Both the position numbers and the translations under genes were made by a program. Of a stretch of DNA of 64,000 bases, positions 1-64,000 are shown piece after piece. Origin of the DNA: Rhodospirillaceae bacterium. GTDB lineage: Bacteria > Pseudomonadota > Alphaproteobacteria > Rhodospirillales > Rhodospirillaceae. Each line of letters starts with the position of its first letter. The stretch's first letter is position 1. The notes under the pieces are model-generated. The model saw only the letters and a program-made list of their open reading frames with translations. It made no database searches and was not told the DNA's origin. Location: the NCBI GenBank assembly GCA_004297485.1, contig SCTM01000145.1, forward strand, positions 1 to 64,000, in the 5' to 3' direction.

Positions 1-2224
<2,224 letters not shown>

Positions 2225-2243
2225 GCAACCGGCGCGGAGCACA

Positions 2244-3707
2244 ATGCCGTTCCGCTTTTTCACATTGTCAGGGTTGGCGTCTCTAACGGCGCTCGCCTTC
2301 GCACCGCCCGTCCACGCCGCCGCGCAGTCCATGGCGTGTTTTACCGCCACCGCCGAACCGGCCGCACGGATCGTCGCCTGCGGCGTTGTTGCGGCGGACG
2401 ATTCTCTCCCGGCCGCGATCCGCGCCAATGCGTTGGCGATCCGGGCCGGGATCAACACAGCTGACGGCAAACTCGCGCATGCCCTGGCGGATTACGACGC
2501 CGCCCTCACGCTCAACCCACATGACGGCGCGGCCATGCTCGCCCGCGGCAAACTGCGTGAAATGCAAGATGACACCTCGGGTGCAATGGCAGACTATTCA
2601 AGTGTTCTCGCGGTTGATCCCGCCTCGGCCGAAGCCTACGGCCGGCGCGGCGCGCTGCGCCTCAAGAGCAGCGATAACAAGAGCATCGACCAGGCTCTGG
2701 CCGATCTCACGGAAGCGCATCGGCTCAATCCAGCCGACGCAGCAGTTTCCCAATTGCTCGGCATGGCGCAGCTACGCGCCAATCACAGCGCCGACGCCAT
2801 TGCCACCTTTAGCACCCTGCTGGCGACATCTCCCGACAATGTGGATGCGCTGCACGGCCGGGCTACGGCTCTCGGCCGCCAGGGAAATTTCACCGCCGCC
2901 ATCGCCGATCTCGATGCGCTCTTGAAATTGCGGCCCGACGATAAGGAGGCCTTGAAAGCACGCGGTGTGGCCGCATTGCAGGCCGACAAATTACAGCCTG
3001 CCATCGCTGATTTTACCCGCCTGCTGACCCTGACGCCGGGTGATGTGGAAACGTTGTTTTTTCGCGCCACCGCGCGTTTTCGCGCCGGTGACATCGCCAA
3101 TGCGGAATCGGATTTCGATGCGGTGCTGGCCAAGCGGCCCAGGGACCCGGATGCCTTGGCCGGGCGTGCTTTGGCACGGATGACAGCCGGCCGGCTGGCG
3201 GAGGCGGAGACGGATTTCTCCATCGCCCTGACCATCGCACCCCATGCGGGCACGCTTCTTGCCGATCGCGGGCGATTGCGGGTTCTGCGCGGGGATTATT
3301 CCGGCGCCGCGCAGGATCTCGCGGCAGCCATGGAAACAATGGCGGCAACCCCCGACGTGGCGGTATGGCGTTTTATCGCCGACGGTCGCAACAATCAGGA
3401 TGGCGTCAAAGCCCTATCGGCCGCGCGGCGAAAATTTGCAGCGGACATTTCGCGCAAAGCGTCATGGCCCATGGCGGCGGTGCGTTATTTTCTGGGTGAG
3501 ATCCCCGCGGCGGAGATGATCACCGACGTCGGCGATCATCCGCTCCAGCAATGCGAGGCCGCGTATTACCTCGGTCAGGCAGCACTGGCACGCCGCGATC
3601 GCGCCGAGGCTATGCGCCAGTTCGCAACGGCCACGTCCACGGACGCACGCGGCAGCTTTGCGTTTATCGGCGCCAAGATCGAACTGGCGAAACTCCATAA
3701 GAACTAA
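2244..3707 (+). CDS. Secreted tetratricopeptide-repeat protein
   Basis: A 487-residue protein with a Sec-type signal peptide (hydrophobic stretch at about residues 8-22, then AxA-like cleavage near HAAAQS). From about residue 55 to 390 it is made of tandem TPR-like 34-residue helical pairs, recognisable by repeated A-x3-DY/DF and NPxDA patterns (ALADYDAALTLNPHDGAAM). TPR arrays bind other proteins; an exported one usually works in envelope assembly or as a periplasmic scaffold. No catalytic domain is visible. It starts 19 nt after polA and may be co-transcribed with it. Function beyond protein binding cannot be assigned. Confidence 0.85.
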   Translation: MPFRFFTLSGLASLTALAFAPPVHAAAQSMACFTATAEPAARIVACGVVAADDSLPAAIRANALAIRAGINTADGKLAHALADYDAALTLNPHDGAAMLARGKLREMQDDTSGAMADYSSVLAVDPASAEAYGRRGALRLKSSDNKSIDQALADLTEAHRLNPADAAVSQLLGMAQLRANHSADAIATFSTLLATSPDNVDALHGRATALGRQGNFTAAIADLDALLKLRPDDKEALKARGVAALQADKLQPAIADFTRLLTLTPGDVETLFFRATARFRAGDIANAESDFDAVLAKRPRDPDALAGRALARMTAGRLAEAETDFSIALTIAPHAGTLLADRGRLRVLRGDYSGAAQDLAAAMETMAATPDVAVWRFIADGRNNQDGVKALSAARRKFAADISRKASWPMAAVRYFLGEIPAAEMITDVGDHPLQQCEAAYYLGQAALARRDRAEAMRQFATATSTDARGSFAFIGAKIELAKLHKN

Positions 3708-3760
3708 TGGCGCGGATTTGATATTCGCTGCCCATATGGCCGCGGGACTGCGAAGCAAAC

Positions 3761-3777
3761 GTTAGAATCAGACCACT
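3761..3777 (+). repeat. Single copy of the TTAGAATC repeat
   Basis: GTTAGAATCAGACCACT matches, with one or two changes, the arms of the inverted repeat at 16189-16263 and the copy at 41973-42011. It lies in the 138-nt gap between the TPR gene and the methyltransferase gene, just before a TTGACA hexamer (3785-3790). See the findings for the family. Confidence 0.6.
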
Positions 3778-3845
3778 CGGTCCTGTTGACAAAGCATAGC
3801 CAGATTCCGAGTAAACGGAACCTCATCGGAAGGAGATAACACGTC

Positions 3846-4703
3846 ATGCATGATAAGCGGGCTGCGACTCCAGACAGCACGGCGGTTCGAGTTGCTTTGT
3901 GGCGGGCCATACATGTCCAAGTCGATCCGCCACCGCATGTCCTCGAGGATGAGATCGGCCTACGCCTAGTGGCTCCCGACGAAGGCTGGCGCCACCGTCC
4001 GGATATGGACCCGCAGTTCACGCGCCCCTTCCGCGCATCCATCGTGGCTCGCGCCCGCTTCATCGAGGACTTGGTCGTGGAGCAGGCCGGCCGCATCGGC
4101 CAGTACGTCATTCTCGGCGCCGGCCTGGATACTTTCGCCCAGCGCAGGCCGGAGATCGCCGCCAATCTAAAATTGTTCGAAGTCGACCGGCCCGGTCCCC
4201 AAGCCTGGAAACGACAGCGTCTGATCGAACTTGGTTTCGGCGTCCCGGCGTGGCTGCGGCTCGTGCCGGTGGATTTCGAGGTGGACGGGTCATGGTGGGA
4301 CCGGTTGGCGGCTTCAGGCTTCGATGCGGGCAAGCCCGCAATCGTAGCCTCCACCGGGGTCAGCATGTACCTCACCAAGGACGCTATCGCGGCCACGTTG
4401 CGCCAGGTGGCGGCGCTCGCCCCGGGATCCACCTTCGCCATGACGTTCCTGCTGCCGCTGGAGTTCGCGGATCCTGAGGTGCGTCCAGGACTTCAACTTG
4501 CGGAGAAAGGGGCGCGCGCAAGTGGGACGCCTTTCATCAGCTTCTTCACGCCGATAGAGATGTCGACGCTAGCTCGTGAAGCCGGCTTTAGAGAAGTCCA
4601 GCATGTGTCGGCAGCCACACTTACCCGGCGCTACTTTGCAGGCAGGACTGATGGCCTTCGTCCGCCGAATAGTGCAGAGGAACTGCTCGTGGCGACGACC
4701 TGA
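3846..4703 (+). CDS. LCMT/Tcmp-family SAM-dependent methyltransferase
   Basis: A 285-residue class I methyltransferase of the leucine carboxyl methyltransferase-like family (COG3315 type). The SAM site is the family signature VILGAGLDTFAQR at residues 93-105, followed by the acidic strand-2 end FEVDRPGPQAWKR and a late STGVSMYLTKDAI segment typical of the family. Members methylate carboxyl or hydroxyl groups of small molecules, and many have no known substrate. The ATG is preceded by AAGGAG at 3830-3835. The gene is monocistronic: a repeat copy and a possible TTGACA -35 box lie upstream, and a strong bidirectional terminator lies downstream, shared with convergent pckA. Confidence 0.85.
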   Translation: MHDKRAATPDSTAVRVALWRAIHVQVDPPPHVLEDEIGLRLVAPDEGWRHRPDMDPQFTRPFRASIVARARFIEDLVVEQAGRIGQYVILGAGLDTFAQRRPEIAANLKLFEVDRPGPQAWKRQRLIELGFGVPAWLRLVPVDFEVDGSWWDRLAASGFDAGKPAIVASTGVSMYLTKDAIAATLRQVAALAPGSTFAMTFLLPLEFADPEVRPGLQLAEKGARASGTPFISFFTPIEMSTLAREAGFREVQHVSAATLTRRYFAGRTDGLRPPNSAEELLVATT

Positions 4704-4757
4704 CGATGAACTCGCCGCATGCGCCTTAATCGCGAAGTAATCGTGTAAGCAAAATAC

Positions 4758-4791
4758 AAAAGGCCCGGCATTTTCACGCCGGGCCTTTTTA
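4758..4791. terminator. Bidirectional intrinsic terminator
   Basis: A perfect GC-rich hairpin (AAGGCCCGGC / GCCGGGCCTT around a short AT loop) has an A-run on its left and a T-run on its right. It can therefore end transcripts of the methyltransferase gene (plus) and of pckA (minus), which converge here. Confidence 0.93.
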
Positions 4792-4811
4792 CGGATAGGA
4801 GTCGTAGAGAG

Positions 4812-6428
4812 TTACGCTGCGGCGCGAATCGCGGCGGCCTTGACCTTGTGATCCACGTGTCCGTGGAACTGTTCGAAGTTCTTTTCGAAGCGCCGCGCCA
4901 CGTCCTGAGCGGCAACGTCGTAAGCCTTTTTGTCCGGCCATGTCGCTTTAGGCTGCAAGACTTCCGGCGGCACGCCGGGGCACGCGATCGGCACCAGAAG
5001 ACCGAAATTCGGATCGGCACGGAACTCGGCCTCCGCCAGAACGCCGTTGAGGGCGGCGTGGATCATGGCGCGGGTATAGGCGATCTTCATGCGGTTGCCG
5101 ACGCCGTAGCCGCCGCCGGACCAGCCCGTATTCACCAGCCAGCAGTCGGAGCCATGGCGATGCATCATCTCGCCCAGAAGCTTGGCGTAAACCGTCGGGT
5201 GACGCGGCATGAACGGCGCGCCGAAGCAGGTGGAGAACGTCGCTTGCGGTTCCTTCACGCCCTTCTCAGTGCCGGCGACACGGGCGGTGTAGCCCGAGAG
5301 GAAGTGATACATGGCCTGGTCGGGCGTCAGTTTGGAAATCGGCGGCAGTACACCGAATGCATCAGCGGTGAGCATGATGATGTTGCGCGGGTGCGGTCCC
5401 TTGCCGGTCGCCGAGGTGTTCGGAATGTACGACAGGGGATAGGACGCACGCGTGTTCTCGGTCAACGACCCGTCGTTCAGATCCAACTGCCGGCTGTGAG
5501 GATTCATCACCACATTTTCAAGAATGGTGCCGAAACGTTGCGTGGTGGCGTAAATCTCCGGTTCCGCTTCCGACGATAGATTGATCACCTTGGCGTAGCA
5601 GCCGCCTTCGAAATTAAATACGCCGTTGGGGCCCCAGCCGTGCTCGTCGTCACCGATCAGGGTGCGAGAAGCATCCGCCGACAGTGTCGTCTTACCGGTG
5701 CCGGAGAGGCCGAAAAAGATTGCCGAGTCTCCTTCCGGACCGATGTTCGCGGAGCAGTGCATGGGCATCACGCCCATCTCAGGCAGAACGAAATTCAGAA
5801 TCGAAAACACCGACTTCTTGATTTCGCCGGCATAGATGGTGCCGCCGATGATCACTACCTTCTTCGTGAAATTGAGCACGACAAAGCATTCGGAAGCGGT
5901 GCCGTGCTCGTTCGGCACGGCAAGACACGACGGCGCATGCAGCACGGTGAATTCCGGATCGAAGGCGTGCAGCGCATCGCTGTGCGGTTGAATGAACATG
6001 TTACGCGCGAACAGGCTGTGCCACGCGGTTTCGCCGACGACACGCACCTGGAGGCGATACTGCGGATCGGCGCCTGCGTAGACATCCTGAACGTAAAGCT
6101 CTTTGGCGGACAGGTGCTGGAGGACTTTCTTGTGCAGCTTGTCGAAATGTTCCGGGGTCATGCCGGCGTTGGTCTTGCCCCAATTGACGGAGCGCTCGGT
6201 GACGGCATCGCGGACGATGAACTTATCGTTGGGCGAGCGGCCGGTATGATGGCCGGTGAGACAAACCAGGGCCCCGTCCGCCGAAAATTTACCCTCGGCG
6301 CGGCGCACCGCATGTTCCGCCAACTCAGAAGCACCCAGATTCCAGTGAACCGCCGCCGCCGGATGAAGCCCATGCTTGTCTAGGCCGACGACGCTCTTGA
6401 AACTACTTGTCTGGTGCACCCTGCTCAC
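4812..6428 (-). CDS. pckA: Phosphoenolpyruvate carboxykinase (ATP)
   Basis: Converts oxaloacetate and ATP to phosphoenolpyruvate, ADP and CO2, the entry step of gluconeogenesis; cytosolic. The 538 residues match the usual ATP-type length. The kinase-1a P-loop [11 protein letters not shown] is present, as are the RSPNDKF substrate loop near the N terminus and the [12 protein letters not shown] segment. The ATG is at 6428. It is divergent from chvI, a very common alphaproteobacterial arrangement, and in rhizobia the ChvG/ChvI system influences pckA expression; a shared control region at 6429-6757 would fit. Transcription ends at the terminator at 4758-4791. Confidence 0.97.
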
Positions 6429-6757
6429 TCCTGGATATAATGCGTTGATCCCCAGCGTTTTTCCGGGAAAAGGACGCCGTTGCGGCGCGCGAGCCGTAAT
6501 TAGCGCCCTACATATCGTTTTGGAGATGCAGGTGCAACGGGGGCTATGACCAAGCCCATACCATCACCATATGACCCCCAAGGTCTTGTTTGCATTGCAA
6601 TATCCGCATACGGGCATGACCGGAATGCGTGGCTGGGATCGTGAGGCCGATCTACCCTCGAGCGACCACAGGCACACTATTTCCGCCATAATGCACCGCT
6701 GCAATTACAATATTCGGGCGGATATCCCGTCCGGTGCGACTAAAGAATGAGGATGCC
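6429..6757. promoter_or_regulatory. Divergent pckA/chvI control region
   Basis: This 329-nt gap must hold both promoters. Visible structure includes a palindrome TTGCATTGCAA at 6590-6600 (5-bp arms around one T), a small hairpin GGGCT...AGCCC at 6541-6557, and a locally AT-richer centre. No convincing -35/-10 pair was recognised. The palindrome is only a candidate operator. Confidence 0.45.
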
Positions 6758-7468
6758 GTGGCCAACCGTATCGTACTGGTCGATGACGATCGCAACATCC
6801 TGACTTCCGTATCGATGATGCTCGAAGCGGAAGGCTTCTCCGTGGTTACGTACCGCGACGGCGCGGAGGCCCTCCGCGGGCTCCTGGCGGAACCGGCGGA
6901 CCTGGCCGTGCTTGACATCAAGATGCCGCGCATGGACGGCATCGAACTCCTGCAACGGTTGCGCGAGAAAAGCGCCATCCCCGTCATCTTCCTGACGTCC
7001 AAGGACGATGAAGTGGACGAGCTGATGGGCCTGCGCATGGGGGCGGACGATTATATCAAAAAGCCGTTTTCCCAGCGGCTGTTGATCGAGCGCATCCGCG
7101 CCGTGTTCCGCCGCATCGAGGCACAGAAATCGATGGCGCCGGGTGCGGCATCGGCGGCATCCGTCAAACGCGGCGAATTGGTCCTCGATCCCGCCCAGCA
7201 CCTGTGCCTGTGGAAATCCCTGCCGGTCAATCTGACCGTCACGGAATTTCTGATCATCCAGGCCCTGGCCCAACGCCCCGGGCACGTCAAAAGCCGCGAC
7301 CAGTTGATCGACGCGGCCTACGGTGAACACATCTATGTCGATGACCGTACCATCGACAGCCACATCAAGCGGCTGCGCAAGAAGTTCCGCGAGGTCGACA
7401 AGGACTTCTCGCACATCGAAACCCTCTACGGCGTCGGCTACAAATACAACGAAGCGGGCGGGCCTTAA
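6758..7468 (+). CDS. chvI: OmpR-family response regulator ChvI
   Basis: DNA-binding regulator of a two-component system that responds to acid and envelope stress. Receiver domain, residues 1-120: acidic pocket LVDDDRN, phospho-acceptor D53 in [13 protein letters not shown], and KPFSQRLL with the conserved Lys. The C-terminal winged helix (about 140-232) contains [17 protein letters not shown] and ends in the usual GVGYKY. I choose the GTG at 6758, because it has AGGA just upstream and gives the family N terminus ([13 protein letters not shown]), over a GTG eight codons earlier. The text closely resembles rhizobial ChvI. chvG follows after 41 nt, and the pair is probably one operon. Confidence 0.93.
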
Positions 7469-7509
7469 GCCGCGTCAACCCCACCACTCGCGCGAAGGAG
7501 CGACGTTGC

Positions 7510-9303
7510 GTGCCGGATGATCTGAATCTCGCGCGGCAGCCTGCTTCCCCGTCCGAGGGCATGGAAGAGCATTTGCCTCTTGCCGCGCTGCGGCCCCCGC
7601 GCACCGCGAACTTCAAGCGCGGTGGCGGAACGTTCCGGCGACCAATCGTTTCGCCGCTGACCCGGCGCATCCTGGCGGTCAATCTTGCCGCGCCGGTGCT
7701 GCTTGTCCTCGGCCTTTTGTTTCTTGATCGATACGCCGACACCTTGATCGCCACTGAGCTCGACGCCCTGCGCATTCAGGGCGACTTGATCGCTGCGTCC
7801 ATCGGCGAGGGCGCCGTGGTGGTCGACACGGAGAACGCGGATTTTCCGGTCTATACACCTAACGGCGCGGTGCGGATCATCGACCAGGACAGTGCCAAGC
7901 CGTTGGTGCGGCGGCTGGCGGTTCTTGCCGCCGTGCATGCGCGCCTGTTCGATCGTAACGGCGCCATGATCGTCGATAGCCAACTCCTGCAGGGTCCCGG
8001 CGGCGTCGTGCAGGTGATCGATCTGGCGCCGGCCACGAGCATCGTGACCCGCGTGCTCCGGCGCGTCTACAACGCAACCATCGGGCATTTCTCCTATGAG
8101 CGGCGCCTGCAGCCCTACCAGGAATCCGCCAGCCCCAGCGCCACAGATTATCCGGAAGTGGGTCACGCATTGGAGACCGGCGAAAGCGCAAGCGCCCTGC
8201 GTCGGCGCGCCGACGGGCAGAAAGTGCTTCTGGTCGCCGTGCCCGTGCAGTTCTACAAACAAGTGGTGGGCGCGGTGCTCGTGTCGCGCAACGGACACGA
8301 TATCGATGAGCGCCTGTTCTCCGTGCGCCGTTCCATCCTCAGCATGTTTGCATGGGTGTTGGGCCTGACCGTGCTGACATCGGTCTATCTGGCGGGAACC
8401 ATCGCCCGTCCGGTGCGGCGGCTGGCGCAGGCCGCCGAAAGCGTGCGTTCGAGCAAGCGGCGTCAACACACGATCCCGGATCTTACGCACCGGTCGGACG
8501 AGATCGGCGATCTGTCGGCTGCGTTGCGCGACATGACGGATTCGCTTTGGAGCCGGATGGACGCGATCGAACGGTTCGCCGCCGATGTCGCCCATGAGAT
8601 CAAAAATCCCCTCACCTCGCTGCGTAGCGCGGTCGAAACGGTGGCGCGGCTGAAAGACCCCGAACAGCAAAAACGTCTGCTCGCCATCATCGTCGACGAC
8701 GTCGGGCGTCTGGACCGGCTGATCTCCGACATTTCCGACGCCTCGCGCCTGGATGCGGAATTGTCGCGGGCGGAACTTGGTGCCGTGCGCCTGCTGCCGC
8801 TGCTGCGGGCCCTCGCCGACGTGCAGAACGCCACCGACTCCGTCGAAGCACCCCGCGCCCAAATCATTGTTGGAGATGGAAGCGCACCATCGCCGACGGC
8901 AGAACCATCAGACATCCCAGCCGCCGACGCTGACCAGTTTGTCGTACCGGGCCTGGAAGGCCGGCTTGGCCAAGTCTTTCGCAACCTGATCGGCAACGCC
9001 GTGTCGTTCAGTCCACCCGGCGGTACGATCACCATCAGAATCACGCGTATGGGACAGCGGGTTGAGATCGCTTTCGAAGACCGGGGTCCGGGTCTGCCGG
9101 CGGGCAAGGAGCGGGCGATTTTCGAGCGCTTCTACAGCGAGCGGCCGGAGGGCGAGAAATTCGGAACCCATTCCGGCCTCGGACTGTCCATCTCCAAGCA
9201 GATCATCGATGCCCATCAGGGCGTGATTTATGCCGAGAACGTCGTCGATGCCGACGGTGCGGTGCGCGGCGCGCGTTTCGTCGTGCGCTTGCCGGCGGCG
9301 TGA
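7510..9303 (+). CDS. chvG: Sensor histidine kinase ChvG
   Basis: Membrane sensor that phosphorylates ChvI. Its 597 residues comprise a cytoplasmic N-tail, TM1 (about 57-77), a periplasmic sensory domain of about 200 residues, TM2 (about 277-297), HAMP, a HisKA domain with H362 in FAADVAHEIKNPLTSL, and a HATPase with N-box LIGNAVSFSPPGG and G-box HSGLGLSISKQI. The catalytic motifs are intact. The GTG start has AAGGAG nine bases upstream. In related genomes hprK follows directly; here about 5 kb of minus-strand accessory genes intervene, and an NTF2-like gene converges with only 17 nt between the stops. Confidence 0.93.
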   Translation: MPDDLNLARQPASPSEGMEEHLPLAALRPPRTANFKRGGGTFRRPIVSPLTRRILAVNLAAPVLLVLGLLFLDRYADTLIATELDALRIQGDLIAASIGEGAVVVDTENADFPVYTPNGAVRIIDQDSAKPLVRRLAVLAAVHARLFDRNGAMIVDSQLLQGPGGVVQVIDLAPATSIVTRVLRRVYNATIGHFSYERRLQPYQESASPSATDYPEVGHALETGESASALRRRADGQKVLLVAVPVQFYKQVVGAVLVSRNGHDIDERLFSVRRSILSMFAWVLGLTVLTSVYLAGTIARPVRRLAQAAESVRSSKRRQHTIPDLTHRSDEIGDLSAALRDMTDSLWSRMDAIERFAADVAHEIKNPLTSLRSAVETVARLKDPEQQKRLLAIIVDDVGRLDRLISDISDASRLDAELSRAELGAVRLLPLLRALADVQNATDSVEAPRAQIIVGDGSAPSPTAEPSDIPAADADQFVVPGLEGRLGQVFRNLIGNAVSFSPPGGTITIRITRMGQRVEIAFEDRGPGLPAGKERAIFERFYSERPEGEKFGTHSGLGLSISKQIIDAHQGVIYAENVVDADGAVRGARFVVRLPAA

Positions 9304-9320
9304 GATCGCGATCCAGAAAT

Positions 9321-9755
9321 TCAAATCGACGAAAGCCCGGGCGCATTGTCCTGTTGCATCAGCATCCCGGCGGTATCGAAGAACCCTTGGTGCTCGACAA
9401 TCTTGTTATTCCGCACGACCCAACGTATCGCCAAATCTGATTTCACGGTTCTGCGCGTGGGGAGATGAATCACTTCGCATTTGAAAAGCCCCCAAAGCGT
9501 ATCGCCCTCTGCAATAATTTCTAGCGCCTCAACCTCGCGAAAATGGTATGTGGCGAAGATGAATGCCGTGACCTCTTTAACGCCGAGACGTTGCGCATGA
9601 ACGCCGCCGAACCTAAAAAGCGCGGTCGGTGACATGGATTTCCAAATAATGTTGTCGTCAATGGAATCGAATAACGGCCGCAGGTCGCCTTCCTTGAATC
9701 CGCGAGCGACTGACACCATCAGCGCCTTATTCGAGATTTCCGTTTCTTCGCTCAT
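9321..9755 (-). CDS. NTF2/SnoaL-like small protein
   Basis: A 144-residue single-domain protein of the NTF2/SnoaL fold, judged from the pattern of an N-terminal helix (ALMVSVARGFKEGDLRPLFDSIDDNIIWKS), a middle FATYHFREVEALEIIAEGD strand pair and the late LAIRWVVRNNKIVEHQGFFDTAG hairpin. Proteins of this fold include ketosteroid isomerase, polyketide cyclases and limonene epoxide hydrolase, but many have unknown ligands. The ATG at 9755 (MSEETEIS) is preferred to an upstream TTG at 9824. It is the leftmost gene of a minus-strand accessory set with two SDRs and an ALDH, consistent with small-molecule catabolism. A 321-nt gap separates it from the SDR gene upstream. Confidence 0.7.
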   Translation of the reverse strand: MSEETEISNKALMVSVARGFKEGDLRPLFDSIDDNIIWKSMSPTALFRFGGVHAQRLGVKEVTAFIFATYHFREVEALEIIAEGDTLWGLFKCEVIHLPTRRTVKSDLAIRWVVRNNKIVEHQGFFDTAGMLMQQDNAPGLSSI

Positions 9756-10076
9756 GGCGTTCCATATTTCCGCTGGACGGAGGTAACCGACCGTCGCCGA
9801 CGAGAAAGCAAGTCGATTCGGCAAACGGGCACGGTAGACAACAACGACGGATTATATATGGGAACCCGTCGAACCTAAAAGTTTAAGGTGGATTTGCCGT
9901 CGCGTGCAGTGTCGATACGCGACCCTTGGCATCAAACGAGCACCAAATGGCGTTCTCAACGACCGCATTCGCAAAACTTAGTACAAAGGAGCCGCGCTGT
10001 TCCTAGAGACACCGTGCGTTATCCACTGGTTCCCCGCGCCATGCCTTCCGGCACGCCGCCCCAGAAACACACCGCC
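9756..10076. other. Gene-free stretch upstream of the NTF2-like gene
   Basis: 321 nt with a lower GC content than its neighbours and an AT-rich patch (GATTATATATGG near 9850). It probably holds the promoter of the minus-strand NTF2-like gene. No repeat, RNA gene or hairpin with a T-tract was recognised. Confidence 0.4.
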
Positions 10077-10838
10077 TCACCCCATTGACAGGGCGTAACC
10101 GCCGCTCACCCGCAATGTCTCGCCGGTCATGAAGCCCGACCGTGCCGAGACGAGGTACAGCATTGTATCGACAATATCCTGCTCCGAGCCTTCGCGGGAG
10201 AGAAGCTGCTGACCCACGATGTTTTTGACTGTTTCCGGCGACAGCTCCGCGCGGATCGTGTCGGTGAGAATGAGGCCGGGCGAGATGGCATTCGCGCGAA
10301 TACCGTCAGAAGCGAATTCCCGCGCAAGCGTCATGGTCAGCCCGCGTACGGCAAGCTTTGACACGCCGTAAGCATTTCCGCTGAGGTAAGAGGCCGAGGA
10401 CGAAATACTGACGATGGCCGCGCCCGGACGGCCGCGCATCGCCTGCCTTGCCGCAAGCGAACAAATCACAACGCCCATGACATTGACGTCGAACAGCCGG
10501 CGCAAACCCGCCACGCCGATGTCGGCCATCGGCCGGTTGTATGCATGGGAATGAAGCCCCGCGTTGTTGATCAAGATATCGATGCCACCGTGCTTTCCGA
10601 CCACTTTGTCGACCATTGCCGCCACTTGTTTTTCATCGGCGACGTCGCAGGTAATGGCACTCGCAGAACCACCGGCCGCGGAGATCTCCGCAGCGGCGTC
10701 TTGGCCTGCCTGCGCGTCGATGTCGGTCAGCACGACTGTGGCGCCGCGCGCCGCCAAGGCGTGGCCGAACGCCTTGCCAAAGCCGCGCCCGCCTCCGGTG
10801 ACGATCGCGATGCGGCCCTGAAACTCCTTGTCGTCCAT
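10077..10838 (-). CDS. Short-chain dehydrogenase/reductase
   Basis: A 253-residue classical SDR. Cofactor site TGGGRGFG at residues 14-21 with an acidic residue after strand 2 (LTDID), which favours NAD(H). NNAG is present, as is the catalytic Ser...Tyr-x3-Lys (SISSSASYLSGNAYGVSK). Such enzymes oxidise or reduce alcohol/ketone groups. The ATG has AAGGAG about 8 nt upstream. It lies in a run with a second SDR and an aldehyde dehydrogenase on the same strand. The substrate cannot be read from the sequence. Confidence 0.88.
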   Translation of the reverse strand: MDDKEFQGRIAIVTGGGRGFGKAFGHALAARGATVVLTDIDAQAGQDAAAEISAAGGSASAITCDVADEKQVAAMVDKVVGKHGGIDILINNAGLHSHAYNRPMADIGVAGLRRLFDVNVMGVVICSLAARQAMRGRPGAAIVSISSSASYLSGNAYGVSKLAVRGLTMTLAREFASDGIRANAISPGLILTDTIRAELSPETVKNIVGQQLLSREGSEQDIVDTMLYLVSARSGFMTGETLRVSGGYALSMG

Positions 10839-10938
10839 ACTCTACTCCTTTGCTTTACCCGGCGGTGGCCGCAATGATTTGTGCGTCTCGTCGAGCGGAT
10901 TTGACAATCGCTATCCAGATTGCGGCCGAACAGCGAAG

Positions 10939-10958
10939 CGAATATGAGAATCGGACCG
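10939..10958 (+). repeat. Degenerate TTAGAATC repeat copy
   Basis: GCGAATATGAGAATCGGACC resembles the repeat arm at 16238-16263 and the copy at 41973-42011, but differs in the middle (ATGAGAATC against GTTAGAATC). It lies between the two SDR genes. Weak on its own. Confidence 0.3.
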
Positions 10959-10963
10959 CCAAC

Positions 10964-11767
10964 TCATTTCCCGCCCATGACGTCCTTCGATGCGGCGTCC
11001 AACGCTAATATGCGCGCGCGACGCGCAGCGGCAGAATTCGGCGCGTACCCCGACATGTCTTCATCCTGTCCCCAATTGTGCACAGGGCCATGCGGAAGCC
11101 GGGCAAGCCCGACCTCGGCCACATCGTCGGGCGAGGCGAGGCCGGACGGAACCGGCAGCCCCTTGCTCTGCAACAGCGCGCGGAATGCGGGCGTGTCGGT
11201 CCGCCCCAATATCAGGTTCAACACATCGACGCCGTGCGGGCGCAATTCCGTCCAGAGCCCCTCGCCAAAGCACAGGTCGAACGCCTTGCTTCCGCAGTAG
11301 ACCGCTATGCCGCCCATACCGCCGTAACAGGCACCCGAGCCCACCAGGATGATCCCACCCCGCCGCCGCGCGCGCATCCGCCCGCCGAAATGGTGGCAGC
11401 TGCGCATGGTGTTCATGACGTTGAGATTGACCAGGTCGATCCAATTGCCGATCTCGCCATCTAGGAAACGCGTGCCGTTAGGATCCGCGCCGGCATTGGT
11501 GATGAGCAGCCCGACTTCGCGCGCACCGGCAATGTCGATGAGACGGTCAACGGCGTCATTGGCGGCAAGATCAACCGAGGCCGTGATGCATTCGACACCA
11601 TATTGAGCGCGAACTTCCTCGGCCAGCGTAACCAGCGGCCCCTCCCGCCGGGCAATCAGGATGCAATTGAGCCCCTGCTTTGCAACTTTGCGGGCAAAGG
11701 CGCGGCCTGTTCCTTCCGAGGCCCCGGCGATGAGCGCCCACGGCCCGTAGCGTTCGGCGAAGTCCAT
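10964..11767 (-). CDS. SDR-family oxidoreductase
   Basis: A 267-residue protein with a Rossmann cofactor motif near the N terminus (LIAGASEGTGRAFARKVAKQG), a degenerate NAG motif (ITNAGAD), and the catalytic Tyr-x3-Lys in GGIAVYCGSKAF. The frame is open far upstream, but MDFAERYGP at 11767 is the natural start, preceded by GGAAGG. It has a long C-terminal extension (about 40 residues after FRALLQSKG). It lies 46 nt downstream of the ALDH gene, so the two are probably one transcript. Confidence 0.85.
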   Translation of the reverse strand: MDFAERYGPWALIAGASEGTGRAFARKVAKQGLNCILIARREGPLVTLAEEVRAQYGVECITASVDLAANDAVDRLIDIAGAREVGLLITNAGADPNGTRFLDGEIGNWIDLVNLNVMNTMRSCHHFGGRMRARRRGGIILVGSGACYGGMGGIAVYCGSKAFDLCFGEGLWTELRPHGVDVLNLILGRTDTPAFRALLQSKGLPVPSGLASPDDVAEVGLARLPHGPVHNWGQDEDMSGYAPNSAAARRARILALDAASKDVMGGK

Positions 11768-11813
11768 CCGTCCTTCCCAATCCTGATATGCCCGCCCGGA
11801 AGTGTCTACGGCG

Positions 11814-13304
11814 TCAGGCTCTCCAGCCGATGGTCTTGGTTTCGAGATATTCCTCGATGCCTTCGACGCCCCACGCGCGGCCGATGCCGCTGTGCTTGTA
11901 GCCGCCAAAGGGCAGATCGCCGTTGATGGGGGCGCCACCGTTGACGCTGATTGTGCCAGTGCGAATGCGGCTGGCGACACGCATGGCGCGGTCGAGGTCG
12001 GCCGCGACAACCCCACCGGAGAGGCCATAGACGCTATCATTGGCGATGCGGATTGCGTCCTCTTCGTCCTCAAAGGGAATAACGACCAGGACCGGGCCGA
12101 AAATCTCCTCCTGGGCGATGCGCATATCGTTCCTGACATCGACGAAGCAGGTCGGCTCGATGAACCAGCCGCTGCCCTTGTCGGGACGCAGATTGCCACC
12201 GGCGAGAAGCGTAGCACCTTCCTGTACGCCAAGATCGATGTAGCCCTTCACACGATCCATCTGCTTCTTCGAGATAACCGGACCCATGGGGCATGCCGGG
12301 TCGTCGAAATGGCCCCATTTGTCGGCAAAGGCATTGTAGGTGGCCTTCAGTATCGCGACCGCCTCGGCATAGCGCTTCTTCGATACCAGCAGACGCGACT
12401 GCACCGCACAGCCTTGTCCGGCATGAAAGACCAGGATCGACTGCGCCACTTCCATCGCGAAATTTGGCGCGTCATCGAGAATGATCTTCGCCGACTTGCC
12501 GCCCAACTCCAGGAACACCCGCTTCAGCGTATCGGCGCCTTGCGACATGATGCGTTTGCCGATGGCGGTCGAGCCGGTGAAAGTGATGAGATCGACACGC
12601 TTGTCCTTCACCAGCATCTCGCCCGCCATAGCCGGATCGCTGCTGGTGATGACATTGAGCACGCCCGCCGGGAAGCCCGCCTCGGCGGCCAGTTCGCCAA
12701 AGATGGTGCCGGAAAGCGGTGTGTCCGGTGCGGGCTTGAGGATTACGGTGCAGCCCGCGAGCAGGGCCGAGACAACTTTCTCCGCGTTCACGTAAATGGG
12801 AAAGTTCCAGGGTGTGATGGCGCCGACAACGCCGATCGCTTCCCGGACGGTTTTGCGGTGCGTGGTGAATCCCATGGTCTCGCGTGCGCCCATATCTTTT
12901 TCCCAGGCGAGTTGAGGCGCGACATCGAAAAGATCCTTCCAACTGCCGAGCGCCAGTTCGACTTGGGCACGCTGGACAGCAACCAGCGCCGCGCCCACTT
13001 CATGCCTGGCGATGTCGACGAGCCGACTCCGATTGGCGACGAAAAGATCATAGAGCTTCTTCACCAGTTCAAAGCGCTTCGTGTGGTTGGTGGACCAGTC
13101 GGTCGTGTCGAAGGCGCGCCGAGCGGCGGCGATGGCCTCGTTGACATCCTGGGCCGTGGCATCCGCCGCCACGCCGACCGGTGTGCCAGTCCACGGACCG
13201 ATATTGTCGTAGGTCTTCCCGTCCGATGCACGGCGGATCACCCCGTCGATATAAAGCTTGGCTTCGGGCAACACTGTCGACCGCACTGGTTTGATCACGG
13301 ACAT
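11814..13304 (-). CDS. Aldehyde dehydrogenase, NAD(P)-dependent
   Basis: Oxidises an aldehyde to the acid. The 496 residues match the ALDH superfamily length. The active-site Glu lies in [12 protein letters not shown] and the nucleophile is C299 in [11 protein letters not shown]. The oxyanion Asn lies in [11 protein letters not shown] and the cofactor-binding [11 protein letters not shown] motif is present. The ATG at 13304 has a GAGGTGAGAG leader. It is the first gene of the ALDH-SDR pair in the insertion between chvG and hprK. The substrate class is unknown. Confidence 0.93.
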
Positions 13305-13489
13305 CTCTCACCTCATCCAATACTATAAGGGCCGATTGACCCTGGCTGCCGTCGGCATGGCTCAAAGGGCGCTTGATCGGGAATTCTGCGGCCGATCGAT
13401 GGCTCTGGGCAAGGGAGGCTGGACCGGGCCGTCGAGATAACGCTCTGGCGGTTTTCGCACGCGCCCGCGCGCCGTCCGCGGCTTGACCC

Positions 13490-14368
13490 TCAACCCAATA
13501 CAAATGCCAGCAACAGCGGCAAAGTCAGAAACGAAATCAACGTCGATATGATAACGATGGCCGCGACATCTTCGGGCCGGGCACCGTAACGCAGGGCGAA
13601 CAGATAGTTGAATACAGCCGCCGGCATGGAAGATTGGATCAACACGGCACCCCGGGCGGCCCCGGTCAGGCCAAACAAATGGACGACCCCAACCCCGATC
13701 GCAAAGCCGATCACGAGTCTGACCAAGGCAAGTCCGGCAAGGCGCGCAGCACCGGTAACTCTGAGCCGCGCAAGCGACGTGCCCAAGGACAGGATCATCA
13801 GTGGAATGGTCATGCCGGCGAGAACATTTACGGTGTTCGCAACCCATACCGGCAGGGCAATGCCCAGTCCCAGCAATGCGAGAACGAGCGGCATGGCCCA
13901 GACCACGGGCGTCGACAGCGACTGCCGCAAGCTGAAGTTGCCGGTGGTGATGCTTGGACCCAGGCTGAATTGAAACAACGCAACGGTCGCGAAAAACGCC
14001 ACGGCGGCGGCCAGCCCCGCATCACCGAAAGCGAACAAGGAAAGCGGGATGCCCATATTGCCGGTGTTGGGAAACATCAGCGCCGGCAGATAGACGCGAG
14101 CGGACAAGCCCCTCGCCCGCAACACGGCAAATCCAAGCACGCCGCCGCCAACGACCACGCATGTGCCGGCGGCCAACATCCGCAGCATTAGATGCGGATC
14201 AGGATGCCGCACCATGAGAACCGACACCAACAGACATGGGGTGCCGACATTGGTCGCCAAGTAGGACACCATGGCGTTGTCGAACGGCAAGCCGCGCTTG
14301 TCCCAGAAATAGCCCAAGCCCGTTATCAGTAGCATCGGTGCGGTGGCGGCAAAGATCTGCGCGATCAT
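13490..14368 (-). CDS. AEC-family (auxin efflux carrier-like) permease
   Basis: A 292-residue inner-membrane protein with about 8-10 hydrophobic helices. N-terminal MLLITGLGYFWDKRG, the NVGTPCLLVSVL segment and the MFPNTGNMGIPLSLFAFG motif (TGNxGxPL) are characteristic of AEC carriers. Family members export or exchange small organic acids and amino-acid-like anions. It sits upstream of the ALDH gene on the same strand with a 185-nt gap, so it may have its own promoter. A role in moving the substrate or product of the neighbouring oxidoreductases is inference. Confidence 0.88.
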   Translation of the reverse strand: MIAQIFAATAPMLLITGLGYFWDKRGLPFDNAMVSYLATNVGTPCLLVSVLMVRHPDPHLMLRMLAAGTCVVVGGGVLGFAVLRARGLSARVYLPALMFPNTGNMGIPLSLFAFGDAGLAAAVAFFATVALFQFSLGPSITTGNFSLRQSLSTPVVWAMPLVLALLGLGIALPVWVANTVNVLAGMTIPLMILSLGTSLARLRVTGAARLAGLALVRLVIGFAIGVGVVHLFGLTGAARGAVLIQSSMPAAVFNYLFALRYGARPEDVAAIVIISTLISFLTLPLLLAFVLG

Positions 14369-14624
14369 GGAAGCTCCGGCGATTCCTTGGCGGACCTGGT
14401 CCCCAGACCACTCCCCGGTTCGTTTGATTCGGGAAATGGTCTAGATTCCGTAGATTAGCGACTTCCTATCGGGCGACCGGAAGGCCACTTTCCCAGGAAG
14501 CGCGCTAGACATACGATAAAGCGCCGACCATGGCCATGACACGCCGGTGCGGATTGACAGAGCAACAGCCCACGCCCACGCTGGTGGTCTTAATGAAGCC
14601 AATCCCCACGGCGGTACGACGACG

Positions 14625-15062
14625 ATGACCCTGTTGCACGCGACATGTGTGGCGCTTGACGGCACCGGCGTTCTGCTGCGCGGCGCCTCCGGTGCCGGGA
14701 AATCCGATCTCGCCCTGCGCTTGATCGACGGCGGGGCCGTGCTCGTCGCCGACGATTATTGCGAGGTAACGGCGACGGCCGGACATCTCACCGCCACCGC
14801 CCCGACCGCTATCGCCGGCAAGATGGAGGTGCGCGGCTACGGTATCGTGGCGCTGCCGGTAGCCGCGAGCGCCACGATCGCTCTGGTGGTCGACCTCATG
14901 CCCGCGGACCACATTCCGCGGCTTCCCGAAACAACCACATGCGTCGTCGCCGGTGTGACGCTTCCCTGGCTATGTATTGATGCCGCCGCGCCATCCGCCG
15001 CCGCACGCGTTCGCCTTGCAGCCCGCTTGACCGTGCAGCCAAGTGAGATGGTCCGCCCATGA
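14625..15062 (+). CDS. hprK: HPr kinase/phosphorylase, short alphaproteobacterial form
   Basis: Phosphorylates a serine on HPr and reverses the reaction, linking metabolic state to PTS regulation. The 145 residues correspond to the C-terminal catalytic domain only, normal for alphaproteobacteria. The P-loop GASGAGKS and the following LVADDY strand are present. The ATG at 14625 (MTLLHATC) is preferred to an in-frame GTG at 14547 because it gives the family N terminus, although its ribosome-binding site is weak. It overlaps rapZ by 4 nt (ATGA), so the two are translationally coupled. Its target HPr is encoded at 16815-17090. Confidence 0.93.
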   Translation: MTLLHATCVALDGTGVLLRGASGAGKSDLALRLIDGGAVLVADDYCEVTATAGHLTATAPTAIAGKMEVRGYGIVALPVAASATIALVVDLMPADHIPRLPETTTCVVAGVTLPWLCIDAAAPSAAARVRLAARLTVQPSEMVRP

Positions 15063-15994
15063 AGCGCCAACAGAAAAACCCGCGCGTATCCAAACCATCG
15101 CCACGCAAGAAAGCCGCCCCCGCGCGGGTGATCGTGGTAACGGGCATGTCCGGCGCGGGCAAGAGTTCAGCTCTCCATGCGCTGGAGGATGTGGGATTCG
15201 AGACGGTCGACAACCTGCCGGTGGCGCTGTTGCGGGCCGTCGCCACCGCCAGCGACGGCACACAACGCCCCGTGGCCATCGGCATCGACGTCCGCACGCG
15301 GGACTTTGATGCGGCTCAGTTGTTGGCGACACGGGATGCCATGCGCAAACGCGGCCTGTTCGACGTCAGCATCGTCTTCCTCGATTGCGACAACGAAGTT
15401 ATCGGCCGGCGTTATACGGAGTCCCGCCGCCCCCATCCCCTGGCCGACGACCGGCCGGTAGCGGTCGGCGTGGGAATAGAACGCCGGCTTCTCGCGCCTC
15501 TGCGGGAAGCCTGCGACTTGATGATCGACACGTCGCGGCTGACGCCCACCGACTTACAGCGCATTCTCGTCGGCCAATACGGCGGCGGGCATCAACGCAC
15601 CATGCACGTTTTTCTCATGTCGTTCAGCTATCGCAACGGCCTGCCGCGAGATGCCGACGTGGTGTTCGACGTGCGCTTCCTGAAAAATCCGCATTATGTG
15701 GCTGAGTTGCGCACACAGACCGGTCTCGATCTGGGCGTAGGGGATTACATTTCCCGCGATCCGGCGCTTGCGACTTTTCTCGACCGGGCCACGGCCATGC
15801 TGTCGCCGCTGCTTCCGCTTTATGCCAACGAAGGCAAAAGCTACCTGACGATTGCGATCGGCTGCACCGGCGGCCAGCATCGTTCTGTCTATGTGGTCGA
15901 GCGTCTGCGCGCCTGGTTATCCGGCCAGGATGTGGCATTTGATGTGCGCCACCGTGACCTGCCGGGCTCGTCCGCCCGCCGGTCCGGGCAATAA
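15059..15994 (+). CDS. rapZ: RNase adapter/nucleotide-binding protein RapZ
   Basis: A 311-residue protein with P-loop GMSGAGKS near residues 28-35, DVGFETVDNLP, the second motif in the middle (YTESRRPHPL) and the conserved C-terminal GCTGGQHRSVYVVERL domain. In E. coli RapZ controls GlmZ small-RNA decay and glmS; in alphaproteobacteria it sits between hprK and PTS genes, and its role there is less clear. A basic N-terminal tail (MKRQQKNPRVSKPSPRKKAA) precedes the P-loop. Coupled to hprK by a 4-nt overlap. Confidence 0.95.
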   Translation: MKRQQKNPRVSKPSPRKKAAPARVIVVTGMSGAGKSSALHALEDVGFETVDNLPVALLRAVATASDGTQRPVAIGIDVRTRDFDAAQLLATRDAMRKRGLFDVSIVFLDCDNEVIGRRYTESRRPHPLADDRPVAVGVGIERRLLAPLREACDLMIDTSRLTPTDLQRILVGQYGGGHQRTMHVFLMSFSYRNGLPRDADVVFDVRFLKNPHYVAELRTQTGLDLGVGDYISRDPALATFLDRATAMLSPLLPLYANEGKSYLTIAIGCTGGQHRSVYVVERLRAWLSGQDVAFDVRHRDLPGSSARRSGQ

Positions 15995-16380
15995 AAGGCC
16001 ATCCCCGACCCTGTTACAAAGAGTACCCATGGCGATATTTCGGCGCAATATCATGAAATATCAAATGGTTAATTCCCTACCGCGCGGCCCTCGCTTTGCG
16101 GGTGCGAATTAGCTAATCTCCGCCGCCGCGCGCCGGGGGGCCCGGCCGGAACGCCTCCGGCAACAGCAGCCTCAGGTCGCGCGCAACGAGTGGTCCTTTG
16201 ATTCTAACATTTGCATCCCGGTTCGACGCGCCGTTTTGCGAATGTTAGAATCAAAGGACCACTAGCAAAATTATCGATCTCGTGGAGCTTTGGCTTTGGC
16301 ATTCGCTTTACAGTTTCACGGTTAGGTAGGTAGCGAATGTCAAATCCGCTCCACTAGACAACAATCGTGTTCATACTCTG
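15995..16380. other. Gene-free gap rapZ-EIIA
   Basis: 386 nt without a credible gene. It holds the long inverted repeat at 16189-16263 and otherwise only short GC-rich stretches. The promoter of the EIIA-HPr-EI operon probably lies in its right part, but no clear -35/-10 pair was seen. Confidence 0.5.
16189..16263. repeat. Long inverted repeat of the TTAGAATC family
   Basis: Two 26-nt arms (16189-16214 and 16238-16263) are inverted copies with one mismatch, around a 23-nt centre. The right-arm core reads TTAGAATCAAAGGACCACT. The same core occurs singly at 3761 and 41973 and in degenerate form at 10939. A transcript would fold into a long, mostly AT-rich hairpin without a T-tract, so it is not a simple terminator. 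Confidence 0.85.
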
Positions 16381-16803
16381 ATGTCACAATCAAAACCGTT
16401 GATCGGCATGGTCCTGGTTACCCACGGCCGGCTGGCGCTTGAACTTGTCGCCGCCCTTGAGCATGTGGTCGGGCCGCAGCCGCAGGTGATGTCCGTCTGC
16501 ATCGGCCCCGAGGACAATATGGAGCAGCGCCGCGCCGATATCATGAACGCGGTGAAGGCCGTGAACGCGGGCGAAGGTGTCGTGGTTCTTACCGACATGT
16601 TTGGCGGTACACCGTCGAATCTGGCGATCTCGATCATGGAGACGGCGCCGATTGAGGTGATTGCCGGAGTCAACTTACCGATGCTGATCAAACTGGCATC
16701 GGTGCGGGGAACCGAGAATTTGAAAACCGCGGTCGCCCAGGCTCAGGAAGCGGGCCGCAAGTATATCAATGTCGCCTCGGCCCTGCTGGCGCAGGACCGG
16801 TAA
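16381..16803 (+). CDS. manX: PTS EIIA component, mannose family
   Basis: A 140-residue single EIIA(Man)-type domain. The phospho-accepting His is H15 in VLVTHGRLAL, and the family motif LTDMFGGTPSNLA is present. No EIIB or EIIC gene is in the window, so this is expected to be a regulatory PTS output protein rather than part of a sugar transporter. The HPr gene follows after 11 nt and the EI gene shortly after. In relatives this trio passes phosphate from PEP to EIIA to report carbon/nitrogen state. Confidence 0.93.
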   Translation: MSQSKPLIGMVLVTHGRLALELVAALEHVVGPQPQVMSVCIGPEDNMEQRRADIMNAVKAVNAGEGVVVLTDMFGGTPSNLAISIMETAPIEVIAGVNLPMLIKLASVRGTENLKTAVAQAQEAGRKYINVASALLAQDR

Positions 16804-16814
16804 GGAGCCGCACC

Positions 16815-17090
16815 GTGACTGACGTACTTCACGGCGAGGCGGAAATCCGGAACGCCAAAGGCCTTCACGCCCGTGCCGCCGCCAAGTTCTGCAAAACCGT
16901 CGAGCGGTTCGACGCCGAGGTTCGCGTTTCCCGTAACGGAACCGAGGTGGCAGGTACGTCCATTATGGGCTTAATGATGCTGGCCGCCGGTCGCGGGTCC
17001 ACCATCGAGATCAGTGCATCGGGCGCCGATGCGGCGGCGGTCTTTGAGGCCCTGATGCTCTTGATCACCAACAAGTTCGACGAGGACTGA
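16815..17090 (+). CDS. ptsH: Phosphocarrier protein HPr
   Basis: A 91-residue HPr. The phosphotransfer His is H18 in NAKGLHARAAAKF, and the regulatory Ser is S49 in GTSIMGLMMLA, the site expected to be phosphorylated by HprK encoded 1.8 kb upstream. Having both sites together with a P-loop HprK supports a working HPr-Ser control loop. It is second in the EIIA-HPr-EI operon. Confidence 0.96.
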   Translation: MTDVLHGEAEIRNAKGLHARAAAKFCKTVERFDAEVRVSRNGTEVAGTSIMGLMMLAAGRGSTIEISASGADAAAVFEALMLLITNKFDED

Positions 17091-17171
17091 CATCGGGACA
17101 TCTTGCGGCACCGGAAATTACGGTAGCGCCTACGGCAACATCCAAGCCAATCAGCGGAAGAGCGTGAGTTA

Positions 17172-18962
17172 ATGGTTAAGTCTCGCACACGCACGCAAGG
17201 CCGGGGATCCGAAGCCAGCCCGGAACGCATCTTCACCGGAAGTCCCGTGGGACCCGGCGTGGCGATCGGCATCGCCTACCGCCAGGACAGCCGGGCGGCC
17301 TTCAATGTTCACGAGCGCGCGATTCCGCCAAACAAAGTCCGCGGCGAACAACAGCGCCTGCTTGAAGCAGCCGCGAAGGCATCAGCGGAACTCGAGGGCC
17401 TGCAAACCGAGGTCCGCCGCATGGGCAACGCGGCCGGCGAGGAACTGGGCTATCTGCTCGACGCCTATCAGCAAATGCTCAGCGGCTCGCGCTTGATCCG
17501 CGGCGTCGAGAAGCGAATCGCCGCCGACTGCATCAATGCCGAGGCCGCTGTCCTCAAGGAAATCGGTTTGATGTCGGAAGCGTTCGCGTCAATGGACGAT
17601 CCCTATTTATCGGCGCGGGCCGCCGACATCAGGGACGTCGGGCGCAGGCTGGTGGCAAGTCTCGCCGACGATGCGCCGAAAGAATCAAAGAATCTGCCCC
17701 GCAATGCGGTGATCATCGCCGACGAACTTTCGCCGGCCGATGCCGCCCTGCTCGACCCGCGGGAAGTCATCGGCCTCGCGACCATGCTCGGCGGCGTCGA
17801 AAGCCACACCGCCATTATCGCGCGCTCCTTGGGAATACCGGCGGTGGTTGCCGCCGCGGACATGATGGACGGCATCGATAACGGCGACATCGTCATTGTC
17901 GATGGCACCCGGGGACAAGTGATCGCGTCGCCCACGCCGGCGACATTGACCGTCTATCGCAAAGAACGGGCGAATTTTCTCAAGACACAAAAGTCGCTGA
18001 AAAAACTCAAGACCGTTCCCGCCGTTACCCAGGATGGATTTGCGATCAAGCTGCAAGCCAACGTCGAACTGCCGAGCGAGATTGACGCGGTGCTCGCCGC
18101 GGGCGCCGAGGCGATCGGTCTTTTCCGCAGCGAGTTCATGTTCATGAACCGCCCCGACCTGCCCGGCGAGCAAGAACAGTTCACTGCCCTCGCCAGCGTT
18201 GTCCGGAAGATGGCTGGCCGCACCGTCACGATCCGCACCCTTGATGTGGGCGCGGACAAGCTGGGCTCGGCGATCGACATGGAACCCGGTCCGAACCCCG
18301 CCCTGGGGTTGCGGGCGATTCGCTTTTCGCTGAAACGGCGCAAACTCTTTCTGACGCAACTGGCCGCCATCTTGCGCGCCGGGGCCCTGGGACCGATCCG
18401 CATCCTCCTGCCCATGGTCAGCGTGGTGGAGGAGGTTCGCGAGGTGCGGCGGATTCTCACCCGTCTGAGCGGACGACTGAAGCGCAGCGGGGTAAAGATC
18501 GCCGACCCCTTGCCACCCCTGGGCATCATGATCGAGATCCCCGGCGCCGCCCTGGCGGCCGATGCCCTGGCGGCGGAGGCGGATTTTTTTGCCATCGGCA
18601 CCAACGACCTGACCCAATACACCCTCGCCATCGATCGTTCCGACGAGCAGGTGTCATACCTCTATAATCCGCTGCACCCGGCGGTGCTGCGCCTGATCCA
18701 GTTCGCGGCGGAAGCCGCGCTGGCGGCGGGAATTCCGGTCTCGGTTTGCGGCGAGATTGCAGGCGACGACCGTTTCACCCCTCTCCTGCTGGGATTTGGG
18801 ATCAGCGAACTGTCCATGGCGCCCGCCAGCCTGCCGAAGGTCAAGAAACGCATCCTCGAACTCAACCTGACCGCCGTGACGGGAAAAGTTCGGCGCATCA
18901 CGGCTGAATCCGATCCGGCGCGGATTCTGGCCCTGCTGGAGGCGATTGGGTCGCAGCGGTGA
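17172..18962 (+). CDS. ptsI: PTS enzyme I (PEP-protein phosphotransferase)
   Basis: Takes phosphate from PEP and passes it to HPr. 596 residues. The N-terminal HPr-binding/phosphohistidine domain has H212 in GGVESHTAIIARSLGIPAVV. The C-terminal PEP-binding barrel has GLFRSEFMFMNR, the FAIGTNDLTQY motif and the catalytic Cys in PVSVCGEIAGD. It lacks the N-terminal GAF domain of the nitrogen-PTS enzyme PtsP, so it is closer to PtsI in architecture. Third gene of the PTS operon, 81 nt after ptsH. Confidence 0.95.
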   Translation: MVKSRTRTQGRGSEASPERIFTGSPVGPGVAIGIAYRQDSRAAFNVHERAIPPNKVRGEQQRLLEAAAKASAELEGLQTEVRRMGNAAGEELGYLLDAYQQMLSGSRLIRGVEKRIAADCINAEAAVLKEIGLMSEAFASMDDPYLSARAADIRDVGRRLVASLADDAPKESKNLPRNAVIIADELSPADAALLDPREVIGLATMLGGVESHTAIIARSLGIPAVVAAADMMDGIDNGDIVIVDGTRGQVIASPTPATLTVYRKERANFLKTQKSLKKLKTVPAVTQDGFAIKLQANVELPSEIDAVLAAGAEAIGLFRSEFMFMNRPDLPGEQEQFTALASVVRKMAGRTVTIRTLDVGADKLGSAIDMEPGPNPALGLRAIRFSLKRRKLFLTQLAAILRAGALGPIRILLPMVSVVEEVREVRRILTRLSGRLKRSGVKIADPLPPLGIMIEIPGAALAADALAAEADFFAIGTNDLTQYTLAIDRSDEQVSYLYNPLHPAVLRLIQFAAEAALAAGIPVSVCGEIAGDDRFTPLLLGFGISELSMAPASLPKVKKRILELNLTAVTGKVRRITAESDPARILALLEAIGSQR

Positions 18963-19257
18963 TCTGTCGTGTCACTCGTTCCTTAAACGCCCTTAGTTCC
19001 GAGGACGACATAACAACGTCTTGATCCATAATGATCTCATCTCGAAAATCAGACCGGGAACAATAAAACCCGTTCTTGCGGTTCAGGTGATGGATCCGGC
19101 CGTTGCGATTTGCCGATCGAAGCATCGGTCAGGAATATCTCGGGACAGCTTCGCCGACACGACAGCTGAGCAAACAGCAGATCTGTGCACACCTCATGAC
19201 GGCAGCTCTGATGTAAAGTATAGAGCTTCCATACCGATTCCCCAGGCCAGGACCATA

Positions 19258-20544
19258 ATGAGTATCGTCGAGAACAAAACACTCATTCGCATTCGCTCCG
19301 AGGTTTGCAACACAGTGCTGGTTTGGCTTCTGGCATGCTCGCTCTTCGCTTTGGGGATTGTGATTTTCCGGCAGCCCGCGTTCATCTCACCGCGCATGAT
19401 TGTTGTGAGTGGCGGGCTTGTCGCTTTTCTTGCCGCTTTGACGCTGCTGAGACGGAACCTGCCCTACGGTGTGCGCGCCGGAAGCGTCATCGTATTGGGC
19501 CTGGCCGGAGGCCTCACAAAGCTTGTGTGGTTTGGCGCGCCATACGGTTTTGTTCCCCTCGCGGCCACAATCATCTGGGGGGCATTGTTTTTCGGAGAGC
19601 GCGGCGGCATCACGGTTGCCGTCATGGTATTTTCATCGCTTGCCGTAACTTATTTCAGCTTCGTGCATGGGCTTATTCCGCCACCAGGAATCTTGCCCTC
19701 GCCTCTGGCGGCGACGACGTGGTTGACCAGCGCCGCGGTACTCGCGGCGACAACGCTTGGTCCCTTGATCGCGATTTCGAGGGTCGGTCAGCGCTTGGAT
19801 CTCGAGCGGCAGCATGCCGAAGCGACAAGCGCCGCCAAGTCAGGGTTCCTCGCGACCATGGGGCACGAATTGAAGACGCCCCTCAACGCAATCATGGGAT
19901 TTGCTGAAGCCCTGGCGATGGGATACGCGGGGCCACCGGATTCAGCACGTTACCGCGAATACACCGGCCATATCCACCGCAGTTCTCAGCATTTGTTGAC
20001 GATCGTGGATGATTTGCTGGAGCTCGCGCGCGTTGATGCGCTTCAGCGCAAAGCCGTGGTCGAAGAACTTGAGGTTGCCGTTGAGGTGAGAAAGGCGGTC
20101 GCGACCGTCGAAAGATTGTCGGCCGCGGCGGGCCTAGAGCTGCGGCAGCATCTTGACGACAACCTTCCACCGATGACCGCTGATCTGACACTGTTTCAGC
20201 AAATTATGATCAACCTGCTTTCAAATGCCATCAAGTTCACGCCCGCGGGAGGTGCCGTGACGGTGACTGCCGGGGCAAGCGCCGGCTATATCCGCATTGA
20301 GGTGAGCGATACGGGCATCGGCATACCGGCGGACCAGATTCCAAAGCTTGGTCAGCCATTTCGCCAGGTGAACCACGCGACGGTGCATCCCCAGGGAGGT
20401 AGCGGACTTGGCTTGGCGCTGGCGAAGTCCTTTACCGAATTGCAGGGCGGAAAATTATCAATTCGCAGTGAACCCGGCGTGGGCACGACGGTGGCGATCG
20501 ATCTTCCAATGGCCGCGCGTCTGCCGGTTCAGCACCTTAGGTAG
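19258..20544 (+). CDS. Membrane sensor histidine kinase, cognate regulator unknown
   Basis: 428 residues from the ATG at 19258 (MSIVENKT), chosen because AGGA lies just upstream and the long open frame before it has no family character. About five or six hydrophobic helices (residues 20-185) form a membrane sensor with no large periplasmic loop. Then HisKA with H203 in FLATMGHELKTPLNAIMGFAEAL, and a HATPase with N-box NLLSNAIKFTPAGG, DTGIGIP and a GSGLGLALAKSF G-box. All catalytic motifs are intact. No response regulator gene is adjacent. It lies between ptsI and a DivL-like pseudokinase, and its text seems less GC-rich than its neighbours. Confidence 0.88.
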   Translation: MSIVENKTLIRIRSEVCNTVLVWLLACSLFALGIVIFRQPAFISPRMIVVSGGLVAFLAALTLLRRNLPYGVRAGSVIVLGLAGGLTKLVWFGAPYGFVPLAATIIWGALFFGERGGITVAVMVFSSLAVTYFSFVHGLIPPPGILPSPLAATTWLTSAAVLAATTLGPLIAISRVGQRLDLERQHAEATSAAKSGFLATMGHELKTPLNAIMGFAEALAMGYAGPPDSARYREYTGHIHRSSQHLLTIVDDLLELARVDALQRKAVVEELEVAVEVRKAVATVERLSAAAGLELRQHLDDNLPPMTADLTLFQQIMINLLSNAIKFTPAGGAVTVTAGASAGYIRIEVSDTGIGIPADQIPKLGQPFRQVNHATVHPQGGSGLGLALAKSFTELQGGKLSIRSEPGVGTTVAIDLPMAARLPVQHLR

Positions 20545-20870
20545 GTCACCCCAATATCGCAGCGGGGGACATACAGCGAGAAGTTAACACCAAAAGTCCC
20601 ACAAGCGGCCGTCGGAAATGTAAACCCGAGCGTCATATTTCAATTTGTACGCTCTGTCCCTTCGCTTTCCGCCAATTGGCTTGCCGCGGCAAGGTTGCGG
20701 CCTTTAACACCCTTTCAGGGTCCAAGGTGTGCGTTTACTAAAACTAATGTCCGCCGGCTTGGCTGCCAGGCGTGCGTGGCGGGCGCGCATGCGTTAGACT
20801 CATCCCGGAATTGAGCGTTGATCTCGGCTGTCCAGGGCCCGTTAACTCTTGGCAGCCGGTAGGGGGTTGT
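20545..20870. other. Gene-free gap before the DivL-like gene
   Basis: 326 nt between the two kinase genes. A small hairpin (ACCCTTTCAGGGT near 20709-20721) is visible, and the right part should contain the promoter of the next gene. No repeat family member or RNA gene was recognised. Confidence 0.4.
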
Positions 20871-23357
20871 GTGTTAGGTCAGGCGGGGATTCTGCTGACG
20901 GCACCATGGATCATGGGGATCGTCGCGGTTGTCGTGATCGTGCCGCCAGCGGCGTGGCTGCTGTGGCGTCAACACGGGCATTGGCGGCGCGCCGAGGACG
21001 CCCGCAATCACGCATTATATGTCCGCAAATCCCTGGAATGCGCCCTGGAGACTGCCCCCGAAGGCTACTTTGCCTGGTTCAGCGTCCCGGCATCAACGAA
21101 ACCAGACTCCATTGCCGACGGCGCCGACGACGGTCTGCCGGCCCCATGGCGCCGGAACGGCGAGAAACGCACCGTCGAGGTCTGCTCCCGACGGCTCGCC
21201 GTGCTGCTCGATCTCTTCCGTGGCATGGCGGCGGATTTCGAGCAGGTCGTGGACGGGTTTGACCGACCCTCCCAAGAAAAGCTGCGGACCGCGATCGTCG
21301 CGTTGAGATCCGACGGCACCGGGTTTCAGATCGCGCTCGACCACAGCATCACCGGCCGGCACCTGCAGGCGCGTGGCTTGCGCGCCGTGGACGACGACGG
21401 CAACTTCATGGCCGACGTCATGTGGATGGGCGATGTCACCGAGGGCGTGGCGGCGGTCGATACCCTCACCGAGGAAACCGGCGCGCTCCGCCGCGAGCGC
21501 GACCTGCTCCGCGCCGCCATGGATGGCCTCACCGAGCCGGTTTGGCTGCGCGATGATGATCTTTCCCTCATCTACTGTAACGCCGCATACGTGCGCGCCG
21601 TCGACGGCCGGGACGCAGGCGATGTGGTGGCCCGGGGACGGGAACTGGCGCCACGGGTTTCCGTGCGCGAGGCGCGCGCCCTGGCCGCCGCCGCACGGGC
21701 TTCGGCGGAGACGCGGCGGGCACCGTTCCATATGGTGATCGACGGCAGCCGCCGCCTTATGGAAGTGACGGAAGCGGCGGTGAGTGTTCCCGAGGTGACG
21801 GCCACGGCCATCGACCGCGAGGCTGCGCCGCTGTTTTCCGACGGCAGCGGCCGCCTGACGGCGGGGCTCGCCTACGACATCACGCGCCAGGAGGAGCTTG
21901 AAGTCCGGCTCAAACGCGAAGCCGCGGCTCATGCCGACGTGCTGGAAAGATTGGGCACGGCCATCGCGGTTTTCGGCCCGGACACCCGGCTGGCGTTCTT
22001 CAACACCGCCTTCTCGCGCCTCTGGAGTCTCGATCCCGTCTGGCTCAGGGATAGTCCCAGTTACACAACCGTGCTGGACGCCCTACGGGCCGACCGGCGC
22101 CTGCCCGAAGTCGCGGACTTTCCGGCTTATAAGGAAAAGGAGTTGATGCGCTTCAACTCCCTGATTGAGCCCCTTGAAGATGTGCTGCATCTGCCTGACG
22201 GCGGAACCTTGCGCCGGGTCGTGGCGCCCCATCCCATGGGCGGACTGCTCACCACCTATGAGGACGTCACCGACAAACTCGCGCTGGAACGCTCCTACAA
22301 CACCCTGATCGCCGTGCAGCGGGAAACCATCGACAATCTTCAGGAAGCCGTGGCGGTGTTCGGCGCCGACGGCCGCCTGCGCCTCGCCAATCCGGCGTTC
22401 GCGAGCCTGTGGGACTTAAGCATCGCCGCGCTGCGTGAGAGTCCGTCCATGGCCGAAGTGATAGAAGCATTCCGTCACTTCTTCGAGGACCCGAACATCT
22501 GGGCACGCCACCGCGGCGTCATGCTCACGGCGCTGGACGCGGATCGTGAGCGGGCGACGCAGCAGGGGCGCGTCATCCGCAGCGACGGGTCGGTGCTGGA
22601 ATTCGTGTCCGTGCCCCTACCCGACGGCGGCGTGCTGTTCTGCTACAACGATGTGTCAGCCCCCGAGCGGATTGCTCAGACCCTGCGTGGCAAAGCCGAA
22701 GCCCTGAGCATCATGGAAAAACTGCGCACGGCCTTTATCTCGCACGCCGCCGATGAACTTCAGGGCCCGCTGGGAGCGATCGCGCGGTCGGCGGGCAAGG
22801 TCGCCGCCCGAGCGGAGCCCGGTCTGCGCGGCACCGCCGCCGAAATTCTGGCCGCGGCCGAGGACATCAAGGCGTTGCTCGCGGACATCAACGACATCGC
22901 CGCCCTGGAAGCGGGGCAGCAGACCCTGCGTCTGGATACGGTGGACATGGCCGCCATTGTGACACGTGTCACGGCCATGACCCGGGAAGCCGTGCGCCAT
23001 CGCAACGTCGTCCTCAACGTGGCGTGTCCGGCCAATATCGGGTGGATTGTCGGCGACCCCCAAAGGCTGAAGCAGACCTTGTTCTATCTCGTGACCACGG
23101 CCGTGACCGCCGCCGGCGAAGGTGACGTGTTCCTCAGCCTGGATCGTTCGGGCGGCGACGGTGGACAGATCGACATCACCCTGCGCTATGTGGCGGCGGC
23201 GGCTCTCGATCATGGCGCGGGCGCGCTTGAACTTCATTTCGCGCGACGCATGGCGGAGTTGCACGGCGGTAACGTTGAGGTGGAGACGAGCGGGCCCGAT
23301 GCCCTGGTGGTCTGCCGCCTTCCCGCCGGACCGATGCGCGCCGCGTCGGTCGGCTAG
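20871..23357 (+). CDS. PAS-domain histidine-kinase-like protein lacking kinase residues (DivL-like)
   Basis: 828 residues from the GTG at 20871, preceded by AGGGGG; an ATG 33 codons earlier adds nothing family-like. One N-terminal TM helix (about 10-30), then several PAS-like domains (about 220-600, e.g. LTEPVWLRDDDLSLIYCNAAY, VAVFGADGRLRLANPAF). In the dimerisation helix the H-box reads ISHAADELQGPLGAI: aligned to SHELRTPL, the phospho-acceptor position is D628, not His. The ATPase domain follows DPQRLKQTL but has Thr (T743) at the N-box Asn, no DxGxG and no GLGL loop. It should be catalytically dead. It lies just upstream of tsaE-amgK-murU-addBA. Caulobacter DivL has similar architecture and a Tyr at this position; equivalence is inference. 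Confidence 0.85.
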   Translation: MLGQAGILLTAPWIMGIVAVVVIVPPAAWLLWRQHGHWRRAEDARNHALYVRKSLECALETAPEGYFAWFSVPASTKPDSIADGADDGLPAPWRRNGEKRTVEVCSRRLAVLLDLFRGMAADFEQVVDGFDRPSQEKLRTAIVALRSDGTGFQIALDHSITGRHLQARGLRAVDDDGNFMADVMWMGDVTEGVAAVDTLTEETGALRRERDLLRAAMDGLTEPVWLRDDDLSLIYCNAAYVRAVDGRDAGDVVARGRELAPRVSVREARALAAAARASAETRRAPFHMVIDGSRRLMEVTEAAVSVPEVTATAIDREAAPLFSDGSGRLTAGLAYDITRQEELEVRLKREAAAHADVLERLGTAIAVFGPDTRLAFFNTAFSRLWSLDPVWLRDSPSYTTVLDALRADRRLPEVADFPAYKEKELMRFNSLIEPLEDVLHLPDGGTLRRVVAPHPMGGLLTTYEDVTDKLALERSYNTLIAVQRETIDNLQEAVAVFGADGRLRLANPAFASLWDLSIAALRESPSMAEVIEAFRHFFEDPNIWARHRGVMLTALDADRERATQQGRVIRSDGSVLEFVSVPLPDGGVLFCYNDVSAPERIAQTLRGKAEALSIMEKLRTAFISHAADELQGPLGAIARSAGKVAARAEPGLRGTAAEILAAAEDIKALLADINDIAALEAGQQTLRLDTVDMAAIVTRVTAMTREAVRHRNVVLNVACPANIGWIVGDPQRLKQTLFYLVTTAVTAAGEGDVFLSLDRSGGDGGQIDITLRYVAAAALDHGAGALELHFARRMAELHGGNVEVETSGPDALVVCRLPAGPMRAASVG

Positions 23358-23396
23358 GGCTAAAACGCTAGAGCATGATTTGATGAAGTTGCATAT

Positions 23397-23497
23397 CCCC
23401 CTCACCGCCTCGCCCATTCTTGATCCGGGCGACATTGTCGCCCGGTTGGGCTCGGCACCGTCTGCCCGCTGGGGAGAGGGTTGGCGCGAGGGAGAGA
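23397..23497 (+). repeat. CCCCTCACC-type dispersed repeat, copy 1
   Basis: Shares with 32327-32394, in the same orientation, the 16-mer CCCCCTCACCGCCTCG, then GGCTCGGCACC and GGGGAGAGGGTTGG. This copy is longer because of an insert containing a GGGCGACATTGTCGCCC palindrome (23427-23443). It sits between the DivL-like gene and tsaE. Repeats of this general look are common between alphaproteobacterial genes. Confidence 0.75.
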
Positions 23498-23532
23498 ACA
23501 CGCTTCAACGTGAAGCGATCAGGCCCTAGCGC

Positions 23533-24003
23533 ATGCGGCGTTTCCGGCTGGAGACTGCGGAACAGACCGAGGCCCTGGGCGCCGCCCTGGCGACGTTGGC
23601 CCGTGCGGGCATGGTGTTCACCCTCGCCGGCCCCCTGGGCGCCGGCAAAACCTGCCTCGCCCGCGGATTGATCACAGCCCTGAAACCCGCGATGGCCGAG
23701 GAAATCGTCAGCCCGACGTTCACGCTCGTACAGACCTATGATACCGCCGCCGGACCGGTTTGGCATTTCGACCTCTACCGCGTAAAACACGCCGAGGATG
23801 TCATTGAACTCGGTCTCGAGGACGCCCTCGGCGATGTCGCCGTGATCGAATGGCCGGATCGCCTGGGCCGGTTTCTGCCCGCCGACCGTATCGACGTGAC
23901 CCTCACTCAAGCCGGCGATGGGCGCGAGGCCGAGATCAGCGGTCAGGGGAAATACGCGGAGGCTGTGGAAGCTTGGAAAACAAAACTGCGGGAGACGAAG
24001 TGA
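23533..24003 (+). CDS. tsaE: tRNA threonylcarbamoyladenosine biosynthesis ATPase TsaE
   Basis: A 156-residue P-loop ATPase needed with TsaD and TsaB to make t6A37 on ANN-decoding tRNAs. GPLGAGKTCLARG is the Walker A motif, SPTFTLVQTYD the switch segment, and WHFDLYRVKHAEDVIELGLED the conserved core ending in the EWPDR motif. The length is normal. It heads the amgK-murU-addB-addA block. Confidence 0.95.
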   Translation: MRRFRLETAEQTEALGAALATLARAGMVFTLAGPLGAGKTCLARGLITALKPAMAEEIVSPTFTLVQTYDTAAGPVWHFDLYRVKHAEDVIELGLEDALGDVAVIEWPDRLGRFLPADRIDVTLTQAGDGREAEISGQGKYAEAVEAWKTKLRETK

Positions 24004-24034
24004 TCTCCATGGCGCATCGCACCGAGCTAGAAAC

Positions 24035-24066
24035 CCTGGACCCTCGGGTCAAGCCCGAAGGTGACG
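24035..24066 (+). repeat. CCTGGACCCTCGGGTC-type repeat
   Basis: An element reading CCTGGACCCTCGGGTC then AAGCCCGAAGGTGACGG, with a CCTCGGG/CCCGAAGG-like inverted core. A related, interrupted copy lies at 38370-38550. It sits in the 115-nt gap between tsaE and amgK. This text is a familiar small intergenic repeat of alphaproteobacteria. Confidence 0.65.
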
Positions 24067-24118
24067 GTTGTGTTTTGCTGAATGGCTGGTCGACCACCGC
24101 AACGCCCGAGCGTCGCCC

Positions 24119-25114
24119 ATGACCACCGACCGCGATTCCCAGATCGCCACTTTTCTCGCCGCCCATGGCTGGGACAACGCGGCCCGGCGCCGAATTGCCG
24201 GCGACGCCTCGTTCCGCAAATATGACCGTCTCGAGGGTCCGCGCGGACGCGCCGTACTCATGGATGCTCCACCGCCCCACGAGAACGTACGGCCGTGGAT
24301 CGCAATCGCGCGCCATCTTCATGGTTTGGGCTTTTCCGCGCCCGCGATCCTCGCCGAGGATGTGGCCGCCGGGCTGTTGCTGATCGAGGACCTGGGCGAC
24401 GACACCTACACCCGATTGCTGGCGCGCGGAGCGGATGAGAAGAAACTCTATGCGCTTGCCGTGGATGCCCTGATCGCACTTCATAAACAGTCCGGCGCCG
24501 TACCGCCAAGCGTCGCGCCCTATGGCACAAGCCGGCTGTTGGAAGAGGTCAACCGGTTGCACGTATGGTACCTGCCGCTGGTGGATGCGCCGGCTTTAGC
24601 CGCCGATGTCCGCGCCGAATACGAAACCATCTGGCAAACACTGCTGCCGGCGGCCTGGAAAACACCCACGTCCCTGGTGCTGTTCGACTATCACGTGGAT
24701 AACCTGCTGGGCTTGTTCGATCGGCCGGGCGTCAAGGCGTGCGGCCTGTTGGACTTTCAGGACGCGGTTGCCGGGCCGGCGACCTACGATCTTATGTCCC
24801 TGTTGGAAGACGCCCGCCGGGACATCGATCCCACACTGGTGGCGGCCATGAAGCAGCGTTATCTCGCCGCCTTTCCCGCCATTACGCCTGAGGACTTCGA
24901 TCTTTCCTGGGCGGTGATGGCGGCCCAACGTCACACGCGCGTGCTCGGAACGTTCGCGCGGCTGAAGGTGCGGGACAGCAAACCCCAGTACCTCATCCAT
25001 ATCCCGCGCCTGTGGCGTTACATGGACACCTGCCTCGCCCATCCACATCTCGCACCATTGAAAGCGTGGCTTGACCGCCATGTACCGCCGACCGCGCGGA
25101 CAATAAGCGCGTGA
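24119..25114 (+). CDS. amgK: N-acetylmuramate/N-acetylglucosamine kinase AmgK
   Basis: A 331-residue APH-fold sugar kinase that phosphorylates the anomeric hydroxyl of MurNAc or GlcNAc in peptidoglycan recycling. The Brenner-type catalytic motif is FDYHVDNLLGL (His-x-Asp...Asn), and the Mg-binding Asp is in GLLDFQDAVAGPATYDL. The start at 24119 (MTTDRDSQ) is preferred to an in-frame ATG 17 codons earlier that lies in repeat sequence. It overlaps murU by 4 nt. The adjacent murU supplies the next step, so the MurU/AmgK anomeric recycling route is complete here. Confidence 0.92.
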   Translation: MTTDRDSQIATFLAAHGWDNAARRRIAGDASFRKYDRLEGPRGRAVLMDAPPPHENVRPWIAIARHLHGLGFSAPAILAEDVAAGLLLIEDLGDDTYTRLLARGADEKKLYALAVDALIALHKQSGAVPPSVAPYGTSRLLEEVNRLHVWYLPLVDAPALAADVRAEYETIWQTLLPAAWKTPTSLVLFDYHVDNLLGLFDRPGVKACGLLDFQDAVAGPATYDLMSLLEDARRDIDPTLVAAMKQRYLAAFPAITPEDFDLSWAVMAAQRHTRVLGTFARLKVRDSKPQYLIHIPRLWRYMDTCLAHPHLAPLKAWLDRHVPPTARTISA

Positions 25115-25839
25115 CCACGATTCCCAACACAGCCATGTTACTGGCGGCAGGTTTGGGCACGCGCATGCGCCCTATCACCGAGCGCATGCCGAAACCGCTG
25201 GTGCCCGTGGCGGGTAAAGCCCTCATCGACTGGACGCTCGATCCACTTGCCGCGTCGGGTGTCACGCGAGCGGTCGTAAACGTGCATCACCTTGCCGAAC
25301 AGATGCGCAATCATCTTGGCACCCGCACAAGGCCCGCCATCGCGATTTCCGACGAAAGCGCAGCCCTGCTCGATACCGGCGGCGGCATCGTCAAGGCACT
25401 GCCGCTGCTCGGGCCCGATCCCTTCTTCGTGTGCAATTGCGACGGCATCATTGTCGACGCGCCGGGGCAGCCGTCGGCATTCCGCAAACTCGCCGCCGCA
25501 TGGAATCCTGAAAAGCTGGATGTGATCATGCTGGTCCATCCGCTGGAGACAGCCCACGGTTTCGACGGTCCCGGCGATTTCTTCGTCGCATCCGACGGCG
25601 TCATGAGCCGGCGTCACACGGCAGCGCGCGCACCGTTCGTCTATGCAGGCGCATGGATCGTGCACCCCCGCGCCTTTGCCGGCGAGCAGGCGATTCCTTT
25701 CTCCGCCAATAGAATCTGGGACCGGGCCATCGCCGCCGGACGCATGATCGCCGTGGTCAATGACGGCGACTGGTATCACGTGGGCACGCCCGAAGCCGTG
25801 CCGGCCACTACGGCGCTTCTCGCCGGAACCGCGCCATGA
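25111..25839 (+). CDS. murU: N-acetylmuramate alpha-1-phosphate uridylyltransferase MurU
   Basis: A 242-residue nucleotidyltransferase making UDP-MurNAc from MurNAc-1-P. N-terminal signature AMLLAAGLGTRMRPIT followed by MPKPLVPVAGKALI is the sugar-nucleotide pyrophosphorylase motif; the metal-binding Asp lies in FFVCNCDGIIVDAP. The GTG start at 25111 overlaps the amgK stop (GTGA), and the stop overlaps addB (ATGA). It completes salvage of MurNAc that bypasses de novo MurA and makes cells with this route less sensitive to fosfomycin (family knowledge). Confidence 0.92.
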   Translation: MTTIPNTAMLLAAGLGTRMRPITERMPKPLVPVAGKALIDWTLDPLAASGVTRAVVNVHHLAEQMRNHLGTRTRPAIAISDESAALLDTGGGIVKALPLLGPDPFFVCNCDGIIVDAPGQPSAFRKLAAAWNPEKLDVIMLVHPLETAHGFDGPGDFFVASDGVMSRRHTAARAPFVYAGAWIVHPRAFAGEQAIPFSANRIWDRAIAAGRMIAVVNDGDWYHVGTPEAVPATTALLAGTAP

Positions 25840-28838
25840 GCAGACCGGTTCCGTCGGCAACATGGCGGAGTCTGATCGCTCGCGGCCGTCCCACCGTATT
25901 CACCATTCCGCCCGGCGCCGCCTTTGTCGACGCCCTGGCCGGCGGTCTGCTGGATGACGCAGGCGACGATCCCATGGCCTTGGCGGCGGTGACGGTGCTG
26001 TTGCCCACCCGCCGCGCGGCGCGGAGTTTGCGCGAAGCGTTCTTGCGGCTCACCAACGGCAAGCCGTTGTTGCTGCCGCGCATGATCCCCCTCAATGACG
26101 TGGACAGTGATGAAGCTTTGTTCGGCGGCTTCGCCACCGGCGCGACGGTGGAATTGCCCGCGCCCATCGCACCACTGCGTCGGCAACTCATGCTCGCCCA
26201 TCTGATCGAATCCCTGCCCATCGACGGACATCTCCCGAGCCCCGAGCAAGCCGTGCAACTGGCGGAAGCCCTCGCCCAGTTGGTGGATCAGGTGCAGACC
26301 GAGGGATTGGAGTTCGCCGCGCTGAAGAATCTGGTGCCCGACGAATATGCCGCGCACTGGCAGATCACCCTCAAGTTCCTGGCCTATGTGACCGATCACT
26401 GGCCGGAGATTCTCCGTGAAGACGGCGCCATCGATCCGGCCGAACATCGCAATCGGGTGTTCGCGGCCCAGGCGGCAATTTGGATGCGTACCGCGCCCGG
26501 CCCCATTGTCGCGGCGGGATCGACAGGCAGCATTCCGGCGACGGCGGCCTTGCTGGCGGTTGTCGCCGGATTGCCGGAAGGATGCGTTGTGCTTCCCGGC
26601 CTGGACACGGACCTGGACGACACGGCTTGGACCGCGCTTGACGAGTCTCACCCGCAGTTCGGTCTCAAGCACCTTCTGGAACGGATCGGAATCGAACGAG
26701 AGAACGTGGCGAGTTGGCCCGCCGTGCCGATCGACAGCCTGAACGCCCGCCGCCTTTTGGTATCCGAGTGCATGCGCCCGGCGGCGACCACGGACACCTG
26801 GACCGATAGTCATGGCGCGCTGGCGGGTTTGGACAAATCCGCCGTCGCCGGTGTGACGCGCATCGATTGCCCCGGACCACGGGAAGAAGCCGAAACCATC
26901 GCCTTGATCATGCGTGACGCCGTTCAGACTGAACAGCGGACGTGCGCCCTGGTGACGCCCGACCGCCGTATCGCCGAGCGGGTGGCGGCAGAGTTGGAAC
27001 GGTGGGACATCGTCATCGATGATTCCGCCGGGAAACCCCTCGACCGCACGCCGCCGGGAGTCTTCCTGCGCCTGACCGCCGCCATGGTGACGGAGGACTT
27101 CGCACCCGTGGCAACCCTTGCCGCCTGCAAGCATCCCTTCGCGTCCGCCGGACGCGATCCGGTGGCGTTCCGCGACCTGACCCGCGCGGCGGAGATATCC
27201 ATCCTGCGCGGTCCGCGTCCACCGGCAGGGTTGTCGGGCCTCGCCCAACTGGCGAAGCTGGAAAAAGAAGACGACGTGCGGGCATGGCATGCGCTGCTCA
27301 CAAACACGTGCGCGCGCTTTGCCGCACTCATGAGCGGCGACAAAGTCCCACTCAGTGTTCTGCTCGCGGCGCATATGGAGATGGCCGAAGCCTTCGCGGC
27401 CACGCCCGATACGCCGGGACCGCTGCGCCTGTGGGCGGGAGAGGCCGGCGAAGCAGCCGCTGCCTTCGTGGCCGAGTTGGCCCAGAACGGCGATGTGCTG
27501 AAGCCCATCGCACCCTCGTCCTATCTGGCGCTTTTCGAAACATTGATGGCAAGCCGCGTGGTTCGGCCGCGCTACAGCCGCCATCCACGCCTGGCCATTC
27601 TCGGCCCGCTGGAAATGCGGTTGCAGCGATTCGATGTGTTGATCCTCGCCGGCCTGAACGAAGGCACATGGCCCGCCGACGCAGCACCTGATCCATGGAT
27701 GAGCCGACCCATGCGTGCGCAATTCGGACTGCCGTCGCCCGAGCGCCGCATCGGCCTCGCCGCCCACGATGTAGCGCAAGCCCTCTGTGCGCCCAAGGTC
27801 GTGCTAACGCGCGCAGCGAAAGTCGACGGCACGCCCACGGTGCCGTCGCGCTGGCTGATGCGTCTTGAACGGGTGATCGCCGCCGCCAAACTGGAAAACG
27901 CGTGGCGCGACGAGCGCGCGCCATGGCTCGCCTGGGCTCATGCGTTGACGCGTCCCGCGGCGATCAAGGCCTGCGATCCGCCCGCGCCGAGGCCACCCGT
28001 GGCGGCACGGCCGCGACGGTTGTCGGTGACAGAGATCGAAAAATGGATGCGCGATCCCTACAGCATCTACGCGCGCCACGTGCTTGGTCTCGAACCCCTC
28101 GATCCGCTGGAACAGGACCCGGGTGCGGCCGACTACGGCCAATTGATTCACAGCGCGTTGCACCGGTTTATCGCCGCATATCCCATGGGCCCTCTGCCCG
28201 AAGACGCGCTTGCGCGCTTGCTGGACCTGGGACGTGCCATGTTCGCCGATCAAGCCTTGCGGCCGGGTGTGGCGGCGTTCTGGGAGCCACGCTTTGAGCG
28301 GGTCGCCGCATGGTTTGTGGAGACCGAGCGCGAACGCCGGAACGATCTTGTCCAGGCTCATGTGGAGATCAAGGGCGAGATGACGTTGAAGGGACCGGCA
28401 GGTCCGTTCACCTTGACCGGACGCGCTGACCGCATCGATCACACCAAAAGCGGACTGGTCATCATCGACTATAAGACCGGCGCCCCACCCAGTTCCAAGG
28501 AAGTGTTGGCGGGATATGCGCCGCAATTGCCCCTGGAAGCCGCCATGGTCGCGAAAGGTGGTTTCACGGGCGTGCCGCCCAAGATCGCGTCGGCACTGGA
28601 GTTCTGGCGACTGCACGGCCGTGACGAGGGCGGCGAGATCGTCGCCGTCAAAGGCGATCCGGCAAAGATCGCCTTGGATGCCGAGGAAGGTCTCGCGCAC
28701 CTCATCGCAACTTTCGATCAGGCCGCCACGGCATACGAGGCACGGCCCAATCCCGACACCGCGCCCACGTACAGCGACTATCTGCATCTGGCGCGGGTGA
28801 AGGAATGGAGTGCCATCTCAGGTGAGGACGGATCATGA
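25836..28838 (+). CDS. addB: Double-strand break repair protein AddB, alphaproteobacterial type
   Basis: A 1000-residue partner of AddA in end resection and Chi recognition. The N-terminal helicase-like half shows no GxGKT Walker A, as is usual for this branch. The C-terminal RecB-type nuclease domain (about 730-1000) has GRADRIDHTKSGLVIIDYKTG followed by YAPQLPLEAAM, with the catalytic D...DYK residues present. No cysteine occurs after about residue 730, so the iron-sulphur staple known from Bacillus AddB is absent. It overlaps murU and addA by 4 nt each. Confidence 0.93.
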   Translation: MSRPVPSATWRSLIARGRPTVFTIPPGAAFVDALAGGLLDDAGDDPMALAAVTVLLPTRRAARSLREAFLRLTNGKPLLLPRMIPLNDVDSDEALFGGFATGATVELPAPIAPLRRQLMLAHLIESLPIDGHLPSPEQAVQLAEALAQLVDQVQTEGLEFAALKNLVPDEYAAHWQITLKFLAYVTDHWPEILREDGAIDPAEHRNRVFAAQAAIWMRTAPGPIVAAGSTGSIPATAALLAVVAGLPEGCVVLPGLDTDLDDTAWTALDESHPQFGLKHLLERIGIERENVASWPAVPIDSLNARRLLVSECMRPAATTDTWTDSHGALAGLDKSAVAGVTRIDCPGPREEAETIALIMRDAVQTEQRTCALVTPDRRIAERVAAELERWDIVIDDSAGKPLDRTPPGVFLRLTAAMVTEDFAPVATLAACKHPFASAGRDPVAFRDLTRAAEISILRGPRPPAGLSGLAQLAKLEKEDDVRAWHALLTNTCARFAALMSGDKVPLSVLLAAHMEMAEAFAATPDTPGPLRLWAGEAGEAAAAFVAELAQNGDVLKPIAPSSYLALFETLMASRVVRPRYSRHPRLAILGPLEMRLQRFDVLILAGLNEGTWPADAAPDPWMSRPMRAQFGLPSPERRIGLAAHDVAQALCAPKVVLTRAAKVDGTPTVPSRWLMRLERVIAAAKLENAWRDERAPWLAWAHALTRPAAIKACDPPAPRPPVAARPRRLSVTEIEKWMRDPYSIYARHVLGLEPLDPLEQDPGAADYGQLIHSALHRFIAAYPMGPLPEDALARLLDLGRAMFADQALRPGVAAFWEPRFERVAAWFVETERERRNDLVQAHVEIKGEMTLKGPAGPFTLTGRADRIDHTKSGLVIIDYKTGAPPSSKEVLAGYAPQLPLEAAMVAKGGFTGVPPKIASALEFWRLHGRDEGGEIVAVKGDPAKIALDAEEGLAHLIATFDQAATAYEARPNPDTAPTYSDYLHLARVKEWSAISGEDGS

Positions 28839-31800
28839 CCGCTCCTCGCCTAACCGGCATCACATACACCAAGGCCGCGCGCCTGAGTCAGGCGCGGGCC
28901 ATACGGCCGAAGGCGAGCGTGTGGGTCAGCGCCTCGGCCGGTTCGGGCAAGACCATGGTCCTGACCCGGCGCGTGCTCGCGCTGTTGCTGACGGGCACGC
29001 CCGCCAATCGCATCCTTTGCCTCACCTTCACCAAGGCAGCGGCGGCGGAAATGGCCAACCGCATCGCCGCGCAATTGTCCGGCTGGGTGACGGCGGACGA
29101 AAACGCGCTCATGGAAGACTTGGCACAACTGCTCCCCGACGGTCTGGATCGCGCCACGTTGAAACGCGCGCGCCGTCTGTTCGCCGAAGTTCTCGACGCG
29201 CCCGGCGGATTGCAGATATCGACGCTGCATGCGTTCTGTCAGTCGCTGCTGCGGCGGTTTCCCTTGGAGGCCGACGTCGCGCCCCACTTTGCCCTGATCG
29301 AGGAACGGGATGCGGACGAGGCCCTGGCGCGGGCACTGGAAGCGACCCTGGCGGAAGCCCGCGACGGCAGCGACCGCGAACTGGCCAAGGCCATGAAAGT
29401 CATTACCGATCGCGTGCACGAAACCAGCTTCAGCGATCTTATGACGGAGGTGCTGGCGGCGCGCGGGAGGATCGCGCGCCTGCTGGCGGCAACGCCGAAC
29501 GGCGTCGACGGCGTTACGGCGAAGATGGCCGCCTACCTTCGGGTTCCCGCCGGAGCGACACCCGATGACATTGTTACCGCCGCGAGCGGGGACAGCGCAT
29601 TTGCGCGCGTCGATCTTCGGCGCGCCGCCGATGCGCTGCAGGCCGGCTCCGAGACGGACCAGGAGCGGGCCGCCGTCATCGCGCGTTGGCTTGCCTCTGA
29701 CGTGACGACACGGGTGATTATGTTTGCGGCTTACGCGTCGGCGTTCCTCACCGCCAAGGATCAGCCGCGCAAGACACTCATCACCAAGGCTGCCGCGAAG
29801 ACCGCGCCCGATGCCATCGACATCCTGAGCCGGGAAGCCGCGCGGCTTGAGACACTTCAGGCCACGCGCAAATCGGCGGCCATTCTCCAGGCGAGTGCTG
29901 CGCTTCTGCGCATCGGCGGGTGCGTGCTCGCCCGCTACCGAAAGGAAAAAGCCGACCGCAACTGGCTCGACTACGACGACCTGATCCAAACCACGCGGCG
30001 ACTGCTCGAACGGCCTGGGCAAGCGGCATGGGTTTTGTACAAGCTGGACGGCGGCCTCGATCACGTTCTGGTGGACGAAGCCCAGGACACCAATCCGGAC
30101 CAATGGGCGATCCTGCGCGCCCTCACGACCGAATTTTTCGCCGGTGAAGGACGTCACGAGGACAAATCGCCCCGACCCCGCACGGTCTTCGCTGTCGGCG
30201 ACCGCAAGCAGTCCATCTACAGCTTCCAGGGCGCGGCACCTCGCGAGTTCGACGCCATGCGGCACCATATGGAATCGCAGGTGAAGGCGGCGGGGCGGGA
30301 TTGGGAAATGGTGCCCTTGAACGTCTCTTTCCGCTCCGTGACCGCGGTGCTGGATGCGGTCGACGCGGTGTTCGCCTTCGACAATGCACGACGCGGTGTG
30401 GCCGACACGGACGAGACCATCGCGCACTTGCCGTCGCGCGAAGGCCATGGCGGGCTGGTGGAAATCTGGCCGACTGTGGAACCGGCCGCACAGGACGACC
30501 CCCCGCCATGGAAACCGCCTGTGGAACGGGTCGCGGGCGACGTGCCGGAATTTCGTCTGGCCGGGCTCATCGCCAAGCGCATCAAGCTGATGGTCGACAC
30601 AGGCGAGAAACTGATCTCCAAGGATCGCCAGATCCGTCCCGGCGACATCATGGTGCTGGTGCGGCGGCGTACGGGCTTCGTGGAAGAACTGGTGCGTCGC
30701 CTGAAGCAGGCCAATATCGCTGTGGCCGGCGTGGACCGTATGGTACTGACGGAACAGCTGGCGGTCATGGACATGATGGCCCTGGGGCGATTCCTGCTTT
30801 TGCCCGCCGACGATCTAACCTTGGCGACGGTGTTGAAAAGCCCGCTGGTAGGTTTGAGCGAGGAGGAACTCTTCGCCCTCGCCCATGGCCGCGGCGACCG
30901 GACCCTGTGGGAAGTTCTCCGGGATCATGCCGGTGCGGACTCCCGGTTCGGTGTGGCGCACGGTTGGCTTGCGGACCTGCTGGCCCGCGCCGACTTTCTA
31001 ACCCCGACGGAATTGTTCGCCCATGTGCTCGTCACCAGTGATGGCCGGCGCAAGCTGCTGGCGCGCCTCGGCGAGGAAGCGGATGACCCCCTCGATGAAT
31101 TCCTGCGCCTGACCCTGGCCTATCAGGAGACTCATCCGCCGTCGCTGGAGGGCCTGCTGCATTGGCTTGAGCGCGGCGAAACTTCCATCAAGCGCGACCT
31201 CGACCAGACCGGTGCCGACGCCGTGCGCGTCGTGACCGTCCATGGCGCCAAAGGCCTGCAAGCACCGATCGTGTTTCTGCCTGACACAACCCAACCGCCG
31301 ACCACGCGCGGTCGTCTGCTCTGGACGGACGATGAGACACCGCTGATGTTGTGGGCGCCACGCAGCGATGACATGGACAATGCGTGCCGGACTTTGCGTG
31401 ACGCCGCCGATGCCGCCCGCGACGAGGAATATCGCCGCCTGTTGTACGTAGCCATGACCCGTGCCGAGGACCGGCTTTATGTATGCGGCTGGCATACCCG
31501 TAGACCGGCTTCGGCGGACAAAACCTGGTACGGCATGATCCGGGAGGGATTGACCGAGCGCGCGCAGATCATCACCGATCACGCGCTGGCGGCCGACAAG
31601 GATTTTCCCGAGGGCGATGTGCTGCGGCTGGAAAACGCGCAGACCGCATCCCCGGACAAAATCAGCGCCGCGCCGGTGGTTGCCGAGGTCATGCCGCTGC
31701 CCACATGGGCGCGACAAGCCGCACCGGAGGAAGAGACGCCGCCGCGACCCCTGGCGCCGTCCCAGGCGGTGCGCACCGACCCACCGGCGCTATCGCCCCT

Positions 31801-32326
31801 GGCCGATGGCGCGCAACGGTTTCAACGCGGCCTCATCATTCATCGCCTGCTGCAAAGCCTGCCGGAGATTCCGTTGGAACGTCGTCGCGACGCGGCCCAA
31901 GCCTTCGTCAGCCGCCCCACCTGGCGCCTGCCCCGCGAGGTCCAGCTTGCCGTTGTCGATGAAACCCTGGCCGTACTCGACGCACCAGAATTCACCCCCC
32001 TGTTCGCGCCGGGCTCGCGCGCCGAGGTGCCCATCTCCGGCCTGGTCCACGGCCATGCCGTCGCCGGACAGGTGGACCGCCTCGCCGTCACCGCCGACAC
32101 CGTGTGGATTGTCGACTACAAGACCAACCGGCCGCCGCCGCGCCAAGCGGAGAACGTGGACCCGGCCTATGTTTTCCAGATGGCCGTCTATCGCGCCGCA
32201 CTGACGGCGATCTACCCGCGCCACGCCATTCGCTGCGTACTGTTATGGACCGACGGGCCATTTACCTTGGAACTGCCGGCGGCGCAGATGGAAGTCACGT
32301 TTGCAAAACTTGATGGAAGTCTTTAG
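28835..32326 (+). CDS. addA: ATP-dependent helicase/nuclease AddA
   Basis: 1163 residues, UvrD/RecB superfamily 1A. Walker A is ASAGSGKTMVLTRRV at about residues 33-47, motif Ia FTKAAAAEM, and Walker B HVLVDEAQDTNPDQW. Then FAVGDRKQSIYSFQGA (motif III), VRVVTVHGAKGLQAP (motif V) and RRLLYVAMTRAEDRLYV (motif VI). The C-terminal nuclease domain has AGQVDRLAVTADTVWIVDYKTNR. All motors and nuclease motifs appear intact. It ends exactly at a dispersed repeat. In relatives trxA follows; here four accessory genes intervene. Confidence 0.96.
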   Translation: MTAPRLTGITYTKAARLSQARAIRPKASVWVSASAGSGKTMVLTRRVLALLLTGTPANRILCLTFTKAAAAEMANRIAAQLSGWVTADENALMEDLAQLLPDGLDRATLKRARRLFAEVLDAPGGLQISTLHAFCQSLLRRFPLEADVAPHFALIEERDADEALARALEATLAEARDGSDRELAKAMKVITDRVHETSFSDLMTEVLAARGRIARLLAATPNGVDGVTAKMAAYLRVPAGATPDDIVTAASGDSAFARVDLRRAADALQAGSETDQERAAVIARWLASDVTTRVIMFAAYASAFLTAKDQPRKTLITKAAAKTAPDAIDILSREAARLETLQATRKSAAILQASAALLRIGGCVLARYRKEKADRNWLDYDDLIQTTRRLLERPGQAAWVLYKLDGGLDHVLVDEAQDTNPDQWAILRALTTEFFAGEGRHEDKSPRPRTVFAVGDRKQSIYSFQGAAPREFDAMRHHMESQVKAAGRDWEMVPLNVSFRSVTAVLDAVDAVFAFDNARRGVADTDETIAHLPSREGHGGLVEIWPTVEPAAQDDPPPWKPPVERVAGDVPEFRLAGLIAKRIKLMVDTGEKLISKDRQIRPGDIMVLVRRRTGFVEELVRRLKQANIAVAGVDRMVLTEQLAVMDMMALGRFLLLPADDLTLATVLKSPLVGLSEEELFALAHGRGDRTLWEVLRDHAGADSRFGVAHGWLADLLARADFLTPTELFAHVLVTSDGRRKLLARLGEEADDPLDEFLRLTLAYQETHPPSLEGLLHWLERGETSIKRDLDQTGADAVRVVTVHGAKGLQAPIVFLPDTTQPPTTRGRLLWTDDETPLMLWAPRSDDMDNACRTLRDAADAARDEEYRRLLYVAMTRAEDRLYVCGWHTRRPASADKTWYGMIREGLTERAQIITDHALAADKDFPEGDVLRLENAQTASPDKISAAPVVAEVMPLPTWARQAAPEEETPPRPLAPSQAVRTDPPALSPLADGAQRFQRGLIIHRLLQSLPEIPLERRRDAAQAFVSRPTWRLPREVQLAVVDETLAVLDAPEFTPLFAPGSRAEVPISGLVHGHAVAGQVDRLAVTADTVWIVDYKTNRPPPRQAENVDPAYVFQMAVYRAALTAIYPRHAIRCVLLWTDGPFTLELPAAQMEVTFAKLDGSL

Positions 32327-32394
32327 CCCCCTCACCGCCTCGCGCGGCTCGGCACCCCCTCCCCATCGGGGAGAGGGTTGGGGTGAGGGGGAGA
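32327..32394 (+). repeat. CCCCTCACC-type dispersed repeat, copy 2
   Basis: Starts at the base after the addA stop. Terminal inverted repeats are CCCCCTCACC (32327-32336) and GGTGAGGGGG (32382-32391). It shares several blocks with 23397-23497 in the same orientation. It could act as a hairpin ending addA transcription, although no T-tract follows. Confidence 0.75.
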
Positions 32395-32429
32395 CGACTG
32401 CAACTTAAAGCGATTGCACTGAAGCGCCC

Positions 32430-33032
32430 ATGACAATTGACACTGTGTTGTTCGATATCGGCAACGTCCTTTTGCAATGGGACCGTCGCCGTCTCTATCG
32501 CAAGCTCATCGCCGATGAGCAGGCCATGGACCGCTTTCTGACGGACGTGTGCAGTCCGGAATGGAACGAGCAGCAGGACGCCGGCCGGCCCATCGCGGAA
32601 GCCAACGCGATCCTTTGTGCCCGCTTCCCCGAATACACGTCCCTCATCGAGGCATTTTACGCGCGGTTCGATGAGATGATCGGCGGCGAAATCGATGGCA
32701 TGGGCGCCGTTGTCGCCGACCTGACGGCCCGCAACGTGCCGCTCTACGGCCTGAGCAACTGGTGCGCCGAGACATTCCATCACGGGGCACAGTATGAGAT
32801 CGTACGGACGCTGAAGGACATTGTGGTTTCGGGCCGGGAAAAGGTGAAAAAGCCCGATCCCCGCATTTTCCGACTGACCATCGACCGTTTCCGCCTGAAC
32901 CCGGAACATACGTTGTTCGTGGACGACGTGGCGAGTAACGTGGCGGCGGGTGAGCGGTTGGGCCTGCGCGGTCATCTTTTCCGCGATGCCGACGATCTGC
33001 GGCGCGCACTGACCGCGCACGGTTTGTTATAG
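32430..33032 (+). CDS. HAD-superfamily hydrolase (HAD-IA)
   Basis: A 200-residue haloacid-dehalogenase-fold phosphatase. Motif I is LFDIGNVLLQWD with the nucleophile Asp, motif II is the Ser in YGLSNWC, motif III the Lys in KVKKPDPRIF, and motif IV FVDDVASNVAAGERLG. An alpha-helical cap lies between motifs I and II, giving the YihX/epoxide-hydrolase-N-like subtype. Substrates are usually small phosphate esters. It begins the accessory interval between addA and trxA. Its stop overlaps the first base of a palindromic repeat. Confidence 0.88.
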   Translation: MTIDTVLFDIGNVLLQWDRRRLYRKLIADEQAMDRFLTDVCSPEWNEQQDAGRPIAEANAILCARFPEYTSLIEAFYARFDEMIGGEIDGMGAVVADLTARNVPLYGLSNWCAETFHHGAQYEIVRTLKDIVVSGREKVKKPDPRIFRLTIDRFRLNPEHTLFVDDVASNVAAGERLGLRGHLFRDADDLRRALTAHGLL

Positions 33033-33081
33033 AGTATGTCCCGGAAAAGTGGTCTTCCGGTTTTCCGATTAGGACATACTC
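33032..33081. repeat. GGAAAAGTGG palindromic repeat, copy A
   Basis: A 50-nt imperfect palindrome: the left arm starts GAGTATGTCC and CCGGAAAAGTGG follows, the right arm has CCGGTTTTCCG and ends GGACATACTC. Same core as the elements at 45665-45762 and 48758-48807. It lies between the HAD gene and the Rieske gene, and an in-frame ATG inside it (33036) is not a real start. Confidence 0.9.
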
Positions 33082-33098
33082 AAGATATAAAGACATCC

Positions 33099-34175
33099 AT
33101 GACCGAGTCTGTTTCCTCCGAGTCCGCCGACGACACGACCGTCAAGGGCGTGATGCTGCGCGAGGCGTGGTACTACGCCCTGGCGGCCAACGAATTGCGG
33201 CGGCGCTCGACAGCACATCGCACTTTGCTGGGCGAGCCCATACTGATCGGGCGTGATGCCGCGGGCAAAGTGTTCGCCTTGCGTGATACCTGCCCCCATC
33301 GCGGCACGCTGTTATCGCGCGGTGCCTTCGACGGCCGCGAGGTGGAGTGCCCCTATCACGGCTGGCGTTTCGCCACCGACGGGCGCTGTACGGCGATTCC
33401 GTCCCAGACCGATACCCAGCGCCCGCAACCCGCCGATGTCCGCGCCAAGACATATGCGGTCGCCGAGCATCAGGGCAACGTGTGGGTGTATATGGGCGAC
33501 AAACGCGAATCTCTGCCGCCGGTTCCGGAAGTCCCGGCCCTGGGCAAGCGTTTCCAAATTCACGTGACCATGCGGTTTCCGTGCAATATCGATCTGGCGG
33601 TGATCGGTCTTATGGACCCGGCCCACGGCGCTTTCGTTCACCGCTCGGCCTTGTGGCGCGATCGCGCCAGCATTCATGAGAAACAAAAGCGCTTCTCTCC
33701 CGTGGCCGACCGACTGGGCTGGCGCATGGATCGCCATCGCGCCTCCAGCAACAGCCGCGCCTATGGACTGTTCCTCGGCGGCGCGCCGGAGACCGAAATC
33801 ACCTACACGCTGCCGTCTGTGCGCGTCGAGCACGCGACCACCGGGCGCTACGGTTATTGCGGCCTTACCGCCTGCACGCCCGTGACCGCCGACCTCACCG
33901 ACGTGCATCATGTGATGTACTGGGATGTGCCCGGCGGCGCGATGTGGCGCCCACTCATTCAACCAATCGCACGGCGGTTTCTGGATCAGGATCGTCGCGC
34001 GGTCATGGCCATGGCCGAGGGTCAGGCGTTCGCGCCGTCCACCATGCTGGTGCGCGACGCCGATACCCAGGCGCGCTGGTACTTCCAGCTGAAGCGGGAA
34101 TGGCTAGCGGCGGCGGCGGAAGACCGCGCGCCGCGCAATCCCATCGCGCCCGCGACCCTCACCTGGCGGAGTTGA
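33099..34175 (+). CDS. Rieske non-heme iron oxygenase, large subunit type
   Basis: 358 residues from the ATG at 33099. The Rieske [2Fe-2S] motif is complete: C65-P-H67 and C84-PY-H87. The catalytic domain has the mononuclear-iron region LMDPAHGAFVHRS (bridging Asp and two His). Size and layout resemble vanillate demethylase/oxygenase-like single-component alpha subunits. Such enzymes insert oxygen into or demethylate aromatic or polycyclic substrates and need a separate reductase, and none is encoded nearby. Convergent with the P450 gene, with 39 nt between stops. Confidence 0.92.
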   Translation: MTESVSSESADDTTVKGVMLREAWYYALAANELRRRSTAHRTLLGEPILIGRDAAGKVFALRDTCPHRGTLLSRGAFDGREVECPYHGWRFATDGRCTAIPSQTDTQRPQPADVRAKTYAVAEHQGNVWVYMGDKRESLPPVPEVPALGKRFQIHVTMRFPCNIDLAVIGLMDPAHGAFVHRSALWRDRASIHEKQKRFSPVADRLGWRMDRHRASSNSRAYGLFLGGAPETEITYTLPSVRVEHATTGRYGYCGLTACTPVTADLTDVHHVMYWDVPGGAMWRPLIQPIARRFLDQDRRAVMAMAEGQAFAPSTMLVRDADTQARWYFQLKREWLAAAAEDRAPRNPIAPATLTWRS

Positions 34176-34214
34176 AGAGGCCCAGGAGGGTGGAGTCGCG
34201 GCCGAGGCGCGGCC

Positions 34215-35441
34215 TCAGATCAGGTCGAAAGCGATGCGCAGTTTGTGCGGCCCATAGACGAGGAAGTGCGACACCCAGCTCGCCGCGTCCTCGCCGCCCA
34301 CGATCCGGAAGTTCCGCATCCGCTGCAGCAATGTGGTGAAGGCGATACGCAACTCGCCGCGCGACAGCTGGTTGCCGATGCAGAAATGCGGGCCCGCCCC
34401 AAAGGTAAGATGGGTACGGGTGTTGGAGCGGCCCAACTCCAGCGTATCCGGATTCGGGAACTGCGACGGGTCGCGATTGGCTCCGCCGAAACGTAGTACG
34501 ACAATCGCGCCTTTGGGGATATCCATGTCACCGATACGGATGTTGTTGAGCGCGCGGCGGTAGAGGCCCTGCACGGGCGCTTCGAGCCGCAACACCTCCT
34601 CGATGAAGTTCGGTATCCGCGATGGGTCGGCGCGCAACTGGTCCTCCATCCCCGGGGTGGTGATAAGGCGGTGCATGACACTGGTCATCGCGAGCGAGGT
34701 CGAGTCATTGCCCGCGACAAGCAGGATCAGCACCATCGACACCAGTTCGGGCATGGACATCTTGCGGCCGTTATCGTCGGCATGGACGAGGTCACTCAGC
34801 AGGCAGTCTCCGGGCTTCTTCAGGAACTGCTCGGCCTTCCCGGCGATGAACCGCTGCAACTCGCAGATGGCGCGCGTGATCTCCGCCTGCTGTTCCTCGG
34901 TGTTATGCGGCTCGCTTTCCTGGATGACGGCATCCGACCAGGACTTGAACCGGTCGATGTCATCGAGTTCGACGCCGAGCTGGTTGGCGATGACGTGGAT
35001 CGGCACCTTGGCCGCAAAATCAGCGTAGAAATCGCACGCGCCGCGACCGATAAACTGGTCAATCATGCCGTCGATAATGCTCTGGAGGTAGTCTTCCATC
35101 TTCTTGACACGCGAGGCGGTGAAGGCCTTGTCGACCAACGATCGGTGGAAGGTGTGCAGCGGCGGGTCCGCCACGGTGAGCGTGTTCACCGGCAGGAAGC
35201 CATGCTCCTCGTAAATCGCATCGATCTTCGGCTGGTAGGGTGCGTCCTTGACCAGCAGCAGGCCCGTCACGTTCGACAGATTGCCGGTGTCGGCCGCCCA
35301 TTTGCGGACTTCGTTGTAGCCAGTGACGATGTAATAGCCGCAGCTTTCGTCATAGTAGACAGGTCCCTGCTCGCGCACGGCGGTATATGCCGCGAACGGG
35401 CAACGCTGCACTTCCGGATCGATGAAGCTGACTTTTTCCAT
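34215..35441 (-). CDS. Cytochrome P450
   Basis: A 408-residue soluble bacterial P450. Heme loop FGAGPHFCIGNQLSRGEL with Cys ligand C354, the ExxR motif EEVLRLE, and I-helix LILLVAGNDST with the oxygen-activating acid/alcohol pair. The ATG at 35441 (MEKVSFID) has GAGG upstream and is preferred to a start 36 codons earlier. It needs a ferredoxin and reductase, not seen here. It lies 49 nt after the VOC gene, so the two are probably co-transcribed. Substrate unknown; a role in terpenoid, steroid or aromatic hydroxylation would fit the neighbouring Rieske oxygenase. Confidence 0.94.
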   Translation of the reverse strand: MEKVSFIDPEVQRCPFAAYTAVREQGPVYYDESCGYYIVTGYNEVRKWAADTGNLSNVTGLLLVKDAPYQPKIDAIYEEHGFLPVNTLTVADPPLHTFHRSLVDKAFTASRVKKMEDYLQSIIDGMIDQFIGRGACDFYADFAAKVPIHVIANQLGVELDDIDRFKSWSDAVIQESEPHNTEEQQAEITRAICELQRFIAGKAEQFLKKPGDCLLSDLVHADDNGRKMSMPELVSMVLILLVAGNDSTSLAMTSVMHRLITTPGMEDQLRADPSRIPNFIEEVLRLEAPVQGLYRRALNNIRIGDMDIPKGAIVVLRFGGANRDPSQFPNPDTLELGRSNTRTHLTFGAGPHFCIGNQLSRGELRIAFTTLLQRMRNFRIVGGEDAASWVSHFLVYGPHKLRIAFDLI

Positions 35442-35490
35442 CGCAATGGCCTCGCGGGCTAGCTGTTGGAGCGGGTGAAGTGTTGCCCTG

Positions 35491-36036
35491 TCAGAGCAGG
35501 GCGAGAATCTCGTCGAAATTGCGCCGGGGGTTGCGGCCGTCCCAGCCAAGATGGATTTCGCGCATCTTGGCGCAGGCGGCTTCGAACACGCGCGTGTCCT
35601 CGACCAGTTCGAGATAACAATCCATCAGCGCGCGTGTGTCGAGATAGCAGAAACGGCCGACGCCCGGCACGAACGCATCGTAACACCGCTCGGCCCCCGC
35701 CGTGATGTAATCGCTGTAAATGCCGTCGTAGCCGTCATGGGCCAACATGATGTGATGCAGCACCCCGCCCTTGGGAAACGGCCCGCCGCTTTCCAGCGCC
35801 TCGCTATAGGCCGACTTCCCGCCGCCGAGCTGCTGGACCACTTCGATATTCATGTCGCCCGAAAAGCCGTAGGCCAAGCGGAAGCGGATATGGGTCGGCT
35901 GGCCACGGTGAACCTGTTGCTCGGGCTCGTATTCGGCGTAGTAGAATGGCCCTGCCCCCGCCACGCCGGTCCAGTAATCAAGCGCGGACTCAAGGTCCGG
36001 CGTGACATAACCCATCTGGATCAACCTTCGCTTCAC
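35491..36036 (-). CDS. VOC (glyoxalase/dioxygenase-fold) protein
   Basis: 181 residues from the GTG at 36036, chosen for its GGAG ribosome-binding site and because MGYVTPDLESALDYW is the usual start of a VOC module. A candidate metal-binding His pair lies in GGVLHHIMLAHDGY, with a Glu in DCYLELVEDTR. The module resembles the Glyoxalase_4 type. VOC enzymes include isomerases, dioxygenases and lyases. It precedes the P450 gene in the same direction, and its product may act on the same pathway. The exact reaction cannot be assigned. Confidence 0.75.
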   Translation of the reverse strand: MKRRLIQMGYVTPDLESALDYWTGVAGAGPFYYAEYEPEQQVHRGQPTHIRFRLAYGFSGDMNIEVVQQLGGGKSAYSEALESGGPFPKGGVLHHIMLAHDGYDGIYSDYITAGAERCYDAFVPGVGRFCYLDTRALMDCYLELVEDTRVFEAACAKMREIHLGWDGRNPRRNFDEILALL

Positions 36037-36265
36037 GGCGCGTCTCCTCGGTTCAGTGGGCGCGGCGAAGCAAAGCACAGCGATCCGCCGCCGCCTAGAG
36101 AATATTCTTCTCCCGTACACGCTCCCGCAGTGCGGTGACTCGGCCTAAAGCGGCTGTTCTAGCATAGCCTGCCCCTTGCCTTGACGGTCCCCCATCGGCT
36201 CCCTAGATTCACCCCTCATCGCGCGAGCGGAATTTTGCAGTGCTCGCCAGAAAGGAACAATTTCC

Positions 36266-36580
36266 ATGAAACAGGTTTCCGACAAATCCTTCGAAGAGGA
36301 TGTCCTCAAGGCTGAGGGTCCGGTGTTGGTGGACTTCTGGGCGGAATGGTGCGGACCGTGTAAGCAGATCGCGCCGTCCTTGGAGGAAATCGCGAAAGAA
36401 CTCGGCGGCAAGCTCACGGTCGCCAAGGTCAACATCGACGACAATCCGCAGACCCCGACCCAGTACGGCGTGCGCGGCATCCCGACGCTCATGATTTTCA
36501 AGGACGGTCAGGTGGCCGCCATGAAGGTCGGCGCCTTGCCCAAGAGCAAGCTTCTGGAGTGGGTGCAGCAGTCGATCTAA
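36266..36580 (+). CDS. trxA: Thioredoxin 1
   Basis: 104-residue canonical thioredoxin. Redox motif WAEWCGPCK with C29 and C32, the buried Asp in LVDFWAEW, and the cis-Pro in [11 protein letters not shown]. In alphaproteobacteria trxA usually follows addA; here the HAD, Rieske, P450 and VOC genes separate them. An intrinsic terminator follows at 36627-36660. Confidence 0.97.
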
Positions 36581-36626
36581 CCATTGCGCGAGCCGGAATA
36601 GCTTCGAGCCGATTCGACTACGAATG

Positions 36627-36660
36627 AAAGCCCCGGTGTGGTTCGCACCGGGGCTTTTTG
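36627..36660 (+). terminator. Intrinsic terminator of trxA
   Basis: Stem AAGCCCCGGTG / CACCGGGGCTT with a 5-nt TGGTT-like loop, followed by TTTTTG. Located 46 nt after the trxA stop. Confidence 0.94.
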
Positions 36661-36745
36661 CGTTTCTTAAGCTGTCGTGGTTAAACCCATTGGGTAAGAT
36701 TGGCGGATAATGCCGATCTGCGATGGGGTCCACGGGAGTTCTCAC

Positions 36746-38329
36746 ATGGCAAACGCCGACAAGACCGGCGGCTATATCACCGACACCACCTATGTGGCCG
36801 AGTTCTATGGTGATCACGCCCCCACCCATCTCAACCTGATCGCCGCCGGCAACGGTTTTCGCCCGCGCCCGCTCGACGCCGGATTCACGTGGTGCGATTA
36901 CGGCTGCGGCAATGGCGTCACCGCCAATGTTCTGGCGGGATGCTATCCCCAGGGCCGTTTTTACGGTGTAGATTTTCTGCCGGCCCACATCAGCGCCGCC
37001 GAGGTCATCGCCGTGCGCGGCGGACTGGACAACGCCACCTTCCTGACCAAGGGCTTCGCCGATCTGAAGGCCGACGACATACCGCCGCTCGACTTCGCCA
37101 CCATGCACGGAGTGCTGAGCTGGATCGATGATCCGACGCGGGACGCCGTGCTCGCCGACGCCGCCAAGCGCCTCAAGCCCGGCGGCCTGCTCATGACCGG
37201 CGCCAACGCCATGCCCGGCTGGGCGGCCAAGCTGCCCATGCGCAACATGGTCTATTCCCTCACCAAGGACGGCGCGAACACCATGACCCGGGCGGAAACG
37301 GGGCTCGCCTGGCTGCAGAAACTCAAAGCCGCCGAGGTGAAGTATTTCCGTGACAACCCGGCTCTGGCCGAGGCGGTGGACGATTTGGCGCGGCTCGATC
37401 TGCGCTACATGGCGCATGAGTATTTCAACCTGCATCTGCGCGCGTTCTATTTCGCCGAGCTGAACGCCATGATGGAAGCCAACGGCCTGCAGTTCGTGGG
37501 CAGCACGTTCATGTTCCTCAACATGGTCGATCTGGCCGTGCCGCAAAGCCTGCAGCAGGAATTCCGCCAGGCCAAGACGCGCGGCGAATTGGAAGCCAAG
37601 CGCGACTTCATCCGCAACGAGACATTCCGCCGCGACCTGTGGATCAAGGGCGAGCCCTTCAAGACCCAGGAGGAATGGCTGGAGGTCAACGAAGACCTGA
37701 TTTTCGGCACTCTCGTGCCCTTGGCGCAGATCGATCGTCAGGTGCCCTTCGGCGAGATCCAGGTGAGCTACGAGAACGGACCCGTGGCCGATCTTCTCGA
37801 AGCCGTGGCGGTTGGCGCCATTGATGTCCGCGACATGTTGAAGGTGCCGGGTTTCGGCGGCCTGTCGCCCTGGACCCGCGTCGACGCCGCGCGCCTACTG
37901 GTGGCGGGTGGCCAAGTCCACGCCTTCGCCAACCGCACCACCCAGAAGAAAATCGGGCGCGGCGCCAAACTCACCATGCCGCCCATCAATCGCGCGCTCA
38001 TCAAGGAATTGGGCATGCGCGCGCCGAAAGTGCCGTTGGCCGCGCTCAACGCCGGCACCGGCATCGAGCTTCCAAACGTGGACGCCATGCTGCTGCTGGC
38101 CATGTGCGACAAGGGCTGGGGCGGCGACGGCCTGAGCGTGTCCGCCCACAACGGTCCGATTCCCTTCGCCGCGCGCATGATGGCGGCGGAGGGCGGCGAC
38201 GTCATCGTCGGCGGCCGCGCCCTGCCACCGAAGGAAATCGAAGCCCTGTTGGCCAAACGCCTCAAGGACCTTGAGGACAACATGCTCGACAAGCTGGTGG
38301 AAATCGGGGTCGTGGGCGTGGAAAGTTAA
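36746..38329 (+). CDS. SAM methyltransferase with C-terminal regulatory domain
   Basis: 527 residues from the ATG at 36746, preceded by GGGAG. N-terminal class I methyltransferase domain: motif I WCDYGCGNGVTANVLAG (about 50-66), motif II YGVDFLPAHI, then FATMHGVLSWIDD. The remaining two thirds match the layout of the methyltransferase-regulatory-domain family (PF10119-like middle region, then a winged-helix-like C terminus). Its target is unknown; related proteins occur widely in proteobacteria beside unrelated genes. It has its own leader after the trxA terminator and converges with folC across a repeat-rich gap. Confidence 0.82.
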   Translation: MANADKTGGYITDTTYVAEFYGDHAPTHLNLIAAGNGFRPRPLDAGFTWCDYGCGNGVTANVLAGCYPQGRFYGVDFLPAHISAAEVIAVRGGLDNATFLTKGFADLKADDIPPLDFATMHGVLSWIDDPTRDAVLADAAKRLKPGGLLMTGANAMPGWAAKLPMRNMVYSLTKDGANTMTRAETGLAWLQKLKAAEVKYFRDNPALAEAVDDLARLDLRYMAHEYFNLHLRAFYFAELNAMMEANGLQFVGSTFMFLNMVDLAVPQSLQQEFRQAKTRGELEAKRDFIRNETFRRDLWIKGEPFKTQEEWLEVNEDLIFGTLVPLAQIDRQVPFGEIQVSYENGPVADLLEAVAVGAIDVRDMLKVPGFGGLSPWTRVDAARLLVAGGQVHAFANRTTQKKIGRGAKLTMPPINRALIKELGMRAPKVPLAALNAGTGIELPNVDAMLLLAMCDKGWGGDGLSVSAHNGPIPFAARMMAAEGGDVIVGGRALPPKEIEALLAKRLKDLEDNMLDKLVEIGVVGVES

Positions 38330-38369
38330 ATCGACAGTGCAGACGCGCCGTCGTGCCGTCGCCACACAC

Positions 38370-38550
38370 CCCAACTGTCGTCCCCGTGCTTGACACGGGG
38401 ACCCAGAGCATTGAAGCGATGTACGCCGCAGAAAAACTCTGGTTTCTCTGCATAGACCAGACCCCACAACCCTGGACCCTCGGCCCGCGCGCGAAGCGCG
38501 CAGTAGATTAAGATGGCGGGCCTTCGCCCGCCTGGCCCGAGGGTGACGGA
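38370..38550. repeat. Composite intergenic repeat between convergent genes
   Basis: Starts with a perfect hairpin GTCCCCGTG-CTTGA-CACGGGGAC (38380-38402), then CCTGGACCCTCGG and, further on, CCCGAGGGTGACGG. These two halves correspond to the simple repeat at 24035-24066, but are split here by an insert with two more hairpins (GCGCGCGAAGCGCGC and GGCGGGCCTTCGCCCGCC). It fills the 247-nt gap between the methyltransferase gene and folC and could end both transcripts. Confidence 0.75.
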
Positions 38551-38576
38551 CTGAGATAAGGCCGGCGCTTAACCCC

Positions 38577-39884
38577 TTACCCATTCTCCTTCAGCACTTC
38601 GCCCGCCAGGTAGAGCGCGCCGCAGATCAGCACGCGGGCGAAGGTTTTCGGATAATCCATGACGATGGCCGCCACCGCCTGCTGCACGCTGGCGGCGCGG
38701 CGCACGCTGGCGAAGCCCGCATTGGCCGCCGCCATGGCAAGCTCGGCGGCGGAATAGGAAATGGCGCTGCCGGGAATCTCTATCGTCGTCAGGCTGGTGG
38801 CGTGGTGCGCCAGCGGATGCAGAAAATCCTCCGCCGCTTTGGTGGAGAGCATGCCGCATACGAGATGCAGCGGCGCATCGGCCCATTGGTCGGCGGCGAG
38901 ATGGGCGAGCACCTGGCCGCCGCCCGCGTTATGTCCGCCATCAAGCCAAAGCTCCCACGCGTTGGGCAGGGTTTGCGCGAGCGGCCCCTTGGTCAGGCGT
39001 TGCGCCCGCGCCGGCCACACCACATTCTTCAAGCCCTGGCGCAGGGCGAAATCCGGAATCGCGATGCCGGATTGGTCCAGGGCCGCCAGGGCCGCGCCGG
39101 CATTTTCAATCTGGTGGCGGCCTGGCAAGGACGGACGCGGCACCGTCCACGATGCATGCTCGCCGGTGAAAAGGTATTTGCCTGCGCCACCGGCGGGCTC
39201 CATCCGCCAATTGCGGCCCTGCCATTTCATCATTGCGCCGATGCGCGTTGCCGCGGCGTCGATCACCGCCGCCGCATCGGGATGCTGCGCCACGGAGACG
39301 CAAGGAACGCCCGGCTTCATGATCGCGGCCTTTTCGGCGGCGATGGCGGCGACGGTGTCGCCCAGGAACTGGGTGTGATCCATGGAAATGGATGTGAGCA
39401 CCGTGACCAGGGGCTTGACCACAACGTTGGTGGCATCGAGGCGGCCGCCCATGCCGGTTTCCAGCAATGTCACGTCCGCCGGAATGCGGGCGAAGGCCAG
39501 AAACGCCGCCACGGTCGTAATCTCGAAGAACGTGATGGGGCGGCCCGCGTTGACCTCCTCGATATGTTCCAGGAGCGCGATCAGCAGGTCCTCGTCGATG
39601 AGCGATCCCACCAATCGAATGCGCTCGGTAAAACGCACCAGATGGGGCGAGGTATAGGCGTGTACCTTGTACCCGCCGGCCTCCAGCACCGCGCGCATGG
39701 TGGCGATGGTCGAGCCCTTGCCGTTGGTGCCCGCCACATGAATCACCGGCGGCAGTTTGTCCTGGGGATTGCCCAGATCGGCGAGCAGCCGCCGTACCCG
39801 ATCGAGCGAAAGGTCGATGAGCTTCGGATGGAGGCGCGTCATGCGCTCCAGCACCGCGTCGACGGGAGGTGGAGACATGGTCAT
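38577..39884 (-). CDS. folC: Folylpolyglutamate/dihydrofolate synthase
   Basis: Adds glutamate to dihydropteroate and to folates. 435 residues. The P-loop is HVAGTNGKGSTIATM, the omega-loop region TSPHLVRFTERIRL, and ITFFEITTVAAFLAF the conserved helix; LETGMGGRLDATNVV binds Mg-ATP. The C-terminal domain has LWLDGGHNAGG. In relatives accD lies directly upstream, but here an alpha/beta-hydrolase gene sits between them. Confidence 0.95.
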   Translation of the reverse strand: MTMSPPPVDAVLERMTRLHPKLIDLSLDRVRRLLADLGNPQDKLPPVIHVAGTNGKGSTIATMRAVLEAGGYKVHAYTSPHLVRFTERIRLVGSLIDEDLLIALLEHIEEVNAGRPITFFEITTVAAFLAFARIPADVTLLETGMGGRLDATNVVVKPLVTVLTSISMDHTQFLGDTVAAIAAEKAAIMKPGVPCVSVAQHPDAAAVIDAAATRIGAMMKWQGRNWRMEPAGGAGKYLFTGEHASWTVPRPSLPGRHQIENAGAALAALDQSGIAIPDFALRQGLKNVVWPARAQRLTKGPLAQTLPNAWELWLDGGHNAGGGQVLAHLAADQWADAPLHLVCGMLSTKAAEDFLHPLAHHATSLTTIEIPGSAISYSAAELAMAAANAGFASVRRAASVQQAVAAIVMDYPKTFARVLICGALYLAGEVLKENG

Positions 39885-39937
39885 GAAAGCGGCCGTCGAA
39901 ACATTCTCACAAAGAGATCACCCCTGGGTGCAGAGCC

Positions 39938-40855
39938 TCAGGGCTTCGCCATCAGAAATTTCCGGACCATCGCGACGGTCGCGGCAGGATTCTCCTCCAT
40001 GATCCAATGGCCGGACTCCGGCACCACACCTTCTTGTACGTCTGTAGCGGCAGCCCGCATGACCGTGGCCATCATTGGTCCAAAGGATTTCTCCCCGCCG
40101 ATGGCGAACACCGGCATCGCGAGCTTACCGCCGTCGGCCATGAACGCCTTGTTATCGATCGCATCCTGGTCAAAGGCGGCAAACTGGGCAAAGCCGGAGT
40201 GCATGGCGCCGGGAAGCGCGTAGAGTTCGGCATAGTGTTGACGCGCTTCCTCTGTGAAGCGAGAGGGCGTTGCCGAGAACTCATTCCAGAAACGGTCAAG
40301 ATAGATTCGCTCGCGGCCCGCGACCAAGCGCTCCATGTCCGGGCCGCCAAAGCGGAAATGCCAAAGCAGCGGATTCTTGAGGATTTCCTCCCATGGGCCG
40401 ATTCCTGGTATGGGGGCATCAATCAGCACCATGCGCTTTACCCGAGAGCGATTTTGCGCGGCGAATGCAAATCCGACCATGTTACCGATGTCATGGGCAA
40501 CAACGTCGACCTTCTTAATTTTCAGGGTGTCGAGCACACCGACAACATCGCCTGACTGATTTTTTTTGTCGAAGCCGCCCGCGGGCTTTGACGACAAGCC
40601 CAAACCCCGCAAGTCGGGCACGACAACCGTGTGGTCACGCGCCAGATCGGCGGCCATGGGCACCCACATGTCGCCGGTTTCGCCGTAGCCATGGAGGAGA
40701 ATCACGGCCGGCCCCTTGCCACCGACACGCACATGGATCGTCGTGCCGTTGGTTTGAATATCGAGCGTCTTAAATGCGGGCGGAAACGTGAAGGTTTGCG
40801 CAAATGCCGGATGGAGCAAACAGCACATCAACAGAGTAGATAAAATCGCGCGCAT
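39938..40855 (-). CDS. Exported alpha/beta hydrolase, epoxide-hydrolase-like
   Basis: 305 residues with a signal peptide (cleavage near PAFAQ at residue 20), so periplasmic. Oxyanion-hole motif ILLHGYGETG, and a nucleophile elbow VVAHDIGNMVGF in which the nucleophile is D122, not Ser. This is the pattern of epoxide hydrolases and haloalkane dehalogenases. The catalytic His is in PESGHWIMEE. It separates folC from accD, which are normally adjacent. Its substrate is unknown; detoxification of an epoxide or ester is plausible. Confidence 0.87.
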   Translation of the reverse strand: MRAILSTLLMCCLLHPAFAQTFTFPPAFKTLDIQTNGTTIHVRVGGKGPAVILLHGYGETGDMWVPMAADLARDHTVVVPDLRGLGLSSKPAGGFDKKNQSGDVVGVLDTLKIKKVDVVAHDIGNMVGFAFAAQNRSRVKRMVLIDAPIPGIGPWEEILKNPLLWHFRFGGPDMERLVAGRERIYLDRFWNEFSATPSRFTEEARQHYAELYALPGAMHSGFAQFAAFDQDAIDNKAFMADGGKLAMPVFAIGGEKSFGPMMATVMRAAATDVQEGVVPESGHWIMEENPAATVAMVRKFLMAKP

Positions 40856-40910
40856 GACATCCCCTCAGGCTGGACGTGGCCCTGATAGACATTATCGAGA
40901 AGCGTCGAAC

Positions 40911-41882
40911 TTATTCGCCTTCGTCCGGCTCGAACACGTCAGGGATCGACGGATCGGGCGGCGCGCCGGCAAGGCTTTCCACCGGACGGCGGCGGCGCGC
41001 GCCGGGTGTGGGGTTCACGGCTTCGGCTGCGGGGTTGGCGTGCAACAGCAGACCAAGCACCTGGATCAGCTTGGCGCGCAGTTCGTTACGCGGCACCACC
41101 ATATCCACCATGCCATGTTCCATGAGGTATTCGGAACGTTGGAATCCCTCGGGCAGTTTTTCGCGAATGGTCTGCTCGATCACCCGCTGTCCGGCAAAGC
41201 CGATGATAGCTCCGGGCTCGGCGATGGCGATATCGCCCAGCATGGCGAAGGACGCCGTGACGCCGCCGGTGGTGGGATCGGTCAGCACGACGATATAAGG
41301 CAGGCCGTGCTCGCGCACTTTCTCGATGGCCGCCGTGGTACGCGCGAGCTGCATGAGGGACAGAATGCCTTCCTGCATGCGGGCGCCGCCGGAGGACGGC
41401 ATGACGATCAGCGGCACGTGCTGAAGCACCGCCAGCTCCGAGGCGGCGATGAGCGCCTCGCCCACGGCAGCACCCATGGACCCGCCCATGAAGTCGAACT
41501 CGAATACGGCGAGCACCACGCCCAGGCCGCCCATGGTGCCATGGGCGACGACAACGGCGTCATCAAGTCCGGTCTTGGTCTGGGATTCCTTGAGCCGCTC
41601 TACATAACGCTTGCGGTCCTTGAAGCGCAGCGGGTCCACCGCCACGGCGCGGACCTCGATTTCGGTCCACGCGCCGTTATCGAACATCATGCGTAGGCGG
41701 TCCCGCGCCGGCATGCGCATGTGATGGCCGCAATGGGTGCAGACGCGGAGATTTTTCTCCAGCTCGCGATGGAACACCATCTCGCTGCATTTGGGGCACT
41801 GATGCCAGAGATTGTCGGGCACCTCTTTGGGGCGCACGAGTTTCTGGATCTTGGGCCGGACAAAATTGGTGAGCCAATTCAT
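40911..41882 (-). CDS. accD: Acetyl-CoA carboxylase carboxyltransferase, beta subunit
   Basis: Makes malonyl-CoA with AccA, AccB and AccC. 323 residues. N-terminal C4 zinc ribbon [12 protein letters not shown]...VCTHCGHH, then the crotonase-like core with [12 protein letters not shown] and [16 protein letters not shown]. The C terminus carries a proline/alanine-rich tail of about 40 residues. Located downstream of trpA in the minus-strand metabolic series. Confidence 0.97.
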
Positions 41883-41972
41883 GGACGGTGTCCTTCCATC
41901 GCTTGCAACGTCATAATATAGACTGCCAATCGGTGCACGTCACGCTCGTGGAACAGCCCGCCAAACCGGGAT

Positions 41973-42011
41973 GCGCATGTTAGAATCGGACCACTAGAAT
42001 CGAACCACTAG
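41973..42011 (+). repeat. TTAGAATC repeat with a 14-nt tandem duplication
   Basis: GCGCATGTTAGAATCGGACC matches the right arm at 16238-16263. The second half is duplicated in tandem: TAGAATCGGACCAC (41981-41994) then TAGAATCGAACCAC (41995-42008). It lies between trpA and accD, ending 6 nt before the trpA stop codon. Confidence 0.75.
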
Positions 42012-42017
42012 GGACGG

Positions 42018-42863
42018 TTAACGCCGGGCCGCGCGCACCCCATCCGACAGAGATTTAACGAACGCCAGCACCTTGGCGGCAAGACCGGGGGTTGGCGTAC
42101 CATCAGCGTTAAGATTCTTGGCGATGATGTCGACGATGGCCGAGCCCACCACCGCGGCATCAGCGTGGGCGGCGATGGCGCGCGCCGCATCAGGAGTGCG
42201 GATGCCGAACCCCACGACAATTGGCAAGTCGGTGTGACGGCGCAGCCGCTTTACCGCGTCGCCCACGGCATGTTCGTCGGCGCTCTTGGTGCCGGTGATG
42301 CCGGTGACGGCAACGTGGTAGATAAATCCCGACGCGCGCCGAACGATGGTCGGCAGGCGCTGGTCGCCCGATGTGGGCGCCGTGAGGAAAATCAGATGCA
42401 GACCAAGGGGGCGCAAATGCACGTCCAGTTCCTCGGCCTCTTCCGGCGGCAGATCGACGACGATCACGCCGTCCACACCGGCGGCGACAGCGGCCTTGGC
42501 GAAAACGGCGGGGCCCATGTGATAGATGGGATTGTAGTAGCCCATGAGCACGATGGGCGTATCCGCATCGGCGCGGCGAAAGTCAGTGACGGCTTCGAGC
42601 ACGTCGCGTACGGAAGTGTTGTGCTTGAGGGAACGCTGGCTTGAAGCCTGGACGGACGGACCGTCGGCCATGGGATCGGAGAACGGCATGCCCACTTCGA
42701 TCACATCGGCGCCCGCCTTGGGCAGTCCGGCGAAAATCTCGCGGAAGACGTCGGGCGTCGGGTCGTTGGCCGTGACGAATGCCACCAGCCCCGCGTGTTT
42801 CTCCTCACGAAGCTTGGCGAAGCGGCGGGCGAGACGATCGGTGGCGATGGTTGCGTCTTTCAC
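42018..42863 (-). CDS. trpA: Tryptophan synthase alpha chain
   Basis: Cleaves indole-3-glycerol phosphate to indole. 281 residues from the GTG at 42863, which has GGGAG 8 nt upstream and overlaps the trpB stop (GTGA). The catalytic Glu is in [16 protein letters not shown] and the Asp in [12 protein letters not shown]; loop VTGITGTKS is present. Translationally coupled to trpB, its partner in the alpha2-beta2 complex. Confidence 0.97.
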
Positions 42864-44080
42864 AAGGACGCTCCCAGCACTTCGGCGACGGTGAATACGT
42901 CCTTGTCGCCGCGACCGCACATGTTCATGACCAGGAGATCGGTCTTGGGCAATGTGGGTGCCAGCTTCATGACATGGGCCAGGGCATGGGCCGGCTCAAG
43001 CGCCGGAAGAATGCCCTCGATCCGCGAGCACAATTGGAACGCCGCCAGCGCTTCCGTATCAGTGATGGAAACGTAGTTGGCGCGGCCCTGATCATGAAGC
43101 CACGCGTGTTCAGGGCCGATGCCGGGATAGTCGAGACCGGCGGATATGGAGTGGGCGTCCGTGATCTGGCCGTTCTCGTCTTGAAGCAAATACGTGCGGT
43201 TGCCGTGAAGCACGCCGGGACTGCCGCCGGTAATGGAGGCCGCGTGCTGGCCGCTGGCGAGTCCTTTGCCCGCCGCCTCGACGCCGTAGATTTTCACCGA
43301 CGGGTCATCGAGGAATGGATGGAACAGGCCGATGGCGTTGGAGCCGCCGCCGACCGCCGCCACCAGATGATCGGGCAGACGGCCCTCCATCTCCTGCATC
43401 TGGCTGCGGACTTCGATGCCGATGATGGATTGGAAGTCGCGCACCATGGTCGGATAAGGATGAGGACCGGCCGCCGTGCCGATCAGGTAGTAGGTGTCGT
43501 CCACATTGGCGACCCAGTCGCGCAAGGCTTCGTTCATGGCGTCCTTGAGGGTGGCGTTGCCCTTTTCCACGGGACGCACTTCGGCGCCCAGCAACTGCAT
43601 GCGAAAGACATTGGGTTTCTGGCGCTCGATGTCCTTGGCGCCCATATAGACCACGCACTTGAGACCGAAGCGCGCACACACCGTCGCTGTCGCAACGCCG
43701 TGCTGGCCGGCGCCGGTTTCGGCGATGATGCGGTTCTTACCCATGCGCCGGGCGACAAGAATTTGCCCGAGGCAATTGTTGATCTTGTGCGAGCCGGTGT
43801 GATTGAGTTCGTCGCGCTTGAAATACACCTTGGCGCCGCCCAGGTGTTCGGTCAGGCGCGGCGCGAAATACAATGGGCTCGGACGGCCGGCATAATGGGT
43901 GTTGAGATGGGCCAGTTCAGCCTTGAAGGCCGGATCGACCTTGGCGGCATTGTAGGCCTTCTCCAGGTCGAGGATCAGCGGCATCAAGGTCTCGGCGACG
44001 TAACGGCCGCCGAACAGGCCGAAGTGGCCGTTGTCATCGACACCGCCGCGATACGTGTTCCGAGGTTCGACCTTCGTCAT
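42860..44080 (-). CDS. trpB: Tryptophan synthase beta chain
   Basis: Condenses indole and serine using PLP. 406 residues from the ATG at 44080 (MTKVEPRN), preceded by AGGA. The Schiff-base lysine is K99 in [22 protein letters not shown] and the phosphate-binding GGGSNAIG are conserved. Overlaps trpA by 4 nt. A 138-nt gap to trpF may hold a promoter. Confidence 0.97.
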
Positions 44081-44218
44081 CGGTAATTCCTGTGGGGCCG
44101 GGTCCCGTGGAGCCGGGCCAACCCATTGCGAAGGCGCTTTATACTCCAGCAAGGCCCTCGGCCAAATCGAAATACGCCCCTGGCCGCCCGGTGCGATACC
44201 CTTGAATCCGTTAGTGTT

Positions 44219-44884
44219 TCAGCCCAGTCGGGCGGCCGCCACCGCGGCGAGGAATGCGCGGATTTTGGCGGGGCTCTTGACGCCGGGGTTGGATTCGACC
44301 CCGGACGAGACATCGACGATGGTCGCACCGGACTGAGCGATAGCCGTCGCCACATTGTCCCGCGTCAGACCGCCGGCCAACATCCATGGCACGGGGCCGG
44401 TATAGGACCGCACCAATTTCCAGTCGAAGGCGACCGCGTTGCCGCCGGGACGAGTGGCCCCCGGCGGCGGTCTGGCGTCGAACATCAGCATGTCGGCGCG
44501 ATCTTCATAGGCGCGGGCGCGGTGAACGTCCCCGGCGCTCGCAACGCCGAGAACCTTCATCGCCGGAAGACCGGTGCGGCGCTTGATCTCATCCACGCGC
44601 TCGGGCGCCTCATTGCCATGAAGCTGGAGCATGCCGAGCCCCACACGGTCGGTCACCATGGTGATGTCGGCGTCGGTGGGGTCAACGAACAGACCGACCG
44701 CGATCACCGGGCGCGGCACGCGCGCGACCAATGCAGCCGCTTGATCGAGATCGACGAAGCGCGGCGAGCGGCGATAGAACACAAAGCCTACGTAGGCGGC
44801 GCCCGCATCTAGGGCCGCGTCGAGACCGCGTCGATCGTTGAGGCCGCAGATTTTGACTTTGACCAAGCCGCGAGCGGTCGTCAT
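44219..44884 (-). CDS. trpF: Phosphoribosylanthranilate isomerase
   Basis: Third step of tryptophan synthesis; TIM barrel of 221 residues from the ATG at 44884. VKVKICGLNDRRGLD at the N terminus has the catalytic Cys (KICG), GFVFYRRSPRFV follows, and MLAGGLTRDNV is the phosphate-binding end with the catalytic Asp region IVDVSSGVESNPG. It starts 4 nt after the pyrF stop, so pyrF and trpF are co-transcribed. Confidence 0.95.
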   Translation of the reverse strand: MTTARGLVKVKICGLNDRRGLDAALDAGAAYVGFVFYRRSPRFVDLDQAAALVARVPRPVIAVGLFVDPTDADITMVTDRVGLGMLQLHGNEAPERVDEIKRRTGLPAMKVLGVASAGDVHRARAYEDRADMLMFDARPPPGATRPGGNAVAFDWKLVRSYTGPVPWMLAGGLTRDNVATAIAQSGATIVDVSSGVESNPGVKSPAKIRAFLAAVAAARLG

Positions 44885-44888
44885 GGCA

Positions 44889-45617
44889 TTAGTCCGTGGG
44901 GCCGAGGTCGGACGCGATCCGGCCGGCGGCCTCCGCCGGATCGGACGCGCCCGTGATGGGACGTCCGACCACAAGATAACTGGCGCCCGCCGCCATCGCC
45001 TCGACGGGCGTCATGATCCGTTTCTGATCGTTGGCGGCAGCCCACAACGGGCGCACGCCCGGTGTGATGAGCAAAAAATCGGGGCCGAGATCAGCACGCA
45101 GCACAGCCGCTTCGTGGGGACTGCAGACCACGCCGTCGAGACCGGAACTTTGTGCGAGCGCCGCGAGGCGCCGCACCTGATCGAGCACGGCGCCGCTCAC
45201 GCCTGTTTCCGCGAGATCGCCGTCGTCGAAACTTGTCAGCACCGTAACGCCGACCACTAAGGGATGGGAGCCCACGACTTCATAGGCGGTATCGGTCGCG
45301 GCTTTGACGGCGGCTTGCATCATCGCTTTGCCGCCGACCGCATGAACCGTGATCATGAAGGGTTTGAGCGGCACCACCGACCGCACCGCGCCCGCCACCG
45401 TGTTGGGAATGTCGTGAAACTTGAGATCGAGAAACAGTGGCAGGTCCGAGGCGGCCGCCACTTCGGCAAGACCCTTGGGACCATGGGCATTGAAGAACTG
45501 CAACCCAAGCTTCACGCCGCCGACGGCTTCGGCGAGCCGCGCGGCCAAGGTCGTCGCGGTTCCCAAATCGTCGGTGTCGATGGCGCAGAAAACCGGATTG
45601 CGCAGTGAAGCGGTCAT
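44889..45617 (-). CDS. pyrF: Orotidine 5'-phosphate decarboxylase
   Basis: Last step of UMP synthesis. 242 residues from the ATG at 45617 (MTASLRNP). Substrate and catalytic residues: FCAIDTDD, VKLGLQFF and the signature LFLDLKFHDIPNTV with the catalytic Asp-Lys-x-x-Asp array. The C-terminal phosphate site GASYLVVGRPITGA is present. It heads the pyrF-trpF pair; upstream is a palindromic repeat. Confidence 0.95.
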   Translation of the reverse strand: MTASLRNPVFCAIDTDDLGTATTLAARLAEAVGGVKLGLQFFNAHGPKGLAEVAAASDLPLFLDLKFHDIPNTVAGAVRSVVPLKPFMITVHAVGGKAMMQAAVKAATDTAYEVVGSHPLVVGVTVLTSFDDGDLAETGVSGAVLDQVRRLAALAQSSGLDGVVCSPHEAAVLRADLGPDFLLITPGVRPLWAAANDQKRIMTPVEAMAAGASYLVVGRPITGASDPAEAAGRIASDLGPTD

Positions 45618-45664
45618 GGCGTCTCTCGGTATAGGAAACGGGCGTTGTTGTGGCACCAGCGTTT

Positions 45665-45762
45665 TAGAGCATGTTCCGGAAAAGGGGGAACCGGCCCGCC
45701 GACGAAGCCGGCTTTTTTAACATAGAGCGCGCCTTCGCGCGCGGGCGGTCGGAACATGCTCT
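45665..45762. repeat. GGAAAAG palindromic repeat, copy B, with an internal insert
   Basis: Ends are AGAGCATGTTCC (from 45666) and GGAACATGCTCT (to 45762), an inverted repeat of the GGAAAAGTGG family. The inner part differs from other copies: a CCGGC...GCCGG hairpin followed by TTTTTTAA (45691-45719), then GCGCGCCTTCGCGCGC. The T-run would suit a plus-strand terminator, but no plus-strand gene ends here. Confidence 0.75.
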
Positions 45763-45864
45763 CAGTATTTGAATTTGAGACCTTCTTATCCGGCCAGGTG
45801 ATTCCACCGGGCCGGGAAGGGCTCCAAAGCACCAGATCATTCGACGTACGTTGCGTGTCCGGCG

Positions 45865-46161
45865 TCAGTCCTCTCCCGCCTTTGCCGTCATGCGCGCGCG
45901 GCCGAGGCTCTGCTCCAGATCCCGCACCTCGTTCCGCAGGCGTCGCCGCTCGCGCCGAACCGAACCGGCCGCCAGCCACGTGGCGATCATGCCGGCAATG
46001 AACCCTACCAGCACCGCCAGCAGCACGACCGCGTAGACGCCGAGGGTCACTTGGAACGGCAACGGCCACAGGGTGATTTCCACCTCCGCCCGGTTCGATA
46101 CGGCGAACAGGACGACGACCAGGGCGACGATGACGGCGATGATGGTATTGACGAAACGCAC
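45865..46161 (-). CDS. lapA: LapA-family inner-membrane protein
   Basis: 98 residues. Two TM helices (about 4-24 and 41-63) joined by a short periplasmic loop with EVEITLWPLPFQVTLG, then a charged coiled-coil-like cytoplasmic tail (RRERRRLRNEVRDLEQSLGRAR). This matches the LapA/DUF1049 family; E. coli LapA is linked to LPS assembly regulation together with LapB. It lies between pyrF and ihfB; no lapB-like TPR gene follows. Confidence 0.82.
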   Translation of the reverse strand: MRFVNTIIAVIVALVVVLFAVSNRAEVEITLWPLPFQVTLGVYAVVLLAVLVGFIAGMIATWLAAGSVRRERRRLRNEVRDLEQSLGRARMTAKAGED

Positions 46162-46229
46162 GGTCGATCACGCGCAATGAGAGCCCCGCCCCGGCACAAG
46201 CCAAAAGCGGCGTGAGAGGTCGAGGACCC

Positions 46230-46508
46230 CTACCCGTTCAGCATATCGCGCAGCTGCTTACCGGTCTTGAAGTAAGGCACGGCCTTTTCCGCCACATCCA
46301 CGGATGCCCCGGTACGAGGATTGCGACCGACGCGGGAATCCCTGTGTTTTACGGAAAACGCGCCAAACCCGCGGAGTTCCACCCGGCTGCCGCGCCCAAG
46401 CGCCTTCGAGATTTCATCGAAGATGTTGGTAACTATGCGCTCGACATCACGCTGATAAAGATGGGGATTCCGTTCGGCGATGCGGGCGATCAACTCTGAC
46501 TTCGTCAT
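46230..46508 (-). CDS. ihfB: Integration host factor beta subunit
   Basis: 92-residue HU/IHF-family DNA-bending protein from the ATG at 46508 ([10 protein letters not shown]). The beta-arm signature [21 protein letters not shown] is present, with Pro at the arm tip for minor-groove intercalation. It lies downstream of rpsA on the same strand, the conserved proteobacterial order, although the sppA gene often found between them in rhizobia is not present. Confidence 0.95.
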
Positions 46509-46906
46509 TGCGGCCCTCTCCGCGTGGCTAAAGCATTCTCCGGCGAGATGCGAAAGGTTCGCCGTAAAAAACGCGACCAAATCAAGTCTGTAACGGACTC
46601 AGGTCTCTCAAGGCGGTCGAAATTCACAATCGGGGGCCGACCTAACGCACGCATTCCCGGCCCCATTGGCTGTTGAAGTCAGAGGATGGTGGTCCGTCGG
46701 CGAATAGTCAAGGGTAACTCCCTCAAAACTAAGATGTTTTTCCGGTCGCATGATAGTAGCGACTCAAATCCGATTGGTGTGCGGCGGAAAAGGAAACGCC
46801 CGCCGGGCTTGAATTGAGCCGGGCGGGCGTTCTTTTTAGATGGTCACAGGCCCTGTATGGGCCGAAACCGGGGGCTTGAGCCGGCGGAACCCCGCCGGAA
46901 TGGGCT
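46509..46906. other. Gap rpsA-ihfB with hairpins
   Basis: 398 nt. The part next to rpsA holds the terminator at 46794-46836 and a second GC-rich hairpin-like stretch (GGCCCTGTATGGGCC at 46850-46864). The part next to ihfB is AT-richer (around 46715-46745) and should contain the ihfB promoter. No gene or repeat family copy was seen. Confidence 0.5.
46794..46836. terminator. Terminator hairpin downstream of rpsA
   Basis: Stem AACGCCCGCCGGGCT / AGCCGGGCGGGCGTT (one mismatch) around GAATT-like loop. On the minus strand the stem is followed by TTCCTTTTCC and on the plus strand by CTTTTTAG. The position, about 70 nt past the rpsA stop, suits termination of rpsA. Confidence 0.8.
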
Positions 46907-48649
46907 TTAATCCTCGGCGTCGTCCTTCTTCTTGGCCTTGGTCTCGGTGGCCTCGGCCTCGCTTTGCTTGCGCTTGAGGGCCGCGCCCAGGATCTCGCCC
47001 AGGGACGCCCCAGAGTCGGCGGAGCCGAATTCGGCCATGGCCTGCTTCTCTTCCTCCACTTCCCGCGCCTTGATGGACAGGGTCAGTTTGCGGCTCTTGG
47101 GGTCCATGGCGATGATGCGGGCATCGACCTTCTCGCCCACCGCGAAACGATCCGGGCGTTGCTCGGAGCGTTCCTTGGCAAGCTCGTTGCGCTTGATGAA
47201 GCCCTGGAGGTTGTCGTTGACGGTCACTTCGATACCGTTCTCGACCACGGCCTTCACCACGCAGGTAACGATCTGGCCCTTTTTCAGCTCGCTGGCGGCT
47301 GAGGCATAGGGGTCTTCGCCCAACTGCTTGATGCCGAGAGAGATGCGCTCTTTGTCGATATCCACATCGAGCACCTTGGCCTTCACGATCTGGCCTTTGG
47401 CGTAGTCCTTCAGTGCCGCCTCGCCTTCCTGCTCGTAGGACAGGTCGGAGAGATGCACCATGCCGTCGATCTCGCCGTCGACGCCGACGAACAGACCGAA
47501 CTCGGTGATGTTCTTGATCTCGCCTTCGAGCACGGTCCCGACCGGATTCTTCTCGCGGAACGCGGTCCACGGATTGTCGAGACACTGCTTGAGGCCGAGC
47601 GAGATGCGGCGTTTTTCCGGATCCACATCCAGCACCATCACTTCCACTTCCTGGCTGGTGGAAACGATCTTGCCAGGATGGACGTTCTTCTTGGTCCAGC
47701 TCATTTCGGAAACGTGCACCAGACCTTCGACACCGGCCTCCAGCTCCACGAAGGCGCCGTAGTCGGTGATGTTGGTGACGCGTCCGACGAACTTCGAGCT
47801 GACCGGATACTTGGCGGCGACGCCTTCCCACGGATCGGCCTCAAGCTGCTTCATGCCGAGGGAGATGCGCTGGGTTTCGGGATTGAAGCGGATCACCTGC
47901 ACGCGCAGCTGCTGGCCGACGGACAGGGCATCGGTCGGATGATTGACGCGCTTCCACGAGATGTCGGTGACGTGGAGCAGACCGTCGACACCGCCGAGAT
48001 CAACGAAAGCGCCGTAATCCGTGATGTTCTTGACGACGCCGTCGAGCACCTGACCTTCTTTCAGGTTCTCCATCAGCTTCGAACGTTCATGCGAGCGGGT
48101 TTCTTCAAGCACCGCGCGGCGGGAAACGACGATGTTGCCGCGCGCACGGTCCATCTTGAGAATCTGGAACTGCTGCGGCGCGCCCATGAGCGGCGTGATG
48201 TCGCGGACGGGACGGATGTCCACCTGGCTGCCGGGCAGGAAGGCCACGGCGCCGTTGAGGTCGACAGTGAAACCGCCTTTGACGCGGCCGAAGATCGTGC
48301 CTTCGACGCGGGTGTTTTTCTCGGCCTGTTCTTCCAGCACGTTCCAGGCTTCTTCGCGACGCGCCTTGTCGCGGGAGAGAATGATGAGACCGTCGCGGTC
48401 TTCGTAACGTTCGACGTAAACGTCGACATTGTCGCCGGGCTGCATTTCGTTATCGCGGCCGCCGCGGGCGAATTCCTTAAGGGGAATGCGGCCTTCGGAC
48501 TTGAGGCCGACATCGACGAGCACGAAGTCGTCGTCGACGCGAATGACGGTGCCGTGAATGACCGAGCCTTCAATGGATTCGTTCTTTTTGAACGATTCGT
48601 CGAGCATGGCGGCGAAGTCTTCCTTCACCGCGAGATTGGATTGAGACAT
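46907..48649 (-). CDS. rpsA: 30S ribosomal protein S1
   Basis: 580 residues made of six S1/OB RNA-binding domains, each recognisable by the G-x-V-x-x-I-x-D-Y/F-G-x-F-V pattern (e.g. GVVKNITDYGAFVDLGGVDGLLHVTDISW). Binds mRNA leaders on the 30S subunit and helps start translation. The ATG has AAGGA just upstream. An acidic/lysine-rich C-terminal tail (ETKAKKKDDAED) ends the protein. The cmk gene lies upstream on the same strand, the conserved cmk-rpsA-ihfB order. Confidence 0.97.
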   Translation of the reverse strand: MSQSNLAVKEDFAAMLDESFKKNESIEGSVIHGTVIRVDDDFVLVDVGLKSEGRIPLKEFARGGRDNEMQPGDNVDVYVERYEDRDGLIILSRDKARREEAWNVLEEQAEKNTRVEGTIFGRVKGGFTVDLNGAVAFLPGSQVDIRPVRDITPLMGAPQQFQILKMDRARGNIVVSRRAVLEETRSHERSKLMENLKEGQVLDGVVKNITDYGAFVDLGGVDGLLHVTDISWKRVNHPTDALSVGQQLRVQVIRFNPETQRISLGMKQLEADPWEGVAAKYPVSSKFVGRVTNITDYGAFVELEAGVEGLVHVSEMSWTKKNVHPGKIVSTSQEVEVMVLDVDPEKRRISLGLKQCLDNPWTAFREKNPVGTVLEGEIKNITEFGLFVGVDGEIDGMVHLSDLSYEQEGEAALKDYAKGQIVKAKVLDVDIDKERISLGIKQLGEDPYASAASELKKGQIVTCVVKAVVENGIEVTVNDNLQGFIKRNELAKERSEQRPDRFAVGEKVDARIIAMDPKSRKLTLSIKAREVEEEKQAMAEFGSADSGASLGEILGAALKRKQSEAEATETKAKKKDDAED

Positions 48650-48757
48650 GAGTATCCTTTTTCAATCGTCGTTTCAGGCCGACCGGTTGAATCCGGTGGT
48701 CATTGCCGCGGGGCCGGACGATTCCGGCTTGCCGACGGATAAAGCACTTAAATATTT

Positions 48758-48807
48758 GAGCGCGATCTGATCGGAAAACCGGAGACCACTTTTCCGGATC
48801 GCGCTCT
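48758..48807. repeat. GGAAAAGTGG palindromic repeat, copy C
   Basis: A near-complete palindrome: AGCGCGATCTGATCGGAAAA on one side and TTTTCCGGATCGCGCT on the other, with GAGACCAC at the centre. It belongs to the family of 33032-33081. Its right end overlaps the last codon positions of cmk: the TAG stop (minus strand, 48806-48808) is formed with the repeat end. Confidence 0.9.
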
Positions 48808-49465
48808 AACGGTTCTGCTTGCTCTCGATGTAGGCCATGACCGCGGCCAGGGCGCCCTCGGCATCAAGCGTCGAGGTATCGAGGACAAGCGCATCGTCCG
48901 CCGCTTTGAGAGGGGCCACGCCGCGCCCGGAATCACGGGCGTCACGAGCCGCCATATCGGCGAAAACGCGCGCTTCTATAACTGTTTCGCCCTTGTCCCG
49001 CAACTCCTTGACCCGGCGGCGGCTGCGCTCTTCCAGGCTGGCGGTGACGAAGATCTTGATGGGGGCGTCGGGGCACACGACGGTACCGATGTCGCGCCCG
49101 TCCAGAACCGCGCCGGCTTTGCCCCCCGGGGGGTGGTGGGCGAAATGCCGTTGAAAATCCAGCAAAGCCGCCCGAACCGCCGGAATCGCGGCCACTTTGG
49201 AGGCGGCATCGGCCACCTCTTCCCGGCGCAGGTCGGCGGGATTGTAACGGGAAGGATCGAGAGTCCGGGCGGCGGATTCGGCGGCCTTGGGGTCGGCCGG
49301 GTCGCCCCCGGCCTCCAGCACCGCCAGGCCGGTCGCCCGGTAAAGGGACCCGGTGTCCAGATAGGCCAGATTGAGACGTTGGGCGAGACTCCGGGCCAGG
49401 GTTCCCTTTCCCGCCGCCGCCGGGCCGTCCAGGGCAACGACCAGGGCAACGACCAGGGCGCTCAC
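48806..49465 (-). CDS. cmk: Cytidylate kinase
   Basis: Phosphorylates CMP and dCMP. 219 residues from the GTG at 49465, which overlaps the aroA stop (GTGA). P-loop [18 protein letters not shown] at residues 13-30, the [12 protein letters not shown] substrate loop, and [13 protein letters not shown]. The N terminus reads [14 protein letters not shown], produced by a tandem 12-nt duplication. The stop codon lies in a palindromic repeat, so the last residues (ESKQNR) may have been altered by its insertion. Confidence 0.95.
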
Positions 49466-50862
49466 ACCACCACCGGCGGCATGTCGGTCGCGGGCACATC
49501 GCTGAGCTTGGCTCCGAGTCCATTCATAAGCGTGACGAAGTCCGGAAAGCTGGTGGCAATGGCGGACGCATCGTCGACCGCCACGGCTTTCTCGGATGCC
49601 ATACCCAACACCAGGAAGCTCATGGCGATGCGGTGATCGAGATGAACCGCGATGGTCGCATGGCCGCGCGGCTGCGCACCGCCGCGCACGATCAGCGAGT
49701 CACCCTCGGCCCGCGCCGTCACACCGCAGGCCGTGAGCCCGTTGGCCATGAGACTGAGGCGATCGCTTTCCTTCACGCGCAATTCGGCGAGGCCATCCAT
49801 GCGCGTCTCGCCGTCGGCAAACGCGGCAGCGACGGCGAGAATCGGATATTCGTCGATCATGGACGGTGCCCGCGACGCGGGCACCGTGACGCCCTTGAGT
49901 TTCGAGCTGCGCACTTCCAGATCGGCGACCGGTTCGCCCGCTTCCTCACGCCTGTTCTTGAAAACCAGATCGGCGCCCATCTCGCGCAAGGTGTCGAAAA
50001 GGCCCGTGCGCAGCGGATTAATGCCCACATTGCGGAGCGTCACATGGGAGCCCGGCACGACGAGGGCTGCGACCACGGGAAACGCGGCGGAAGATGGATC
50101 GGCAGGTACAACAATCGCGCGGCCGCTCAATTCCGGCTGGCCGACGACCCGCACTTTGTTGGCACCATTTGGCATGAGCGTGCTGTCCACGGTGACGCCG
50201 AAGTGACGGAACATGCGTTCGGTGTGATCACGCGTCGGCGCCGGTTCGATCACGGTGGTCGCGCCCGGCGCATGCAAGCCGGCCAGCAGCACCGCCGATT
50301 TGACCTGGGCCGAGGCGACGGGACTTTCGTACATCAGCGGCATCATCAGCGGCGACCCTGTGACGGCCATGGGTAGGCGGCCACCGGCGCGGGCCATGAA
50401 CCTCGCACCGGTCTGACTAAGAGGCGCGATCACCCGCTGCATGGGCCGTCGGCGCAAGGATGCGTCGCCGGTCATGATCGAGGTGAAGGGATAGGCCGCC
50501 AATACACCGGCAATGAGTCGGGCGCCGGTACCCGAATTGCCCATGTCGAGCACGTCCTCGGGCTCGGTCAGTCCGCCGATTCCCCGGCCCCACACCCGCC
50601 ACGGCCCGAGTCCCGTCCCCGGTTCTTTGTCCCCCCGTTCCACCCTGGCGCCCAACGCGGCCATGGCAGCGGCGGTGCGCAACACGTCCTCGCCCAGGAG
50701 TAGGCCGGTGATCGTGGTTTCCCCGACCGCCAGAGCGCCCATGATCAAGGCCCTGTGGGAGATGGATTTATCCCCCGGGACCGTCATGTTCCCTGTCAGG
50801 CTGTTCGCCCGGCCGGAGGCCATGACCTTGGAAGGGGAAGCCGATTTGACGGGGGAGGACAT
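49462..50862 (-). CDS. aroA: 5-enolpyruvylshikimate-3-phosphate synthase
   Basis: Sixth step of the shikimate pathway. 466 residues from the ATG at 50862. The N-terminal motif [20 protein letters not shown], the [14 protein letters not shown] segment and the later [19 protein letters not shown] and [10 protein letters not shown] motifs are conserved. The PEP-loop reads GNSGTGARL, with Ala after the second Gly (as in glyphosate-tolerant class II enzymes) rather than the GNAGTAMRPL of E. coli. Coupled to cmk by a 4-nt overlap and divergent from the FYDLN gene. Confidence 0.94.
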
Positions 50863-50973
50863 GAAAGCGCGCGGATTCACTATATAAAAGGGTGTGTGGC
50901 GGGCTGATACCACAGGGGGATGGCATTGACGAGGGGCCCGCCCTCCGGGGCCACGGTACCCTGCCGCAACCGT

Positions 50974-51020
50974 CCAGGGGGCTTGGCCGTTTGATGCCTA
51001 CGAGACCCCTGGGCTTTTTT
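50974..51020 (+). terminator. Terminator-like hairpin upstream of the FYDLN gene
   Basis: CCAGGGG (50974-50980) can pair with CCCCTGG (51006-51012) across a 25-nt loop, followed by GCTTTTTTT. No plus-strand gene ends before it, so if used it would act as an attenuator, unless transcription starts later; a TTGACA hexamer at 51027 is a possible -35 box. Confidence 0.45.
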
Positions 51021-51128
51021 TAGCTTTTGACAGGGCGGGGCGGAAAATGGCAAATGCCAGCCGCCCTGGCTGCGAAGGACGCGGCGTGCGGGGCAGGATC
51101 TCGCTCATATCACCGGACGGAGGACCCA

Positions 51129-51458
51129 TTGGGCAAAGTCGAACTGGGTGTAAAACTGACCTGCGAGAGCTGCGGGGCCCGTTTTTACGACCTGAACAAG
51201 ACTCCGGCGAAGTGCCCGAAGTGCGGCACCGCCAATAGCCGTCCTGTCGTCTTCAAGACCCGGCGCCCCACCAGCGAGGAACGGGAAGAAGGCAAGCGCG
51301 CAGCCGCTGCGGCCGCGGCCAAGGCCGCAGCCCCCGTGGTGGACGATCCGGCAGCCGCGGAGGTGGCGGACGATGACGATGCGGCCGTAATCGAAGACAC
51401 CTCCGACCTTGGCGAGGATGACGACGATGTGGAGGTCGTGGTCGAGGAAGATCCGTAG
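51129..51458 (+). CDS. FYDLN-acid family protein (TIGR02300)
   Basis: 109 residues from the TTG at 51129, chosen because GGAGGA lies 5 nt upstream and MGKVELGVKLTCESCG is the family start. A small zinc ribbon with C12, C15, C29 and C32 surrounds the FYDLNKTPAKCPKCG motif. An Ala-rich linker follows, and the C-terminal third is almost all Asp, Glu, Val. The family is restricted largely to alphaproteobacteria and its function is unknown; position between aroA and a tRNA-Ala gene is typical. Confidence 0.88.
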   Translation: MGKVELGVKLTCESCGARFYDLNKTPAKCPKCGTANSRPVVFKTRRPTSEEREEGKRAAAAAAAKAAAPVVDDPAAAEVADDDDAAVIEDTSDLGEDDDDVEVVVEEDP

Positions 51459-51517
51459 GCCGCCGTCCTGCGGCCAAGTCGATCGCGGGTCGCGGTCGAC
51501 TTTCTTCTTGATGGCAT

Positions 51518-51544
51518 GAGGCGGAAACCCTAGTTTCCGCCCTC
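51518..51544. terminator. Hairpin after the FYDLN gene
   Basis: A perfect stem GAGGCGGAAAC / GTTTCCGCCCTC around a CCTA loop, 60 nt past the stop. It lacks a T-run, so it may be a weak or factor-assisted terminator or a 3'-end stabiliser. Confidence 0.5.
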
Positions 51545-51623
51545 TGCACCGCCAGACCCAACACTGGCGTAGAATGTTTTGGTTGCGCGTCGGATCGTTC
51601 CGCCGCGACAGCCGATGGTGACG

Positions 51624-51698
<75 letters not shown>

Positions 51699-51765
51699 TC
51701 TTTCGTTCGCTCTGCGAGCAAAAAGTATTTGCCGTGGCCCTCGTTTCACATAGCTGACGTGGCTC

Positions 51766-52989
51766 ATGTCCGAAATTCCAACCTTGCTCCCGAACATCGC
51801 CTCGGGCGCCCCGCACGGCCACAACGAGACCAAGGGCACATTTGAACTCACCATTCTGATGCCGTGCCTCAACGAAGCGGCGACAATCGGCACTTGTGTT
51901 CAGAAGGCGCTCGGATTTCTGCGGCATTCGGGCGTCTCCGGCGAGGTGCTCATCGCGGACAACGGCAGCACGGACAACTCGCAGCAAATCGCGAGCCAGC
52001 TCGGAGCGCGCATCGTTGCCGTCGCCGAGCGGGGATACGGCGCCGCGTTGATCGGCGGGATAAACGCCGCGCGCGGGCGCTTTATCATTATGGGCGATGC
52101 CGACGACAGCTATGATTTTTCGTCGCTACAGGGTTTCGTTGACCAGCTGCGCGCTGGATCCCAGTTGGTCATGGGCAACCGCTTCGGAGGAATCTCCGTC
52201 GGCGCCATGCCGTTCTTGCACCGTTATCTGGGCAATCCGGTACTCAGTTACATCGGACGATTGTTCTTCAAGGTTCCGGTCGGTGACTTCCATTGTGGTC
52301 TTCGGGGCTTCGACGCCACGAGCATACGAGCCCTCGATCTCAAAACCACCGGCATGGAGTTCGCGACCGAGATGGTCGTGCGCAGCGCCCTCGCGGGTCT
52401 CAAGATCGGCGAAGTTCCAACAACACTGAAACCGGACGGGCGCAACCGCCCGCCTCATCTCAGAACCTGGCGGGATGGCTGGCGGCATCTGAAGTTTCTG
52501 CTCATGTATTGCCCGCGTTGGCTCTATATGATTCCCGGCTTCATTTGCCTGATGCTTGGCGGATTGGGCGGACTATTGTTGCTGTTCGGGCCGATCGACG
52601 TGGGCAACGTCGTTCTCGATCTCAATACTTTGCTTGTCGCGTGCTTCCTCGTCATGCTTGGTACGCAGCTGCTGACGTTTGGCGCCCTATCGCGTTACTA
52701 TGCGACGATCACCGGCTTTCTGCCTCACACGCCGAGAACTCAATCGCTGGTCAAGTGGGCGAGCACCGATCGCCTGCTGCTGATCTCACTGCTCGTGTTT
52801 GCGGTTGGGTTCTTGGGCTTTGGTTATGCCGTCAGGTCCTGGGCGCATGTGCATTTCGGCCCCCTGCATGATCCATTTGTCCCGCGCCTTCTCATCGTCG
52901 GCATCACGACAATGATCATCGCGCTCCAGACCGCATTTGCCGCTTTCATGTTCGGCATATTTGAAATTCCCCTGCACGACCGCAGGTAG
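51766..52989 (+). CDS. GT2-family membrane glycosyltransferase
   Basis: 407 residues. N-terminal GT-A domain of the dolichyl-phosphate-mannose-synthase type: LTILMPCLNEAATIG, VLIADNGSTDNS and the metal-binding DxD in IIMGDADDSYDF, then VPVGDFHCGLRGFD. The C-terminal third has about four TM helices (from LYMIPGFICLMLGG on). Such enzymes attach a sugar to a polyprenyl phosphate carrier at the inner membrane. It begins the glycan cluster, 67 nt after the tRNA. A polyprenyl-linked product could feed the ArnT-like enzyme encoded next. Confidence 0.9.
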   Translation: MSEIPTLLPNIASGAPHGHNETKGTFELTILMPCLNEAATIGTCVQKALGFLRHSGVSGEVLIADNGSTDNSQQIASQLGARIVAVAERGYGAALIGGINAARGRFIIMGDADDSYDFSSLQGFVDQLRAGSQLVMGNRFGGISVGAMPFLHRYLGNPVLSYIGRLFFKVPVGDFHCGLRGFDATSIRALDLKTTGMEFATEMVVRSALAGLKIGEVPTTLKPDGRNRPPHLRTWRDGWRHLKFLLMYCPRWLYMIPGFICLMLGGLGGLLLLFGPIDVGNVVLDLNTLLVACFLVMLGTQLLTFGALSRYYATITGFLPHTPRTQSLVKWASTDRLLLISLLVFAVGFLGFGYAVRSWAHVHFGPLHDPFVPRLLIVGITTMIIALQTAFAAFMFGIFEIPLHDRR

Positions 52990-53127
52990 TCCGCACCCGC
53001 TCCAAGACGGGCCTCCTCCGGACATTCGGATACCAGCCTCCGGCTCCAATGATCTCCAAAACCGTTTGTATTTCCGTCAAACGCCGTGCCATTGTTCCGA
53101 AGGCGTGAATCTTCGAACGGATATGAG

Positions 53128-54765
53128 ATGTCTGGCAGTGCGACTAAGCGATGGTCATGCTTGATCGTGATTCTCGGCCTCATCACATATCTTGGCGCAG
53201 CCAGCTCGCTTCCCTCGTCCATCATTATGGCGCAGACGTATGACGATGCGTTGTACATCAAGCTTGGCAGGGCCATCGCCGGCGGTCATTGGCTGGGCCA
53301 TTACGATCAGCTGACGCTCGTCAAAGGCCCGATTTATCCGGCGTTTCTCGCTTTAGCGTCGTCGACGGGATTGCCGTTCGATATTGTCCAGTACATTTTC
53401 TATTTTCTGTGCTGCTGGTATTTCTCACACATACTTGCGACGGTCTGCGGGCAAAACCGGTTGGTCGCGAGTGGCGTGTTTGTCGCCGTTCTCATATGTC
53501 CCACGCTCTATACCGAATCCAGAGTTTTGCGCGAGTTCTTCTATTCGGGCCTCACCCTGCTGCTAATTGCCGTAACCATCGATCTTCTCTGCACAAGAAG
53601 GTCCGGATGGCGTGGAGCCCTTCTTGGAATTGGAACCGGCATCGTCGGCGCGGCTCATTGGATGACGCGAGAGGAAAGCCTGTGGATCGTCCCCTCACTC
53701 CTCGTTCTCGTTGCGGGAGCGCTCTACAATGTCCAAGCGCCGACACTCAAGGCGCGCGCGGCACAGTTGGGACGACCTGTGCTGTCGGCTTGCGTCGGCG
53801 CGGCAGCGGTCTTCCTGACGGTCGGGTATCTCAACTGGACTCACTACGGCCGGTTTGTGACGGACGAAATGAGGGACGCAACATTTCAACGCGCGTTGAC
53901 CGCGCTCCAGCGTGTCGGCGGCACATTTCAGAAGCCTTATCTTCCGGTGCCTCGAGAAGCGCGGGATCTCCTGTACGCGCAAAGTCCGTCGTTCGCCGCG
54001 CTCCGCGACCACATAGAACCCAACGCGGTATCGGTGGATAATGCATGCTTCCAGTGGAAAGCGGCCTGCAATGATCTGATAGGGGCTATGTTCATGTGGC
54101 GATTGCGCGATGCCGTCGCCCAGGCCGGTTTCGCGCAATCAGCCAAAGAAGCCGCGCGCTTTTACCATGGCCTTGCGAAGGAGATAGAATTGGCGTGCCG
54201 CATGAAACGCCTTCCTTGTGCTGATTGGCTCCCACCCCTAATTCCGCCGATTACACCGGCGCAGTGGCAACTCCTTCCCGCAACGCTCGGTCGGGCCGCC
54301 CTGCTCGTGGCGTATGAACCACCGCCCTCGTTCGATCGTCAGCCCAGTTACCTGAAGACCGGGGATTCCGCCGACGCGGTCGCGTTTCTTAATCGCCCCT
54401 TCGCCATGACGGAGGCAAGCTCCATGCCCCATGAGACCGCGAATCGAGAACGGATTCGATCGGCTTGGGTCGGGATGCTCGGGTTGGCGGCTTCGATCGA
54501 CCGGTTGTTGCTCGTGGCTGGTCTTGCAAGTCTCATGCTCACGGTCATTCTGGCGCGACGTTTGCTCACCGGTACGGCAGGCATCGTTACACTCGCGCTT
54601 TTCGCAGCCGTCGGCACGCGAATTGTCCTCCTGTCGCTCGTCGAAATTTCTTCGTTCCCAGCCGTTCTATACGAACGCATGTTTCCGGCGGCCCCCCTCG
54701 TACTGGCGGCCGCAATTCTATCGATATACATGCTGTGTGCGATCAAGCGCAGCGCTCAGACATAA
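53128..54765 (+). CDS. Integral membrane protein, GT39/ArnT-like
   Basis: 545 residues from the ATG at 53128 (MSGSATKRW). About 9-10 hydrophobic helices, mostly in the first half, then a periplasmic-looking region and two more helices near the end. The first loop after TM1 has the acidic motif TYDDALYIKLGRAIAGG, and KGPIYPAFLAL follows, as in polyprenyl-phosphate-dependent glycosyltransferases of the GT-C type. No closer family was recognised. It lies between a GT2 gene and a methyltransferase gene on the same strand, so transfer of a polyprenyl-linked sugar on the periplasmic side is the best guess. Confidence 0.65.
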   Translation: MSGSATKRWSCLIVILGLITYLGAASSLPSSIIMAQTYDDALYIKLGRAIAGGHWLGHYDQLTLVKGPIYPAFLALASSTGLPFDIVQYIFYFLCCWYFSHILATVCGQNRLVASGVFVAVLICPTLYTESRVLREFFYSGLTLLLIAVTIDLLCTRRSGWRGALLGIGTGIVGAAHWMTREESLWIVPSLLVLVAGALYNVQAPTLKARAAQLGRPVLSACVGAAAVFLTVGYLNWTHYGRFVTDEMRDATFQRALTALQRVGGTFQKPYLPVPREARDLLYAQSPSFAALRDHIEPNAVSVDNACFQWKAACNDLIGAMFMWRLRDAVAQAGFAQSAKEAARFYHGLAKEIELACRMKRLPCADWLPPLIPPITPAQWQLLPATLGRAALLVAYEPPPSFDRQPSYLKTGDSADAVAFLNRPFAMTEASSMPHETANRERIRSAWVGMLGLAASIDRLLLVAGLASLMLTVILARRLLTGTAGIVTLALFAAVGTRIVLLSLVEISSFPAVLYERMFPAAPLVLAAAILSIYMLCAIKRSAQT

Positions 54766-54786
54766 GGCGAGCTGAAGGAAGACTTT

Positions 54787-55476
54787 GTGGAGATAAATGC
54801 CCAATACAATGTCGCTAAAGCCGGATCGCTTCCTGTTCGCATCGCCGGCCACCAGCGACAGAAGATGTATCGGGAGTTCCTTGACCTCGGCGTCGGGACC
54901 TCCGATACGATCCTTGATATCGGCGTAACGAGCGATCAGTCATACGCGCACTCCAACTATCTTGAGGCATGGTATCCGAGCCCCGAAAAGATAACGGCAA
55001 TCGGGTTGGACGTGAACGCCGCCTTTCTTACGAAGACCTATCCCGGCCTCCAGTTCGTTGTCGCAAACGGGTGCATGCTGCCGTTTGGCGATAATGCGTT
55101 CGACTATGTTCATGCGAGCGCGGTCATGGAACACGTCGGCAGCCGCTCCCGCCAGGCGGCGCTTATGTCGGAAGCGCACCGCGTCGCTCGCAAAGCGGTT
55201 TTCCTGACGACGCCAAACCGGTGGTTTCCCATCGAGTTTCACACCGTGCTGCCACTCGTTCACTGGCTTCCCCCGACGCTATTCCGGGCATTCTTGGCCG
55301 CCATCGGCATGAAGTTTTTCGCCTCGGAAGACAATCTGCATCTGCTGGCCGCAAAGGAGCTTCGGGCAATGGCACGATCAGCCGGCTTTACCGACAGCGT
55401 TGAGGTGCGCGGCGTCCGTCTTTGTGGGCTGATATCGAATCTTCTCTTTATCCTTCGGAAGCAAGACCGCGCATAG
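54787..55476 (+). CDS. Class I SAM-dependent methyltransferase
   Basis: 229 residues from the GTG at 54787, preceded by AAGGAA and 21 nt after the previous stop. Methyltransf_11-like: the motif I strand is ILDIGVTSDQSY, in which the usual GxGxG loop is replaced; the acidic strand-2 end is IGLDVNAAFL, motif IV LPFGDNAFDYVHASAVMEHV. The altered motif I is unusual. The C terminus has hydrophobic segments (LVHWLPPTLFRAFLAAIG). Position in the cluster suggests methylation of the glycan or its lipid carrier. Confidence 0.8.
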   Translation: MEINAQYNVAKAGSLPVRIAGHQRQKMYREFLDLGVGTSDTILDIGVTSDQSYAHSNYLEAWYPSPEKITAIGLDVNAAFLTKTYPGLQFVVANGCMLPFGDNAFDYVHASAVMEHVGSRSRQAALMSEAHRVARKAVFLTTPNRWFPIEFHTVLPLVHWLPPTLFRAFLAAIGMKFFASEDNLHLLAAKELRAMARSAGFTDSVEVRGVRLCGLISNLLFILRKQDRA

Positions 55477-55594
55477 CCGACACGCGCGCGCCTTTGATGG
55501 CCGGCTGGACCACGCCGCCGCAAAGTTATGATTGCCTAGTTTTATCGGTCAAACGTATTGTAGCGCCTGCGCCGCGCAGCGGGGGTGTCCGGTA

Positions 55595-57073
55595 TTGGTC
55601 TTTTCGTCCACAATATTTGTCTTTCTATATCTGCCGCTGGTTCTGCTTACGTATTTTTGTGCCGGCGCACGCTCAAGAAATGCAACGCTGCTCGGCTTCA
55701 GTTTTCTCTACTACGCGTGGGGCGAAGGAAGCTACTTTGCCATCATTCTGATTCCAATCCTTCTAAATTGGGCAGCGGGCCTCGCCCTGCACCGGGCAAA
55801 AACCGACCGCGCACGAAATCTGATCCTACTGGTGGCGGTCACGATCAATCTCGCCGTTCTCCTTCACTTCAAATACACAAACTTCATCATCGCCAATCTC
55901 AATGCGCTGATTCAGGCCCATGGCATTGGACTTACGCCCTTTGAAAACGAGCCCATCCATTTGCCGTTGGGCATATCGTTTTTCACCTTTCATGCGCTCT
56001 CCTACATCATCGACGTCTATCGCCGCGTCGTCCCGCCACAACGCAATGTCGTCAATTTCGCGCTCTATATCTCGTTCTTCCCGCAGCTGGTGGCGGGCCC
56101 GATCGTTCGTTACCACGATGTCAGTAGTCAGCTGACGGAGCGGCGACACAACCTCGACAAATTCGCATCCGGCCTCGAGCGTCTCATCCTGGGCGTGGGA
56201 AAGAAGATGCTCATCGCCAATCCGCTTGGCGCCGTGACAGACCGCGTCTTCGCCCTCAATATTGCCGACCTATCGACACCGGTCGCGTGGCTCGGCATCG
56301 TGAGTTACACCTTCCAAATCTATTTCGATTTTTCCGGTTATTCGGACATGGCGATCGGACTTGCCCGCATGTTCGGCTTCGAGTTTCTGGAGAACTTCAA
56401 TTACCCGTACGTGTCGGCCTCCATGCGCGAATTCTGGCGGCGGTGGCACATCTCGCTCAGCAACTGGTTTCGCGACTACCTCTATGTCCCGCTTGGCGGA
56501 AATCGCAGCGGCAAATGGGGCACGTATCGCAATCTAATAATTGTTTTTCTGCTGTGCGGTTTCTGGCACGGGGCGAGTTGGAATTTCCTCGTCTGGGGCC
56601 TTATTCACGGCCTGTTTCTCGCGCTTGAACGGGGTCCGGTTGGAACTTTTCTTGGCCGGCTGCCGCGTTTGCTCAAGCATTGTTACGTGATGCTCGTCGT
56701 GATGGTCGCGTGGGTTTTCTTCAGAGCCGACACGCTCCCGCAGGCGGTTTCCTTTCTCTCTGCGATGTTTGGCAACCATACGGGGATTTCCGCACCCGTT
56801 CTTTTCAAAGCACTCCTCGACCGGAAAACTGTCGTTTTGCTCAGTCTTGCGGCCATAAGCTCGACACCTCTGTTCTCAATTCTGGCACGGGATTGGCGCG
56901 GCAGGCTGAGCAAGACTGGCGAGCTTTCATTGCTTCGCGCTGAAGGGATATACGCGGTTGTTGAGGGGGTCATGACCCCCGTTCGCCCGATTGTCCTTGC
57001 CGCCATCTTTGTTCTCTCCGCGGCCTATCTTGCCGGCCAGACCTACAATCCGTTTATCTACTTTCGCTTCTAG
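55595..57073 (+). CDS. MBOAT O-acyltransferase (AlgI/DltB family)
   Basis: 492 residues from the TTG at 55595, chosen because it gives the family start (MVFSSTIFVFLYLPLVLL) and has GGGGGTG upstream; the frame extends 21 codons further to another TTG. About 10-12 TM helices. Family motifs include PLGISFFTFHALSYIID, the RFWRRWHISLSNWFRDYLYVPLGG-like block, and the catalytic His in CGFWHGASWNF. AlgI-type proteins move acetyl groups across the inner membrane for O-acetylation of exported polysaccharides. The next gene, an AlgJ/AlgX-like SGNH protein, starts right after its stop. Confidence 0.94.
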   Translation: MVFSSTIFVFLYLPLVLLTYFCAGARSRNATLLGFSFLYYAWGEGSYFAIILIPILLNWAAGLALHRAKTDRARNLILLVAVTINLAVLLHFKYTNFIIANLNALIQAHGIGLTPFENEPIHLPLGISFFTFHALSYIIDVYRRVVPPQRNVVNFALYISFFPQLVAGPIVRYHDVSSQLTERRHNLDKFASGLERLILGVGKKMLIANPLGAVTDRVFALNIADLSTPVAWLGIVSYTFQIYFDFSGYSDMAIGLARMFGFEFLENFNYPYVSASMREFWRRWHISLSNWFRDYLYVPLGGNRSGKWGTYRNLIIVFLLCGFWHGASWNFLVWGLIHGLFLALERGPVGTFLGRLPRLLKHCYVMLVVMVAWVFFRADTLPQAVSFLSAMFGNHTGISAPVLFKALLDRKTVVLLSLAAISSTPLFSILARDWRGRLSKTGELSLLRAEGIYAVVEGVMTPVRPIVLAAIFVLSAAYLAGQTYNPFIYFRF

Positions 57074-58249
57074 ATGAGGTCGATCGTGTTCTCGCGACGG
57101 ATATGGGATGCGCTTTTCGCAGCGGCGTTTTTGACCAGCATCACAGTGCCGATGGTGATCGCCTTTGTTCCAAGGTGGTCTGACACTGCGTGGATAGAAG
57201 ATGTCGAAAAGCGAAAGCCCGCGCCATTTCCATCCTTATCGGGGCAAAGGGATGTCCTCAGGAAATTGCCTTCCGATTTCGAGGCCTTTTTCAACGACAA
57301 CGTGGGCTTTAGAACGGCGCTCATCCAGTTCCGCAATCGGGTCGACTTGCGTTTCTTTCGCAAATCACCGGCCGCAAAGGTCGTGCTGGGCGAGGGTGAT
57401 TGGCTGTTTTACAACGACAAGCCTTCCGACGATGAATTCCTTGGCTTGGCGCCGTTCAAGCCTGCGGAGCTGAATCGCCTGCGACTGGCGATCGAAAAGC
57501 GGCAGGCCTGGCTGGCGGCGCGGGGCATTACGTACATCTTCTTAATTGCGCCCAACAAACAGAGCATCTATCCCGAGAAACTACCGGTGCATTTACAGGG
57601 TGACCATGGCGCGACCAGGACGATCCAATTCCTGGAGTACATGCGCGGCTCACCAGCAGAGAGTAGCGTTGTCTTCCCGTCCGACGCTCTCAGCGCGGCG
57701 AAGGCCGACGGTGAGCTTTACTACCATCGTGATACGCATTGGAACTATCACGGTGGTTACACCGCCTATCGCGCGGCCGTTGACCGGCTCGATCACATCT
57801 CGTCCGGAGGCGTCGCACCGCTCGCGCTTGCCTGGGATGACATTTCAGATAGCAACGCGCCCAACGGCCCCGCGGGCGGCGATCTTGCCAATATGTTGCA
57901 CGTCGAACCCGGCACGACCGCGCCTGCCAAGGTCGTGCCCGTTATTGGCCGCCCGACATGCGGCGTGCCGGCCGCGCCGGCCGCCATTGAGGGGGTTTCA
58001 CCTGGCACCTGGCCGGACAACGCATGGACCTGTGCTTCGGACAGCCGCGCGCAAAGGCTTCTTTTGTTCCATGACTCATTCGGCTACGGGATGCTGCCGT
58101 TCTACGCGGCGACGTTTTCATACTTTCGCGATGCTCCACGCCGCCCGACGTTCGACGAGATTGTGAAGTTCGTGGAAATTGACCACCCGACCGTGGTTAT
58201 CGAGGAACACGTCGAACGTTACTTCGAGGCTCCCGAACTCCAGCCCTAG
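57074..58249 (+). CDS. AlgJ/AlgX-like SGNH O-acetyltransferase
   Basis: 391 residues, membrane-anchored by one N-terminal helix (about 10-30) with the catalytic part periplasmic. GEGDWLFYND and the signature YHRDTHWNYHGGYTAYRA (Asp-x-His-Trp-Asn) are typical of the alginate acetylation SGNH domain; the Ser nucleophile is probably in LLLFHDSFGYGMLPF. Together with the upstream MBOAT protein it forms a two-part acetyl-transfer system for a secreted polymer. No alginate polymerase (Alg8/Alg44) genes are present, so the acceptor is probably another glycan. Its ATG abuts the MBOAT stop. Confidence 0.92.
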   Translation: MRSIVFSRRIWDALFAAAFLTSITVPMVIAFVPRWSDTAWIEDVEKRKPAPFPSLSGQRDVLRKLPSDFEAFFNDNVGFRTALIQFRNRVDLRFFRKSPAAKVVLGEGDWLFYNDKPSDDEFLGLAPFKPAELNRLRLAIEKRQAWLAARGITYIFLIAPNKQSIYPEKLPVHLQGDHGATRTIQFLEYMRGSPAESSVVFPSDALSAAKADGELYYHRDTHWNYHGGYTAYRAAVDRLDHISSGGVAPLALAWDDISDSNAPNGPAGGDLANMLHVEPGTTAPAKVVPVIGRPTCGVPAAPAAIEGVSPGTWPDNAWTCASDSRAQRLLLFHDSFGYGMLPFYAATFSYFRDAPRRPTFDEIVKFVEIDHPTVVIEEHVERYFEAPELQP

Positions 58250-58340
58250 CGCGGGTTTTGCGCTTTAGGCCGATGGGCGCGCAACAGCTTGCGGTTCCTG
58301 CCGCCACGGCTGCTGCACAGGAGGATTTCCGAGAAGGGCG

Positions 58341-58583
58341 CTAGCGGATTTCGGACTCCGCCACGACCGGCCGGCTTTCCCGCGTCGCCTTCATGCGCTC
58401 TTCGGGCTTTGCCGGGTCGGCAAGGATTTCGATGTAATCGTCATGGACGGCAAAGATCGTGCCCGCGAAGGGAAATCCGCTGAGCGAACCCGTCACGCGA
58501 TAACTGACCGTGTCACCGGCTTTGAACGTCGCCGGGTCAAAGTTGAACTCGAAGGGACAACTGCCTTCGCCCATGTTCTGCAT
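58341..58583 (-). CDS. Small conserved-looking hypothetical protein
   Basis: 80 residues from the ATG at 58583 (MQNMGEGSCPFEFNF), which has GGGAGAG 7 nt upstream; this beats an upstream in-frame start. A beta-rich, PilZ/SH3-sized domain is suggested by TFKAGDTVSYRVTGSLSGFPFAGTIFAVHDDYIEILADP, and the end is charged. No signal peptide or TM helix. I do not recognise the family. It is convergent with the glycan operon. Confidence 0.6.
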   Translation of the reverse strand: MQNMGEGSCPFEFNFDPATFKAGDTVSYRVTGSLSGFPFAGTIFAVHDDYIEILADPAKPEERMKATRESRPVVAESEIR

Positions 58584-59071
58584 GTGAACTCTCCCAATCC
58601 CGAGCATCGCGCCAAGCGGCAAATGATCACGTCGCCCGCTTACGCGATATGCACGTCAATATTTTGCATCCGCATATGCCGGATCGTCAATTCGGGGCAA
58701 GAACACCGAACCGCGCGCAGGTTGTGGTCAGCATATCGGCGGGTTGGCGCCTCCTGAACCGACCTCAATCCGCGGCGTGCGGAGTGACATCAGAAATCGC
58801 AGAGGTTGTGGGGCGGCGTTTCGCGGGATCGCCATCAGGCTGAAAGATGACGACGCGCCAGCCTATCTCGGCTCAACCTCCGTCTCGGGAGGCATCGAAA
58901 ATTGGTTCTAAAGCAACCTGTTAGCCTCTGTTTTCACGATCGCTGGATTGCGGACGCCCTGATACACGTGGCCGTGGTCCGTGTTGCCGTCCAGCCCCCC
59001 TGTGATAAACCTAGGGTGGGGAGGCCAGTACAACCGAGCAGGGGAGCGAGAGTCATAGGTACGGCAGAACG
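58584..59071. other. Gene-free gap before the MASE1 kinase
   Basis: 488 nt without a convincing gene. It should hold promoters for the small minus-strand gene and the kinase gene. A CCCCCC...GGGTGGGGAGG stretch near 58996-59022 may form a weak hairpin. No dispersed repeat copy was recognised. Confidence 0.4.
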
Positions 59072-61606
59072 ATGACCTCCGACGGCAACCGGCACCTACC
59101 GCTCTCGACGCGCACCCCTCACCTTTCCCGATCGGTCTCCCTCGGAAAACTCGCGTTCGTCGCAGCGGTGGTTTTCACGACCGCCTATGTGGCGATCACG
59201 CTGACAAACCACACGCAACGGGTGGCGGTCATCTGGGTGGCCAACGCCTTCCTTTTGTCAATCGTCACGCGCGCCCCGCGCGGCACGTGGGCAATCTACC
59301 TTCTGACCGGATACCTCGCCAACATTGCCGCCGATATGGCGACCGGCGATTCTTTCCTGTTCGCCACAGCGCTATCCTTTTGCAATACGGTCGAGGTTCT
59401 GGTCGCCGCGGCGCTGATTGCAAGAAACTTCGACGGCGCGCCGGATCTGTCGCGCGCGTCGGAACTCTTCAAATTCGTCCTGATCTGCGGCGGCATCGCG
59501 CCGGCCGTCAGCGGTATGTTGGCATGTGTTGTCTTCGTTGTTCTCAGGCATGCTCAGCCAGGACCGGTGTTTCAAACATGGTTCCCTGCCGACGCGCTGG
59601 GAATGGTGACGATCACGCCGCTGCTCCTCATGATGCGGCGCAACGAACTGGTGGAACTCACGCGCCCTGCGCATCTCAAGGACACCCTGGCTATTCTTGG
59701 TCTGGTGACCGCCATGGCGATGGGAGTTTTCTTCCAAAACAGCTTCCCGGTTCTGTTCCTCATGTCACCGGTCATGACCCTGACCGCCCTTCGTCTGCGC
59801 TTCGTCGGGTCCGCCATCGCCATCGCCATTGTCGCCGCCTTTGCCGTCCCCCTGACGGTCTTGGGGCATGGCCCTTTGTCGCTGGTCCCTGATTCATCCC
59901 TGACCGAACGAATCCTGTTGCTGCAATTGTTTCTCGCCGTCCTCGGCTGCACGACTTTGCCTTTGGCGGCAATGTTCGTGACCCGGAAGCGGCTGGAGCA
60001 GGAAGCCGTCGCCGCCCGCCGCGCCGCCGAGCAGGCGAACACGGCAAAGTCCACGTTTCTCCACACCATGAGCCACGAACTACGGACCCCGATGACTGGG
60101 ATCATGGGGATGTGCCACCTGCTGCTCGCGGGCGAGCAATCCGCCGGTCAACGGCACATCACTCAGATCCTGGAACGCTCGGCGCGGTCGTTCCTTGAAC
60201 TCCTGAACGACATTCTCGATATCGCAAAAATCGAGGCCGGCCACATGGAGATCGAGGCCGCGCACTTCAGACTTTCGTACGTCATGCAGGACGTGGAGGA
60301 ATTGTTCGCCCCGGCCATGGCCCAAAAGGGTCTGAACTTCAAGATCGACTGCGCGCCGGGAGAATACGACGCGGTGATCGGCGATTCACGGCGTCTGCGG
60401 CAAATCCTGTTTAATCTTGTCGGCAATGCGCTCAAGTTCACGGACCGCGGCACCGTCGCGATACGCAAACACCAGACGCCTCAATCTGACGGCAGCGTCA
60501 TATGCGAGTTCGAGGTTGAAGATACCGGCATTGGCATGTCGGAACAGGGCAAGCGCCGCCTGTTTCGCGCCTTCGAGCAAGAGGATGGCTCCATCTCGCG
60601 GCGTTACGGCGGCACCGGATTGGGACTCTACATCTGCAAACAGCTCGTCACCGCGATGAACGGGAGCATTCGCGCCGAGAGCAATCTGGGTCAAGGTTCG
60701 AAATTCATGGTTACGTTGCGCCTCAAGCAGTGTGCGGAGGCGGACGTCCCCGATCGAAATTCCCTGGCCCCCGCTTTCAACGGCACGTTCCTGCCCGACA
60801 TGAAAATCGATGTCTTGCTGGCGGAGGATAACTCGACCATCCAACTCCTGGTCACGCAGATGCTGGAATTGTCGGGCCATGTGGTGACGGTGGCGGAGAA
60901 CGGCATGCAGGCGACTGAACGGGCTGCGGCGAAGAAATTCGATATCATTCTCATGGACATGCAGATGCCGGTCATGGCAGGCACGGAGGCCGTTCGCAAT
61001 ATTCGCAGCGGAAGCGGCCCCTCCGCGAATACGCCAATTATCGCGCTTACCGCCGATGCGATTCTCGAGAATCGGAAGCTTTTCCTCGACGCCGGATGCG
61101 ATGCGGTCGTGACCAAGCCCATCGAGTGGGATATTCTCGCCCAGACAATCCGAGCGTTTATTGGATCTCCGCGCCCCATGTCATCCGTAAGCGATAATGC
61201 GAGCACTCATGTGCCGGTTGCCGTGAATGCGGACGGAACGGAAAGCCGCGCGGCCTTATTCGATCCGGCGCGGATTGAGGAACTGCAAAACGATCTCGGC
61301 CCCGCCACGACGCGCGAGCTATTGGCTCGGTGCCTTGTTGCCATGGGTCAGCAGCTTTCCGACATCAGGCTCAGCACCTCGATGGGCGATCCGGCCAAGG
61401 CCAAGCGTGCCGCGCATGATCTGAAGGGTATCTGTGCTCAGTTCGGGGCCGCCCATGCCAGCGAGATCGCGCGGCGGATTGAAGTGGAACTGGAAGATGC
61501 CAACGCCATTGAAGCCGTCATTTCCGAACTCACCGAAAGCGTCGCGCAGGCAAGCGCCAGGATTCAGGAAATCCATAACCAACTGAAATCCCCGCAGGGG
61601 GCGTGA
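59072..61606 (+). CDS. MASE1 hybrid histidine kinase with receiver and Hpt domains
   Basis: 844 residues. An N-terminal MASE1-like sensor of about eight TM helices (residues 25-310), with VIWVANAFLLSIVTR and WFPADALGMVTITPLLL. Then HisKA with H335 in FLHTMSHELRTPMTGIMGM, HATPase (NLVGNALKFTDRG, DTGIGM, GGTGLGLYICKQL), a receiver domain (about 577-700) with D629 in IILMDMQMPVMAG, and a C-terminal Hpt domain with H782 in AAHDLKGICAQFG. All phosphorelay residues are intact. No separate response regulator is adjacent. Converges with the GT39-like gene. Confidence 0.92.
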   Translation: MTSDGNRHLPLSTRTPHLSRSVSLGKLAFVAAVVFTTAYVAITLTNHTQRVAVIWVANAFLLSIVTRAPRGTWAIYLLTGYLANIAADMATGDSFLFATALSFCNTVEVLVAAALIARNFDGAPDLSRASELFKFVLICGGIAPAVSGMLACVVFVVLRHAQPGPVFQTWFPADALGMVTITPLLLMMRRNELVELTRPAHLKDTLAILGLVTAMAMGVFFQNSFPVLFLMSPVMTLTALRLRFVGSAIAIAIVAAFAVPLTVLGHGPLSLVPDSSLTERILLLQLFLAVLGCTTLPLAAMFVTRKRLEQEAVAARRAAEQANTAKSTFLHTMSHELRTPMTGIMGMCHLLLAGEQSAGQRHITQILERSARSFLELLNDILDIAKIEAGHMEIEAAHFRLSYVMQDVEELFAPAMAQKGLNFKIDCAPGEYDAVIGDSRRLRQILFNLVGNALKFTDRGTVAIRKHQTPQSDGSVICEFEVEDTGIGMSEQGKRRLFRAFEQEDGSISRRYGGTGLGLYICKQLVTAMNGSIRAESNLGQGSKFMVTLRLKQCAEADVPDRNSLAPAFNGTFLPDMKIDVLLAEDNSTIQLLVTQMLELSGHVVTVAENGMQATERAAAKKFDIILMDMQMPVMAGTEAVRNIRSGSGPSANTPIIALTADAILENRKLFLDAGCDAVVTKPIEWDILAQTIRAFIGSPRPMSSVSDNASTHVPVAVNADGTESRAALFDPARIEELQNDLGPATTRELLARCLVAMGQQLSDIRLSTSMGDPAKAKRAAHDLKGICAQFGAAHASEIARRIEVELEDANAIEAVISELTESVAQASARIQEIHNQLKSPQGA

Positions 61607-61630
61607 TCGGTAGTCTGAAGCGCGGCGCGG

Positions 61631-63250
61631 TTATTCGCCCGGTTTGGGCCGCCCCGCGCTGAGGTCGATGACATAGCTGAGCGTGACATTGTCGCGGCGC
61701 ACTTGGACAACGCGATTTCTGGTGACATCGACCTGACCACGGCAGGGCGACGGAACAATACTGATAAAATAGTCCGCCTCCTCGATCCGGTAAGTCAAGC
61801 GCACGTCCTTCGGCAGAAACGCCGCCGCCGATAAGCGGTTGCCGCACACAAACACCGTCGGCGGTACCGCCGGGTGGATCTTGGCAAGGCGGGCGGCAAG
61901 ACGCCGGCTGTCCTCCGCCAGGGATGTATCCCAATAGTCCAGCTCAAAGCGGCCGTTCGCGCCGGCAACGCCGCCGACAACCCGATTGTAGGCAACGTAC
62001 TCATAGGGATGCAGATCGATCATGCGGGCGAGTTGCCAGAACATCAGGCAGCCCAAAACAATGCCGGCGGCGGCGACGGATACGCGCCATCGCGTCGTCG
62101 TCACGACCAGCAAACGATCCCAGCCGATTGCCGCGATAATCACCAGGGGCGGCACGACGAACAGAAAATGGCGCATGCCGTTGTAGACCGTCGGTCGCAG
62201 GATCACGAAGGCGAGGACCGGGACGACCGCGGCTTGAATCAGGATCAGGTATTGCAGCACGCGGCGATCCGCGAACAACCCAAAGCGCCGCCGCCAAATT
62301 ACGGCCAGCCCGGCCGTAATGGCCAGCACAAGGCCCATGAGGGTGTACTCGGGAAGCTGGTAAAGCAAAAGCGACGGCAGATAATCGCGCGGCAGGTTTG
62401 TCGCCGGCACCATCTCTCCGTCCCACAGCAGCCAGCCTTTCCACGGAAAGTTCGCGAATTCATGCAGCGCGATAATCGGATTGAGGGGATTGAGCACCGC
62501 CCACGGCCAGCAAATGACCATGATCACATAGGCGAGCGGTAATCCGGCGAGGAGACCAAGAGCCGTGCGGGAAACAGGGCCGGATCCGCGTTGAGGCCAG
62601 AACCGGTACAGGACAGCACCGGATGCCAGCGCGGCGGCGATGTAGCACATCAGCGGTGCCGCCAGGATGCGCGTTCCCAACGCCAGTCCGAGCGCGACTC
62701 CAAAGCCGATCACAGTTCCAGGCCGGGGCCGGCCCTCCTCGATCGCACGACACGCATAATAAATAACCCAGACTGAAAGCCATGCCAGGGGCGCGTCCTT
62801 CGGGTTGATGAAGCTATGGCCATAAAGGAGGGGATTGAGGACCAGCGACATCACCGCGACCAAAGCGGCCCGTTCACCGGCGAGCAACCGGGCCAGACGC
62901 CACGAACCCAACAGCCCGAAGAGCATAAAGACGCCGCCCAGGAGATGGCGGGTCTGGTAGACGCCGAACGGCGATGCCAGATTGATAATGGCGGCGACCA
63001 GGTCGAAAAGCCCGCCATAGAAATAGAGGTTCAGGTAAGTCATCGCCGAACGGTCGTGGAATCCGCTCGCATAGAAAGAAAGCAGATCGCGACCGTAGGT
63101 ATTTTGCACTTCCTCGTCCCAGGAAATGCCGTAATCCTGGAACTTCGTCGCGACCAGCGTTGCCACACCGGCAAAGACAAGAACCGTAAAAATCCGCGCC
63201 CAGCGAATAGGCAGCGGCACGTACCTTACCGTCGTCGGCCAATCGATCAC
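61631..63250 (-). CDS. GT39-family (PMT/ArnT-like) membrane glycosyltransferase
   Basis: 539 residues from the GTG at 63250. About 10-11 TM helices and the first-loop acidic motif GISWDEEVQNTYGRDLL (Asp-Glu) that coordinates the divalent metal in GT-C enzymes. LLYGHSFINPKDAPLAWLSV is a conserved PMT-type block. The C-terminal about 130 residues look periplasmic. It would transfer a sugar from a polyprenyl phosphate donor to a lipid or protein acceptor. Convergent with the MASE1 kinase and 3.4 kb from the MBOAT/AlgJ pair. Confidence 0.88.
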   Translation of the reverse strand: MIDWPTTVRYVPLPIRWARIFTVLVFAGVATLVATKFQDYGISWDEEVQNTYGRDLLSFYASGFHDRSAMTYLNLYFYGGLFDLVAAIINLASPFGVYQTRHLLGGVFMLFGLLGSWRLARLLAGERAALVAVMSLVLNPLLYGHSFINPKDAPLAWLSVWVIYYACRAIEEGRPRPGTVIGFGVALGLALGTRILAAPLMCYIAAALASGAVLYRFWPQRGSGPVSRTALGLLAGLPLAYVIMVICWPWAVLNPLNPIIALHEFANFPWKGWLLWDGEMVPATNLPRDYLPSLLLYQLPEYTLMGLVLAITAGLAVIWRRRFGLFADRRVLQYLILIQAAVVPVLAFVILRPTVYNGMRHFLFVVPPLVIIAAIGWDRLLVVTTTRWRVSVAAAGIVLGCLMFWQLARMIDLHPYEYVAYNRVVGGVAGANGRFELDYWDTSLAEDSRRLAARLAKIHPAVPPTVFVCGNRLSAAAFLPKDVRLTYRIEEADYFISIVPSPCRGQVDVTRNRVVQVRRDNVTLSYVIDLSAGRPKPGE

Positions 63251-63536
63251 GAACGCGCCTCATGCGTCCGACGCGTTGTCTTCACCTGTTCCCCGTCGAT
63301 CGACATTTTGCTTTGCGTAATTTGTTGAGAGATACTGTGGTGTGGCAATGAGCAATTTGGAATCGACGCGACATTAGCAGACTTGGGAGTCCCATGCGGC
63401 ATCGGACTTGAAGTTCGTCATTGCAAGCTGGCGATGACTTATTCGATGGTCCTCAACACCACGGCACAAAAGCATTATGCCCGCGGGAATCGATCGGAAC
63501 GCATGTGTCATTTGTAAACAGAAGTTGGATCGGAGC
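63251..63536. promoter_or_regulatory. Divergent gap GT39-like / PCu(A)C-like
   Basis: 286 nt between divergent genes; it must hold both start signals. No palindrome, repeat copy or convincing promoter pair was picked out. Confidence 0.35.
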
Positions 63537-64000
63537 ATGAACCGTCGTACCGCGCTTAAGATCATCCCTGGTGCGTTGGCGATGACCGCCGCTTCACAAG
63601 CCCTCATGGTGCCCGCTCTGGGAGCGGATGCCAAGTCGGTGAATGGTGCCATCGAATTGCGCAATATCTGGGCTCGGGCGAGCAAGTCGGAAGACACCAC
63701 TGCGTACCTGGACATTTTGAACCACGGAACGACCAGCGACAATCTGATTGCCGTAAATTCACCGCTCGCGGAAAGGTGTGTCCTGCAAAAGACCCACTGG
63801 AGCGGATTAACCATGAGCACCGTGGCTGTGACGAGCATTTCCATTCCGGCTATGGGAAGGGTCCGCCTGACACCGGGCGGTACTTATATCGAGATCCTTG
63901 GCCTGTCCCAATCCCTGGAGGGCAGAAATGATCTGCCGCTCTCCCTGACTTTTTCCGAGGCCGGTCAGATCGACGTGACGGCGGAGTTAACCATGCGGTT
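63537..64000 (+). CDS. PCu(A)C-like exported protein, 3' end missing
   Basis: The ATG is at 63537 and the frame is open to the window end (154 residues seen). N terminus MNRRTALKIIPGALAMTAAS is a signal peptide with a twin-Arg-like start, cleaved near GADAK. The body matches the DUF461/PCu(A)C fold: GAIELRNIWARAS, TTAYLDILNHGTTSDNLIAV, the ISIPAMGRVRLTPGGTYIEILGL strand pair. The typical copper set is H...M...HxM; one His is kept in LQKTHWS and a Met in LTMSTV, but the GGYHVM region reads GGTYIEIL, so the HxM ligands are missing. Copper delivery to cytochrome oxidase, as in true PCu(A)C, is therefore doubtful. Confidence 0.75.
   Translation, partial: MNRRTALKIIPGALAMTAASQALMVPALGADAKSVNGAIELRNIWARASKSEDTTAYLDILNHGTTSDNLIAVNSPLAERCVLQKTHWSGLTMSTVAVTSISIPAMGRVRLTPGGTYIEILGLSQSLEGRNDLPLSLTFSEAGQIDVTAELTMR

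Follow-up and report, generated by a model that had tools for sequence, protein, structure and literature searches.

What is left for a kinase-derived regulator to do when its kinase part has decayed and the partner which that part is thought to read is still encoded in the same genome? The question is raised by a divL-like gene in the window, as we call the whole 64,000-nucleotide stretch of Rhodospirillaceae DNA analysed here. DivL serves as a model for bacterial pseudokinases, and the retention of its kinase part is put down to a role in reading phosphorylated DivK (DivK~P). A folded but dead histidine kinase (HK) module next to an intact DivK does not fit the rationale of the published rule, by which DivL goes without its kinase domain only where DivK is gone.

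The gene begins with a GTG codon and encodes 828 amino acids in an open frame; an alternative in-frame GTG at 20772 would give a product of 861. Four PAS families score above the Pfam gathering threshold, and both HisKA (13.1 bits, cut-off 26.9) and HATPase_c (17.6 bits, cut-off 26.4) fall below theirs. Structure prediction, proposed by the first-pass annotation as a check on the ATP pocket, gave an AlphaFold2 model with a mean pLDDT of 86.1 and a pTM of 0.42, which leaves the orientation of the domains uncertain. The model consists of a long N-terminal helix, four PAS domains and a DHp hairpin, and of a CA fold whose lid has given way to a loop of nine residues (Table 1). Together with Pfam, it bears out the earlier description of one transmembrane helix (assigned by eye), several PAS domains and an HK module.

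Table 1. Features of the divL locus, in window coordinates
Feature	Position	Strand	Basis
divL-like gene: transmembrane helix, four PAS domains, degenerate HK module	20871..23357	+	ORF, Pfam, PDB match, AlphaFold2
N-terminal transmembrane helix, about residues 11-34	20901..20972	+	hydrophobic stretch by eye, within model helix 11-60
PAS 1, residues 65-188	21063..21434	+	AlphaFold2 model
PAS 2, residues 219-336 (Pfam PAS 213-242)	21525..21878	+	Pfam, AlphaFold2 model
PAS 3, residues 361-466, highly conserved	21951..22268	+	model, conservation
PAS 4, residues 489-595 (PAS_7 487-600), highly conserved	22335..22655	+	Pfam, model, conservation
DHp helical hairpin, residues 596-682	22656..22916	+	AlphaFold2 model
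His625, three residues ahead of the acceptor column	22743..22745	+	alignment
Asp628, acceptor column (Tyr550 of Caulobacter DivL)	22752..22754	+	alignment
CA (ATPase-fold) domain without catalytic boxes, residues 686-820	22926..23330	+	alignment, model, fold comparison
Thr743, at the N-box Asn column	23097..23099	+	alignment
ATP lid remnant, residues 775-783	23193..23219	+	model, alignment
tsaE, downstream neighbour of divL	23533..24003	+	TIGR00150

The assignment to the DivL lineage, made at first from architecture and position, is well supported. The best match to a solved structure is Caulobacter DivL (4q20, E 1.9e-13; the next match is at 2e-06), and in the fold comparison the same structure lies within the tied top (Z 17.8, 212 residues aligned, rmsd 8.9; top Z 18.6), with the VIA-align rows mainly spanning the HK part of the model. 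A tree of the HK module, of the kind called for in the first-pass annotation, separates 62 DivL rows, 4q20 and the query included, from 12 kinases of the same genome with an SH-aLRT of 99; our trees were made by a quick method with SH-aLRT as their sole support, and the long-branch warnings in the HK tree touch rows other than the query. Homologues are widespread. With a threshold of E <= 1e-20, divL matches were obtained in 54 of 61 genomes (the window's own, 2 of the same genus, 34 of the same family and 24 of the same order) and in 44 of the 47 of good quality. For comparisons among close relatives we used a clade of 32 rows, picked by eye from the alignment; the smallest branch side that holds it in the PAS3-4 tree has 34 rows, the listed ones plus L024 and L094 (SH-aLRT 97). 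A tsaE match follows divL in all 32 clade loci, the window's included, where it scores over the TIGR00150 cut-off and is followed by AmgK-like and MurU-like genes, each below its cut-off, and then by addB. The chance that this is an ordinary PAS kinase paralogue is negligible; nothing was found in its favour, and the HK-module tree, which does not group the query with the 12 ordinary kinases sampled, is joined against it by the 4q20 match, the tsaE neighbourhood and the next best match within the genome, which scores 41 bits against 1824. A chance reading frame is ruled out by the wide presence of homologues and by dN/dS values of 0.09 to 0.31 against a relative of the same genus.

Some features of the surrounding records deserve mention in their own right. 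The 175 bp between divL and tsaE (23358-23532) contain a GGGGAGAGGG-type stretch that resembles a dispersed repeat; it occurs in a single copy in the window with up to 3 mismatches allowed, and no inverted repeats were reported between the two genes. The 30 nearest named loci carry titles that include Rhodospirillaceae, Alphaproteobacteria and, oddly, Candidatus Marinimicrobia. The last title stands on metagenome-assembled records (L066, L067, L074, L076 and others) that hold this alphaproteobacterial divL-tsaE locus, and it looks wrong.

The H-box (residues 622-637) reads FISHAADELQGPLGAI, and residue 628, which aligns with the acceptor column, is Asp in place of the phospho-acceptor His, just as had been noticed from the sequence. 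The DPQRLKQTL stretch is kept at residues 729-737, Thr743 takes the place of the Asn in the N-box (GDPQRLKQTLFYLVTTAV), and neither a G1 nor a G2 box (DxGxG, GLGL) is recognisable in the aligned window protein, so that this part of the earlier reading also stands. Across the alignment columns of the lid and G2 helix (775-795) the window's protein has 21 residues, which is also the median of the clade (range 18-26); in the 88 sequences whose acceptor is aromatic or His, the median is 39. The position of the ExxT/N phosphatase motif reads E629-L-Q-G632. The acceptor His, the N-box Asn, the G1 and G2 boxes and any above-threshold HisKA or HATPase_c match are thus absent, and since nearly the whole lid and the Thr/Asn of the phosphatase position are missing as well, the window's protein should be neither kinase nor phosphatase. 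An active kinase with His625 as its acceptor, the result that the first-pass annotation had set against its own reading, was not found and is very improbable: the residue is His in all three species of the genus, but in the sister group it is mostly Asn and sometimes Ser, and the protein lacks the N-box Asn, both G boxes and the lid. We therefore rejected His625 as acceptor on account of the missing ATP site. According to the accessible part of Childers 2014 (PMC4211667), Caulobacter DivL retains its remaining HK boxes; with the N, G1 and G2 boxes gone, and most of the lid with them, the degeneracy seen here exceeds that of the Caulobacter protein, as had been claimed. A purely allosteric or scaffold role, also proposed at the outset, is what we would infer from these losses.

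The significance of the Asp itself turns out to be smaller than its presence suggested. In the order, 54 loci from 53 other genomes have Tyr in the acceptor column 16 times, His 8, Glu 7, Phe 7, Ala 6, Asp 2, and Thr, Val and Gly once each, with five gaps; three of the gapped loci (L025, L054 and L062) run off a contig, the HK part of the L062 genome lying on a separate contig (L065), and those of G005 and G006 are truly short. Outside the order, Tyr occupies the column in 53 of 68 genomes. The 32 clade rows comprise 13 Ala, 6 Glu, 5 Asp (that of L017 being doubtful because its H-box is unrecognisable), 3 Val, 2 Ser, 2 Thr and 1 Phe, and both other species of the genus have Glu rather than Asp. 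An acidic residue is common to all three genus members and to a seven-row group (L018, L019, L085, L086, L088, L091 and L092). Mapped on the PAS3-4 tree, in which 135 of the 142 rows were scored, an aromatic residue requires 11 changes of state and an acidic one 5. Judged from these sequences, Asp628 is one state of a drifting column: the residue stood up to inspection, its reading as a special feature did not, and a conserved phosphomimic is unsupported by a column that runs through Ala, Glu, Asp, Val, Ser, Thr and Phe. A non-Tyr state is already on record in the available text of Childers 2014 (PMC4211667), where Magnetospirillum magneticum DivL has Ala in this column.

If the catalytic residues are gone, has the module that carried them been released from selection? 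Mean identities per bin in the clade range from 0.63 to 0.93 in PAS3-4 and from 0.28 to 0.76 in DHp, and where PAS3-4 stands at 0.63-0.75, DHp is at 0.28-0.29 and CA at 0.31. The order is reversed among 39 motif-bearing DivLs, whose most populated bin of identity, with 523 of the 741 pairs, has DHp at 0.61 and PAS3-4 at 0.46, although only 6 motif-bearing pairs fall within the clade's identity range and the equal-distance comparison is thin. Between the window's DivL and its same-genus relative L012, dN/dS is 0.09 in PAS3-4, 0.17 in DHp and 0.31 in CA. Many dS values are near or above 1. For the 108 of 496 clade pairs in which every dS is below 1.2, the three regions have medians of 0.12, 0.39 and 0.48; DHp exceeds PAS3-4 in 106 of the 108 pairs and CA does so in all 108. 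The HK module is therefore still subject to purifying selection, weaker than in PAS3-4 but real.

These values bear on the possibility that the HK module is a vestige being lost, as in the Rhodobacterales, with the PAS part alone mattering. Going by the medians, DHp and CA have a three- to fourfold higher dN/dS than PAS3-4, the CA domain is dispensable in Caulobacter according to the portion of PMC4211667 available to us, and PAS-only DivLs do occur in the order, in G005, where DivK is split by a frameshift, and in G006, which has no DivK match. Nevertheless, the clade medians stay below 1, even though single DHp pairs reach 2.27, and the 31 clade loci besides the window's each have one unbroken frame over the match (L020 and L022 begin at a contig end, and L094, which is split over two frames, is outside the clade list), so that we consider a mere vestige rather improbable. 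The G005 frameshift (L251, G005:C12:29800-31400) could mark a recent loss or stem from faulty assembly.

The partners with which a DivL would work are present. The genome encodes CtrA (NF045991, 401.5 bits, over the cut-off), ChpT (PF10090, 34.8 bits, over the cut-off), a CckA-like kinase (L141, 670.5 bits against a cut-off of 1000) and DivK (best PDB match 1m5t, 4.8e-55), and CckA-like matches at E <= 1e-120 were obtained in 55 of the 61 genomes. Two further kinases lie on the same contig as divL. One, immediately upstream (19021-20544, +), is DivJ-like, with several hydrophobic stretches, the motif HELKTPLNAI and 181.7 bits to the NF050805 DivJ model (cut-off 1000). At E <= 1e-15 it has no match in the 6 kb upstream of the same-genus loci L066 and L093; in other loci the upstream span was mostly 1.5 kb, with weaker kinase matches in L021 and L034, and its best relative, 46% identical over part of the length, is in G002 on a contig other than that of divL. 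The other is a hybrid histidine kinase (59072-61606, +) with a canonical HELRTPMTGI H-box and a receiver domain.

The presence of DivK is what sets the clade apart. In the accessible parts of the literature, DivL without a kinase domain always goes with the absence of DivK (Brilli 2010, PMC2877005), DivK-less alphaproteobacteria frequently have no DHp-CA part (Childers 2014, PMC4211667), and the Rhodobacterales have lost both DivK and the kinase part of DivL (PMC9430884). Our own survey, which scored DivK as a match at E <= 1e-25 to the DivK of the window's genome with no tree, and some of whose genomes are incomplete (G034 is 66% complete), recovers this pattern outside the order. With Tyr, Phe or His as acceptor, DivK is found in 55 genomes and missed in 2 (the exceptions G080 and G065, which keep Tyr), and with another acceptor or no HK module it is found in 2 and missed in 9 (Fisher p 6e-8, kinship ignored). 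This class set comprises 68 of the 79 genomes outside the order with a match at E <= 9.3e-88; the eleven left out are G079, G158, G196, G092, G186, G167, G198, G200, G109, G105 and G128, several of which have split or cut matches. Degenerate DivLs from outside the order include those at L203, L205, L226, L231, L237 and L239, in 6 of 6 cases in genomes with no DivK match; L203 and L205 pair in the HK-module tree, on long branches.

Within the order the association loosens. Here a module was called degenerate unless it had Tyr, Phe or His in the acceptor column, Arg, Lys or Gln at 631 and Pro at 633, a rule that also labels L026, in which the acceptor alone is changed, and L015, whose acceptor is Phe and whose residue 631 is Glu. 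In the genomes of 95% completeness or more, DivK accompanies all 21 intact modules and 16 of 19 degenerate ones; where no module was seen, DivK is present in G005 and missing in G006 and in G026, whose DivL runs off a contig. Four less complete genomes (82-94%) have an intact module and no DivK match, and G055 was scored as module-less although its HK part sits on another contig. In the clade, a DivK match free of inner stops was obtained in each of the 11 genomes whose degenerate module is whole. The DivKs of the ten other genomes are 73-95% identical to that of the window's genome, and in an alignment that took in all of the 11 but that of G025 the proteins look normal. Set against the class set, where the figure is 2 of 11, this gives a Fisher p of 2e-4 with kinship ignored; the class-set rule, which scores the acceptor or a missing module alone, makes the clade count 10 of 10. 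The explanation that DivK was lost and DivL then decayed fits the class set and fails in the clade. Nor was a second canonical DivL that might read DivK found by H-box pattern: the search for a Tyr/Phe-type H-box ending in Thr-Pro, a pattern that misses other endings, gave one match in the genome, FELSTP, in a context that is not kinase-like. What is new is the degenerate HK module beside an intact DivK, against the pattern outside the order. A non-Tyr DivL with DivK is not wholly new, and in a literature search that mostly covered papers outside subscription the one case of a degenerate module beside intact DivK was the one implied for Magnetospirillum.

Can this DivK still be read? Excerpts of PMC11500502 state that the DivL PAS domains are needed for CckA binding and propose the HisKA and CA domains as the docking surfaces for DivK~P, and in the available text of PMC4211667 the affinity of Caulobacter DivL for DivK~P is about 11 uM and R553A, T557N, Y562A and H579E disrupt DivK binding. 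The residues of the window's protein that align with R553, T557 and Y562 are Q631, G635 and S640, all three different (H579 falls where the alignment has gaps). Among the class-set DivLs the first position is Arg in 59 of 68, the second Asn in 48 and Thr in 12, and the third Phe in 58 and Tyr in 3, so that only the Arg is close to fixed. It was this change of the docking residues, despite an intact DivK in the genome, that the first-pass annotation missed and by which its reading is amended. One could imagine instead that the interface has been re-engineered, with the HK module sensing DivK~P or another receiver through new contacts and Asp or Glu taking the place of Tyr550. The retention of DivK in the 11 genomes and the purifying selection on the module are what one would expect from such an interface, as is the acidic column of the genus and of the seven-row group, which has kept the Arg of R553 at 631. 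This alternative is nonetheless unlikely, since the known docking residues are altered in the window's protein, the column is Ala, Val, Ser or Thr in other clade members, some of them with DivK, and the ten clade DivKs show by eye no obvious matching change.

The reading that we prefer, with a probability of about 0.65, is that this divL orthologue encodes a nucleotide-independent PAS regulator of CckA, most likely one that does not read DivK~P in the known way. We infer a PAS-based CckA regulator because the part predicted to bind CckA is the best conserved and the part that would read DivK~P is not. The protein would be a scaffold anchored in the membrane whose PAS domains control the CckA-ChpT-CtrA phosphorelay, while its HK module would persist, folded and under selection, as a domain for dimerisation or regulation. 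With the Caulobacter-type docking residues changed, DivK~P would most likely go unread in the known way even though the genome keeps an intact DivK; in that case CckA would be controlled without DivK, or be linked to it by another route. Several observations pull the other way: a fully kept DivK could still act on DivL through the changed interface, the docking residues vary even among ordinary DivLs and one clade group keeps the Arg, and outside the clade six order genomes (G011, G029, G023, G036, G039 and G057) were scored as degenerate with DivK present, the first four of which suggest that decay need not have a single consequence. More tentatively, and at somewhat less than even odds, the whole clade may have cut or rewired the link between DivK and a nucleotide-free DivL, with an unchanged DivK rerouted to CckA or left with a lost job. 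A clade that combines an intact DivK with a decayed but still selected HK part sets the two roles of DivL apart in nature, and allows the assumption that the kinase part is kept for reading DivK~P to be tested.

RetS of Pseudomonas acts on another kinase, GacS. Its HK fold is among the top matches of the model (6dk7, 7n0e), and the PDB title of 7n0e is that of a RetS-GacS complex. Magnetospirillum magneticum DivL resembles the window's in having a non-Tyr residue in the acceptor column and DivK in the group, and differs in having Ala (PMC4211667) where the window's protein has Asp; the available text of Brilli 2010 (PMC2877005) places a PleC-DivK system in the Magnetospirillum group. The short PAS-only DivLs of the Rhodobacterales, as described in the accessible parts of PMC9430884 and PMC2877005, are alike in having abandoned the kinase part and retained the PAS part, but there the HK module and DivK are both absent, whereas the window's module is folded in the model and DivK is present. 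Caulobacter crescentus DivL (4q20) shares the transmembrane helix, PAS domains and HK module, the non-His acceptor, and a genome with CckA, DivK, ChpT and CtrA. According to the excerpts of PMC4211667, it has Tyr550, the other HK boxes and DivK~P binding, whereas the window's DivL has Asp, has lost the N, G1 and G2 boxes with most of the lid, and carries changed docking residues.
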